Below, piece by piece: positions 1-37,594 of a stretch of DNA of 37,594 nt. The position numbers were made by a program, and so were the translations under genes. This stretch comes from a virus. Location of the stretch: the IMG/VR virus record IMGVR_UViG_3300021961_000260, positions 1 through 37,594 of that record; one strand, given 5' to 3'. Numbering within the stretch: position 1 is the stretch's first letter; each line of letters starts with the position of its first letter. Below the pieces are notes generated by a model. The model had not been told where the DNA came from, searched no databases, and saw nothing but the letters and a program-made list of their open reading frames with translations.

Positions 1-101
1 AGCCTATCCAACTGATTCATAAACGTAGTAAGATCCTGACTTTGTTGACTAGTTACTGCCTTTACAAAATCTTTATATTTGTTTAAATCTACATTTTTCA
101 T
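1..101 (-). CDS. Partial CDS, N-terminus of unknown protein (possibly MazG-like)
   Basis: Only the first 33 or so codons are inside the window; the gene runs off the left edge. It begins MKNVDLNKYKDFVKAVTS and is open to base 1. The start is well supported because its ATG overlaps the stop of the preceding gene as ATGA, so the two are translationally coupled. The opening (short acidic lead, then a KYxxFVxxVTS stretch) reminds me of the N-terminus of MazG-like nucleotide pyrophosphohydrolases in aquatic myophages. The catalytic EExxE/ExxD part would lie outside the window, so this is only a guess. Confidence 0.6.
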   Translation of the reverse strand, partial: MKNVDLNKYKDFVKAVTSQQSQDLTTFMNQLDR

Positions 102-298
102 ACTAATTCCTTAAACATTTCTTTACGTCCGTTTTCACCCAACGTAGCATCAAAAATCTCTCTTGTGCGCTGCATCATAGCACAGGCCAACATCAACTGA
201 TCATTGCGATCATTTGTTGAAAGTATAGCCGTGTCAATAATTTGCATCATTGTTCCCATTCTTTGTTCAATGGGATCAAACTCATATTTACTACTCAT
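98..298 (-). CDS. Small hypothetical protein, 66 aa
   Basis: I do not recognise this 66-residue protein. It is methionine-rich (MGTMMQ, MLACAMMQ), predicted mostly helical, and has no signal peptide or membrane segment. Its ATG overlaps the TAA of the 378-residue gene upstream by one base (TAATG), and its own stop overlaps the next ATG (ATGA). It is therefore the middle gene of a tightly coupled three-gene unit driven by the promoter at 1464-1492. The coupling is good evidence that it is real. Confidence 0.75.
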   Translation of the reverse strand: MSSKYEFDPIEQRMGTMMQIIDTAILSTNDRNDQLMLACAMMQRTREIFDATLGENGRKEMFKELV

Positions 299-1434
299 TA
301 GAATGCCCTCAGTATAATCATGTTAGCGTTGAAGCGACCGTTAGGTGCAGTACTCACAGCCTTGATACTATCAAAGAATTTACGTGCTGCGGGCTTGCTA
401 CCCATAATCTGCTTAATTTGTTCTTCAGGTTTACGCAAAGTTTTGATCTGCGATTCCTTAGTACAGAAACCAAGAATAGTATTGCCCTTGACACCAATGC
501 TCTTAGTGTACTCATCAGCAACATAGTGATGAAGTTTACGCTTCTTAGTATCGTAGACCCAAGCCTCGCTGCAACCATGCAACTTAGTTGGGCTGATGCT
601 AGTGAGTTCCAATTTCTCAAGTTTGAAAGTTTTGAGATACTTTAATTTACGAACAACCTTTTCAACCGGTACAGGCTTCTTAGCGCGGGGCTTCTTGCCT
701 GATTTCTTCATGCCTATGTAAGCATTGAGGTCGCTAATGACAGTCTCAATCGCACTAACAATGTTACGCAACTGAATCTTACCGAAACGGTCATAGGCTT
801 CGTTCAACTGTTCATCTTTGCCTGCTGCAACCTCGTTGTACTCATCCAACTTACTTTGCCATGCACTCACCAACATATGAACATGTTGAGGTAGAATGTT
901 GCGTTGAGACAACAGATCAATTGCCTTGATACCTTCCTTACCAGCACCATTCTTTAGATACTCGTCCCATAAGCCCTCAAGTTCACCTCCAACTTGCAAT
1001 GTACGCTCACGCATTATCTCTTGTACGTTGGGGCGACTACTGACAGGGGCAAGTGTAAGTTCAACAGACACTTCGGGTTGTACAAGCGCAACAAGACGAT
1101 CAATCTCCGCTTGCAACTTAGCAAGAGTATCGTTGTCTACTACGCTACCGCGACTGATACAACGTGCGAGCCAACCATATGTGGGCTTGACATGCCGTTC
1201 ATTCACACGGCGTAGTGTTTTTGCAACTTGTTGCTTTCCTGCAACTTCAAGATACTGTGCAATGAAGTCACGGGCATCCTTCTTATCGTAGAAGTGATTG
1301 TACCAACCAAATGCTTTTGCGAGGTCCCAAGTCGTGCTGACTGCTTCAGGATCAAATTTGGGTTCGGGCCCAATGTACTTTGCGTCAGGGTCGCGCGGGT
1401 GCAACTCTTTAATTTCAGATTTTGCTTTAGTCAT
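298..1434 (-). CDS. Hypothetical phage protein, 378 aa, first gene of an early unit
   Basis: Function not recognised. The N-terminal third is polar (MTKAKSEIKELHPRDPDAK), the middle is helical with coiled-coil-like stretches around residues 110-240, and a Lys/Pro-rich linker near residues 244-260 (GKKPRAKKPVPVEK) leads into a C-terminal domain of about 115 residues. The ATG follows a CGGAG Shine-Dalgarno and lies about 25 nt below a strong sigma70 promoter. The same leader motif (ACTAACGGAGT) precedes the AAA+ ATPase gene that starts at 29487, so the two are probably expressed together early in infection. Its base composition is visibly richer in G+C than the neighbouring structural genes, as for that ATPase. 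A partnership with the ATPase is inferred only. Confidence 0.85.
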   Translation of the reverse strand: MTKAKSEIKELHPRDPDAKYIGPEPKFDPEAVSTTWDLAKAFGWYNHFYDKKDARDFIAQYLEVAGKQQVAKTLRRVNERHVKPTYGWLARCISRGSVVDNDTLAKLQAEIDRLVALVQPEVSVELTLAPVSSRPNVQEIMRERTLQVGGELEGLWDEYLKNGAGKEGIKAIDLLSQRNILPQHVHMLVSAWQSKLDEYNEVAAGKDEQLNEAYDRFGKIQLRNIVSAIETVISDLNAYIGMKKSGKKPRAKKPVPVEKVVRKLKYLKTFKLEKLELTSISPTKLHGCSEAWVYDTKKRKLHHYVADEYTKSIGVKGNTILGFCTKESQIKTLRKPEEQIKQIMGSKPAARKFFDSIKAVSTAPNGRFNANMIILRAF

Positions 1435-1463
1435 TACAGACTCCGTTAGTCAATTGTATTACT

Positions 1464-1492
1464 ATTTTATCATCCTTCCAGGTCTAGGTCAA
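1464..1492 (-). promoter_or_regulatory. Early sigma70 promoter, TTGACC-17-TAAAAT
   Basis: On the minus strand the -35 TTGACC (1487-1492), a 17-nt spacer and the -10 TAAAAT (1464-1469) lie upstream of the 378-residue gene, followed by a leader of about 25 nt with the Shine-Dalgarno CGGAG. The -35 and flanking bases (CTTGACCTAG) recur at 29548 and 30035. Confidence 0.8.
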
Positions 1493-1518
1493 GTAGTTGT
1501 AAGCCATTGATTTATAGA

Positions 1519-1525
1519 CTAAATA
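1519..1525 (+). promoter_or_regulatory. T4-type late promoter box CTAAATA
   Basis: CTAAATA resembles the T4 late -10 box TATAAATA. It ends 5 nt before the ATG at 1531 and no Shine-Dalgarno is present, so the transcript is predicted to start at or next to the ATG. Confidence 0.6.
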
Positions 1526-1530
1526 CTACT

Positions 1531-3255
1531 ATGCCCAAATTATCGCTGTATCATCCGACAAAATCCAACGATTATAAGTTCTTTGATAGGGTCATATCAG
1601 AGCAATTTACTGTTGGCGGCACAGACTTATATATTCATAAGTATATAGGACCAGTTGCACAGACCCCTAGCCCAGATTATACACAGCCGCAATATCTAAC
1701 TCCTGACCCATTACAGATACAAGATTTATTGTTTTTAGAAAATAGAGATAGAAAGTATGACCCAAACATCTATCGTCTACGTGGCCATTATAATGTTCAA
1801 AACCTTGACTTCGATCTAAGCCAGTTTGGCTTATTCTTGAATAATGACATTATATTCATCACCGTCCACTACAATGATATGATCGATATTGTTGGTAGAA
1901 AACTAATGGTGGGCGACGTTCTTGAATTGCCACACTTACTTGATTATAATCCCCTAAATGAAACTATCCCGGTCGCATTAAAAAGATTTTATCAAATCAC
2001 AGATGCTAACTTTGCTAGTGAGGGCTTTAGTCAAACTTGGTATCCACATTTATGGCGTATTAAATGTGAACCATTAGTAGACAGTCAAGAATTTGCAAAC
2101 ATACTTAAAGAGCCAATTAATCAAGACAACTATTTAGGTGATTGGGATAAAAATAAAGTATATCCACCTGGTTACATAATCAGTTACGGTGATAAAAATT
2201 ACGAATCAATTAAAGAAGTACCGGCGGGAATTAATCCACCTAATGAAGAATATTGGAAACTCAGCACAGAGCAAAACTTAAAAGATATTCTTTCAACTTA
2301 CAATAGAAATCTACAAGTTAATGACGCACAATTACAAGAAGCAAAACGTATTCTTCCTAAAGCAGGCTACAACAACAATGATTTATATGTAGTACCTACA
2401 TATGGTGTATACCAAAGTAATGGCGTATTGTCTGATAAATTAGATCAACCTGCACCTCCTATAAATGTAGTAACTTACAGCGGCGGTTCCCCACAAACAG
2501 GCAGTTATGCTACTGTAGTTTACATGCGCAATCCTAAATATAAAAATCCTAGCATAGGTATTAAAATAAGCAAGGATGTAATTAAAAGTATTTGGGATAT
2601 GACGGCAGATAGCGATCTATCAGATAAATTTGATAAGTTCGTACAAGCAAGTTTGGAAGTTACAGAGACTAAACCGCAAGCACTTAAAGATGGTTCAGGT
2701 AGTCGCGCATTACAAGGAGATAGAGTTTTAAGTGTCAAATCTATGGGGCCTATTACAGGTCCATATGGCACTGCTGATAATACATATGCGACTGCTGACG
2801 CTGATTTAACACAGCCGGGATTTACTGGCACGGTCAGTACGCAAATGGATTGGCGTGCAGACTGCGATCCCGCATTCCAATATATTACCAGAGCAAGTCC
2901 TAGAAGTTTTGGATATAGTGCAGGATTCTTGACAGGTGATGCTATTCCACCTAACGGATTACCAAGTGGTGCAGGCATTGCATTTCCGCAAAATCCGCAA
3001 GTTGGTGATTACTTCTTACGCATTGACTACTTCCCGCAAATATTATATCGTTGGGATGGTCAACTATGGGTTCGTATCTCAACTAATGTACGAACAGAAA
3101 CAGGTATGACTGCAACCGATCAATCACAACTTTCGGGATTCATTAATAATGAGGCAGATATATACTTCAACAATACGCAAAAGGTTATACCTTCTGCACA
3201 GCCATTATCTAGTATTTTAGATATTGCCCCTGATAACTTACCACCAGAAGAATAA
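1531..3255 (+). CDS. 14: Neck protein, gp14-like, with long C-terminal extension
   Basis: Predicted neck (head-to-tail connector) protein acting in virion assembly. Residues 1-200 match what I know of T4/cyanophage gp14: an N-terminal YKFFDRVISEQF..GGTDLYIHKY segment, then NPLLE-like variable sequence, the strand-rich NDIIFITVHYNDM..IVGRKLMVGDVLELPH core, and WYPHLWRIKCEPLVDSQEF at the end of the core. T4 gp14 is about 256 residues; this one is 574, so about 350 residues are added, including a GDYFLRIDYFPQILYRWDG segment near residue 490 that looks like an Ig-like or carbohydrate-binding repeat. The first ATG is at 1531; the reading frame extends upstream only through a TTG. The gp15 gene starts 2 nt after its stop. 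Confidence 0.72.
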   Translation: MPKLSLYHPTKSNDYKFFDRVISEQFTVGGTDLYIHKYIGPVAQTPSPDYTQPQYLTPDPLQIQDLLFLENRDRKYDPNIYRLRGHYNVQNLDFDLSQFGLFLNNDIIFITVHYNDMIDIVGRKLMVGDVLELPHLLDYNPLNETIPVALKRFYQITDANFASEGFSQTWYPHLWRIKCEPLVDSQEFANILKEPINQDNYLGDWDKNKVYPPGYIISYGDKNYESIKEVPAGINPPNEEYWKLSTEQNLKDILSTYNRNLQVNDAQLQEAKRILPKAGYNNNDLYVVPTYGVYQSNGVLSDKLDQPAPPINVVTYSGGSPQTGSYATVVYMRNPKYKNPSIGIKISKDVIKSIWDMTADSDLSDKFDKFVQASLEVTETKPQALKDGSGSRALQGDRVLSVKSMGPITGPYGTADNTYATADADLTQPGFTGTVSTQMDWRADCDPAFQYITRASPRSFGYSAGFLTGDAIPPNGLPSGAGIAFPQNPQVGDYFLRIDYFPQILYRWDGQLWVRISTNVRTETGMTATDQSQLSGFINNEADIYFNNTQKVIPSAQPLSSILDIAPDNLPPEE

Positions 3256-3257
3256 GC

Positions 3258-4634
3258 ATGGCACAATTTTTTTATGACAATCAAATACGTAGATTCTTAC
3301 TACAGTTCGCTAAGATTTTTAGTAACTGGTATGTAACTAAAGGTAAGGATCCAAATGGTAACGACATTCTTGTACGTGTGCCTGTTATGTACGGTGATCA
3401 AAGCCGTCAGGTTCAAACAATTATACAAAATAATAGTGCTAGCGCATTGCCAAGCGCACCTATGATAACATACTTTATAACCGGTTTAGAGTACGATCAA
3501 AAACGTACACAAGAACCTTTCTTTGTTGAAAAACTACAAGTAAGACAGCGTTCATATAACAATATTACAGAATCATATGAAAATACACAAGGACAGGCAT
3601 TTACTATTGAAAGATTAATGCCAGTACCATATACATTAAGATTGCAAGTAGATTTTTGGACAACAAACTATAATCAAAAATTAGAATTAATTGAACAGTT
3701 AGGTACATTGTTTAATCCTAGTTTAGAAATACAAAGTACAGATAACTTTGTTGACTGGACATCATTAAGCGTTGTATATCAAGATGGATTGACATTTAGT
3801 TCACGTACTATACCTATAGGTACTGGAAATCCGATAGACGTATTGAGTTGGAAATTTTATATACCAATCTGGTTAAGTACTAGTGCTAAGTTGAAAAAGA
3901 TGGGTGTTATTCACAAAGTTATTGCTAGTATCTTTAAAGGTAAGGCTTTACAAGATATGCAAGATGAAGATTTGTTATTGGGCACTCGTCAAAAAATTAC
4001 TCCGTATGGTTATAAATTATTGTTGATAGGAAATAAGTTGCAACTTCTACCACAGAATGCAGCCTTTTATCCTCCAAATACTGATTTAAATGATCCTACA
4101 CCACCTAATACTGATTTATATTGGAGTAGTTTATTAAACGTATATGGAGCATGGAAACCAGGAATCAGTCAAATATGGTTACAGAATCCATACATGGATG
4201 ATGACATTGTTGGTACCATTGTACCGGATCCATTGGACGATAGAATTTTAATTTATAATATTGACCCTGACACACTTCCTCAAAATACACTTGACCCTGT
4301 TGATAGTGTAATTAATCCTCAACTCACAGGACCAAATGCAGGATTACCGGGTCCTATAAATGGGCGTAGATATTTGATTGTTGAAGATATAGGAGTAGAT
4401 GACAATTCAATTTTAGCCTGGGGAGATTTAGTGGCTGAAGCGAACGATATCATCCAATTTGATAGTTCTACTATGTCATGGTTTGTAGCCTTTGATGCTA
4501 GCGAGTGTATTACTGTAGAGTATGTAACTAATATTACGACCAATATACAATATCGTTATGTTGATCAAGAAGGTCAATGGATGAAATCGTATGAGGGCTG
4601 GTATGATCAGGGCGATTATAGTATTGTTATCTAA
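3258..4634 (+). CDS. 15: Tail sheath stabiliser/completion protein, gp15
   Basis: Proximal tail-sheath terminator that caps the sheath and tube and joins the tail to the neck. The N-terminus FFYDNQIRRFLLQFAKIFSNWYV matches the T4 gp15 start (FYNSSFRRYATLMGDLFSNI). It is followed by the VRVPVMYGD strand, the LPSAPMITYFITGLEYDQKR region and MPVPYTLRLQVDFWTTNYNQK, all in family order. T4 gp15 is 272 residues and this protein is 458. The extra 170 or so C-terminal residues (after about residue 260, beginning LLLIGNKLQLLP) are not recognised. It sits directly behind the gp14-like gene, as expected for a neck module, and is probably translated by coupling. Confidence 0.85.
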   Translation: MAQFFYDNQIRRFLLQFAKIFSNWYVTKGKDPNGNDILVRVPVMYGDQSRQVQTIIQNNSASALPSAPMITYFITGLEYDQKRTQEPFFVEKLQVRQRSYNNITESYENTQGQAFTIERLMPVPYTLRLQVDFWTTNYNQKLELIEQLGTLFNPSLEIQSTDNFVDWTSLSVVYQDGLTFSSRTIPIGTGNPIDVLSWKFYIPIWLSTSAKLKKMGVIHKVIASIFKGKALQDMQDEDLLLGTRQKITPYGYKLLLIGNKLQLLPQNAAFYPPNTDLNDPTPPNTDLYWSSLLNVYGAWKPGISQIWLQNPYMDDDIVGTIVPDPLDDRILIYNIDPDTLPQNTLDPVDSVINPQLTGPNAGLPGPINGRRYLIVEDIGVDDNSILAWGDLVAEANDIIQFDSSTMSWFVAFDASECITVEYVTNITTNIQYRYVDQEGQWMKSYEGWYDQGDYSIVI

Positions 4635-4652
4635 TCCAATTAGTATTATAAT
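4624..4652 (+). promoter_or_regulatory. Sigma70 promoter TTGTTA-17-TATAAT for the Nudix gene
   Basis: -35 TTGTTA (4624-4629), 17-nt spacer, perfect -10 TATAAT (4647-4652), then 6 nt to the ATG at 4659. The -35 overlaps the last codons of gp15. Transcription would begin at the ATG, giving a leaderless mRNA. Confidence 0.65.
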
Positions 4653-4658
4653 CTTTGT

Positions 4659-5060
4659 ATGAAAAACACTTCAGCAGGAATTTTCTTTTATTGTTCCATA
4701 ACTAAAAGATTTTTATATCTATTGCGTAGCGATGCCAATTATGCTTGGGGCGTTCCGGGCGGCAAAATAGAAAAAGAAGAAACCCTACTAGAAGGTCTTG
4801 AGCGCGAGTGTTTAGAAGAAATTGGATATTTTCCAAAAGACGCAAAACTTATCCCTATACAAAAATTTGTCAATAATAGTTTTACATACCATACATTTTT
4901 TTGTGCAGTTGAAAATGAATTTGTACCAAATCTAAATTATGAACATGTAGGATATGCTTGGATAGGTGATGGGCAACATCCTAAACCAATGCATCCTGGG
5001 TTATTCAGCACAGTCAACATTGATATTGTCAAAGAAAAAATAACAACACTTACAAAATAA
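4659..5060 (+). CDS. Nudix hydrolase
   Basis: Hydrolyses a nucleoside diphosphate linked to another moiety (NDP-X); the substrate cannot be told from sequence. The complete Nudix box G-x5-E-x7-RE-x2-EE-xG is present at about residues 34-56 (GKIEKEE...RECLEEIGY), which supplies the Mg-binding glutamates. At 133 residues it is a single-domain Nudix protein of normal length. It follows gp15 by 24 nt but carries its own sigma70 promoter, so it may be expressed earlier than the structural genes before it. In T4, NudE acts on ADP-ribose and dinucleoside polyphosphates; a comparable role in nucleotide clean-up or RNA 5'-end metabolism is inference. Confidence 0.92.
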   Translation: MKNTSAGIFFYCSITKRFLYLLRSDANYAWGVPGGKIEKEETLLEGLERECLEEIGYFPKDAKLIPIQKFVNNSFTYHTFFCAVENEFVPNLNYEHVGYAWIGDGQHPKPMHPGLFSTVNIDIVKEKITTLTK

Positions 5061-5084
5061 AAACGGGGCATAAGCCCCGTTTTT
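5061..5084. terminator. Bidirectional rho-independent terminator
   Basis: A 9-bp stem (AAACGGGGC / GCCCCGTTT) with an ATAA loop and T-tracts on both strands lies exactly between two convergent genes. It should end both the Nudix transcript and the leftward structural transcript. Confidence 0.92.
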
Positions 5085-5106
5085 ACTAGTCATATGACTA
5101 TACTTA

Positions 5107-5421
5107 TCACTGCGACAAAAACATTTGTATAGCTTCAGCCCCAGTAGCACCTAATAGTGCTGCTGCTCCCATTAGCATCCATTTTACTTTCTCAAAACCA
5201 GATACCTTCTCTGAGAGTTCTTCATGTTGCTTCATAGAAATATCATTATATTCTTTCAATAATGCTTTGGTTTCTACCATATTCCTATCAAGACAATCAT
5301 GTAGGTCTTTAACATCAACTTTGAGTTCATCAACCTTTTCATGAAGGTGACTAACTTCGTGTTGTAAAACTGCTACATCGGTAACAGTTTCCTCAAAACG
5401 TTTTCTAACTGCTGCTGGCAT
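5107..5421 (-). CDS. Coiled-coil protein with C-terminal membrane segment (holin-like candidate)
   Basis: 104 residues. Residues about 10-75 are heptad-rich coiled coil (VAVLQHEVSHLHEKVDELKVDVKDLH). A single hydrophobic segment at about 80-102 (WMLMGAAALLGATGAEAIQMFL) ends the protein, leaving almost no tail after it. This layout is seen in XhlA-type holin accessory proteins and other small phage membrane proteins. The ATG has a good Shine-Dalgarno (AGGAGA) that overlaps the stop region of the preceding structural gene, so it is co-transcribed late. A role in lysis is inferred from architecture and late position; a membrane-tethered virion or assembly factor is equally possible. Confidence 0.8.
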   Translation of the reverse strand: MPAAVRKRFEETVTDVAVLQHEVSHLHEKVDELKVDVKDLHDCLDRNMVETKALLKEYNDISMKQHEELSEKVSGFEKVKWMLMGAAALLGATGAEAIQMFLSQ

Positions 5422-5433
5422 GATCGTCTCCTA

Positions 5434-6438
5434 TCAGGCTTTGTTGATAGTAACGATTGGATATGGCTGACCACCATAAGTGTTAGCAGCATATGCAGTA
5501 TTGAATGTACCAAATCCTGGTGCACTATTGTTGATGTTCGCAGTTTCATTTGGTAGAGCAGTCTCACCTGATGTTGCTGTGAACAATTCAAGTGTATGAT
5601 CGCTCAATGATTGAACATAAACAGTATCAGTATTTGCATATGTAGCTTCAATGTTGAAAGTATTTGCCAACAATGCTGTGTTTGCTACGTTAGCAGTATA
5701 GCAAGCTGCGGTCAAACCACTAGTTGAACCAGTGACTAGATACTTTTGCTTGCCTTTCTGACGAACGATGAAGCCTGCTTCTGGTGTACCATATGTATAT
5801 GAACCACCTGAAACGTTTGCTGCTGCGTTTGCTGCGAAAGTTGCGAATGTTGCGTTTGCGTTTGCGATGTCATCGATAGTACCTAAGATTGCGCCATCTG
5901 CATCATAGATGATTGTGCCATCTACGAATGTGTTTGCGAAATCAGTACCAACGCCATCTAAGTTTGGACTGTCATCTGCACAAGTGATTGTACCATCACC
6001 TGCGATACCGATACATACACCAACTAGTACTTGATTACCATAGATTGCAGTGTTACCACCGACTACTGAATAAGTGTTTGCATTAGTTGTTGGATAACCT
6101 GCACCGCCGTTTGGATTGTTGAAATATGCGTCAACAACACCAACCGTTGCTGCTACTGTTTGACCAGTAGTACCTGACAAATTGACAGGTGTATAAGTTG
6201 GGTTAGCTGACAACTGTGTGGCTGATACTGTGAAAGTACTAGATGATAATACTTTTAGTATCCAATAAGTAGTACCTGCAACTAGACCGCCGATGTTGCT
6301 TGCTGGAATGAATGGCATGCCTGCAATAATACCTAAGTTGTCTAAATTTGCTGATGTTGTAACTACTTCTGTTGAGGCATTAGTTGCAGTCAATGTGATA
6401 ACTGCTTGTGCCTTTGCGATTTTAAGTGGACGACCCAT
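5434..6438 (-). CDS. Predicted virion structural protein, 334 aa
   Basis: A Thr/Ala/Asn/Gly-rich, beta-prone sequence with almost no charge, typical of phage decoration or fibre proteins. Several stretches look like repeated beta modules, for example NTYSVVGGNTAIYGNQVLVGVCIG and GTITCADDSPNLDGVGTDF. It has no recognisable enzymatic motif. Expression should be strong and late: a T4-late box lies at 6524-6530, followed by an 85-nt leader with a stem-loop and a good AGGAG Shine-Dalgarno. The starting MGRPLKIAKA is fixed by that Shine-Dalgarno. The exact place in the particle is not known. Confidence 0.78.
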   Translation of the reverse strand: MGRPLKIAKAQAVITLTATNASTEVVTTSANLDNLGIIAGMPFIPASNIGGLVAGTTYWILKVLSSSTFTVSATQLSANPTYTPVNLSGTTGQTVAATVGVVDAYFNNPNGGAGYPTTNANTYSVVGGNTAIYGNQVLVGVCIGIAGDGTITCADDSPNLDGVGTDFANTFVDGTIIYDADGAILGTIDDIANANATFATFAANAAANVSGGSYTYGTPEAGFIVRQKGKQKYLVTGSTSGLTAACYTANVANTALLANTFNIEATYANTDTVYVQSLSDHTLELFTATSGETALPNETANINNSAPGFGTFNTAYAANTYGGQPYPIVTINKA

Positions 6439-6493
6439 TGTTTTATCTCCTATAATGCCGGGTTCTAGCCGGTACGCGGCGGGGACCGCATAA

Positions 6494-6517
6494 ACTCATA
6501 ACAACAACGTTATGAGT
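6494..6517. other. Leader stem-loop, 9 bp
   Basis: ACTCATAAC / GTTATGAGT with a 6-nt loop, a few nucleotides below the predicted late transcription start of the 334-residue structural gene. It has no T-tract. A 5'-end stabilising hairpin on a highly expressed late mRNA is a plausible role. Confidence 0.6.
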
Positions 6518-6523
6518 ATGTTA

Positions 6524-6530
6524 TATTTAT
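6524..6530 (-). promoter_or_regulatory. T4-type late promoter box ATAAATA
   Basis: GATAAATA on the minus strand, 85 nt before the ATG at 6438, in the gap between two structural genes. It is followed by a hairpin leader and a strong Shine-Dalgarno. Confidence 0.75.
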
Positions 6531-6558
6531 CAAAAAATGCTATTTTATTGCGTGAGTA

Positions 6559-6831
6559 TTATTCGCCGGTTGGCGCGCCGAGTTCTGTGACTGAGAATAT
6601 GCCTGTGCCACTGACAGCAATATATGCTATGTAATTGCCTTCACCTACAATAAAACTATTGTTTACTGTATTTGCAGGAATTATCTCACAGGCCGTGAGA
6701 TTGGCTGTGACTGAACTATTTCCTACTGCTACGGCTATTGCGCTGGTAGTAGTTGAAACACGGACTTTATCTGTTGTAGCAACTGCTGTGAGTTGACTGG
6801 ATCCGCTTGGTGTGTAAATTGCTGCTGCCAT
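6559..6831 (-). CDS. Small predicted structural protein, 90 aa
   Basis: I place the start at MAAAIYTPSGSSQL (6831). An in-frame ATG at 6891 lies inside the upstream fibre gene and would add a charged N-terminus unlike the rest. The mature sequence is Ala/Thr/Val-rich and low in charge, like neighbouring virion proteins. There is no Shine-Dalgarno; instead the late box at 6837-6843 ends 5 nt before the ATG. No enzymatic motif. It may be a head or tail decoration protein, but this is only inferred from composition and context. Confidence 0.72.
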   Translation of the reverse strand: MAAAIYTPSGSSQLTAVATTDKVRVSTTTSAIAVAVGNSSVTANLTACEIIPANTVNNSFIVGEGNYIAYIAVSGTGIFSVTELGAPTGE

Positions 6832-6836
6832 AATAA

Positions 6837-6843
6837 TATTTAT
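6837..6843 (-). promoter_or_regulatory. T4-type late promoter box ATAAATA, 5 nt from ATG
   Basis: GATAAATA followed by TTATT and then ATG at 6831, directly after the stop codon of the upstream gene. Predicted to give a leaderless message. Confidence 0.65.
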
Positions 6844-6844
6844 C

Positions 6845-8188
6845 TTATAGTCTGCCAACCACGACTTCGATGACCCCTTCATCTCCGTCAAAGTCAGATA
6901 ATGCCTTACCTATAACAGTTCCCATTTTAGGTTCTGAACTTGTTGCTTTAGCAAAACCATCTCCTGCACTGATCATCATATCGCCCTTACGAACTTTGTC
7001 CTTGACTTTACATGGCACGCGACCTTGCAAAGCAACCATTAATGGATATTGACAGTTTATTGAACCATTCATAGCGTAAGCAGGATCGGATGACACCACA
7101 CCAGCAATTTTATTTGATTCAATGCCTGCTAATGTGACTTCAAATTCACCGCCAAAATCTAATACAGTGCCGGCTGGATAATGTTTGTCTCCTGCATAAT
7201 ATTCTGCTAAGTCTGCATACGTAGCCGTTAATCTTGAACCACCTGATAATGTCCAGTTGCCAGTAATTGTTCCTTCTGTGGCTGCTGATCCCGTAGTAAG
7301 TGATGTAGTGACTGTTGGTCCTGACACATTCAAATTTGCAAAATTTGCAGTATTGCTTACTAAAGTATCAACATTTATATTTCCGATATTTGCTGTTCCG
7401 GATAATGTCATTTTATTATTAACAAAATCATATTTGAAACCGCTGTTACCGTAAAGTAGGTTATTATAATTTATTTGAATGTCGTAAAGAGTTCCTGCTG
7501 CATTTGCTGAACCTTCACTACCACCTGCTGCTGTACTTATAAGACCGCCTGAAGTATATGGTGAAAATCCTGATGCATCAATAGGATTATTTAAAGTTAT
7601 ATCTGAGTACAATACAAAAGTATTACTAGTAATGTTACCTATAAAATAGGATTGACCATTTACTTCAGTCATACCATTAACTCTTGTTATGGTAACTTCT
7701 GAACCGTTAGTAAAATAAATATCTTCCGCTGTTGTAACAACACAAGGATCAGCAGCAGTTATATTTGCTATATTAGCAGTAGTAAATGATTTAGGAGTCC
7801 AACTTAAGTTACCGGTACCATCGGTTGTAAGTACATAATTAATGCCGCCGCCTTCAATTGCGACATTACTTACATCACCTAAATTAATATAACCGTTTGC
7901 CCCGCCGCCCCTGTTTACCCAGTTACTTCCATCATAAACAAGAATCTGGCCATTTGCTAACGTGAAATCATTTATATTAAGATTAGTATTCCCTGCACCG
8001 TCTAGTTGACTAAAGGAAATATCTGAATAGGCTGTTAATACTTCTACGTTTTCCGTATTACCTGTTGTTTTACCGATGAATAAACGATTAACGTCGGCAG
8101 CAAATCCGAATTCTGCTTGATCAAGTTGTGGTAAATCTACTAATTCACCGTATCTTTGCTGGATTTTAGAAATCTGTATGATAGACAT
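6845..8188 (-). CDS. Tail fibre-like structural protein with conserved C-terminal domain
   Basis: 447 residues. The first 300 residues or so are Asn/Gly/Thr-rich beta sequence, as in fibre shafts. The C-terminal 150 residues start with a GNWTLSGGSRLTATYADLAEYY segment and continue through GTVLDFGG, IAGVVSSDPAYAMN, YPLMVALQGRVP and GDMMISAGDGFA. I associate this tail with marine T4-like fibre proteins and, loosely, with the intramolecular chaperone/autoprocessing domains at fibre C-termini. It probably takes part in host contact or fibre trimerisation. A late box lies 27 nt upstream, without a clear Shine-Dalgarno. The MSIIQISKIQQRYGELVDLPQLDQAEFG start resembles the N-terminal attachment region of such fibres. 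Confidence 0.78.
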   Translation of the reverse strand: MSIIQISKIQQRYGELVDLPQLDQAEFGFAADVNRLFIGKTTGNTENVEVLTAYSDISFSQLDGAGNTNLNINDFTLANGQILVYDGSNWVNRGGGANGYINLGDVSNVAIEGGGINYVLTTDGTGNLSWTPKSFTTANIANITAADPCVVTTAEDIYFTNGSEVTITRVNGMTEVNGQSYFIGNITSNTFVLYSDITLNNPIDASGFSPYTSGGLISTAAGGSEGSANAAGTLYDIQINYNNLLYGNSGFKYDFVNNKMTLSGTANIGNINVDTLVSNTANFANLNVSGPTVTTSLTTGSAATEGTITGNWTLSGGSRLTATYADLAEYYAGDKHYPAGTVLDFGGEFEVTLAGIESNKIAGVVSSDPAYAMNGSINCQYPLMVALQGRVPCKVKDKVRKGDMMISAGDGFAKATSSEPKMGTVIGKALSDFDGDEGVIEVVVGRL

Positions 8189-8215
8189 AGTTGTGCATAT
8201 ACCAAATAGTACATG

Positions 8216-8222
8216 TATTTAT
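8216..8222 (-). promoter_or_regulatory. T4-type late promoter box ATAAATA
   Basis: CATAAATA on the minus strand, 27 nt before the fibre gene ATG at 8188, within the 43-nt gap after the nuclease gene. Confidence 0.7.
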
Positions 8223-8231
8223 GCTATCAGG

Positions 8232-8921
8232 TTATAGGAACTGACTATAGTATTGATCTAAACGCTTATACCACTGGTCTGTATATTGATCAAATTCTAG
8301 ACCCTCTACTATAAACTCTTGATATTGATTGTCTGCGCTACACATAAAGATTACACCCTTACGAATTTTAGTCCCATGTGTCTCATTATGCGCCAGTGCA
8401 TATGCCGCTAATTGTAGGAAATAATCATCAATCCATTCGCGCTTTTTAGGCTTATTAGTTTGCTTATGATCCATAATGCATTCTGCATTGTCATGTACAC
8501 CTACAAGGTCTGTGGTTCCCGCATAAACTTCAGGGAAATATAAACTGACTTCTGTTCCCCAAAACTCCTGACATTTACTCAATCCCTTTTCTATAATAGT
8601 ATGTGCCATTTGATGACTTTGCTTGCTATAAGGATTAGTTCCGGGTTGACCAGTATCACCGGTTTTAACATGATTTTCTAGAAACTTGTGCATACGTGTG
8701 CCGCGACCTGCTGCCTCAGTTGTGATCTCTTTGGCCTTTTGTTCGCCGACACGTTTGCGCCATTCGCGCAATGCTTGTTTCTTTTCTTCCGGTTTAGTAA
8801 AATCTAATATTGTGGTGACACTGGGGACTGCGCGTCCGTCTGGTGTTAGATATTTTCTACTACCGTTTACTGTTTCTCTTTTTAGTTCGTGATAGGGATA
8901 CTTATTTGGTATATAAATCAT
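8232..8921 (-). CDS. PD-(D/E)XK exonuclease, RecB/Cas4-like
   Basis: Predicted metal-dependent nuclease of the PD-(D/E)XK superfamily. With the start at MIYIPNKYPYHEL (8921) it has 229 residues. The pattern is the phage RecB-like exonuclease one: PSVTTIL near residue 33, a GTRMHKFLE helix near 75, GTTDLVG (catalytic Asp) near 135, ECIMDHKQT (D-x-K) near 147, and a QLAAYALA helix with the motif III Gln-Tyr near 170. I chose 8921 because its ATG overlaps the hesB stop as ATGA; the upstream in-frame start lies inside hesB. Likely role is DNA end processing in recombination or host DNA breakdown. Confidence 0.85.
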   Translation of the reverse strand: MIYIPNKYPYHELKRETVNGSRKYLTPDGRAVPSVTTILDFTKPEEKKQALREWRKRVGEQKAKEITTEAAGRGTRMHKFLENHVKTGDTGQPGTNPYSKQSHQMAHTIIEKGLSKCQEFWGTEVSLYFPEVYAGTTDLVGVHDNAECIMDHKQTNKPKKREWIDDYFLQLAAYALAHNETHGTKIRKGVIFMCSADNQYQEFIVEGLEFDQYTDQWYKRLDQYYSQFL

Positions 8922-9241
8922 ACAGTGAAACTCTCGCCGCAACCGCAACGACCAGCTTCATTTGGATTTATAAATTCAAAAACTTCGTTCAATCCTTTTT
9001 TTACAAAATCAACTGTCATTCCGTCAAAATACTTATAAGCATCTTGCTCTACCCAAATATAAAGTTCGTTATCAAATATTGTGCAATAATCGCTATGTCG
9101 CCAATCATCAGCGAATTCAATTTTGTAAGCATATCCGCTACATCCGGTTTTGGTTACACCTAAACGTATACCTAATCCCGAACCTCTTTCTACTAACTGT
9201 TGTTTAAATCTTTGTTTAGCGTTTTCTGTAAGGTTAATCAT
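8918..9241 (-). CDS. A-type iron-sulfur carrier, HesB/IscA family
   Basis: Carries Fe-S clusters between the scaffold and apo-proteins. The 107-residue sequence has the full signature: Cys34 in KTGCSGYAYKI, and Cys99 and Cys101 in the C-terminal CGCGESF, the three cluster ligands. Length and spacing are normal for IscA/ErpA. Phage copies are known from T4-like aquatic phages and are regarded as auxiliary metabolic genes. It has its own sigma70 promoter (9248-9276) whose -10 box ends 6 nt before the ATG, and is coupled by ATGA to the nuclease downstream. Some Cas4/AddB-type PD-(D/E)XK nucleases contain Fe-S clusters, but I do not see a four-Cys set in this neighbour. Confidence 0.93.
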   Translation of the reverse strand: MINLTENAKQRFKQQLVERGSGLGIRLGVTKTGCSGYAYKIEFADDWRHSDYCTIFDNELYIWVEQDAYKYFDGMTVDFVKKGLNEVFEFINPNEAGRCGCGESFTV

Positions 9242-9247
9242 ACTCTA

Positions 9248-9276
9248 ATTATCTTAAAAAATTAAAGAAAAGTCAA
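9248..9276 (-). promoter_or_regulatory. Sigma70 promoter TTGACT-17-GATAAT for hesB
   Basis: -35 TTGACT (9271-9276), a 17-nt spacer, -10 GATAAT (9248-9253), then only TAGAGT before the ATG at 9241. Expected start of transcription is at the ATG. Confidence 0.75.
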
Positions 9277-9283
9277 GTATAAT

Positions 9284-9622
9284 TTATTTTTTGCCGAGAG
9301 CTTTTTGAGCCATTTTCGCTACAACTTCTTTACTTTGCTCTGGGGATGTCATTTCAGGACTTTTTGGTTGTTGCGGTATTCCTTTTAAAACAACTTCCTG
9401 ACCTTTAACATCACTAATAACTGATTTCAGTGGCTCTCTTTGAATCATGTTGTAGATATCTTTGTTAGACAATGTTACATCAAATTGTCTAAAATAATCT
9501 AGTAGTTGATCCAATGTCCAGTTACTGGTTATTTCACCATTTTTAATTGATTGTTTTAATTGATCGGTTGCTGATATGATATTTACCAGTAATTCCTGAT
9601 CAGAAAATTCAAAGAGATACAT
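9284..9622 (-). CDS. Hypothetical phage protein, 112 aa
   Basis: Not recognised. A helical N-terminal domain (residues about 1-75, YLFEFSDQELLVNIISATDQ) is followed by a Pro/Gln/Ser-rich linker and a Lys-rich C-terminal helix (EVVAKMAQKALGKK). No membrane segment. It starts 2 nt after the stop of the 236-residue gene, whose last codons supply an AAGAGAT Shine-Dalgarno, so both are made from the late promoter at 10362. This, and the disordered tail, suggest an assembly or scaffold-type partner of that gene; that is inference. Confidence 0.75.
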   Translation of the reverse strand: MYLFEFSDQELLVNIISATDQLKQSIKNGEITSNWTLDQLLDYFRQFDVTLSNKDIYNMIQREPLKSVISDVKGQEVVLKGIPQQPKSPEMTSPEQSKEVVAKMAQKALGKK

Positions 9623-9624
9623 GA

Positions 9625-10335
9625 TTATCTCTTAGCGCGACCAACACCACCTACTGGTTCTGCTTCTGGTTCTTCAGCAGGAACTTCTGCTGCTACTTGC
9701 TGCATGCCAACAACTTCTTCACCGCCTGGTACGCCCGGTGCAGTTGCAGTAGCAATGTCTGTCACTGCCATTTCTTCGCCACCAGTTGGTGCGCCTAATG
9801 CTGCCATGTCGCCCTGACCAGTCATTTGATTCATTGCAGCCTGTACTGTTTGTTTGCTTTGACTTAAGCATTGGTTCAATGCTGTTAGTGCTTCGCTTGC
9901 AGCTTGATTGAATGTTGCACTTTCATTTACACCAATTTCGCTTTGGATGCTGTCAGTCAATGCAGGTAATTCTTTTACTAGCATGTCGTTGACTTCTTCA
10001 ATCATCTTCTGTAGGCTATCAACCATATCTTGGGCTGCTAATATAACTTGTGACTTTTCTACTTCTTGATTTTCTACAAGAATTCTTGCTGGTTTTAATG
10101 TTTTAAAATGTTCCAATAAGGCCTGTGACATGAATACTAATTTCATGTAACTAGGATCATTTTGTGTTTCATAGTAATTTGTCACCAAACGTGATTCCTT
10201 AATAAGACCATTGATCTTAGTTAACATGGAAAGTGTCTGTCCATATGACAAATTTGATGGGTCAAAATTGTAATCAAAGTTGGCTTTTAATGCCTTTGCA
10301 GCGACATTATTAGATGTTAAATCATTCATTTTCAT
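9625..10335 (-). CDS. Hypothetical helical protein with acidic Ala/Gly/Pro tail, 236 aa
   Basis: No family recognised. Residues 1-165 are helical with coiled-coil character (VEKSQVILAAQDMVDSLQKMIEEVNDML). The last 65 residues are a low-complexity Gly/Ala/Glu/Val/Pro tail ending GRAKR. A late box at 10362-10368 lies 26 nt upstream, so this is probably a late virion or assembly protein. The helical body plus disordered acidic tail would suit a scaffolding or core protein, but I see no T4 gp22 or gp68 signature. Confidence 0.78.
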   Translation of the reverse strand: MKMNDLTSNNVAAKALKANFDYNFDPSNLSYGQTLSMLTKINGLIKESRLVTNYYETQNDPSYMKLVFMSQALLEHFKTLKPARILVENQEVEKSQVILAAQDMVDSLQKMIEEVNDMLVKELPALTDSIQSEIGVNESATFNQAASEALTALNQCLSQSKQTVQAAMNQMTGQGDMAALGAPTGGEEMAVTDIATATAPGVPGGEEVVGMQQVAAEVPAEEPEAEPVGGVGRAKR

Positions 10336-10361
10336 AAAATTAATCCCAAGTTATTATAATA

Positions 10362-10368
10362 TATTTAT
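10362..10368 (-). promoter_or_regulatory. T4-type late promoter box ATAAATA
   Basis: TGATAAATA on the minus strand, 26 nt before the ATG at 10335. The leader carries only a weak GGGAT in place of a Shine-Dalgarno. Confidence 0.7.
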
Positions 10369-10381
10369 CAAAATCCCTAGA

Positions 10382-10819
10382 TTATAAATCCTGATTTTGC
10401 TTGTATTTGGTACGCTGAATATGCTTAGATAATAATGTATACTCATTAATTTCTTCTAGTACCCTACGCTTTTTAAGTTTTTCTTCCTTTAGTTTTGCTA
10501 CGTAAACTATCGCATTTTCATTGTTTTTGCGCAATAGTCTGTTATAGTTTTCTATAGAAGCATCCAAACTTACTAGATGATTATCTAGTTCATGTATACG
10601 TCTTACTGACTTAAGTTTTTTAGCATTGTTTAATACGCACCACGCAACAGCATTTTTTAAAAAATAAAAACGATACTGTTGATTTTCGCCCCGTTCGTTC
10701 AGTAGAAACTCCCCGTTATTATTCTCTATAATATAACGTCCAAAAAGGTTATAGGATCCATCATTTTCCCTGACTATAAACAAATCACTGATCTTATTCT
10801 TAATATCAGCCTTATTCAT
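10382..10819 (-). CDS. Hypothetical protein, 145 aa
   Basis: Not recognised. The N-terminal half contains YNLFGRYIIENNNGEFLL and YRFYFLKNAVAWCVLNNAKK, a short beta/helix domain. The C-terminal half is Lys/Arg/Glu-rich coiled coil (AKLKEEKLKKRRVLEEINEY). I place the start at MNKADIKNK (10819), one base after the TAA of the upstream gene, rather than 36 bases further upstream (10855), where the reading frame would overlap that gene. A TTAAATA box ends 5 nt before this ATG but also encodes the last codons of the upstream gene. Confidence 0.78.
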   Translation of the reverse strand: MNKADIKNKISDLFIVRENDGSYNLFGRYIIENNNGEFLLNERGENQQYRFYFLKNAVAWCVLNNAKKLKSVRRIHELDNHLVSLDASIENYNRLLRKNNENAIVYVAKLKEEKLKKRRVLEEINEYTLLSKHIQRTKYKQNQDL

Positions 10820-10820
10820 C

Positions 10821-11264
10821 TTAGTATTTAACAAAATAGATGTTTCTTTCTTCATTTGTTACGTCCAAATATGTGCTTAAATTATCCCAGTGAGTCTCAC
10901 ATTTGACCATGGGCACTCCTTGACAATCCTTATATAAATACCCCAATTCCCGAATATCGTCATCAAATACACTGGGTTGCTGTATCTCAAAATCAAATGT
11001 CCAAACTGGAATAGTTATCTTGCCCTTAAACTTACTACCAAATACATGTACAGAATTAAGATGTATTTCACTCTTTTTAGGATATGATACAATATCAGGT
11101 TGTGATCGTAATGAAATCACTTGTATTACTGTATCAAAATTGCATTGCGTATTACGTTGTTTATACCACTCTTGTGCATCAATTACATCGTCTCCCGGTC
11201 TTGCTCTATTCAAAATACCTGTACGTGTAATATCAAATAGTGTCTGACAAGAAATACGTTGCAT
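10821..11264 (-). CDS. Conserved phage protein of unknown function, 147 aa
   Basis: The opening MQRISCQTLFDITRTGI and the later HVFGSKFKGKITIPVWTFDFEIQQPSVF feel familiar from aquatic T4-like phages, but I can give no function. The protein is mixed alpha/beta, soluble, and has three or four scattered Cys without a metal-binding pattern. A terminator lies only 18 nt upstream, so transcription must begin between it and the ATG. The only candidate there is the GTAAATA box at 11269-11275, which ends 4 nt before the ATG; no Shine-Dalgarno is present. Confidence 0.8.
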   Translation of the reverse strand: MQRISCQTLFDITRTGILNRARPGDDVIDAQEWYKQRNTQCNFDTVIQVISLRSQPDIVSYPKKSEIHLNSVHVFGSKFKGKITIPVWTFDFEIQQPSVFDDDIRELGYLYKDCQGVPMVKCETHWDNLSTYLDVTNEERNIYFVKY

Positions 11265-11268
11265 CCTG

Positions 11269-11275
11269 TATTTAC
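11269..11275 (-). promoter_or_regulatory. Late-type box GTAAATA between terminator and ATG
   Basis: The only promoter-like sequence between the terminator (11282-11311) and the ATG at 11264. It ends 4 nt before the start codon. Confidence 0.5.
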
Positions 11276-11281
11276 AGCAAT

Positions 11282-11311
11282 AAAAAAGCCCGAGAATTTT
11301 ACTTCTCGGGC
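11282..11311 (-). terminator. Rho-independent terminator
   Basis: A 9-bp stem (GCCCGAGAA / TTCTCGGGC) with a 6-nt loop, followed on the minus strand by TTTTTTA. It closes the transcript of the 123-residue structural gene. Confidence 0.92.
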
Positions 11312-11338
11312 CTTATTCTCTTAACTTAAAACTAACTA

Positions 11339-11710
11339 TTAGTTAGTGAAAGTTGCTGTTGCTGCTGCTGTTACGTTTGCGCCGGCATAAGCATTTGCTA
11401 ATGCTGCGTCAAGTGTAGCAACTGACCAACCGCCTGTTGGATACAATGCTAATGCTAGTGTATCGTCAGTTGCGTTAGTGTATTCATAGATATGAACTGT
11501 TGCTAACTGTTCAACTGTCTGGAAGATAGTTGCGATATTGTCAGCAATCTGTGAACCATTACCAGTTAGAGTGAAAAAGTCTAACTTTGGGCCTTGTGGC
11601 TGAACTGTAACTGCTGACTGAACAGCGTTTAAACCTGCGTTAGTGTATGATGGGGCATCCAACCATAGTACTTGTTGGAAGTCGCCATTAACCTTTGTAA
11701 ATTGTGCCAT
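11339..11710 (-). CDS. Predicted abundant virion protein, 123 aa
   Basis: Ala/Thr/Asn-rich, with a central PKLDFFTLTGNGSQIADNIATIFQTVEQLATVHIYEY segment and a low-complexity end (AGANVTAAATATFTN). It is flanked by signals expected of a highly expressed single-gene late transcript: a late box 45 nt upstream, a strong AAGGAG Shine-Dalgarno, and a strong terminator immediately after the stop. By analogy with decoration proteins, for example small outer capsid or head-associated proteins, a virion role is likely; its identity is not known. Confidence 0.8.
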   Translation of the reverse strand: MAQFTKVNGDFQQVLWLDAPSYTNAGLNAVQSAVTVQPQGPKLDFFTLTGNGSQIADNIATIFQTVEQLATVHIYEYTNATDDTLALALYPTGGWSVATLDAALANAYAGANVTAAATATFTN

Positions 11711-11755
11711 TGTAAAATCTCCTTATTAGTTTGAACCTCGTAAGGCTCATACTAA

Positions 11756-11762
11756 TATTTAT
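11756..11762 (-). promoter_or_regulatory. T4-type late promoter box ATAAATA
   Basis: GCATAAATA on the minus strand, with a 45-nt gap to the ATG at 11710 and the Shine-Dalgarno AAGGAG in the leader. It is the best 'classical' late unit in the window. Confidence 0.8.
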
Positions 11763-11792
11763 GCCTGAAATAAAAAATCCTGGGTTTGGACA

Positions 11793-12983
11793 CTATCTTC
11801 CGGCTAAATTTTGGCGACTAAAACCTAATCTATCTATGAATTTTAAGCCCTGACTGACGAATCCTTCCTGACTTTGCTGCCCGCTATCCAAATATCCCTT
11901 AACAGGGCTTGATTCAGATGCTTGATTTAATTGATCTACTACCGTCATTTTAAGTTGATATAATGCTGCCCAAATAGTAAATAAACCCACTATACCATTC
12001 TTATTAGCGTTAAGATGGTCAGCTATCTTCTTTTTCATGCTATCTGTCATAGGACGGTTCTCGACATAATTCATGAAATCGTCCGACAGATTACTAAGGT
12101 TTCCTGATGCTATCTTGTTGTTGATATAAGTTGTGAATAGTTGATTGAATGTGTTTCTAGCCTGGGGTGCAGTAGTCATTAGTTTGGATATATCTTTGCT
12201 GTATTTTGCTAGAGAACTCTGGGCTTTGGTAAGTAAATTTTTATCTATCTTTACTTCAGGTGTGATAGGCATAGCACTAGGAACGATAGCAACATTACTG
12301 TTATTCTTCAAACTACCTATAGTTCCATTTAATGGTTTAACTAAATCTGTAGGATATACTATTTCGCCAGGTCTTGACATTTGTGCTGCTTTTTCAGGAG
12401 CATCTGGATCTAAATACCCATGAACTGCTATACCGGCTTGTTTACCTGTTATAAGTTTACCAACTTCGCTATTCGGATCGACTGTATATGCTATCCCATT
12501 AGGATTAGCCTTAAAATGATATAGTCCATCTTTTTGCGGTTCAAGTGGTTGCGAAAATATTAAATCACCCCAATACCATCCAGCACCACTATATGATTTT
12601 TGTAGACCTGGCCAAATGCTATTGATTACTTGATTGAGTTCATGTCTTTCAACGCCGCGAGCCGCATCATATTGAGCAAATTGTTCAGGACTATAAATTC
12701 GTCTACCACTACCATCTACTTTATTCATCATGTGTTTATCTAACACAGTGAACTTTTTGTCTAAACCAGTGCCAAATAGTAACGCAGGATATCCATCCCA
12801 TTTGATAGTGATAGCCTTAGGATTTTTAGCGGTGGCGAGCATACTGTCAATTGCTCTTTTAGCACCAGATACATCCTGCAAAAAAACTAAATCTTCGGGA
12901 TGATCTAAATGACCCTTTGCCTCAATAGTAAATTGTCTATTCAGACTTTCAAGTAAATGTTTGTAATATATGGGTTCATTCAT
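11793..12983 (-). CDS. Phage protein with KxDG nucleotidyltransferase-like motif, 396 aa
   Basis: I recognise the N-terminal pattern (HLDHPEDLVF, SGAKRAIDSML, ITIKWDGYPALLFG) from uncharacterised proteins of aquatic T4-like phages. KWDG at residues 61-64 fits motif I (KxDG) of covalent nucleotidyltransferases (DNA/RNA ligases, capping enzymes). A strand-turn YWGDLIF at 137-143 could correspond to motif III, and NGIAYTV (162-168) or GEIVYPTDLVKPL (206-218) to motifs IV/V. The spacing from I to III (about 75 residues) is in the range for ligases. The C-terminal 150 residues are helical and unrecognised. Activity is unproven. It begins 4 nt after the upstream gene's stop. Confidence 0.82.
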   Translation of the reverse strand: MNEPIYYKHLLESLNRQFTIEAKGHLDHPEDLVFLQDVSGAKRAIDSMLATAKNPKAITIKWDGYPALLFGTGLDKKFTVLDKHMMNKVDGSGRRIYSPEQFAQYDAARGVERHELNQVINSIWPGLQKSYSGAGWYWGDLIFSQPLEPQKDGLYHFKANPNGIAYTVDPNSEVGKLITGKQAGIAVHGYLDPDAPEKAAQMSRPGEIVYPTDLVKPLNGTIGSLKNNSNVAIVPSAMPITPEVKIDKNLLTKAQSSLAKYSKDISKLMTTAPQARNTFNQLFTTYINNKIASGNLSNLSDDFMNYVENRPMTDSMKKKIADHLNANKNGIVGLFTIWAALYQLKMTVVDQLNQASESSPVKGYLDSGQQSQEGFVSQGLKFIDRLGFSRQNLAGR

Positions 12984-12987
12984 TTTA

Positions 12988-13737
12988 TTACTTTTTATAA
13001 CTACCTAATGCCCATACTATATCTGCTAACTTTTGCAAATCATTCTCTAACGTACCACTACTATATGAGTTAGGAAGATTCTGTAGTACAGCATTTATTT
13101 GTGGTTTTGCAGATTCATAATTGATACCTTTTAGATAAGGTAACATAAAATTATCCCATACCCACTGACTAATACTAGGAAGTCCGGCTGTTGCTTCAAA
13201 TAACTCAATATAAGTTTCAACTATATCATTCATAAATTCGTAAGATTCACGAATCATTTTTAATTTTTTAGCAATGTTATATTGGTTAGTTAAAAAAGTT
13301 ATATATTCATTTGAAAGTGCTTGGGGAGATAAAGTCCCTGTGGCAGAGTCCATTTGTTTCCATTGACCTGTATTATCTATGGTGTAATCTTTATCTCTAA
13401 AACTAATGATGAAAGGTTTGGTTGAAATTATATCTACCCCTTTCGCTAAGTTAGGCAATGCTTTGGGAGTTTTAACTTTAATAAATTTGTTTGATGTAGG
13501 ATCAAACAATCCTGTTTGCCCCGCAGTTTTAATTGTATTCAACCCTCTATTAATAAACTTTTGTGTAAAGTTATTATAGGCGATTTGGTCTTCTTTTGAT
13601 AATCCTAAATCTTTACGTTGGGCTGCTAATTTAAAAGGATTCTTTATTCCGGCTAAACCCTTTAACCCTCTAGCCATATTTACAGCAGTATCAAAAAAAC
13701 CACCTGCTGCTGTTCCTGAAGCCTCATGGATTTTCAT
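12988..13737 (-). CDS. Hypothetical protein, 249 aa
   Basis: Not recognised. The N-terminus is amphipathic and basic (GGFFDTAVNMARGLKGLAGIKNPFKLAAQRKDLG). A middle beta segment is FIKVKTPKALPNLAKG..PFIISFRDKDYTID, and the C-terminal half is helical (IRESYEFMNDIVETYIELFEATAG). It overlaps the preceding 82-residue gene by 14 nt and is followed 4 nt later by the KxDG protein, so the three form one unit. A head-packaged or internal role would suit the basic N-terminus, but there is no direct support. Confidence 0.78.
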   Translation of the reverse strand: MKIHEASGTAAGGFFDTAVNMARGLKGLAGIKNPFKLAAQRKDLGLSKEDQIAYNNFTQKFINRGLNTIKTAGQTGLFDPTSNKFIKVKTPKALPNLAKGVDIISTKPFIISFRDKDYTIDNTGQWKQMDSATGTLSPQALSNEYITFLTNQYNIAKKLKMIRESYEFMNDIVETYIELFEATAGLPSISQWVWDNFMLPYLKGINYESAKPQINAVLQNLPNSYSSGTLENDLQKLADIVWALGSYKK

Positions 13738-13972
13738 TTTTCTTTCTCATTGATTTAGAAAAGCGTGTGGGCTCCTTACTCTTTATGGCACTTAATAGTT
13801 TCTTTTCTAAAAGTTCTGCTTTTTCAGGGCTATAATGTCTATACATTAACTCAACCAAGTTAATAGCACTGGAAATCACATTACTTGCTCTATTTTCAAT
13901 GACATGATTAATGTCTCTATTATTGCCTATAGACTCTAATTCTTCAAGTAGGCTTCGTGTACGCTTTTGCAT
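13724..13972 (-). CDS. Hypothetical protein, 82 aa
   Basis: Small, charged and helical (RTRSLLEELESIGNNRDINHVIENRASNVISSAINLVELMYRHYSPEKAE), with a basic C-terminus (KSMRKKNENP). Not recognised. The late box at 13980-13986 ends 7 nt before the ATG, there is no Shine-Dalgarno, and this is the first gene of a three-gene unit. The next possible start is far inside, so the ATG at 13972 is the likely one. Confidence 0.72.
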   Translation of the reverse strand: MQKRTRSLLEELESIGNNRDINHVIENRASNVISSAINLVELMYRHYSPEKAELLEKKLLSAIKSKEPTRFSKSMRKKNENP

Positions 13973-13979
13973 AATGAAG

Positions 13980-13986
13980 TATTTAT
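13980..13986 (-). promoter_or_regulatory. T4-type late promoter box ATAAATA, 7 nt from ATG
   Basis: GATAAATA, then CTTCATT, then ATG at 13972, in the 31-nt gap below the helicase gene. A short palindrome (CTAAATTTAG) lies just upstream of the box. Confidence 0.62.
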
Positions 13987-14003
13987 CTAAATTTAGGGTG
14001 TTT

Positions 14004-15407
14004 TTATTTGTTTAGATTATTGATTAAAGTACGCAATTTTGTACTCTGAACACTGGCCTTCACATTTTTATCAGTATTTTCTAAACTATCTGCTACAACT
14101 TGATTTACAGATCCGATCTCGCTAGTAGCACGTATTTGACTTAATAATTGTGTTCCCGATGGTTGAGGTTTTGGATTATCTTCCCCGTCATCAGTAATGC
14201 GTAATGTATCCCCATTATACTTCAATTCAATTTTCTGACCAACGCCCGAACTACTACGTGTTTTCATCAACTGTATTTGATAGCGTCCGCTTTCACGTAT
14301 AGAACGTGATGTAAAGATACCAAAGACATTATCCGCAGTATTGATCTTACTGATGCCACCTGCGATATGACTATGATCAAACTCAATTTCGTCAACCGCA
14401 CTACGATTCAACTGACTTGCTGTAACGAATACAACATTGAGTTCTTTGGATAGATTACGCAATTCTTCCGATACGTACTTGTCCTTAACAAACAAATCGC
14501 TAGGACTGACCTTTGCAGTTACAGGCATGATCAAGTCCAAATAATCAACACATAAGAAATCAATACGCATACCAGTTTGTACCTGTAGTTCTTTTACATA
14601 TGCTCTGATATCGTTAACATTGCTCTGTGCGGGTAAATACTTGACACGCAATTGACCACTCTTTTTAGCAATCATTTTGACTTTCATCTCAACGTTGTCA
14701 AGGTCTTTGAATATTTCTTGTGTGCTAGTATCAGTCATCATACTATCCAATCGCATACTACACAAGCCCTCACTCAATTCAAGCGTAACATACACACCAT
14801 TTAGCCCTGCATTTACCCAATTGACTGCTAGATTTTGCATGACAAGACTTTTACCTGATCCACTACCACCCGCAAAGATTTGTAATTCACCACGATTAAA
14901 TCCGCCATACAATTTTTTATCTAGTGTAGGCCAACCTGTACTATTCTGACCATTATTAGATTTCAATGCCATCAATCGTCCACGAGGATCAGCAAAGTAA
15001 TCTGTACCCATGTCCTTCTGTAGAGAAATCTGAACTGCATCTTTGATCAGTTTCTCCACAGGTCCATACTCGCCCTTCTCAAGATGATCAGCACTCTTAA
15101 GAATAGCCCTCTCAAGTTCTTGGCGTCTCGTAAACGCTTCAAATTCTTCTAGAAACCAATTATAATAGGCTTCATCTAATTCATCAATACGTTCTAACAC
15201 AATGTCAGTTGTAGCCTTAATCTGTATAGGATCAGGCATAACATTATATTTCTTTGTGTGTTCAATAATAAACTCTGCTGCCGGTCTAAGACGGCGATCA
15301 AAGTTCTCAGCATTAATAATGTTCATAACCCGAGTAAAAAGTTCGGAGTTTGTGAGCATCATTTGTAAAAATATCTTTTGTACTTCTATGTTATAGTCGT
15401 TTATCAA
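14004..15407 (-). CDS. 41: Replicative DNA helicase, gp41 (DnaB family)
   Basis: Hexameric 5'-3' replicative helicase that unwinds the fork together with the primase. Length 467, close to T4 gp41 (475). An N-terminal helical domain covers about residues 1-130. The RecA-type motor has Walker A GGSGSGKS at 180-187, a TLELSEG segment at 208-214, Walker B FLCVDYLDL at 284-292, TASQLNRSA at 329-337, and the arginine-finger region LMKTRSSSGVG near residue 385. The C-terminal 60 residues are low-complexity and Ser/Gln/Asn-rich. The ATG lies within the end of the primase gene (17-nt overlap), so helicase and primase are co-expressed. Confidence 0.96.
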   Translation of the reverse strand: MINDYNIEVQKIFLQMMLTNSELFTRVMNIINAENFDRRLRPAAEFIIEHTKKYNVMPDPIQIKATTDIVLERIDELDEAYYNWFLEEFEAFTRRQELERAILKSADHLEKGEYGPVEKLIKDAVQISLQKDMGTDYFADPRGRLMALKSNNGQNSTGWPTLDKKLYGGFNRGELQIFAGGSGSGKSLVMQNLAVNWVNAGLNGVYVTLELSEGLCSMRLDSMMTDTSTQEIFKDLDNVEMKVKMIAKKSGQLRVKYLPAQSNVNDIRAYVKELQVQTGMRIDFLCVDYLDLIMPVTAKVSPSDLFVKDKYVSEELRNLSKELNVVFVTASQLNRSAVDEIEFDHSHIAGGISKINTADNVFGIFTSRSIRESGRYQIQLMKTRSSSGVGQKIELKYNGDTLRITDDGEDNPKPQPSGTQLLSQIRATSEIGSVNQVVADSLENTDKNVKASVQSTKLRTLINNLNK

Positions 15408-16362
15408 GTTGCTTCCTCTTTACTTCAATCTTGATTTTGCTGTTTGTTGCTGATTTTAAGATACTTAGCAACGTAGGTAGTTTCCCATATTTTACTACGC
15501 TATCATTTACATCTTTTACGTCATCGTCCCAATTAGGTAAACTGACATAAAAACCCAAACCTAATGCACGATCACAGATTTGTAATCCTGTTTTATCTTG
15601 ATCTGGAACAACAATAATCTTTTTATTTAAATTCTTTAATATTTCTGCTTGATCTTCACTAATTGTATTATGTGTTAATGCGCAGCCATTTATACTGAGT
15701 GCGTCAAATATACCTTCTGTAACAATACATACTTCATATTCTGGCTTTTGTAGATCATATCCAAATACATAACCCTGCTGTTGTTCGTTAATAAATTTAG
15801 GTGTGCGATCATCTAAGTACCTACTAGTATGACCCACTATTTTATTTTCGTATGTGTAGGGTATAATTACACGATTTGCTTGCCTACCATCAGCGTCAGG
15901 TGTACACATAAATGGATAATCATTTATACGTATCTTTCTTTTGTTTAAATAACTAACATAAATTTGATGTTTAGGATTATCACTATCAATTAATTCAGCA
16001 TCGGGCAATGTCATTTCTTTAAACTTAATCTTTTTCTTTTCACGTTTTAGTTTTGTGAAATCAAGTAAATCTTTATGCTGTAAACTTTCAAGGCTGTACT
16101 TATTGATATCATCTTTATCCATTCCACAATATGACAATAACTGTCTTGTATTGCGTGTTAAAGTACGACCTAACGTAAATGTACATTTAAAGCCGCAGTT
16201 AAAACAATGATAACTCCAGTTGTCACCGTCAAACTTGATACCGCCGCGGGCGCGACGATCAGCCTTATGCCCGCGATAATGACAACAGATAGCATTAAAA
16301 CTATGCCAACCGCTTTGAGTTGTTTTTTTCTTGCCTGGAACTATCTGAAGAATATCAAACAC
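15391..16362 (-). CDS. 61: DNA primase, gp61-like
   Basis: Makes RNA primers for lagging-strand synthesis with the gp41 helicase. The N-terminal zinc-binding region has Cys26/Cys27, His32 and the CFNCGF pair at Cys53/Cys56. The TOPRIM core has VTEGIFDALS (Glu216, Asp220) and VVPDQDKTG (about 251-259), with a third acidic patch NWDDDVKDVND near 280. Length 323, close to T4 gp61 (342). The start is GTG at 16362; no in-frame ATG precedes it, and a perfect TATAAT lies exactly 6 nt upstream. It overlaps helicase by 17 nt. Confidence 0.94.
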   Translation of the reverse strand: MFDILQIVPGKKKTTQSGWHSFNAICCHYRGHKADRRARGGIKFDGDNWSYHCFNCGFKCTFTLGRTLTRNTRQLLSYCGMDKDDINKYSLESLQHKDLLDFTKLKREKKKIKFKEMTLPDAELIDSDNPKHQIYVSYLNKRKIRINDYPFMCTPDADGRQANRVIIPYTYENKIVGHTSRYLDDRTPKFINEQQQGYVFGYDLQKPEYEVCIVTEGIFDALSINGCALTHNTISEDQAEILKNLNKKIIVVPDQDKTGLQICDRALGLGFYVSLPNWDDDVKDVNDSVVKYGKLPTLLSILKSATNSKIKIEVKRKQLDKRL

Positions 16363-16396
16363 TCAGTAATTATAACAGAGTGTTGCGAAAAAACAA
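16358..16396 (-). promoter_or_regulatory. Primase promoter with inverted repeat around the -10
   Basis: -35 TTGTTT (16391-16396), a 16-nt spacer and -10 TATAAT (16369-16374), followed by TACTGA and the GTG. A perfect 7-bp inverted repeat, AACACTC (16358-16364) and GAGTGTT (16378-16384), brackets the -10 and the start codon, which would suit an operator. Confidence 0.6.
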
Positions 16397-16422
16397 AGAG
16401 TATTGGAATATTTTTAGCCCAA

Positions 16423-16611
16423 TTATTTCACTTCGCGCAAGTTACTAATGACATAATCCTTTACATTGTAAAGTCGTTTAATTAATTCTCTTGCTACATA
16501 GAAACTCGGTGCTGATACAGAGACATCCATATGTCCTCTGTAGTTTGGTTGCTGTATGAAAACTTTGGCTGTGTACAACTTGTGTGTTTTGACTACATCG
16601 GCAACCTTCAT
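16423..16611 (-). CDS. Small hypothetical protein, 62 aa
   Basis: A 62-residue alpha/beta protein (KLYTAKVFIQQPNYRGHMDVSVSAPSFYVARELIKRLYNV) with no recognised motif. The pattern of two strands followed by a helix with AREL resembles many small phage proteins that modify or bind host factors. It starts 4 nt after the stop of the upstream structural gene (GATAAAG then ATG) and is probably translated with it. Confidence 0.72.
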   Translation of the reverse strand: MKVADVVKTHKLYTAKVFIQQPNYRGHMDVSVSAPSFYVARELIKRLYNVKDYVISNLREVK

Positions 16612-16615
16612 TACT

Positions 16616-17416
16616 TTATCTCGCTAAAATATTTGATACTACACCAGTATTACTTGTGAATACCATACGCAAGAACGGATGAAATCCATGAATAGTATAC
16701 CCTACTGTTTCAGTAGTTTCAAGGTATTCTTCTGAACTTATGGGATACCAATCTGTTAATTGACTATTGAATGTTCCTTCAACACTAACTTCCCCATTAA
16801 ATTCATGTAGATGAGCCTGCAATGTAATTATAGGATTATCTTCAGTGTTGATTACAGAACTATAATATGTATTAGCATTCGGCAATACATTTGCTATGCT
16901 GTTGTTGCTATCAAGATTCGGGAATGGCTGTCCTGTTGGAATAGTGACAGTTTCGCTAGGAACAAAACTTGGTAATATGCTATTAACAACATTGATCTGA
17001 CCACGTGCACCAGCTGCTGGGTCTACAAATACGGGATATCCAAATTCTCCTACTGGAATTTCAAGACTGTAGTGACACATTTGAGCAGGAATATCCTCAA
17101 TCTCAGCAGCATTCAACTGTAGATATGCTATTCCAGTCAATGGAAGTTCTAATGTCAGTGCCTTTTTAATTAGAACCTCAGTGCCGTCATAATTGATGAT
17201 ACGACAAGTTATTTCCTTGCCTGTAATATCAACTGGTTTCTGCTCTTGATTTAAGAACTGAAACTGAAGTTTATTGTCTACACCTTTGTGTAGATTCATT
17301 GTTTTTGCATATACTGGCATAAAGGCCCTCGGACTGTTTCCTGATAATAGGATGACAATCTGACGCTGTGTAAAAATAAATGCTGCTGTTGAATATCCTA
17401 CGTTTGTTACAGTCAC
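16616..17416 (-). CDS. Virion structural protein with BppU-like N-terminal region, 266 aa
   Basis: Residues 45-125 (DNKLQFQFLNQEQKPVDITGKEITCRI...GIAYLQLNAAEIEDI...YSLEIPVGE) follow the pattern of Ig-like N-terminal domains of BppU-type baseplate proteins: a strand, VDLTG, a strand, G.a.l.l...d....G.Y.y.i. The C-terminal half is beta-rich and unrecognised. The start is GTG (17416), fixed by AGGAG at 17426-17430, with a full TATAAATA 19 nt upstream. Probably a tail or baseplate-associated protein made late. Confidence 0.8.
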   Translation of the reverse strand: MTVTNVGYSTAAFIFTQRQIVILLSGNSPRAFMPVYAKTMNLHKGVDNKLQFQFLNQEQKPVDITGKEITCRIINYDGTEVLIKKALTLELPLTGIAYLQLNAAEIEDIPAQMCHYSLEIPVGEFGYPVFVDPAAGARGQINVVNSILPSFVPSETVTIPTGQPFPNLDSNNSIANVLPNANTYYSSVINTEDNPIITLQAHLHEFNGEVSVEGTFNSQLTDWYPISSEEYLETTETVGYTIHGFHPFLRMVFTSNTGVVSNILAR

Positions 17417-17435
17417 AGATGATCACTCCTAACTG

Positions 17436-17443
17436 TATTTATA
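17436..17443 (-). promoter_or_regulatory. T4 late promoter, full TATAAATA
   Basis: Complete TATAAATA 19 nt before the GTG at 17416, leaving a leader of about 14 nt that holds AGGAG. It overlaps the region just below the methyltransferase stop. Confidence 0.82.
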
Positions 17444-17448
17444 TGGTT

Positions 17449-18435
17449 TTAAAGGCTGTAAACAACCGTATTATCCGAACTTTTTTCGTTTTTAGTTTTG
17501 TTTATTGCTTGACGTTTGCTGCTGACTACACTAAATTCTAGTGTTTTTTGGTATCCTAATTGATTATGGTATCTCTCTACGTCTATGTTCATATCACGAT
17601 TACCCACTTTACCCACATTCCAGCAACTTACCCCATTACTATTAAGTTTTCCTAGACATAAATGAATAAGAGTTTTTAAAAAGTGTTCTGCCCAGTCATC
17701 GTATGTATTGTAATTGTTGATACTTTGTGTAGATTCCTTGCTATAAACTTCAATGTCATAATAGGGCGGACTGGTAAGAACTAAATCTACTTTTGGGATA
17801 TCATAATTTTCAAGTTTTAATGCATCATCACAAATCAACGTAACTTGATCTTCTATCTTTAGATATTTTGCTAGATTAGTTAGATTTTGATACGTGGTTG
17901 TGTTGGGCTCAAAAGCAATATACCTTGCCCCGCTAGCAACTGTGCCTAACATACGACCGCCCCAGCCAGCACAAGGATCAAGTACAAGTTTTGGCTTATA
18001 TCTATCACATATCATTTTGGCCATTTGTGGCCTATACATCGTATTTTTAGTTAGCCCGTAACAAAAATAGATGCCGCGTTTTAATTCACTTAAGTAAGGC
18101 GTGCTATGACTTTTACGATTCCAACGTAATACTTTTTCTAAGTTATTTGCTTTCCACAATTGATTAAAACTTTTACCTTTCATTTCTATATCATAAAAAT
18201 TATGGAAGAAATGCTCGCAAAGTTTCACACCTATACGTGAAGTACTATTGATATTGTTACTAGATGTTGTCCAATTACATAACTGTTTCCATGCATCTAG
18301 TAATTGTTTATCGTCATATGCAGGGAGAAAACTTACAGATTCAAGTTCTTGAGCCAGTGTGGGTAATATAAGTTCAAAGTCAGTATCAGATAAACGTCTA
18401 ATACTATGCCTTACGTTAAGATAGTTTTCAATCAT
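17449..18435 (-). CDS. DNA methyltransferase (N6-adenine or N4-cytosine)
   Basis: Transfers a methyl group from S-adenosylmethionine to an exocyclic amino group in DNA. Motif I (SAM binding) is VLDPCAGWGGR at about residues 151-161, with the acidic ribose-binding residue in AFEPN at 174-178. The catalytic motif IV is LTSPPYYDIE at 220-229. The order I then IV, without a long insert, suits a gamma-like class. The 150 residues before motif I may hold target recognition. Its ATG overlaps the stop of the upstream gene by 4 nt (ATGA). That gene encodes a PD-(D/E)XK-like protein, so the pair could be a restriction-modification system; alternatively it is an orphan methylase protecting phage DNA. 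Confidence 0.9.
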   Translation of the reverse strand: MIENYLNVRHSIRRLSDTDFELILPTLAQELESVSFLPAYDDKQLLDAWKQLCNWTTSSNNINSTSRIGVKLCEHFFHNFYDIEMKGKSFNQLWKANNLEKVLRWNRKSHSTPYLSELKRGIYFCYGLTKNTMYRPQMAKMICDRYKPKLVLDPCAGWGGRMLGTVASGARYIAFEPNTTTYQNLTNLAKYLKIEDQVTLICDDALKLENYDIPKVDLVLTSPPYYDIEVYSKESTQSINNYNTYDDWAEHFLKTLIHLCLGKLNSNGVSCWNVGKVGNRDMNIDVERYHNQLGYQKTLEFSVVSSKRQAINKTKNEKSSDNTVVYSL

Positions 18436-19067
18436 TTTTGCTGTATACGTTTTATTAATGCCTTATACATGGGTTTAGACATATATTTTTGTGCATCTTG
18501 GTGTAGATATTGTATATCTAAATCAGGACAATCTATCCATTGCTTATACCCAAAATTGGGACTACAACGTGTGTGCTTTTTTGTCTTTTTTCTATTCTTT
18601 TCTGCAACTTCTTGTATGCGTGAAAGCGCCCAAGGTACCATATAACTAAAGGGAAATCGTACAAGAAATACTAACTTTCCGTCTGAAAATCCAGAAACAC
18701 ACATATCCCAACTTTGCTTTTTTACTACCCCATCTTCTGTAAGATCATTAAATGGGTTTCCCCCTTTAAGTTTGTCAGCATACATAGGTTTGACTTCTAT
18801 ATATACGTTTTTGACTACATCAAACCCATCTGCGCCCTGTTTAATTTTCAATGAATCTACATTCATAAGCCGTAAACTTATTTCTTCGCATATGGTTTTA
18901 GCATTTTTATCCTGAAGATACTTGAGTAATAGTCTTTGATAGCCCGGAGTTTGCTGCTGAAATAGGCGCCCGCTACCTACAAGGTAATCTATTAAAATGT
19001 CTATATAATCATCGCTAAATTTAGGTAAATTCGTGACTATTTGTGTGATACTATCATTGATATACAT
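18432..19067 (-). CDS. PD-(D/E)XK-like protein, candidate restriction endonuclease
   Basis: No family name recognised, but residues 79-93 (ADGFDVVKNVYIEVK) give the PD-(D/E)XK core D83-x7-E91-x-K93 on two predicted strands, as in type II restriction enzymes and other nucleases. An upstream acidic helix (CEEISLRL, E61/E62) and a QSWDM segment (118-122) after the core could complete the fold. 211 residues is a usual size for a type II endonuclease. Its stop overlaps the methyltransferase ATG (ATGA), the tight coupling seen in many R-M pairs. Other readings are a Vsr-like or DNA-repair nuclease, or a nuclease against competing phage DNA. Confidence 0.7.
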   Translation of the reverse strand: MYINDSITQIVTNLPKFSDDYIDILIDYLVGSGRLFQQQTPGYQRLLLKYLQDKNAKTICEEISLRLMNVDSLKIKQGADGFDVVKNVYIEVKPMYADKLKGGNPFNDLTEDGVVKKQSWDMCVSGFSDGKLVFLVRFPFSYMVPWALSRIQEVAEKNRKKTKKHTRCSPNFGYKQWIDCPDLDIQYLHQDAQKYMSKPMYKALIKRIQQK

Positions 19068-19122
19068 AGTGATACTTATTTTACTACATCTGTAAAATAA
19101 AATATCTTTTTACTTACCCAAT

Positions 19123-19130
19123 TATAAATA
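19123..19130 (+). promoter_or_regulatory. T4 late promoter, full TATAAATA, 7 nt from ATG
   Basis: Complete TATAAATA at 19123-19130 followed by ATAATCA and the ATG at 19138, in the 70-nt gap between divergent genes. No Shine-Dalgarno is present. Confidence 0.75.
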
Positions 19131-19137
19131 ATAATCA

Positions 19138-19521
19138 ATGACAATTGCTAAAGACTTTTTCAAAAAATTAAGTGAAAACCACCCATTTATAACTGTGGTA
19201 TCATTTGCTAACCAAGACTATGTAGGGATCATACAAAACCGCGATGACCAATGTACCAGCATTTATGATTATGGTAGCATAGCTGACAATAAAATTAAAG
19301 AATTATTCTTAGAATTAGGCGAAATATGGTGGTGGGAAAGCAACCGTCAGATACCCATTAATATTTTTCTAAAGCAGGAATGGAGTCCTTTTAAACCATA
19401 TCTTAGAACATTTAACAATAAAAATTTAGAAATAATACATGGTCCAATCGTATGCCTAAATGAACTAAATAAAAAGAGAACCAAAAGGCGTAGTATAACT
19501 TTAGTAAAAAGAATAACTTAA
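19138..19521 (+). CDS. Conserved phage protein of unknown function, 127 aa
   Basis: I have no function for it. The N-terminal part (FITVVSFANQDYVGIIQNRDDQCTSIYDYGSI) looks like a small beta barrel. It is followed by LFLELGEIWWWESNRQIPINIFLKQEW and a basic C-terminus (NKKRTKRRSITLVKRIT). The aromatic EIWWWESNR segment would be a good family signature. It is driven by a full late box with no leader, and the oxygenase start codon follows its stop directly (TAAATG), so the two are translated together. Confidence 0.8.
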   Translation: MTIAKDFFKKLSENHPFITVVSFANQDYVGIIQNRDDQCTSIYDYGSIADNKIKELFLELGEIWWWESNRQIPINIFLKQEWSPFKPYLRTFNNKNLEIIHGPIVCLNELNKKRTKRRSITLVKRIT

Positions 19522-20289
19522 ATGGACTTTGAACAAACATATAAAATATTGATAGAAAATGGGTATTATTTTGGTTCAAATTATGATATATTAAATCAAT
19601 ATGAATGTAATACTTTGCAGCATGCCATTGATAATGATATTAATAATAACGGATTAAGAAAAAAATTCCATGATGATTATTTGAAAAAAACTAGAAACGT
19701 TTGGGAATACTTTATGCAAGCAAACTCAACCGATGAACGTTTCCAAAGTTATAATTCAGGACGAAACTTACTAAGTTATGATGATCGTGAAGAAAGAAAA
19801 AAATATTTAGATGAAAATAATATCCCTGTAATGCAGCAATGGTTTTTTACTCCAGTTGATGTATATTCGCATATCATAGATCCTAATGTATTACAAAACA
19901 GAATAAAAGAATTTATTTCAAAAATATATCTTGTGCCGGCAAACAAGGTTGACGTTGAACCAATTAAAATAAGTTTTTATGATAAAGATGATTTCCTTAA
20001 ACCACACGTTGATGGTAAAAATAAAGGAAGATTGTGTAGTTTAATCATTTATTTGTCTGACCCAACAACATATAGTTTAGATAAAGGCGGTAATTTTTTA
20101 TTACATTCTAAAAATATAAAATATGATAATCAGTTAGAATTTAATGATATGGAGGTAAGTTTAAATCCAACTTATCCAAATTATGTAATACTTGATTTTA
20201 CAAAAAATAATTTATACCACGCCGTACAACCTTGTACTACAAGATTCAGCAGATATGCAATTCTTTGTTTTCCTACCTTAAAGGAATAA
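19522..20289 (+). CDS. 2OG-Fe(II) oxygenase, prolyl-4-hydroxylase-like
   Basis: Predicted Fe(II)/2-oxoglutarate-dependent dioxygenase. The double-stranded beta-helix core shows the facial triad: His162 and Asp164 in LKPHVDGKNKGR, then SLIIYLS and GGNFLL, and His233 in LYHAVQP with Arg244 (or Arg241) for 2-oxoglutarate binding in TTRFSRYAILCF. 255 residues is usual. Substrate unknown; protein side chains, DNA bases and small metabolites are all possible in phages. It begins on the base after the stop of the late gene before it, so expression is probably late. Its stop directly abuts the stop of the convergent deformylase gene. Confidence 0.88.
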   Translation: MDFEQTYKILIENGYYFGSNYDILNQYECNTLQHAIDNDINNNGLRKKFHDDYLKKTRNVWEYFMQANSTDERFQSYNSGRNLLSYDDREERKKYLDENNIPVMQQWFFTPVDVYSHIIDPNVLQNRIKEFISKIYLVPANKVDVEPIKISFYDKDDFLKPHVDGKNKGRLCSLIIYLSDPTTYSLDKGGNFLLHSKNIKYDNQLEFNDMEVSLNPTYPNYVILDFTKNNLYHAVQPCTTRFSRYAILCFPTLKE

Positions 20290-20775
20290 TTATTTCTTTT
20301 TTTTCTTTCTACGTCTTTTCGCAAGGTCAAGACTTAACTTTGCTGTACGTGTATCAAAACAAATACCATCTAAATGATCGCGCTCATGTTGATAGATGCG
20401 ACCAAATAATCCGGGAAAGTCTTTTATGATTTCTTGTCCTAGAGCATTATAATATTTTGCCTTGATAGACTCATAACGTTTGACATGTAGCCAAAGATCA
20501 GGGAAACTTAAGCATCCTTCTTGCTCCATATACTCGCCTAAACCTTCAATTATTTCTGGATTGATACAAACAAATAATCTATCACTATTACCCATAATGA
20601 ATAAACGTTTCATTACACCAAGTTGGGGTGCCGCTAATCCTATACCGTTATTTTCAATCATGACCTTAGTCATGGCTGTTACTAATTCGCTAGGATCACC
20701 GTCAACAGTAAAATCCCACGGCGTGCAAACTTCTCTAAGTTTTGGATCATTCTCATTAAGTAATGTTAGATTCAT
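20290..20775 (-). CDS. def: Peptide deformylase
   Basis: Removes the formyl group from the N-terminal Met of new proteins. All three family motifs are intact: GIGLAAPQ (44-51), EGCLS (86-90, metal ligand Cys88) and HERDH (130-134, metal ligands His130 and His134, catalytic Glu131). At 161 residues it is near the length of bacterial enzymes, so less reduced than some cyanophage copies. It ends in an unusual basic tail, KRRRKKKKK. Phage deformylases are known from aquatic T4-like phages. It is the last gene of the ten-gene leftward operon and overlaps the gene before it by 20 nt. Confidence 0.96.
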   Translation of the reverse strand: MNLTLLNENDPKLREVCTPWDFTVDGDPSELVTAMTKVMIENNGIGLAAPQLGVMKRLFIMGNSDRLFVCINPEIIEGLGEYMEQEGCLSFPDLWLHVKRYESIKAKYYNALGQEIIKDFPGLFGRIYQHERDHLDGICFDTRTAKLSLDLAKRRRKKKKK

Positions 20776-21334
20776 TTTGTAATAAGTTCATATGCACCAC
20801 GACAAGATGCGCGTAAGCAACTGCGTGTGACTTTTTAAAACTATACGTACCTTCTTCTTTTTCCCATATAGTCTTACTGACTTCATGCCAAGGTAATCCT
20901 ATTAGATGTTTTTTAGCAGGACGTATTACAGCAAGAAACATTGCTAGTCGGGGAATACTATTTACAGGTTCGGGCATTCTACGTAAACTATTATAATGAT
21001 TACCCAAATGTATCAATTGTTCTACAAATTTTTGATCATTCAATAACGACCAATTTGGCTCACGCATTAGTTCAACTAAATGTTGTTCATCATGAATCTG
21101 ATTATAAACGTAGACATTGAGTATATCTAGTTTCATATACCCTCGGTCTTCTGCTAGTTCATAATCAATGCTAGATATATTATTGATTGGGTCGTAAGGT
21201 ATATCTGTCACATAGATACCGGTATTGTGTTTCTTAACTTCGTTTTTTCTAATGCTAGCAGGTATATGGTCTACAATAGACAATAGTTTATCTCTGTCAC
21301 CCAAATCTATGTCAATGTCGCTATTGAATTTCAC
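20756..21334 (-). CDS. Miniature DnaE (Pol III alpha)-like protein, 192 aa
   Basis: The sequence keeps, in order, the landmarks of the bacterial DnaE palm and its neighbours in one-sixth of the length. SDIDIDLGDRDK (5-16) matches the DnaE PDIDIDF segment with two catalytic Asp. GYMKLDILNV (65-74) matches the VKFDFLGL segment with the third Asp. RLAMFLAVIRPAKKHLIG (129-146) resembles the ALYRPG helix, and YSFKKSHAVAYA (164-175) the FNKSHAAAYA motif. No PHP, fingers or clamp-binding domains fit in 192 residues. Whether it polymerises DNA is unknown; a regulatory or decoy role is as likely. It lies between the deformylase and exonuclease genes; ATGA overlap at 21331-21334. Confidence 0.75.
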   Translation of the reverse strand: MKFNSDIDIDLGDRDKLLSIVDHIPASIRKNEVKKHNTGIYVTDIPYDPINNISSIDYELAEDRGYMKLDILNVYVYNQIHDEQHLVELMREPNWSLLNDQKFVEQLIHLGNHYNSLRRMPEPVNSIPRLAMFLAVIRPAKKHLIGLPWHEVSKTIWEKEEGTYSFKKSHAVAYAHLVVVHMNLLQNESNIT

Positions 21335-21591
21335 TGAAACCTCAACAAAAATAATATCTCTTTTTCTTCATCTAATATCTCGACATATACTTTAGGACTA
21401 TTGCCTGCTACACGCAAGACCCAACTCTCTTTATCCTTGCTACGCCATTCAACAAATTGACTGACACTACTACTATTATATTTTTTACCGTCGCTATGAA
21501 AATTTTCCTGTATATTTTCACTCAGCCAATCTAACATAGCCCTGTAGTTTTGACTGCTATAGGGAAATTGGTGTCTACGTACAGCCTTCAC
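21331..21591 (-). CDS. Small hypothetical protein, 86 aa
   Basis: Alpha/beta protein (FPYSSQNYRAMLDWLSENI, VEWRSKDKESWVLRVAGNSPKVYVEILDEEKEILFLLRF) with no recognised motif. It shares one base with the exonuclease stop upstream and four with the mini-DnaE start downstream, so it is firmly inside the operon. The strand pattern of its C-terminal half resembles the two small proteins at 22132-22419 and 23095-23307, which also end in D-E-K/F-E..-FxF strands. Confidence 0.75.
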   Translation of the reverse strand: MKAVRRHQFPYSSQNYRAMLDWLSENIQENFHSDGKKYNSSSVSQFVEWRSKDKESWVLRVAGNSPKVYVEILDEEKEILFLLRFQ

Positions 21592-22139
21592 TATCGTTTC
21601 ATTCCTAATTTTCTATATGCCTCTTGTACAACTATAGCCTGACGTTCAGCATCATCAACTGCTTGGTGCTTAGTGACATATCCGCCGTCTTTTAATTTAA
21701 CACCTGCAATTTCGTAAAGTGTACGTGTATCACGCACAGTATAAAATGGCCAAGGAATAGGATTGGGCCTATCGGTTAGTGTTTGACGCATAGCAGTCTC
21801 AATAGCAACAACGTCAAATGGGGCACCATGACCCCATACTGCTCTACGATTCCAACCAAACTGATACATCACTTCCATACATTCACGTAAACTCAAGCGT
21901 CCTTCATCACTCATGGCTTCATCAATGGCTTCAGGACTTTGTTCGCTCCACCAGCGTATTGTATCATCATTAATGATACGATTATATTTTTCAGTTTGAT
22001 CTTCTATGGTAGGCTTTAACGTGAGTTTTTCTGCTACTCCTTCACCATATGGATCGAACCTAACGACACCAATAGTAAGGATAACACAATAGGGTGTTGT
22101 GTCTAATGTCTCCAAATCTATCATAATATCGTTAGCCAT
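21591..22139 (-). CDS. dexA: 3'-5' exonuclease, DnaQ/DexA-like
   Basis: DEDDh-type exonuclease of the RNase H fold. ExoI is IMIDLETLD (Asp8, Glu10), ExoII is VWGHGAPFDVVAI around residues 101-113, and ExoIII is KHQAVDDAERQA around 156-167 (His and Asp of the H-x4-D motif). In T4, DexA degrades DNA 3'-5' and helps break down host DNA. At 182 residues it is a single nuclease domain. The start ATG at 22139 is 8 nt inside the preceding gene, and its stop shares a base with the next start. It could also belong to the exonuclease VIII-like branch (the phage 'RNase T/exo' group). Confidence 0.88.
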   Translation of the reverse strand: MANDIMIDLETLDTTPYCVILTIGVVRFDPYGEGVAEKLTLKPTIEDQTEKYNRIINDDTIRWWSEQSPEAIDEAMSDEGRLSLRECMEVMYQFGWNRRAVWGHGAPFDVVAIETAMRQTLTDRPNPIPWPFYTVRDTRTLYEIAGVKLKDGGYVTKHQAVDDAERQAIVVQEAYRKLGMKR

Positions 22140-22419
22140 ATTTCAATACATATACCATAAATTTTTTTTCGTCAGTTACAATAAACTCATCTGTATATTG
22201 TAAATCCTCAGTCAACACAGGCTTGAATCCATGTGTGTTTGCTAGCCAGTCTATAAATGCATAATGATCAGTGCTAGTATTTTCTGTTGAGAATTCTCCG
22301 CGCAATTTTCTAAGATTATTCCAATAATCCCAACGTGATAAACGTCTTTCAACTCTATCATCGTCATCATCGTAATCTTGAAAGTCTTTAGGGACGTTTA
22401 CCATTGCTTGTCCAAACAT
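22132..22419 (-). CDS. Small acidic hypothetical protein, 95 aa
   Basis: Highly acidic near the start (KDFQDYDDDDDRVERR) and ending in two predicted strands (YTDEFIVTDEKKFMVYVLKYG). A HGFKPVLTEDLQYTDEFIV stretch suggests a small single-domain regulator, but no family is recognised. Two starts are possible: 22419 (32-nt overlap with the oxygenase) or 22404 (MVNVPKDF). Neither has a Shine-Dalgarno, so I keep the longer reading. The exonuclease start lies within its last codons. Confidence 0.7.
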   Translation of the reverse strand: MFGQAMVNVPKDFQDYDDDDDRVERRLSRWDYWNNLRKLRGEFSTENTSTDHYAFIDWLANTHGFKPVLTEDLQYTDEFIVTDEKKFMVYVLKYG

Positions 22420-23098
22420 TATCTAATTCAGCAACATCGTTTATTATACTCTTATCTAGATAGTTTAGCAATAGAGCAGGTCTAGGTTCATCACTATTAT
22501 TGGGCATACTGCTATGAAGGACCCTACAATTATATAATAGCAAACTACCTTTGGGCATATCATGTTGCTTACAGTTATCTAAGAACCAATTATCAAATGA
22601 TCCAGTATAGCATTTATTGATATCAAAATCTCGTTTTTGACTAAACGGAACCAATCCTGTCGCAGCATTTTCTTTGGTAACATCATCTAATGTTATGATA
22701 CATTGTATTCCCAATAATCTCTTATCAAAGTTCCATTTACTAAATCTATGCGGGGTGTCAACGTGAGGGCTTACCCATTTGCTGTGCGGATTTATTGTCA
22801 CAGTATCGGTCGCATAAAAGTTTAAAGTAGGAAAGTTATTTTGAATTACAGGGTCAACAAGTTTTTTAATCTTTTCAAACTCTTTATATCCGTCAACAGT
22901 CTGACTCCACCATACACTGATATCTTCTAGGTTCTTGATATCATCACGTTCAGCATAGACTTTCTTACTACTGCTAGCGCGGACCGGATATAAGTCTTTA
23001 AGGATTTTTTTGTAGTCTGCGACTAAAAGTGAAGGAATAAATCCGGGAAATATTTTGTAACCTTCTCCCTGTTCTAGTATGTCTTTTAATTCTCTCAT
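22388..23098 (-). CDS. 2OG-Fe(II) oxygenase, phytanoyl-CoA dioxygenase (PhyH)-like
   Basis: Predicted non-haem iron dioxygenase. Facial triad: His112 and Asp114 in WVSPHVDTPHRF, and His195 in LLYNCRVLHSSMPNNS. Arg206 in EPRPALLLNYLD should bind 2-oxoglutarate. The GLVPFSQKRD segment (148-157) matches the G.l.vipGSH.. loop of PhyH proteins. At 236 residues it is single-domain. Its substrate is unknown. It sits in the early/middle replication-associated operon, unlike the late oxygenase at 19522. It overlaps the preceding gene by 4 nt. Confidence 0.87.
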   Translation of the reverse strand: MRELKDILEQGEGYKIFPGFIPSLLVADYKKILKDLYPVRASSSKKVYAERDDIKNLEDISVWWSQTVDGYKEFEKIKKLVDPVIQNNFPTLNFYATDTVTINPHSKWVSPHVDTPHRFSKWNFDKRLLGIQCIITLDDVTKENAATGLVPFSQKRDFDINKCYTGSFDNWFLDNCKQHDMPKGSLLLYNCRVLHSSMPNNSDEPRPALLLNYLDKSIINDVAELDNVWTSNGKRP

Positions 23099-23307
23099 TG
23101 TGATGATAACCTAAACCACATAGCATCTTCTTCAAATTTAAAATAGAAAATCATTTCGTCTGTTGAAGAATCTGTCATATACCTATATCCAGGTAATCCA
23201 TATGTATCAATTGCTTTCACACAGACTTGATCCCAACTATTTATAGTATCCCCTCTGCGCCACGGGATATCTACACGATAAGGAAATGTTTTAGTATCCA
23301 CCAGCAC
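23095..23307 (-). CDS. Small conserved phage protein, 70 aa
   Basis: WRRGDTINSWDQVCVKAIDTYGLPGYRYMTDSS and IFYFKFEEDAMWFRLSSQ resemble a small conserved protein found near replication genes of T4-like cyanophages; its function is not known to me. The C-terminal FxFxxxxDAxxFRL pattern is a strand-helix unit shared with other small phage proteins here. It overlaps the zinc-finger protein gene by 17 nt and the oxygenase gene by 4 nt. Confidence 0.78.
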   Translation of the reverse strand: MLVDTKTFPYRVDIPWRRGDTINSWDQVCVKAIDTYGLPGYRYMTDSSTDEMIFYFKFEEDAMWFRLSSQ

Positions 23308-23980
23308 TTAATAACTCCTTAACTTCAACTATAATGTCTTTTTGTTTATGAAATTTTAAAGCCCATCTTTCAGGATTAATGTAATCTATAATCATTTTTT
23401 CTTGCGTTGGATCTATTGACTCCATAAACTCAAGTCCGGATTTACTTTGATATAGCATCCACGGACTAATTTTACCTTTAGTTATCTCATAACAAATCTT
23501 GTGTCTATTGCCATATCTCAACACATCTTTAGTTTGTATTTTTTCTTGCTGTGCTAATACAACCGTTGTTTCAATACTGCGGGCTATTGCATCTATAGGA
23601 TCTTCAATCAAATTGTAATCTATAATAAACTTTGTATAAACAGAATCTTTATTCCATTTGTCAATGCTTATCTTTTCTTTTAATAACCAATCTATGTATC
23701 TAGGTACATTTATTACCTGGGCATCTAAACAATAGTTTCCAAATTTTATAAATGCTGTATAATATGGATTGTTAATAAAATCTAGATATTCTTTTTTCTT
23801 TTTGCTTGTATGTTTAGTATAAAATTGTATCCAAGACTGAAATCCGATTTGGTTTCCGCGTGTGTCTTTGTCTTGCCAACGGCGTTTATAAACACATAAA
23901 TGTTTTATAATACTAGTTTCTCTTGCAAAACTCTTATTACAAAATTCACATGTATGTTTAGTTTCCGCAGTCTTTGTCAT
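23291..23980 (-). CDS. C2H2 zinc-finger-containing phage protein, 229 aa
   Basis: The N-terminus has a classical C2H2-like finger: HTCEFCNKSFARETSIIKHLC (Cys-x2-Cys-x12-His-x1-Cys), with His/Cys completing the site, followed by KRRW. The remaining 200 residues are helical, with YTAFIKFGNYCLDAQVINVPRYIDWLL and ATRSIETTVVLAQ-like segments, and belong to no family I can name. Probably binds nucleic acid or a replication protein. The ATG at 23980 is preferred to the TTG at 23989; both lie within the end of the gp62-like gene. Confidence 0.8.
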   Translation of the reverse strand: MTKTAETKHTCEFCNKSFARETSIIKHLCVYKRRWQDKDTRGNQIGFQSWIQFYTKHTSKKKKEYLDFINNPYYTAFIKFGNYCLDAQVINVPRYIDWLLKEKISIDKWNKDSVYTKFIIDYNLIEDPIDAIARSIETTVVLAQQEKIQTKDVLRYGNRHKICYEITKGKISPWMLYQSKSGLEFMESIDPTQEKMIIDYINPERWALKFHKQKDIIVEVKELLSAGGY

Positions 23981-24545
23981 AGTTAACAATGTCTGTATCC
24001 GATACTAAATGGCTTAATGTGTCAATATCTTCTAATTTAAGTTCAGGGAATCTTTTGTTTAATTGAAACTTCTTGTTTTGTAACAATGTAAAATTTTTAG
24101 CGAGTTCTTTAACACTCTCATCACTAATATTTTTATGAGATTTTTTATAGTATTCCTCTATATCTTTTACACTTGCTTTTTCTTTCAATGAAGTTACACT
24201 CTCTTTTATAGAGGTGATGTAACTATGAAACTGCTTACCTTTACCTAAACCCGATGCACATAACATAAGCCATTGAAGTTTAGGATGATCCTGTATCTGA
24301 TCATTAAACAAATACTTGTTAGCAAATTCATTTGTACTCAATAAATGATATTGCTGCAATTCTACTTTGCCGGACACACTGCTCAAGAATATTACAAGCA
24401 TATATGGACTAAACTTTTGTCTTTGTTCTTCTGTCAAACGATCATAGTAGCCATAATCTTTACGATCAATGGCGGCTAATGCTTCAAAAAGATCAAAGTC
24501 AATCTTATCAAGTTTTTCGTCAGATGGTGTCTTTGCTTTCGCCAT
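23958..24545 (-). CDS. 62: Clamp loader small subunit, gp62-like
   Basis: Tentatively the small subunit that with gp44 loads the gp45 sliding clamp. The pattern KFSPYMLVIFLSSVSG..ELQQYHLLSTNEFANKYLF resembles the FxxYxxNRxLSxFPD..xxxNxMN region of phage gp62 proteins. The later KQFHSYITSIKE and VKDIEEYYKKSHKNISDESVKEL resemble the KRKRFSKW and xxxVKEYYxYS segments. 195 residues fits T4 gp62 (187). The gp44 and gp45 genes are not in the window, so there is no neighbour support; a general helical replication protein remains possible. Confidence 0.62.
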   Translation of the reverse strand: MAKAKTPSDEKLDKIDFDLFEALAAIDRKDYGYYDRLTEEQRQKFSPYMLVIFLSSVSGKVELQQYHLLSTNEFANKYLFNDQIQDHPKLQWLMLCASGLGKGKQFHSYITSIKESVTSLKEKASVKDIEEYYKKSHKNISDESVKELAKNFTLLQNKKFQLNKRFPELKLEDIDTLSHLVSDTDIVNYDKDCGN

Positions 24546-24711
24546 ATAATTCTACTATAGCATTAGGTCCCCAAACTTTCAAGGCATATTCTTCAGCATC
24601 TTCCCGTTCTTCAAACAACATAGTCTGTAATTGGAACTTACTGTCACCGATTGTTACCCACAACCAATCTTCAGGATTTTCATTCAATTGAATTTTGATA
24701 CCATACTTCAT
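24520..24711 (-). CDS. Small hypothetical protein, 63 aa
   Basis: GIKIQLNENPEDWLWVTIGDSKFQLQTMLFEEREDAEEYALKVWGP is a small alpha/beta domain of the kind repeated in phage genomes: strand, strand, then a helix containing EDAEEYA. No function known. It overlaps gp62-like by 26 nt and shares one base with the upstream gene. Confidence 0.76.
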   Translation of the reverse strand: MKYGIKIQLNENPEDWLWVTIGDSKFQLQTMLFEEREDAEEYALKVWGPNAIVELYGESKDTI

Positions 24712-25211
24712 TAAAATACCTGATTGTAATCTACGATCTCACAGTTGCGACTGATCTCTTTCACGAAATATACGCAACGCGGTTTAGGACTATCATCAAT
24801 TGGCACACACAAGAACTGTCCGTTGCGTAGTCTAGGAGCATACCAAGTTACATCATGATAGATATCTACAATTTCTATAGGAGTAAATGTAGGACTAAAC
24901 GCACTAAGTGGATTATACTCAAACGCACTAAATCCGCGATCATTTAAACTACTCAATGGTAGTGTTTCAAGATCACCGTGTTCCTTTTCACCGATTAAAA
25001 CTTGCCAATCTAATGGCATTTTAATTTTCTTATCACCTATAGTAAGTACCAGTGCCGGACTATTAAAACTTTCTAAAAAGATAAGTGGTATAAAATGATA
25101 GTCTACGTTTTGAGGATTACTATTATCCAGTATAGCAAATCGTAAATCATCAATTTCTTCTGGAAGTGTTTCTAAATTATAATATTGATTTTCTAAAGTT
25201 AATATACGCAT
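24711..25211 (-). CDS. Conserved phage protein of unknown function, 166 aa
   Basis: The motif string NLETLPEEIDDLRFAILD, DYHFIPLIFLESFNSPALVLTIGD, MPLDWQVLIGE, LETLPLSSLNDRGFSAFEYNPLS and YFVKEIS is familiar to me from hypothetical proteins of aquatic T4-like phages located near uvsW, but I can give no activity. Beta-rich, no transmembrane segment. It starts the ten-gene operon ending at the deformylase. It has a sigma70 promoter (25218-25246) overlapping the uvsW stop, with the -10 ending 6 nt before the ATG. Confidence 0.83.
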   Translation of the reverse strand: MRILTLENQYYNLETLPEEIDDLRFAILDNSNPQNVDYHFIPLIFLESFNSPALVLTIGDKKIKMPLDWQVLIGEKEHGDLETLPLSSLNDRGFSAFEYNPLSAFSPTFTPIEIVDIYHDVTWYAPRLRNGQFLCVPIDDSPKPRCVYFVKEISRNCEIVDYNQVF

Positions 25212-25217
25212 GTTGTA

Positions 25218-25246
25218 ATTTTACTACACTTATTTTTAGTAGTCAA
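25218..25246 (-). promoter_or_regulatory. Sigma70 promoter TTGACT-17-TAAAAT
   Basis: -35 TTGACT (25241-25246) is formed by the last codons of uvsW. After a 17-nt spacer comes -10 TAAAAT (25218-25223), then TACAAC and the ATG at 25211. It would drive the ten-gene operon down to 20290 with a leaderless first gene. Confidence 0.75.
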
Positions 25247-26690
25247 GTTTTTCAAGTGTAAATGGATACTTTGCTTCCTTGTAATATGCCTTACGTTGTG
25301 TTAAGTGACGTTTAGCAAACTTACAATCGCTAGTGATATCCCAAATCTCTACGTGGTCTTTGTCTTCGGCTTTACGAATGCCACGCCCAATACTCTGAAT
25401 GACTCTGACAAATGATTTGCCAGGCTCAATCAATACTAGATTGAAGATACGTGGAATGTTAATACCCACAGCAGCAACACCATATGTTGCTACAATTATC
25501 TTATTGGCACTTACTTTAACTTCGTCATATTCTTCTTTGCGTTCTGTTAGTTTAGTTTCACCCGAAATGAATACGCTATCTTTCAAACGTGATACTAATT
25601 CACGTCCTGCATTGACACGATCAACAAGCACAAGTGTATTGCCACTGTCTTTGATTTTATCAATCAGTTGGGCTATCTTGTCTAGTCGTTCTTCATGCTC
25701 TAATAGATGTTTCAATTCACTCTGATAATTGGTAAACTCTACCCCATCTTTCAACTGTACGATATTGACATGACATTGTGCAAGTACGCCCTTTTCTTGT
25801 AGTTCTGCTGCGCTGAGTTTGCCAATAACAGGACCGAGACTGACAAGCAAACTAATCTGCTCATACACAGCCTTAGGTATAGTACCAGTAAGACCCCAAC
25901 GAATAGGAATCTGACTGAATGGTCCTGTTAATAGTTGCTTCAATGCATCAGCCTTAGCCATATGCACTTCATCAACCATGACACAAACAACATCTTCAAT
26001 GAACTCTTTAATGTTGACTTCTGCCTCACCTGCTTTAGTGTTCTTTAATAAGTTATTAAGGCTCTGCCAAGTACAGATCGTGTGCTGTTTGTTATACTCT
26101 TTACGATCACCAAAGTATACACCAACATCTAACCCAAGATTGATATAGTCCGCTTCAGTCTGTACTACTAGACTCTTGTTGGGCACGATGACGATACTGC
26201 GACCATAATACTCTACACTCTTTGATAATGCAGCGGTCATGATAGTTTTGCCGGCGCCTGTTGCCACTTCTTGAATACATTGTGAATTCTTCAAAAAGTT
26301 ATTGATGATTTCTACTTGATAATCGCGTAGGGTTATCGGTTCACCTGCTTGTGTATGTCCTTTTGGCCATACTTTATCACTGAAACTATCTTCTTTAATC
26401 TCAGTAAAACTATATGATGTTTGATATTCACGTAGGTCTACAAGATCAATATCATAGTCATACTCCTGTAATATGGGCACAATATCAGGTATCAAATTGA
26501 TATATGTGCTACCAGCAAGACTGCAATAACTAACCTTACCGTTCCATCTACCAAGACGTACTGCCGGCAGATAACGCGCGCCCGGAACTTCATGTTCAAA
26601 CTTACGCATCAATGCCTTACGACAGTCCAACTCAAGACCTTCTATCTTACAGTTGACTTCATCTTTGATTATTATTTTGGCTTGTCTCAT
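25236..26690 (-). CDS. uvsW: Recombination helicase UvsW
   Basis: Superfamily 2 DNA helicase that branch-migrates recombination intermediates and dissolves R-loops at origins late in T4 infection. 484 residues (T4: 503). The N-terminal domain (LGRWNGKVSYC) precedes a Q-like ITLRDYQ at 119-125, Walker A ATGAGKT (143-149), DEVH (240-243), the LTGT motif near 268, and motif VI QSIGRGIRK near 435. It shares 4 nt with the gene before it (ATGA), so it is coupled to that protein. Confidence 0.96.
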   Translation of the reverse strand: MRQAKIIIKDEVNCKIEGLELDCRKALMRKFEHEVPGARYLPAVRLGRWNGKVSYCSLAGSTYINLIPDIVPILQEYDYDIDLVDLREYQTSYSFTEIKEDSFSDKVWPKGHTQAGEPITLRDYQVEIINNFLKNSQCIQEVATGAGKTIMTAALSKSVEYYGRSIVIVPNKSLVVQTEADYINLGLDVGVYFGDRKEYNKQHTICTWQSLNNLLKNTKAGEAEVNIKEFIEDVVCVMVDEVHMAKADALKQLLTGPFSQIPIRWGLTGTIPKAVYEQISLLVSLGPVIGKLSAAELQEKGVLAQCHVNIVQLKDGVEFTNYQSELKHLLEHEERLDKIAQLIDKIKDSGNTLVLVDRVNAGRELVSRLKDSVFISGETKLTERKEEYDEVKVSANKIIVATYGVAAVGINIPRIFNLVLIEPGKSFVRVIQSIGRGIRKAEDKDHVEIWDITSDCKFAKRHLTQRKAYYKEAKYPFTLEKLDY

Positions 26691-27676
26691 GTTACTTTAA
26701 TTGGTCTAGAATTCGTTAACGTAATTACTTTCTGTATTTTTTTAGTATTGTAGTTAATAACGTTGGTATTCTTTATTAATATACCAGTAGCGTTGTTAGT
26801 TACATTAATACTTGAACATGTTATACCATGATCCAAAAGTTTAATTTTAATTTCATTGCTAATGTTTTTATTATATACCACATCTCTGGCTGTAAAAACA
26901 TGATCTACTTCAAGTAAATTTAAAATTTTGCAGAAAGAATCAAAGTACTCTAGGTCAATTACAGTATCATATGTTCCTGCTATCTCTAAAATTTTATTTC
27001 CATTGCTAACAGACTCGTCAATATGAATACCATATTGTGATAAAATATAAAGTATTTTGGGATCATCTGATAAATTAATGTTTGATATTGCATCCATAAC
27101 TATAGAATTGGCTGCAACAATATAAAAATTATCATTCAATTTAATAAGAGTTGGTGCCCAATATTTACAATTGACATACGGCTGAATTTGTTCTAGTAAA
27201 TTTTCAACTTGCACACAATATTTTACGCTATCATAAAATTTATTAACATATTGAATCGCAATCTTTAAACTATATGTATTATATTCGCCTATATATGCTC
27301 TGTCTTTTTTATCCCATGTAAAAATGTTGCTAGCCTCTTTGCGAAAAGTTGAAACAAACTGTGTGTTAAATGGAGCCTTGATTACTATATTGTTATCCGC
27401 AATATTAATTTTAGCATTTAAGTAATGTTGTTCTGATTCAACTATAGTGTGATTCCAATTTAAGTCTTGAAATATAATAGAATCATGACCTAATTTTTGT
27501 AATTGTCTTTTATATTTTAATAACAACTTATCAAACAATTTATTTTGATTACTAGTAATTGGGTTGTTTTGCTGAATTTGATATTTGACATTACTGAAAA
27601 ACCCATAATCTTTTTTACTCAGGTGTACGTACCCGGACAACATATATTTTAATACATCTTCTTTATAAAGAAACAT
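26687..27676 (-). CDS. Hypothetical protein coupled to UvsW, 329 aa
   Basis: No confident family. KYQIQQNNPITSNQNKLFDKLLLKYKRQLQKLGHD followed by a strand-rich region (INIADNNIVIKAPFNTQFVSTFRKEASNIFTWDKKDRAYIGEY) resembles accessory N-terminal (HARP-like) domains that in other proteins are fused to SNF2 helicases. Since its stop overlaps the uvsW start, it could be a detached helicase accessory subunit; this is inference. The first ATG of the frame (27691) lies inside the TATAAT -10 box; I prefer MFLYKEDV at 27676, exactly 6 nt below it. Very AT-rich. Confidence 0.75.
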   Translation of the reverse strand: MFLYKEDVLKYMLSGYVHLSKKDYGFFSNVKYQIQQNNPITSNQNKLFDKLLLKYKRQLQKLGHDSIIFQDLNWNHTIVESEQHYLNAKINIADNNIVIKAPFNTQFVSTFRKEASNIFTWDKKDRAYIGEYNTYSLKIAIQYVNKFYDSVKYCVQVENLLEQIQPYVNCKYWAPTLIKLNDNFYIVAANSIVMDAISNINLSDDPKILYILSQYGIHIDESVSNGNKILEIAGTYDTVIDLEYFDSFCKILNLLEVDHVFTARDVVYNKNISNEIKIKLLDHGITCSSINVTNNATGILIKNTNVINYNTKKIQKVITLTNSRPIKVT

Positions 27677-27682
27677 TGATAT

Positions 27683-27711
27683 ATTATACATGAAAACAAG
27701 TAAGATGTTAA
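27683..27711 (-). promoter_or_regulatory. Sigma70 promoter TTAACA-17-TATAAT
   Basis: -35 TTAACA (27706-27711), 17-nt spacer, -10 TATAAT (27683-27688), ATATCA, then ATG at 27676. Drives the uvsW unit with a predicted leaderless start. Confidence 0.75.
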
Positions 27712-27726
27712 AGTAATTTAACCATT

Positions 27727-28377
27727 TTATTTAAGAAATCGGCTTTGTACATCTTCAACGTTTGTGATTAATGTTTGTGTGGGATAGTCGTTAATTGTTC
27801 CGGTAGGCCATGTATTAAAAGCTAAAGTATATCGGGTATGAGTATCTCTGTTAGGTTTCATCTGATGAGTTACATCACTTTCCCAAATAATCAATCTTCC
27901 CTTTTTTGGTACTGAGTTATATTCATAACGTTGCTTTTTCAGAACAGGACCAAATAGGTAATATAATTTTTCATAAAATGGGTCCGATATTGAAAATGAT
28001 GTTAATGTTTTTGAACTATCAGTCATGTAAAGCAGTCCACTAAAAATTGAAAAACTATGATGGTGTGATTGGGATGATTCTGCAAAATTTGATCTAGTCA
28101 TCCAAGCATCATGTATAGACAATTTAACCTTATTAAAATGTATATCAGACACTTCGTCCACACATTTCTCTAACTCATCAAATAATTCTTTATGATAAAT
28201 TGGTGTTTGATTTTTGTTATGAATTGCCTTAGAAGGTATGGCATTAGGATTTAGCGAATTAGGTACATCATCTATATCCAATTCTTGTTTTAAAATATTT
28301 TGTAAAGCTTCATCGACTAAATCAGGACTAATAAAAAACTCATAAAAATTTCTATTTGCAAAGGGAATTTTATTCAT
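27727..28377 (-). CDS. 2OG-Fe(II) oxygenase (Oxy_5-like)
   Basis: Third predicted 2-oxoglutarate/iron dioxygenase of the window. The iron site is read as the histidine cluster at 105-107 (SQSHHHSFSIFSGLLYM), His171 in ESDVTHQMKPN and Arg182 in THTRYTLAFNTWPTG. The HxD Asp of the usual triad is replaced by His or Ser, as in some members of this branch where H-x-H is found. The N-terminal NRNFYEFFISPDLVDE and the IHDAWMTR strand match what I recall of cyanophage putative 2OG oxygenases. Late box 5 nt before the ATG, so expression is expected late. A terminator-like hairpin of the upstream gene lies at 28404-28435. Confidence 0.8.
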   Translation of the reverse strand: MNKIPFANRNFYEFFISPDLVDEALQNILKQELDIDDVPNSLNPNAIPSKAIHNKNQTPIYHKELFDELEKCVDEVSDIHFNKVKLSIHDAWMTRSNFAESSQSHHHSFSIFSGLLYMTDSSKTLTSFSISDPFYEKLYYLFGPVLKKQRYEYNSVPKKGRLIIWESDVTHQMKPNRDTHTRYTLAFNTWPTGTINDYPTQTLITNVEDVQSRFLK

Positions 28378-28382
28378 AAATT

Positions 28383-28389
28383 TATTTAT
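28383..28389 (-). promoter_or_regulatory. T4-type late promoter box ATAAATA, 5 nt from ATG
   Basis: AATAAATA on the minus strand followed by AATTT and ATG at 28377, lying between the terminator (28404-28435) and the gene, so a new transcript must begin here. Confidence 0.68.
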
Positions 28390-28403
28390 TTTTTAAGAAT
28401 TTT

Positions 28404-28435
28404 ATGAAAAAGAAAAGAGGGCCTTGCGACCCTCT
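28404..28435 (-). terminator. Rho-independent terminator
   Basis: On the minus strand AGAGGG and CCCTCT pair around an 8-nt loop, followed by TTTTCTTTTTC. It closes the AAA+ ATPase transcript. Confidence 0.85.
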
Positions 28436-28458
28436 CGTCTTAAGCGGGTAACGGAGTA

Positions 28459-29487
28459 TCAAGCCCGCTTCATAACAGTTGACTCAGCAAGCGCACGCCA
28501 GTTACTGGGGCTAATCTTCACAAGATCAGCAATCTTGAGGGCCATACGCATCGACAACTCGCGCAATCGAGCCTTGTGGTCCCACATGAATTGCATCACC
28601 TGATCACCTTCGTCAAACTCAAACCCGTAATCACGGAAGAGTCCACCATCAGTATCACGATGTACCTGCTTGATACGCAATAACTTGTCGCGCTCGGTGT
28701 CAATCGTCAAGTCAAGAAAGTGACAACGACTCTGAAGTGCCTCAAGATGATCCTGCAACTTCTTGCTACGCAGGTTCTCAAACTTAATGTTAGTAATAAA
28801 GATACATGACCCATTAAAGTCAAACGCATCAGGGATACCCTCACGGCGTAACATGCTAGAATCAGAGTTCCAGTAAATGCGCCGCTTCTTGCCACTGTCA
28901 AGAGCAGCCTTGAGAATGTTGAGCGAAAGATCGTCCATAAGTACAGAGTCACAATCGTCAAACACCAGCACATGATTCTTGTCGCTATGCTTGAACAACG
29001 TAGCATAGAGACCCAGAGCGGTCATAGCACCCTTGACGACCTCATACTTGAGCGTCTTACCTGCAAGACGATCAAACATTGACGCTTTTTCTAACTGCTG
29101 CTCAACACCGAACGACTTGCCAACGCCCGGGGGACCTGACACGATCATTGCGCGAATGCCACCGTTCGTAGTTGCCTTAGCCATCTCCTCAAGAATCGCA
29201 AAACGTGTTGCGATACGATTCATAGCCTCGTCATCAGTCTCCTGAACGACAGGAGCCGAAACGAACTGACTGACGTTCGCAGGGGCAGACCCACTTACGA
29301 ATTCAAAATCATGCTGGTCTTCAACCTTGATTTTGACAACATCAATAGCAATCGGGAAGATACCATCATTACGCACAGTAATGTAACTACCCTTCTTGCC
29401 TGTCTGAAAACCCTTAACTAAAGTAAACTGGGTATTGATCACGGGGATCCCGCGATACGAACCGCTTTTAACAAGAACAACTGACAT
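28459..29487 (-). CDS. AAA+ ATPase
   Basis: AAA+ ATPase of the MoxR/clamp-loader-like type. With start MSVVLVKSG (29487), Walker A GPPGVGKS lies at 118-125, Walker B VLVFDDCD at 173-180, sensor 1 in CIFITNIKFENLR near 230, and a sensor-2-like KARLRELSMRMALKI near 310. The N-terminal 80 residues (YRGIPVINTQFTLVKGFQTGKKGSYITVRNDG) form a beta domain probably binding the substrate. The start fits the CGGAG Shine-Dalgarno; an upstream in-frame start at 29517 is too close to the promoter. It is more G+C-rich than surrounding genes, like the 378-residue protein at 298. Remodels some protein complex; target unknown. Confidence 0.92.
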   Translation of the reverse strand: MSVVLVKSGSYRGIPVINTQFTLVKGFQTGKKGSYITVRNDGIFPIAIDVVKIKVEDQHDFEFVSGSAPANVSQFVSAPVVQETDDEAMNRIATRFAILEEMAKATTNGGIRAMIVSGPPGVGKSFGVEQQLEKASMFDRLAGKTLKYEVVKGAMTALGLYATLFKHSDKNHVLVFDDCDSVLMDDLSLNILKAALDSGKKRRIYWNSDSSMLRREGIPDAFDFNGSCIFITNIKFENLRSKKLQDHLEALQSRCHFLDLTIDTERDKLLRIKQVHRDTDGGLFRDYGFEFDEGDQVMQFMWDHKARLRELSMRMALKIADLVKISPSNWRALAESTVMKRA

Positions 29488-29524
29488 AAAACACTCCGTT
29501 AGTGAATAATCAATCAACTATACT

Positions 29525-29553
29525 AGTATACGAAAAATCGTACCCTAGGTCAA
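29525..29553 (-). promoter_or_regulatory. Early sigma70 promoter TTGACC-17-TATACT
   Basis: -35 TTGACC (29548-29553), 17-nt spacer, -10 TATACT (29525-29530), about 38-nt leader with ACTAACGGAGT before ATG 29487. Part of a conserved promoter family with those at 1464 and 30012. Confidence 0.82.
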
Positions 29554-29573
29554 GAACTATAAATCCAACAAAA

Positions 29574-29774
29574 TCAACGACTTAGCAATTCTGTAAGTCT
29601 TTGATTTATAACGTCCATTTCGGACTGCTCTACATAGAAGTCCGTTGTAGGATCGTAGTACTGGCCCTGCTTTGCATCATAGTACAGGATACGACCGCTG
29701 AAGTCAAACGGACCCTCAAGACCCTCGCGAGGACCATATTTTTCCTGTCGAGGACCAAGTACACGATATCCCAT
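29574..29774 (-). CDS. Small hypothetical protein, 66 aa
   Basis: YRVLGPRQEKYGPREGLEGPFDFSGRILYYDAKQGQYYDPTTDFYVE followed by a short helix. The tyrosine- and glycine-rich YYDxxxGQYYDPxTDFYV repeat-like stretch is reminiscent of WxxY or OCRE-type motifs, but no function is known. It starts one base after the TAA of the gene before it (TAATATG), so the two are coupled. The ATPase promoter lies between this gene's stop and the ATPase. Confidence 0.76.
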   Translation of the reverse strand: MGYRVLGPRQEKYGPREGLEGPFDFSGRILYYDAKQGQYYDPTTDFYVEQSEMDVINQRLTELLSR

Positions 29775-29775
29775 A

Positions 29776-29982
29776 TTAGCCCCAATCCTTAAAATCGCCT
29801 GACTCTACCTGCTGAGTAAATCCTTCGTTATATTCTAGGATTTCCTCGTCGGTCATATCATCTTCAGTAACCAACTCACTGGTGCCCGTATCACCCTTAT
29901 AATAATGGGGCTTGAAGGGGCGACGATAATACGCATCTGCTGATCCGCGATCATAAGGACCGCCGTGTCGTTTGTCTGTCAT
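29776..29982 (-). CDS. Small conserved phage protein, 68 aa
   Basis: The opening MTDKRHGGPYDRGSADAYYRRPFKPHYY and the ending YNEGFTQQVESGDFKDWG match a small protein common in diverse phages, of unknown function. I start it at 29982, where CGGAG precedes the ATG by 7 nt and the known family start matches; an in-frame ATG at 30000 lies upstream, too near the -10 box. First gene of the early unit. Confidence 0.86.
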   Translation of the reverse strand: MTDKRHGGPYDRGSADAYYRRPFKPHYYKGDTGTSELVTEDDMTDEEILEYNEGFTQQVESGDFKDWG

Positions 29983-30011
29983 GTTTGTCTCCGTACTCAT
30001 ACTGTATAGAT

Positions 30012-30040
30012 ATTATGCGCCCAAACTAGGCCTAGGTCAA
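30012..30040 (-). promoter_or_regulatory. Early sigma70 promoter TTGACC-17-CATAAT
   Basis: -35 TTGACC (30035-30040), 17-nt spacer, -10 CATAAT (30012-30017). The upstream flank GGATTTATAATTCTTGACC is nearly identical to that of the ATPase promoter. Confidence 0.78.
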
Positions 30041-30112
30041 GAATTATAAATCCATATAAATCAATAACTTACGTAGCCTCGTAAAACCGCATAGGACCTC
30101 GTATAAACGGAT

Positions 30113-30153
30113 CTGGCCAGACATATAGCATTGTAGCACTATATGCTGGCCAG
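30113..30153. other. Large stem-loop (15 bp) in intergenic gap
   Basis: CTGGCCAG-A-CATATAG pairs with CTATATG-CTGGCCAG around a 10-nt loop, with a single bulged A. It lies in the 172-nt gap between the small membrane protein gene (ending 30173) and the 30012 promoter. There is no T-tract on either strand, so it is not a typical terminator. Next to it (30076-30109) the minus strand holds two imperfect copies of a short unit, GTTTTACGAGG and GTTTATACGAGG. A structured RNA, processing site or protein-binding site is possible. Confidence 0.7.
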
Positions 30154-30172
30154 GGGCTATAAACCGTTCCTA

Positions 30173-30385
30173 TTACTTCTTCAATTTATCAACTAGGTCT
30201 TGACGCTTCCTAGACTCTTTATCAACCTGCATCTGGAACATGATGTAAAGTAGGTATGCGAGAATGCCGGACCAAAAGATGATAAGACCCCAGTCCCCGA
30301 ACAGATAGTTTAGGCTTAGGATCGTGCCAACAGTAGCCAAGCAAAAACCAGTCATCTTCACCAAAACACTATCACGGACATTCAT
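30173..30385 (-). CDS. Small membrane protein, 70 aa, two transmembrane segments
   Basis: Start at MNVRDSVLVK (30385), supported by AAAAGGAG at 30393-30400. Two hydrophobic helices at about residues 11-30 (MTGFCLATVGTILSLNYLFG) and 33-52 (GLIIFWSGILAYLLYIMFQM) are followed by a charged C-terminal helix (DKESRKRQDLVDKLKK). Expected in the inner membrane with the charged tail in the cytoplasm. Its own sigma70 promoter suggests early expression. Lysis inhibition, superinfection exclusion or host membrane protein interaction are possible; no homologue recognised. Confidence 0.8.
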   Translation of the reverse strand: MNVRDSVLVKMTGFCLATVGTILSLNYLFGDWGLIIFWSGILAYLLYIMFQMQVDKESRKRQDLVDKLKK

Positions 30386-30418
30386 ATAATTACTCCTTTT
30401 GATTAACACAATATGTAG

Positions 30419-30445
30419 ATTATAGCAATCAATGTGTTGAGTCAA
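30419..30445 (-). promoter_or_regulatory. Sigma70 promoter TTGACT-15-TATAAT
   Basis: -35 TTGACT (30440-30445), spacer 15 nt (short), perfect -10 TATAAT (30419-30424); a leader of about 27 nt carries AAAAGGAG before ATG 30385. Confidence 0.65.
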
Positions 30446-30462
30446 TATTGTATTTGTCCAAT

Positions 30463-30717
30463 TTATTGGTAACGCAATGAATATATCTTATCAATTTCAT
30501 ACTTGAATGTTTTCATGCCATCACAAATTGCATATGGCATGTTATCAACCTTTAGTTTGATAAAGGTGTCATTATAAACACAAACCTCTATGTCAATACC
30601 CTGATAGGTAAAGTTGATGCAGGTATATTTGTCACTTGCTACAACGATTGGTCTAGAGTCTAAGTAATTTTTTTGTGTATTGAGATAGGACGTGATGAGG
30701 TGTATGATCTGTGACAT
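30463..30717 (-). CDS. Small hypothetical protein, 84 aa
   Basis: Start at MSQIIHLITSYLNTQ (30717), whose ATG overlaps the TGA of the UvsY-like gene (TGATG); an ATG 63 bases upstream would overlap that gene deeply. Residues 25-80 form short strands (RPIVVASDKYTCINFTYQGIDIEVCVYNDTFIKLKVDN). Not recognised. Last gene of the recombination operon. Confidence 0.76.
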   Translation of the reverse strand: MSQIIHLITSYLNTQKNYLDSRPIVVASDKYTCINFTYQGIDIEVCVYNDTFIKLKVDNMPYAICDGMKTFKYEIDKIYSLRYQ

Positions 30718-31175
30718 CAGGAGACCGATACATCTTCCATGCCGGCCGTTCTTAGACGAACGATATGGCCAAGTTGCCACTGCTTGCTATCAAGACCCTT
30801 CATAATACCCAACCACTTGTTACGCAAAAGTGCTACCTCGTTGATTAGTACTTCAAAGTCAATAACTTCATCTTCGCCGTCAACATACTTTTCAGCATCA
30901 CGGCTTGTTAGGGCCCTGTTGTATCCTTCCAGATACTTCTGAAAGTATTTACGCCTTAGTTTACGTAATTGTATGTTGAGATAATTCAATACCGCTTCAA
31001 TCTCTTGTAATTGATTGAAACGCTGTTCTGTGATACCGGGTAGGTTTGAGATATTTTTCTCTACCTTTCCACCTACCCTACAGTCATATTTTGCCTGTTC
31101 TAATTCTGATTCATAGTGTGCTATGAAATCAGGGATTACTGATAAGTCAGTTGTGATTCTGGTATACCAGTTCAT
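30717..31175 (-). CDS. uvsY: Recombination mediator, UvsY-like
   Basis: Probably helps load the UvsX recombinase on gp32-coated single-stranded DNA. 152 residues (T4 UvsY: 137), almost entirely helical, with basic coiled coil (LQEIEAVLNYLNIQLRKLRRKYFQKYLEGYNRAL) and a C-terminal segment EVALLRNKWLGIMKGLDSKQWQLGHIVRLRTAGMED. This can be lined up with the T4 C-terminal W-x2-(I/L)-x9-A-(I/K)-x4-x-IK region. Primary similarity is weak; the position two genes after uvsX and the helical basic character support the call. A different helical recombination protein is possible. Confidence 0.62.
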   Translation of the reverse strand: MNWYTRITTDLSVIPDFIAHYESELEQAKYDCRVGGKVEKNISNLPGITEQRFNQLQEIEAVLNYLNIQLRKLRRKYFQKYLEGYNRALTSRDAEKYVDGEDEVIDFEVLINEVALLRNKWLGIMKGLDSKQWQLGHIVRLRTAGMEDVSVS

Positions 31176-31178
31176 TCA

Positions 31179-31439
31179 TCACCAATTATCGTCGTAATCC
31201 TCATCATCCTCGTATTCTTCCTCTTCTTCGTAATCTTCTTCATCTTCTTGTGAGGCGATATATGCCTTGACAGCATCCATCACTTCACTATCTCTACGAA
31301 ACTCTGCTTTGATATCACTTGCTTCATAATCATTTTGAATGAGAACATCAACAAGTGACTCAGCAGCATCAGGAAGATTTACTTCTTCAATCTCGCTTTT
31401 TAGAGCGCGCCAAACTTCATGAATAACAGTAATACTCAT
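31179..31439 (-). CDS. Small protein with extreme acidic tail, 86 aa
   Basis: Residues 1-62 form a helical domain (WRALKSEIEEVNLPDAAESLVDVLIQNDYEASDIKAEFRRDSEVMDAVKAYI). Residues 63-86 are nearly all Asp/Glu/Tyr (EDEEDYEEEEEYEDDEDYDDNW). The tail resembles a DNA mimic or the acidic arm that binds ssDNA-binding proteins. Located between uvsX and uvsY, with a Shine-Dalgarno (GGAGGAA) formed by the end of uvsX. A modulator of recombination is a natural guess. Confidence 0.8.
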   Translation of the reverse strand: MSITVIHEVWRALKSEIEEVNLPDAAESLVDVLIQNDYEASDIKAEFRRDSEVMDAVKAYIASQEDEEDYEEEEEYEDDEDYDDNW

Positions 31440-31444
31440 CTGTA

Positions 31445-32503
31445 TTATTCCTCCACTACAGGATTTGTATTACTTATCTTTGTTTGACGGTTTTGATATT
31501 CTAACATTACTTTGTCTAGACAACCATCTTCGTTTGATTCCCAACCTTTGCGGAAGAATTTCAATACTTCACCACTATCAGTTGTGTAAGCAAGACGATT
31601 ACCTTCCTTAGTAAGGATGTTTGCCTTCTCAAACAAATCAAGCAAGCCACTGTAAGGATTCATACCAGTCTCATATGGAATCTTGACTTGAACACTTTCA
31701 AAAGGCTTTGCGTAACGTGTTTTCATAACCTTACATGCGCTACGAATGCCACGAACTTCGCTGATCTTGTTGCCTTCATCATCTTCCTTGAGTTTGAGTT
31801 TCTTCATTGCGACAACAATACTTGAAGCATAGATGAAGCCTTGACCACCACTGATCTTGTCATCTGGATCAAACATATCTTGGCTAGCATATGTATGATT
31901 AGTTGCGACAAGTCCAACGTTGTGTGATCCAAACATGTTGACACAATTGCGAACAAGTGAAGTTAGTGCCTTAGGCTTACGACCCATGTCACCCTTCATG
32001 TCACCTGCTTCAAACTGATTGACATCAGTTGGAGTCAACAACATGCCTAGACTATCAATGATAAACAATACCTTAGGCTTATCATCAGCAGGTAAAAGTT
32101 TATAATTTTTCATAAACTCACTAATAGTCTTAGCAACGTCATCAATCATTGCCATATTCAACTTCAATAACTTATCTTCGCTGGTGTCAACACCAAGTGC
32201 TTTCAGCCAATCTTCATCAAGTGCGTTTTCAGTATCAACCAATACAACAAAAATGCCTTGCTGTTGTGCGTGACGAACTAGGTTGCCCGAACAAATATAT
32301 GATTTGCCTGAGCCTGATTCACCTGCAAATACAGTTACCTTGCCTAGTGGGACTCCTTTGTTAAAGTCTCCGCTAATAAGATAATTGAGAGCGTGGTTAC
32401 CGGTACTGATCCAATCAGTAGGATCATTGAAACCAATACTGAGACCTTCAATACTTTTTGTAATATCTTTTCTAAATTTGCTAACATCGAATGGTTTAGC
32501 CAC
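31445..32503 (-). CDS. uvsX: Recombinase UvsX (RecA family)
   Basis: Forms the presynaptic filament for strand invasion and recombination-dependent replication. Walker A GESGSGKS at 61-68, LVDTENALDEDWLKALGVD at 88-106, Walker B VLFIIDSLGML at 145-155, and the mobile-loop region GDMKGDMGRKPKALTSLVRNCVN near 170-190 including the allosteric-switch-like NH TYAS stretch near 205. 352 residues (T4: 391). The start is GTG, preceded by AAGGAGG. Confidence 0.95.
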   Translation of the reverse strand: MAKPFDVSKFRKDITKSIEGLSIGFNDPTDWISTGNHALNYLISGDFNKGVPLGKVTVFAGESGSGKSYICSGNLVRHAQQQGIFVVLVDTENALDEDWLKALGVDTSEDKLLKLNMAMIDDVAKTISEFMKNYKLLPADDKPKVLFIIDSLGMLLTPTDVNQFEAGDMKGDMGRKPKALTSLVRNCVNMFGSHNVGLVATNHTYASQDMFDPDDKISGGQGFIYASSIVVAMKKLKLKEDDEGNKISEVRGIRSACKVMKTRYAKPFESVQVKIPYETGMNPYSGLLDLFEKANILTKEGNRLAYTTDSGEVLKFFRKGWESNEDGCLDKVMLEYQNRQTKISNTNPVVEE

Positions 32504-32512
32504 GTGGCCTCC

Positions 32513-32749
32513 TTATTTAAAAATATTCTTTCTTGCTAGTCTATCATTGAATGGTATTTTGTCAAGCATATCAGGACAACTGTCCGCGATACGATCAATT
32601 TCATAGTCATTTGGATAGTGTCTTAATGCACCGCGGGCACGATCACGGACCATAGACGGCACACGGGGCGTCTTGCCCGGGTCACATAATTCTTCTAACA
32701 ATTTTTTTCCTTGCTTTAGTGCGCGGTATCTTTCGTCTGGTAGTGTCAT
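32513..32749 (-). CDS. Small BPSL0761-like protein, 78 aa
   Basis: MTLPDERYRALKQGKKLLEELCDPGKTPRVPSMVRDRARGALRHYPNDYEIDRIA resembles the small BPSL0761-type proteins (TLPDERxRAL, PRVPxxVRxxAxxLLRHYP) that I know from Betaproteobacteria and some of their phages. No activity is known. It stands between gp32 and uvsX, so its position suggests involvement in DNA metabolism. A weak host hint. Shine-Dalgarno GAGGAAAC. Confidence 0.75.
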   Translation of the reverse strand: MTLPDERYRALKQGKKLLEELCDPGKTPRVPSMVRDRARGALRHYPNDYEIDRIADSCPDMLDKIPFNDRLARKNIFK

Positions 32750-32771
32750 GGTAGTTTCCTCAGTTAGGAGA

Positions 32772-32793
32772 GGGGAGAGTTTTACCTCTCCCC
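32772..32793. other. GC-rich stem-loop after gp32
   Basis: GGGGAGAG / CTCTCCCC (8 bp) with a 6-nt loop just below the gp32 stop. No T-tract follows on the minus strand, so I read it as a partial attenuator or mRNA 3'-end stabiliser that lets gp32 be made in excess over uvsX. Confidence 0.6.
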
Positions 32794-32801
32794 AAACTTT
32801 C

Positions 32802-33791
32802 TTAGCCCTTCTGCTGTCTAGCGCGGATCATCGCTAAAATGTCCTGTGCCTTATCGCTAGAAGTACTCTTAGGAACAACTACGGGTTCACTTTTAGTTTC
32901 GGATTCTTCATCTTCAACAACTGCCTTTTTAGGGGCAACAGTCAATGTTGAAGTTTCAGTTACGTGCGGTGCAACTTGTGCGCTACCACCTGCCGGAGCC
33001 TCAAGTCCATATGGGCGATAGTATGCGCCCCATTTGTCGCTATCATAGGGCTTGCCATCAACACTTGCTTCAAACATTTCTTTGATGACACGCAATTCAG
33101 CCTCACTGGGCTTCTTTGGCAAGAAGTCAGCAAGATTGAATAGACCATGTGCTTCAACAGCAGCCTGCTCTGCTTCAGTTAGTGGGCTTTCTTTACGTGC
33201 CCAATTGCTAGTTGAGTAGTCAGCATAACCGCCCTTACTAGTCTTTTTAACGTTGAAATCTGTACCATTCAAGTAATCAGTTGGAATATTTTCCATTTCA
33301 ACGTCCATTAATGAACTTTTGATGATAGTGAAAATCTGTGGGCTAATGACAAATCTACGAATCGGGTTTGCAGGAGTCACATCATTGCCGATCGGATTCT
33401 GACGAACAAAACCTTGGAACAAATAACTGCGCTTCTTCCAGTATTTGTTAGCCATATCTTTGAGAGTGTCATCCTTGTACCATGGGCGAACTTCTGCCAA
33501 TATTGGACAGTTATCACCATACATTTCTACGCATGGAACTTGAACGATGACTTGCTTCATGTTTGGATCACCTTTGACGCCGTTGAAAGGCAACTTGATG
33601 ATCTGACGTTCTACCCAAAAGAATGTATTCTTTGAATCTGCGTCTGGAAGAAAACGAATAGTGGCAGTAGTGCCTTCTTCCATATTCCAGTGTGGATAGA
33701 TTGCGTTATCTGATTGGGTACGTTGACCCTGATTTGATTTCTTACTTTCTTGTGCCGCGAGACGGGCACGGATATCTGCTAGACTTGCCAT
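32802..33791 (-). CDS. 32: Single-stranded DNA-binding protein, gp32
   Basis: Coats single-stranded DNA during replication and recombination. N-terminal ADIRARLAAQESKKSN corresponds to the cooperative LAST-containing B domain. The OB-fold core spans about 30-240 (YPHWNMEEGTTATIRFLPD, FFWVERQIIKLPF, KKRSYLFQGFVRQNP, RRFVISPQIFTIIKSSL), and an acidic, Ser/Val/Pro-rich arm covers 255-315. Only two Cys lie in the zinc-loop region (Cys87, Cys95), versus the His-Cys3 set of T4, so zinc binding may be lost. The C-terminus (DILAMIRARQQ) echoes the N-terminus. It heads the recombination operon, with an elaborate leader (33792-33906). Confidence 0.93.
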   Translation of the reverse strand: MASLADIRARLAAQESKKSNQGQRTQSDNAIYPHWNMEEGTTATIRFLPDADSKNTFFWVERQIIKLPFNGVKGDPNMKQVIVQVPCVEMYGDNCPILAEVRPWYKDDTLKDMANKYWKKRSYLFQGFVRQNPIGNDVTPANPIRRFVISPQIFTIIKSSLMDVEMENIPTDYLNGTDFNVKKTSKGGYADYSTSNWARKESPLTEAEQAAVEAHGLFNLADFLPKKPSEAELRVIKEMFEASVDGKPYDSDKWGAYYRPYGLEAPAGGSAQVAPHVTETSTLTVAPKKAVVEDEESETKSEPVVVPKSTSSDKAQDILAMIRARQQKG

Positions 33792-33802
33792 ATATAATCT
33801 CC

Positions 33803-33846
33803 TATGTTGTAAATGCCTATGTTGAGCCTAAATGTGTTTTATGTTG
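33803..33846 (-). repeat. Three CAACATA repeats in the gp32 leader
   Basis: CAACATA occurs at 33803-33809, 33818-33824 and 33840-33846 (the last two as CTCAACATA), unstructured and A/T-rich, between the hairpin and the Shine-Dalgarno AGGAG. This arrangement is like the T4 gp32 translational operator. Confidence 0.7.
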
Positions 33847-33865
33847 AGTTGTCTAGGAGACAACT
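33847..33865. other. gp32 leader hairpin, 8 bp
   Basis: AGTTGTCT / AGACAACT with a 3-nt loop, immediately after the predicted start of the gp32 transcript. May nucleate gp32 binding to its own mRNA, as the T4 pseudoknot does. Confidence 0.72.
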
Positions 33866-33874
33866 AACATACTA

Positions 33875-33906
33875 TGACATTCTACACGAATGTCACAATA
33901 TGTCAA
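33875..33906 (-). promoter_or_regulatory. gp32 promoter with palindromic -10 region
   Basis: -35 TTGACA (33901-33906), 16-nt spacer, -10 TAGAAT (33879-33884). A perfect 8-bp inverted repeat TGACATTC / GAATGTCA (33875-33895, 5-nt centre) covers the -10 and part of the spacer; consistent with an operator. Confidence 0.75.
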
Positions 33907-33954
33907 TATACTTATACCTATATTGGGAGAATAAAATTATTATATTTTGCGTTT

Positions 33955-34812
33955 TTAGAAAGTGATTGACCCAGAACCAGTGAATTGATAAATTCTGTAG
34001 CCACCTGTATTTGTATATGTTGGACTACCTGTAGTGGCTGATGCTTCTGCAAATGAATCTGGATATCGCAATATCATCACTCCGCTACCGCCGGAGCCTC
34101 CGGGCGTGCCACCTAATCCAGCGCCACCACCGCCGCCGCCGGTATTAGTAGTACCGTTGCTTCCATTACCACCTAATCCGCCATTGCCACCGCCGCCATT
34201 GCCGCCATTTCCTGCCACTCCCGATGCTTTACCGCCGCCGCCGCCGCCGGCGTAATATGTGCTGACACCGCTAATATCTGATTGTACCCCTACACCACCA
34301 TTGCCGGCTGCCGGAGGATTTATAGCAACTGCTCCACCTGCGCCGCCGGCGCCGCCACCGCCGCCGCCCACTGCTGTACCGCTGCCATATCCTTGGCCAC
34401 CATAATATCCTTCAGAAGGAGTATAACCACCTTGGTTACCTGAATAGTTACCAGGCCATCCAGGAATTCTACCACCACCACCGCTACCGCCGGCGCCACC
34501 TGACGGTGATTCTGAATCAAGTCCGCCACCTATACCTCCGCCTGTAGCTGATTGTGATAAAAAGGAACTATTAGAACCTTTTGCTTGCGCACCTGCACCC
34601 GCACCGATTGTGACTGTATATGTGACCCCAGTACTTATAGATTGAGATGAGAATGACCTATAGCCACCTGCACCACCACCACCATTGATTCCATTGCCGC
34701 CACCGCCACCGCCAGCAACTAAAATAAAATCTATAGACGAAGGAGGTGTTGTAGCAGGCGATTGTATCACAAATCCGCCACCGCTAAATGTTACACCTGA
34801 AAATATTGGCAT
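33955..34812 (-). CDS. Glycine-rich fibre or adhesin protein
   Basis: 285 residues. After VDFILVAGGGGGG (residue 28 onward) come long Gly runs broken by Asn, Ser and Ala (residues 35-245), ending in YRIYQFTGSGSITF. Such polyglycine-II-type domains form receptor-binding tips in T4-like adhesins (for example S16 gp38) and similar phage and bacterial surface proteins. The coding strand is GC-rich here because of GGN codons, forming a low-complexity region that may recombine. Its start is 2 nt below the previous stop, with GGGAGAA as Shine-Dalgarno. Confidence 0.82.
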   Translation of the reverse strand: MPIFSGVTFSGGGFVIQSPATTPPSSIDFILVAGGGGGGNGINGGGGAGGYRSFSSQSISTGVTYTVTIGAGAGAQAKGSNSSFLSQSATGGGIGGGLDSESPSGGAGGSGGGGRIPGWPGNYSGNQGGYTPSEGYYGGQGYGSGTAVGGGGGGAGGAGGAVAINPPAAGNGGVGVQSDISGVSTYYAGGGGGGKASGVAGNGGNGGGGNGGLGGNGSNGTTNTGGGGGGAGLGGTPGGSGGSGVMILRYPDSFAEASATTGSPTYTNTGGYRIYQFTGSGSITF

Positions 34813-34814
34813 TT

Positions 34815-35186
34815 TTATTCTCCCGTTACTGCGGGTACTTCTACCCAGTTAAGTGTTGACTCATCCCAACTATATGCTTTACCATCATCAGGCATTGCTA
34901 CTGGGGCTATCCACTGACATGTTGATTCATCAAGTACCCAACTGTTATGTGGTTTCTCTGGTATAAAAGCATCACGACCACTGTCATATGTATAGCCTAT
35001 ACCAGCAAAATGCTTTCTCATGTTACTATTATAACTTGTTTGCTTCCAAACACCCCCAAACAAACTCTGACAAAAAGCGACACCTTTTGCCTCATTTTCT
35101 ACGCCATTATCAAGTAATTCATTATTGTGAACTACTATAACTTCTGTAACAATATTGTTACTATCTAATTTTGCAAAATGTGCCAT
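34815..35186 (-). CDS. Conserved tail-fibre-associated protein, 123 aa
   Basis: The sequence (MAHFAKLDSNNIVTEVIVVHNNELLDNG, FCQSLFGGVWKQTSYN, HFAGIGYTYD..RDAFIPEKP, SWVLDESTCQWIAPV, SWDESTLNWVEV) matches a protein I know from many T4-like cyanophages and other aquatic phages, of unknown exact role, encoded near tail fibres. The repeated W.L.E.TC.W / SWDE.TLNW units are typical of this family. Translated with the glycine-rich protein after it. GTAAATA lies 3 nt upstream, but it coincides with the previous stop region. Confidence 0.82.
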   Translation of the reverse strand: MAHFAKLDSNNIVTEVIVVHNNELLDNGVENEAKGVAFCQSLFGGVWKQTSYNSNMRKHFAGIGYTYDSGRDAFIPEKPHNSWVLDESTCQWIAPVAMPDDGKAYSWDESTLNWVEVPAVTGE

Positions 35187-35188
35187 AC

Positions 35189-37534
35189 CTATTTACCTGC
35201 TAATTTTGTGATACGATCTAATAACATAGTATCAGTATCAATATTTATACTCTCACTGGCTCCTACAAGTTTACCGCGTAGGTTCTTTTCGTTCTTGCCT
35301 ACAGGTTCAGTTGGGCCTAATTGTCCTACACGTTTTTGGTTAGCATCAAGACCTTCTTCAACATCTTCTTCAAATCCTTTATTTCCATGTATGAACTTGT
35401 GAACTTTTTTCTTGATTTCTGCTTTTGTAGCACCGGGATAATAATAGCGAAATGCTTCATCTAAATCTTCTTCCGAATCTTCTTCTTCATTAAACTTATC
35501 TTTTAGCCAAGCACCCGCATTTTTAATTCTACCAACTACGGGTTGATCATTGTAATTATAACCATATTTGCTATATCCTTGATCAGTCATTTGTTTATCT
35601 AAACCCGCTTGGTATTGCTTATAGTTTGCTTTTGCCTGCTTATCAGTAATTGCTAAATTTCTATCAACTTCTGCCTTTCCAGCATCATCTAGTGAGTCAT
35701 AATCTTGTTGAAACTTTTCTGGATTTTGTGTTTTTTCTTTTCTAAGTTGTCCAGGCATGTCTCTGTATAAAGCCTTACCTGCAGTCCTGCCTACTTGACT
35801 CATACTAGGTTGCATGGAATCTATACCATGAGCCATGCCTTTACTAAAACTATATGTACCGTCTTTGTTTTGTGCTGGTTTCATTAATTTTTCAGCATCC
35901 TTGTTGCCTTGTAATGCGCTTTTATCAAAATTAATGTCATTTGGCATTGGATTTTTTTTCATGTAGGCTGTTTGTTGAGCCATATTCATTTTACTGAATT
36001 TTTCATCATCAAAATCTTCAGCTTCAGATACATCATCTGTTTTATCACGCGCTGCTTGTTCTGCACGTTTACGATCTTGCTTTACAAATTTTACGCTTAC
36101 GCCTAAGTAGTCAGCCAAATCTTCATCTGACATTTTATCTATAGGAGCATCACCTGCGCCTTCATCTAAATCAAATGCTTTTAGATTTTTTTTTTCGGTA
36201 TTTTGATTATGCTTTAATGTCATTGCTCCGGGTGCTTCACTTACTATATTAAGTTTACCCATTAATATTTGAGCAACATCATCACTATTAACTTGATATC
36301 CTTCGTCTGTCATTAGGTCTTCGTATTCATCAATAATCGCATAGATATCATTGCTGTTTAAATTTTTCTCACCTTTTAAACTTTGAAAAATAACATCTGC
36401 TACTTCATTGCTATCAGCCATTTTAGTTTGCATTTGTTCTTCATTAATGTCTACATCTTCTGCACCACCTTGACCTGCAGTGCCTGATGTATCCCCATCA
36501 ACTTCTTCACTGGCTTCGCCACCGTCGCCACCTTCAACTAAACTTTGTGCCCATTCATCTAATTCTTTAACTTCATTCATTTCTGTTAGATTTTTTGATA
36601 AACGGCTAAGAATTGGCAATACACTTTCAATTCTTGGGTCTAATGTTTCTCTTACAAATAACTCATTCAATGAATTTTCATCTGATTCTTCGTTTAATAC
36701 AGGAGTATAACTTTCAAAATATTTTACATAACCTTTATGTGTAGTCATTTTAGATAATGTCTCACGTAGGTTATTATAGTGATTAATCCCTTCATTGACT
36801 AAACGCTGCGCTGATTCATTGAACTGATCGTTCTTAGTAGCACGAACGAAACCAGCCATCTTTGTATATTCTTCAACTAATGTTGTGATATGTTTTGCCT
36901 TATCATCATAAGGTGTGCCGCCTTCTGCGACATGGCGTGCAAATACTCTTGCTAATCCTGGACGTGTCGTTGGCAATAAGAAGCGTTCACCGTTAGTATT
37001 TTCTACGAAAATTTTGGCGATATTACGAAAGCGTTGTTCACCTTCTTCTAGTTGGCGAGTATGTTGTAATATAATTTTTACACTAGGAACGTTATCACTG
37101 TAAGAACTCTTTTTGCCTAAAGGATAATAACCTTCTTCTAGTTTTTCTTTCTCTTTCATAATAGACCTCTTTTTCATATCGTGTACTAATTGACCTTTTT
37201 TAGTTTTAAGTTCAAAACCTGCATTTTTGTCACGGCGCCAGCTTCTTAATAATGCTAAGAAATTATCAAATTCTGGGCTTTTCATTAAATCAGGATTAAT
37301 CCATAACACTATATTTTTCTTATCTTCAGCACGTTGTTTCTTTAACTCTACTCCTACCCATGCTTGTCCTGCTGATATACCATTTTGATCTGTAAGTTCA
37401 AAACGTATAACATCGCTATCTTCTGGATTAGGGGTTTCTTTTCCTTTGCTGTCTAGACCTATAGGATTATACCCTTTACTTTCAAGGGCGTCAAAAAGGT
37501 CAGACTTTAATGCTTCTAAACTGGGTAGTGCCAT
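35189..37534 (-). CDS. Large hypothetical protein, 781 aa, charged and partly disordered
   Basis: Not recognised. N-terminal 110 residues look like a folded domain (LPSLEALKSDLFDALESKGYNP, FELTDQNGISAGQAWVGVELKKQ, IVLWINPDLMKSPEFDNFLALLRSWRRD). Residues 110-330 are helical; 330-480 are acidic and disordered (EGGDGGEASEEVDGD, EEQMQTKMADSNEVAD). Residues 500-640 hold repeated Asp/Lys/Gln-rich helices, and the last 100 carry EEEDSEEDLDEAF. A late box (37540-37546) stands 5 nt before the ATG. Size and composition would suit a head-packaged or internal protein, or a prohead core component; no protease motif seen. Confidence 0.82.
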   Translation of the reverse strand: MALPSLEALKSDLFDALESKGYNPIGLDSKGKETPNPEDSDVIRFELTDQNGISAGQAWVGVELKKQRAEDKKNIVLWINPDLMKSPEFDNFLALLRSWRRDKNAGFELKTKKGQLVHDMKKRSIMKEKEKLEEGYYPLGKKSSYSDNVPSVKIILQHTRQLEEGEQRFRNIAKIFVENTNGERFLLPTTRPGLARVFARHVAEGGTPYDDKAKHITTLVEEYTKMAGFVRATKNDQFNESAQRLVNEGINHYNNLRETLSKMTTHKGYVKYFESYTPVLNEESDENSLNELFVRETLDPRIESVLPILSRLSKNLTEMNEVKELDEWAQSLVEGGDGGEASEEVDGDTSGTAGQGGAEDVDINEEQMQTKMADSNEVADVIFQSLKGEKNLNSNDIYAIIDEYEDLMTDEGYQVNSDDVAQILMGKLNIVSEAPGAMTLKHNQNTEKKNLKAFDLDEGAGDAPIDKMSDEDLADYLGVSVKFVKQDRKRAEQAARDKTDDVSEAEDFDDEKFSKMNMAQQTAYMKKNPMPNDINFDKSALQGNKDAEKLMKPAQNKDGTYSFSKGMAHGIDSMQPSMSQVGRTAGKALYRDMPGQLRKEKTQNPEKFQQDYDSLDDAGKAEVDRNLAITDKQAKANYKQYQAGLDKQMTDQGYSKYGYNYNDQPVVGRIKNAGAWLKDKFNEEEDSEEDLDEAFRYYYPGATKAEIKKKVHKFIHGNKGFEEDVEEGLDANQKRVGQLGPTEPVGKNEKNLRGKLVGASESINIDTDTMLLDRITKLAGK

Positions 37535-37539
37535 AGTAA

Positions 37540-37546
37540 TATTTAG
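37540..37546 (-). promoter_or_regulatory. T4-type late promoter box CTAAATA, 5 nt from ATG
   Basis: CTAAATA followed by TTACT and ATG at 37534. It contains the stop codon of the putative upstream gene. Confidence 0.62.
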
Positions 37547-37594
37547 TCCAAAAGACCTAACTTAAAACAGCAAAAAATGGTAGTGGCTGTATCA
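37543..37594 (-). CDS. Possible C-terminal end of an upstream gene
   Basis: A frame open from the right edge ends at TAA (37543-37545), encoding ...DTATTIFCCFKLGLLD. Only about 16 codons are visible, so this may be chance; the short distance to the next ATG suits the compact arrangement elsewhere. Confidence 0.3.
   Translation of the reverse strand, partial: DTATTIFCCFKLGLLD

Follow-up and report, generated by a model that had tools for sequence, protein, structure and literature searches.

A putative restriction-modification pair with a PvuII-like nuclease in T4-like phages, and frequent absence of TCGA from the sampled DNA of relatives whose nuclease has no methylase neighbor

The window analyzed here, a 37.6-kb virus fragment (IMG/VR record), raises the question of whether a phage may encode its own restriction-modification (R-M) system and, if so, which DNA such a system would attack. 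An earlier note had pointed to a methylase ORF and a 211-residue ORF joined by an ATGA overlap, and both are present on the minus strand as claimed (Table 1). The overlap is expected, from its sequence, to couple translation of the nuclease and the methylase. Near the pair lie genes for a DnaB-like helicase, a TOPRIM primase-like protein, a UvsW-like helicase, and a RecA-family protein, together with a weak gp32 match; this neighborhood is consistent with a T4-like phage. The window also holds three 2OG-Fe(II)/PhyH oxygenase-like genes and a peptide deformylase gene.

Table 1. Features of the window (positions in nucleotides of the whole stretch)
Feature	Position	Strand	Basis
Amino-methyltransferase (predicted; N6-adenine or N4-cytosine), 328 aa	17449..18435	-	ORF; PF01555 just under cut-off; conserved motifs
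PD-(D/E)XK endonuclease (predicted), PvuII-like, 211 aa, family N1	18432..19067	-	ORF; remote phrog_3210 match; conservation; AlphaFold2; Foldseek
ATGA overlap, nuclease stop/methylase start	18432..18435	-	sequence
Nuclease active-site stretch (predicted)	18789..18830	-	arithmetic from ORF start 19067 and invariant residues
Codon K93	18791-18789	-	
Codon E91	18797-18795	-	
Codon D80	18830-18828	-	
Codon E61, upstream of the stretch	18887-18885	-	
2OG-Fe(II)/PhyH oxygenase-like gene	19522-20289	+	
Peptide deformylase gene	20290-20775	-	
2OG-Fe(II)/PhyH oxygenase-like gene	22388-23098	-	
2OG-Fe(II)/PhyH oxygenase-like gene	27727-28377	-	

By sequence, the only family found for the 211-residue protein was phrog_3210 (E = 7.7e-8), with nothing significant in Pfam, NCBIfam, PADLOC, PDB, or a phage tblastn search. 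The earlier note had read D83-x7-E91-x-K93 as a PD-(D/E)XK pattern. The letters are present and E91 and K93 are borne out, being invariant in a 19-sequence alignment together with E61, K76, G78, D80, F106, D108, and T110; E61, D80, E91, and K93 are also invariant across 38 homologues with or without an adjacent methylase. Position 83, by contrast, varies among D, N, C, H, and S, and the catalytic Asp is predicted to be D80. Homologues lacking D83, which the note had named as evidence against its proposal, do therefore exist, but only through the choice of the wrong Asp.

Structure prediction and a fold search, proposed earlier as a check, pointed the same way. The AlphaFold2 model of the window nuclease (pLDDT 89.8, pTM 0.84) has a predicted PD-(D/E)XK fold closest to R.PvuII, which accounted for all 12 Foldseek matches below E = 0.001 in the PDB (best E = 1.9e-6), followed by Eco15I, DpnI, and NhoI; the viral fold search (BFVD) gave no match below E = 0.001. 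The resemblance to R.PvuII is one of fold only, as PDB searches with the single sequence or a profile gave no match to that enzyme at E ≤ 1. Model and conservation together identify the protein as a predicted PD-(D/E)XK nuclease, with an alpha/beta core and a conserved catalytic set. It is 17–39% identical to the other aligned proteins of its family (N1). An N1 relative (L021) matches a PADLOC type II restriction endonuclease model at 3e-5, whereas the window nuclease itself matched no such model. NhoI, Eco15I, and DpnI come next after R.PvuII in the fold search, and the window enzyme could, like them, be a modification-dependent nuclease whose neighboring methylase serves another purpose. We consider this extremely unlikely, since a methylase in the same operon would mark the phage's own DNA for cutting and since the bare site is missing precisely in genomes without an adjacent methylase (see below).

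The window methylase matches PF01555 just under the cut-off (E = 1.4e-5; 25.6 bits against 26.7), and a homologue 72% identical to it (L003) scores above the cut-off at 33.5 bits. Motif I (DPCAGWGGR) and motif IV (TSPPYY), both read correctly in the earlier note, show little or no variation across 17 homologues, and by these two motifs the protein is a predicted amino-methyltransferase (N6-methyladenine or N4-methylcytosine). The alignment of the 17 homologues contains a short variable stretch near residues 53–62 and no strongly variable block of the kind expected of a swapped target-recognition domain. When genome contigs were searched with the methylase, only distant cellular methylases were returned, with 33% identity for the best full-length match.

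A methylase-profile scan of IMG/VR viral contigs yielded 69 loci, 61 of which had an adjacent nuclease-family ORF. Specifically, the ORF directly upstream of the methylase belonged to family N0 (phrog_6927) at 26 loci, to the window's family N1 at 21, and to a third family, N2, at 12; L022 and L053 provided extra N1 members, with the nuclease of L053 lying downstream of the methylase. No nuclease was recognized at six of the 69 loci (L045, L061, L062, L072, L074, and L075). In L037 (2748-3992) and L038 (1-408), a second methylase (FSPPYY) lies upstream of the window-type methylase, in the nuclease's place. No BLAST link was found among the three nuclease families, and phrog_3210 (N1) and phrog_6927 are both listed without function; the N0 homologue of S-BM3 is annotated as a "restriction endonuclease." N0 and N1 carry an E...D...ExK pattern and N2 an E...D...K pattern, and PADLOC type II restriction endonuclease models match N0 at 2e-10 and N2 at 2.5e-4. 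The AlphaFold2 model of N2 is confident (pLDDT 88.6) and had no fold match below E = 0.001, its weak best match being I-Ssp6803I, a PD-(D/E)XK homing enzyme (E = 0.02). N2 may tentatively be placed among PD-(D/E)XK enzymes on the strength of its motif and of weak resemblance to I-Ssp6803I and EcoRV.

Counted as distinct proteins, 33 of 50 N0, 17 of 50 N1, and 18 of 20 N2 nucleases have a recognized adjacent methylase; one further N1 nuclease has an SPPY neighbor, and three others are truncated at contig ends. Three or more families of methylase serve as partners (the window type, one of ~250 aa with a DLPY motif, and one of ~300 aa with a DPPY motif), and the nuclease comes first almost everywhere among the pairs. 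The nuclease-first order, which the earlier note had considered potentially risky, is thus the rule in this group, and pairs that had been called unusual in T4-like phages occur commonly in environmental contigs of such phages. The recurrence of tightly coupled homologous nuclease and methylase genes in dozens of viral contigs indicates that the window's pair is not a product of chance. On a 60-tip methylase tree, the nuclease partner label needs 15 changes, and well-supported sister methylases have unlike nucleases (L041 with N1 and L181 with N2; L035 with N0 and L036 with N2). Judged from these gene arrangements, nuclease partners have been swapped repeatedly, and the pairing is recurrent and modular. 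The linked endonuclease and methylase genes that define the layout of type II R-M systems are present, and the earlier assignment of the window's pair to this layout is supported by the predicted PD-(D/E)XK fold and by nuclease homologues lying repeatedly beside a methylase.

Many of the nuclease homologues lack a methylase neighbor that we could recognize, and we call these "solitary" in that sense. S-SSM4 and S-RIM14 (N0) and ACG-2014d (N1), all cultured T4-like cyanophages, encode the nuclease after the UvsW-like helicase gene, and P-SSM7, also in culture, carries N0 followed by two methylases. The same site between clamp-loader genes holds N0 or N1 (L109 and L118 vs L202). N0 and N1 also occupy the same intergenic positions after the UvsW-like helicase gene in L080, L081, and L083. 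Several solitary-nuclease genomes encode other methylases elsewhere, so a missing adjacent methylase does not equal missing protection by methylation. Solitary copies lie between core genes, as the homing endonucleases of T4 do, and with N0 and N1 replacing each other at these positions and a homing enzyme as the weak best fold match of N2, the nuclease might be a freestanding homing endonuclease beside which the methylase lies by accident. Homing enzymes recognize long sites, however, and such an enzyme would not strip a tetranucleotide from 40–80 kb of DNA (see below); repeated pairing in the same orientation with three methylase families and an N1 fold closest to R.PvuII likewise make this reading very improbable.

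The tetranucleotide in question, TCGA, first arose among many words in an exploratory k-mer scan of short loci; longer samples, compared with nuclease-free genomes, then served to test it, followed by further contigs, and 20–80 kb were sampled per genome, and expected counts came from a second-order Markov model. All 10 nuclease-free cyanophages were near normal, with observed/expected counts ranging from 33/47 to 117/145. In comparison, no TCGA was found in the solitary N0 genomes S-SSM4 (0/149), S-SSM6b (0/60), and G001 (0/58), in the solitary N1 genomes ACG-2014d (0/132), G002 (0/61), G003 (0/31), G004 (0/42), and G008 (0/86), or in the solitary N2 genomes G012 (0/66) and G013 (0/19), and it was present in all 21 methylase-paired genomes. 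Overall, TCGA was absent from the sampled DNA of 10 of 12 solitary genomes and 0 of 31 others (Fisher p = 3.4e-8), a p value that ignores phylogeny in a set where the solitary genomes represent perhaps six or seven lineages and most N1 cases are one clade. An SPPY methylase lies just upstream of the G008 nuclease, and this genome might better count as paired, which would make the count 9 of 11. Among 2,728 word classes of length 4–6, TCGA alone separates the groups (next best p = 0.1), in a test that left out one species with a divergent N0 (S-RIM14, S-ShM2, and S-SSM2). Fourteen of 14 further solitary contigs, sampled at 10–40 kb each, likewise held 0 TCGA against a total of ~351 expected, although this set was not fully blind, as their short loci or those of close relatives had partly been seen earlier.

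The two solitary-nuclease genomes that do hold TCGA are ACG-2014f (128/151), the nuclease of which retains its D...ExK residues, and G011 (40/145); TCGA also occurs in L202 (4/9) and L118 (6/9), two short loci with a solitary nuclease. In ACG-2014f, a short ORF (L084, 3016-3420) that lies just upstream of the solitary N0 gene shows gamma-methylase-like motifs (FTP, NSAGCGNFL), with no NPPY motif seen. In the divergent-N0 species, TCGA is normal and TTAA is missing instead (0/280 in S-RIM14, 0/128 in S-ShM2, and 0/127 in S-SSM2); these nucleases are ~33% identical to the N0 of L050, which indicates that specificity can change at about that level of identity. Taken together, nuclease-bearing phages seem either to methylate TCGA or to purge it. 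Among other words, GATC is absent from G012 and G014 (0/132 each) and CATG from G012 (0/145), and among the cultured cyanophages sampled, only ACG-2014f contains CCGG, whether or not the nuclease is present.

That phages exposed to host restriction become depleted in the restricted sites is well established (PMC12707154), and the absence of CCGG from nearly all sampled Kyanoviridae whatever their nuclease would agree with such a pressure. Host restriction might thus have removed TCGA as well, with the nuclease gene merely correlated. It is a poor explanation, and in our view an improbable one, because isolates from the same strain differ according to nuclease carriage: on WH8109, TCGA counts are 0/60 in S-SSM6b vs 117/145 in Syn19 and 38/56 in S-SSM7, and on WH8102, TTAA counts are 0 in S-SSM2 and S-ShM2 vs 172/202 in S-SSM5. 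Moreover, contigs whose site profiles differ strongly (such as G002 and G012) show the pattern as well.

Genomes with a window-type pair are depleted in TCGA and still contain it: their median observed/expected ratio is 0.28, against a median of 0.76 for the nuclease-free cyanophages (p = 2e-5), in a comparison where the controls are marine and where the window and most paired contigs may come from phages of other hosts. GATC ranks next in this comparison, with a weaker signal (p = 0.003), and two genomes with the methylase and no recognized nuclease have TCGA ratios of 0.64 and 0.90. The window itself contains 13 TCGA vs 46 expected. Its nearest N1 relatives are all methylase-paired, so assignment of TCGA to the window draws on its relatives, on the methylase family that they share with it, and on the depletion of the word; on these grounds, the window's pair is probably specific for TCGA. 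As in type II R-M systems, nuclease and methylase may recognize one and the same short site, a question on which the absence or depletion of TCGA in relatives bears indirectly. The same R-M pair could act on a different short palindrome in the window, for instance one containing AGCT, as does the CAGCTG site of R.PvuII, its closest fold. AGCT is the most depleted tetramer of the window (15 vs 102 expected), and the divergent N0 subgroup goes with TTAA. Yet AGCT is also low in nuclease-free cyanophages (median observed/expected 0.33) and comes close to expectation in some genomes that share the methylase family (224/276 in G009), and across the paired set it is TCGA that is depleted, which leaves another palindrome unlikely.

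We therefore favor, with a probability of roughly 0.7, a type II-like R-M pair that attacks unprotected DNA through a nuclease whose site is most likely TCGA, with the host chromosome as the likeliest target. According to this proposal, the PvuII-like nuclease would cut a short palindrome, most likely TCGA, and the co-translated methylase would mark the same site in phage DNA. DNA without the mark, most likely that of the host chromosome and incidentally that of rival phages, would be attacked, and relatives without an adjacent methylase would be protected by the site being missing from their own DNA.

The proposed system shares with R.PvuII/M.PvuII its closest solved nuclease fold and a methylase with an SPPY motif IV, a feature of many N4-cytosine enzymes; besides the lack of detectable sequence similarity, it differs in its probable site, TCGA as opposed to CAGCTG. 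Chloroviruses (PBCV-1 and NY-2A) also encode an adjacent methylase and site-specific endonuclease, typically with 2- to 4-bp sites, and these enzymes are presumed to cause the degradation of host DNA that occurs early in infection (PMC7019647). Whereas chloroviruses have eukaryotic algae as hosts and carry the nuclease in their particles, the pairs described here belong to T4-like phages, draw on interchangeable nuclease families, and show apparent site loss where no methylase adjoins the nuclease. In its proposed role, the nuclease would resemble T4 denA/denB in degrading host DNA and sparing that of the phage. T4 marks its own DNA with modified cytosine.

T4-like cyanophages lack denA, ndd, and denB, and according to a 2010 review (PMC2984593) they either are poorer at degrading host DNA or, as one possibility, do so by a route that has yet to be described. 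We see evenly balanced odds for the broader proposal that interchangeable, convergent TCGA endonucleases of T4-like phages degrade unprotected (host) genomes, with self-protection by an adjacent methylase or complete TCGA loss, and that they constitute an undescribed route of host DNA degradation in cyanomyoviruses without denA/denB. A literature search on cyanophage TCGA avoidance and on phage-encoded restriction endonucleases or R-M systems found no paper, with narrow wording and few subscription journals covered, and the novelty of the phage pair and of TCGA avoidance is provisional. The nucleases provide a widespread, concrete candidate for host DNA degradation in cyanomyoviruses, with a predicted recognition sequence, and the cultured phages S-SSM4, ACG-2014d, P-SSM7, and S-RIM14 are suited to testing it. 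The results further suggest that a phage's own nuclease, and not host restriction alone, can determine which palindromes its genome lacks; if so, the reading of site avoidance would change.
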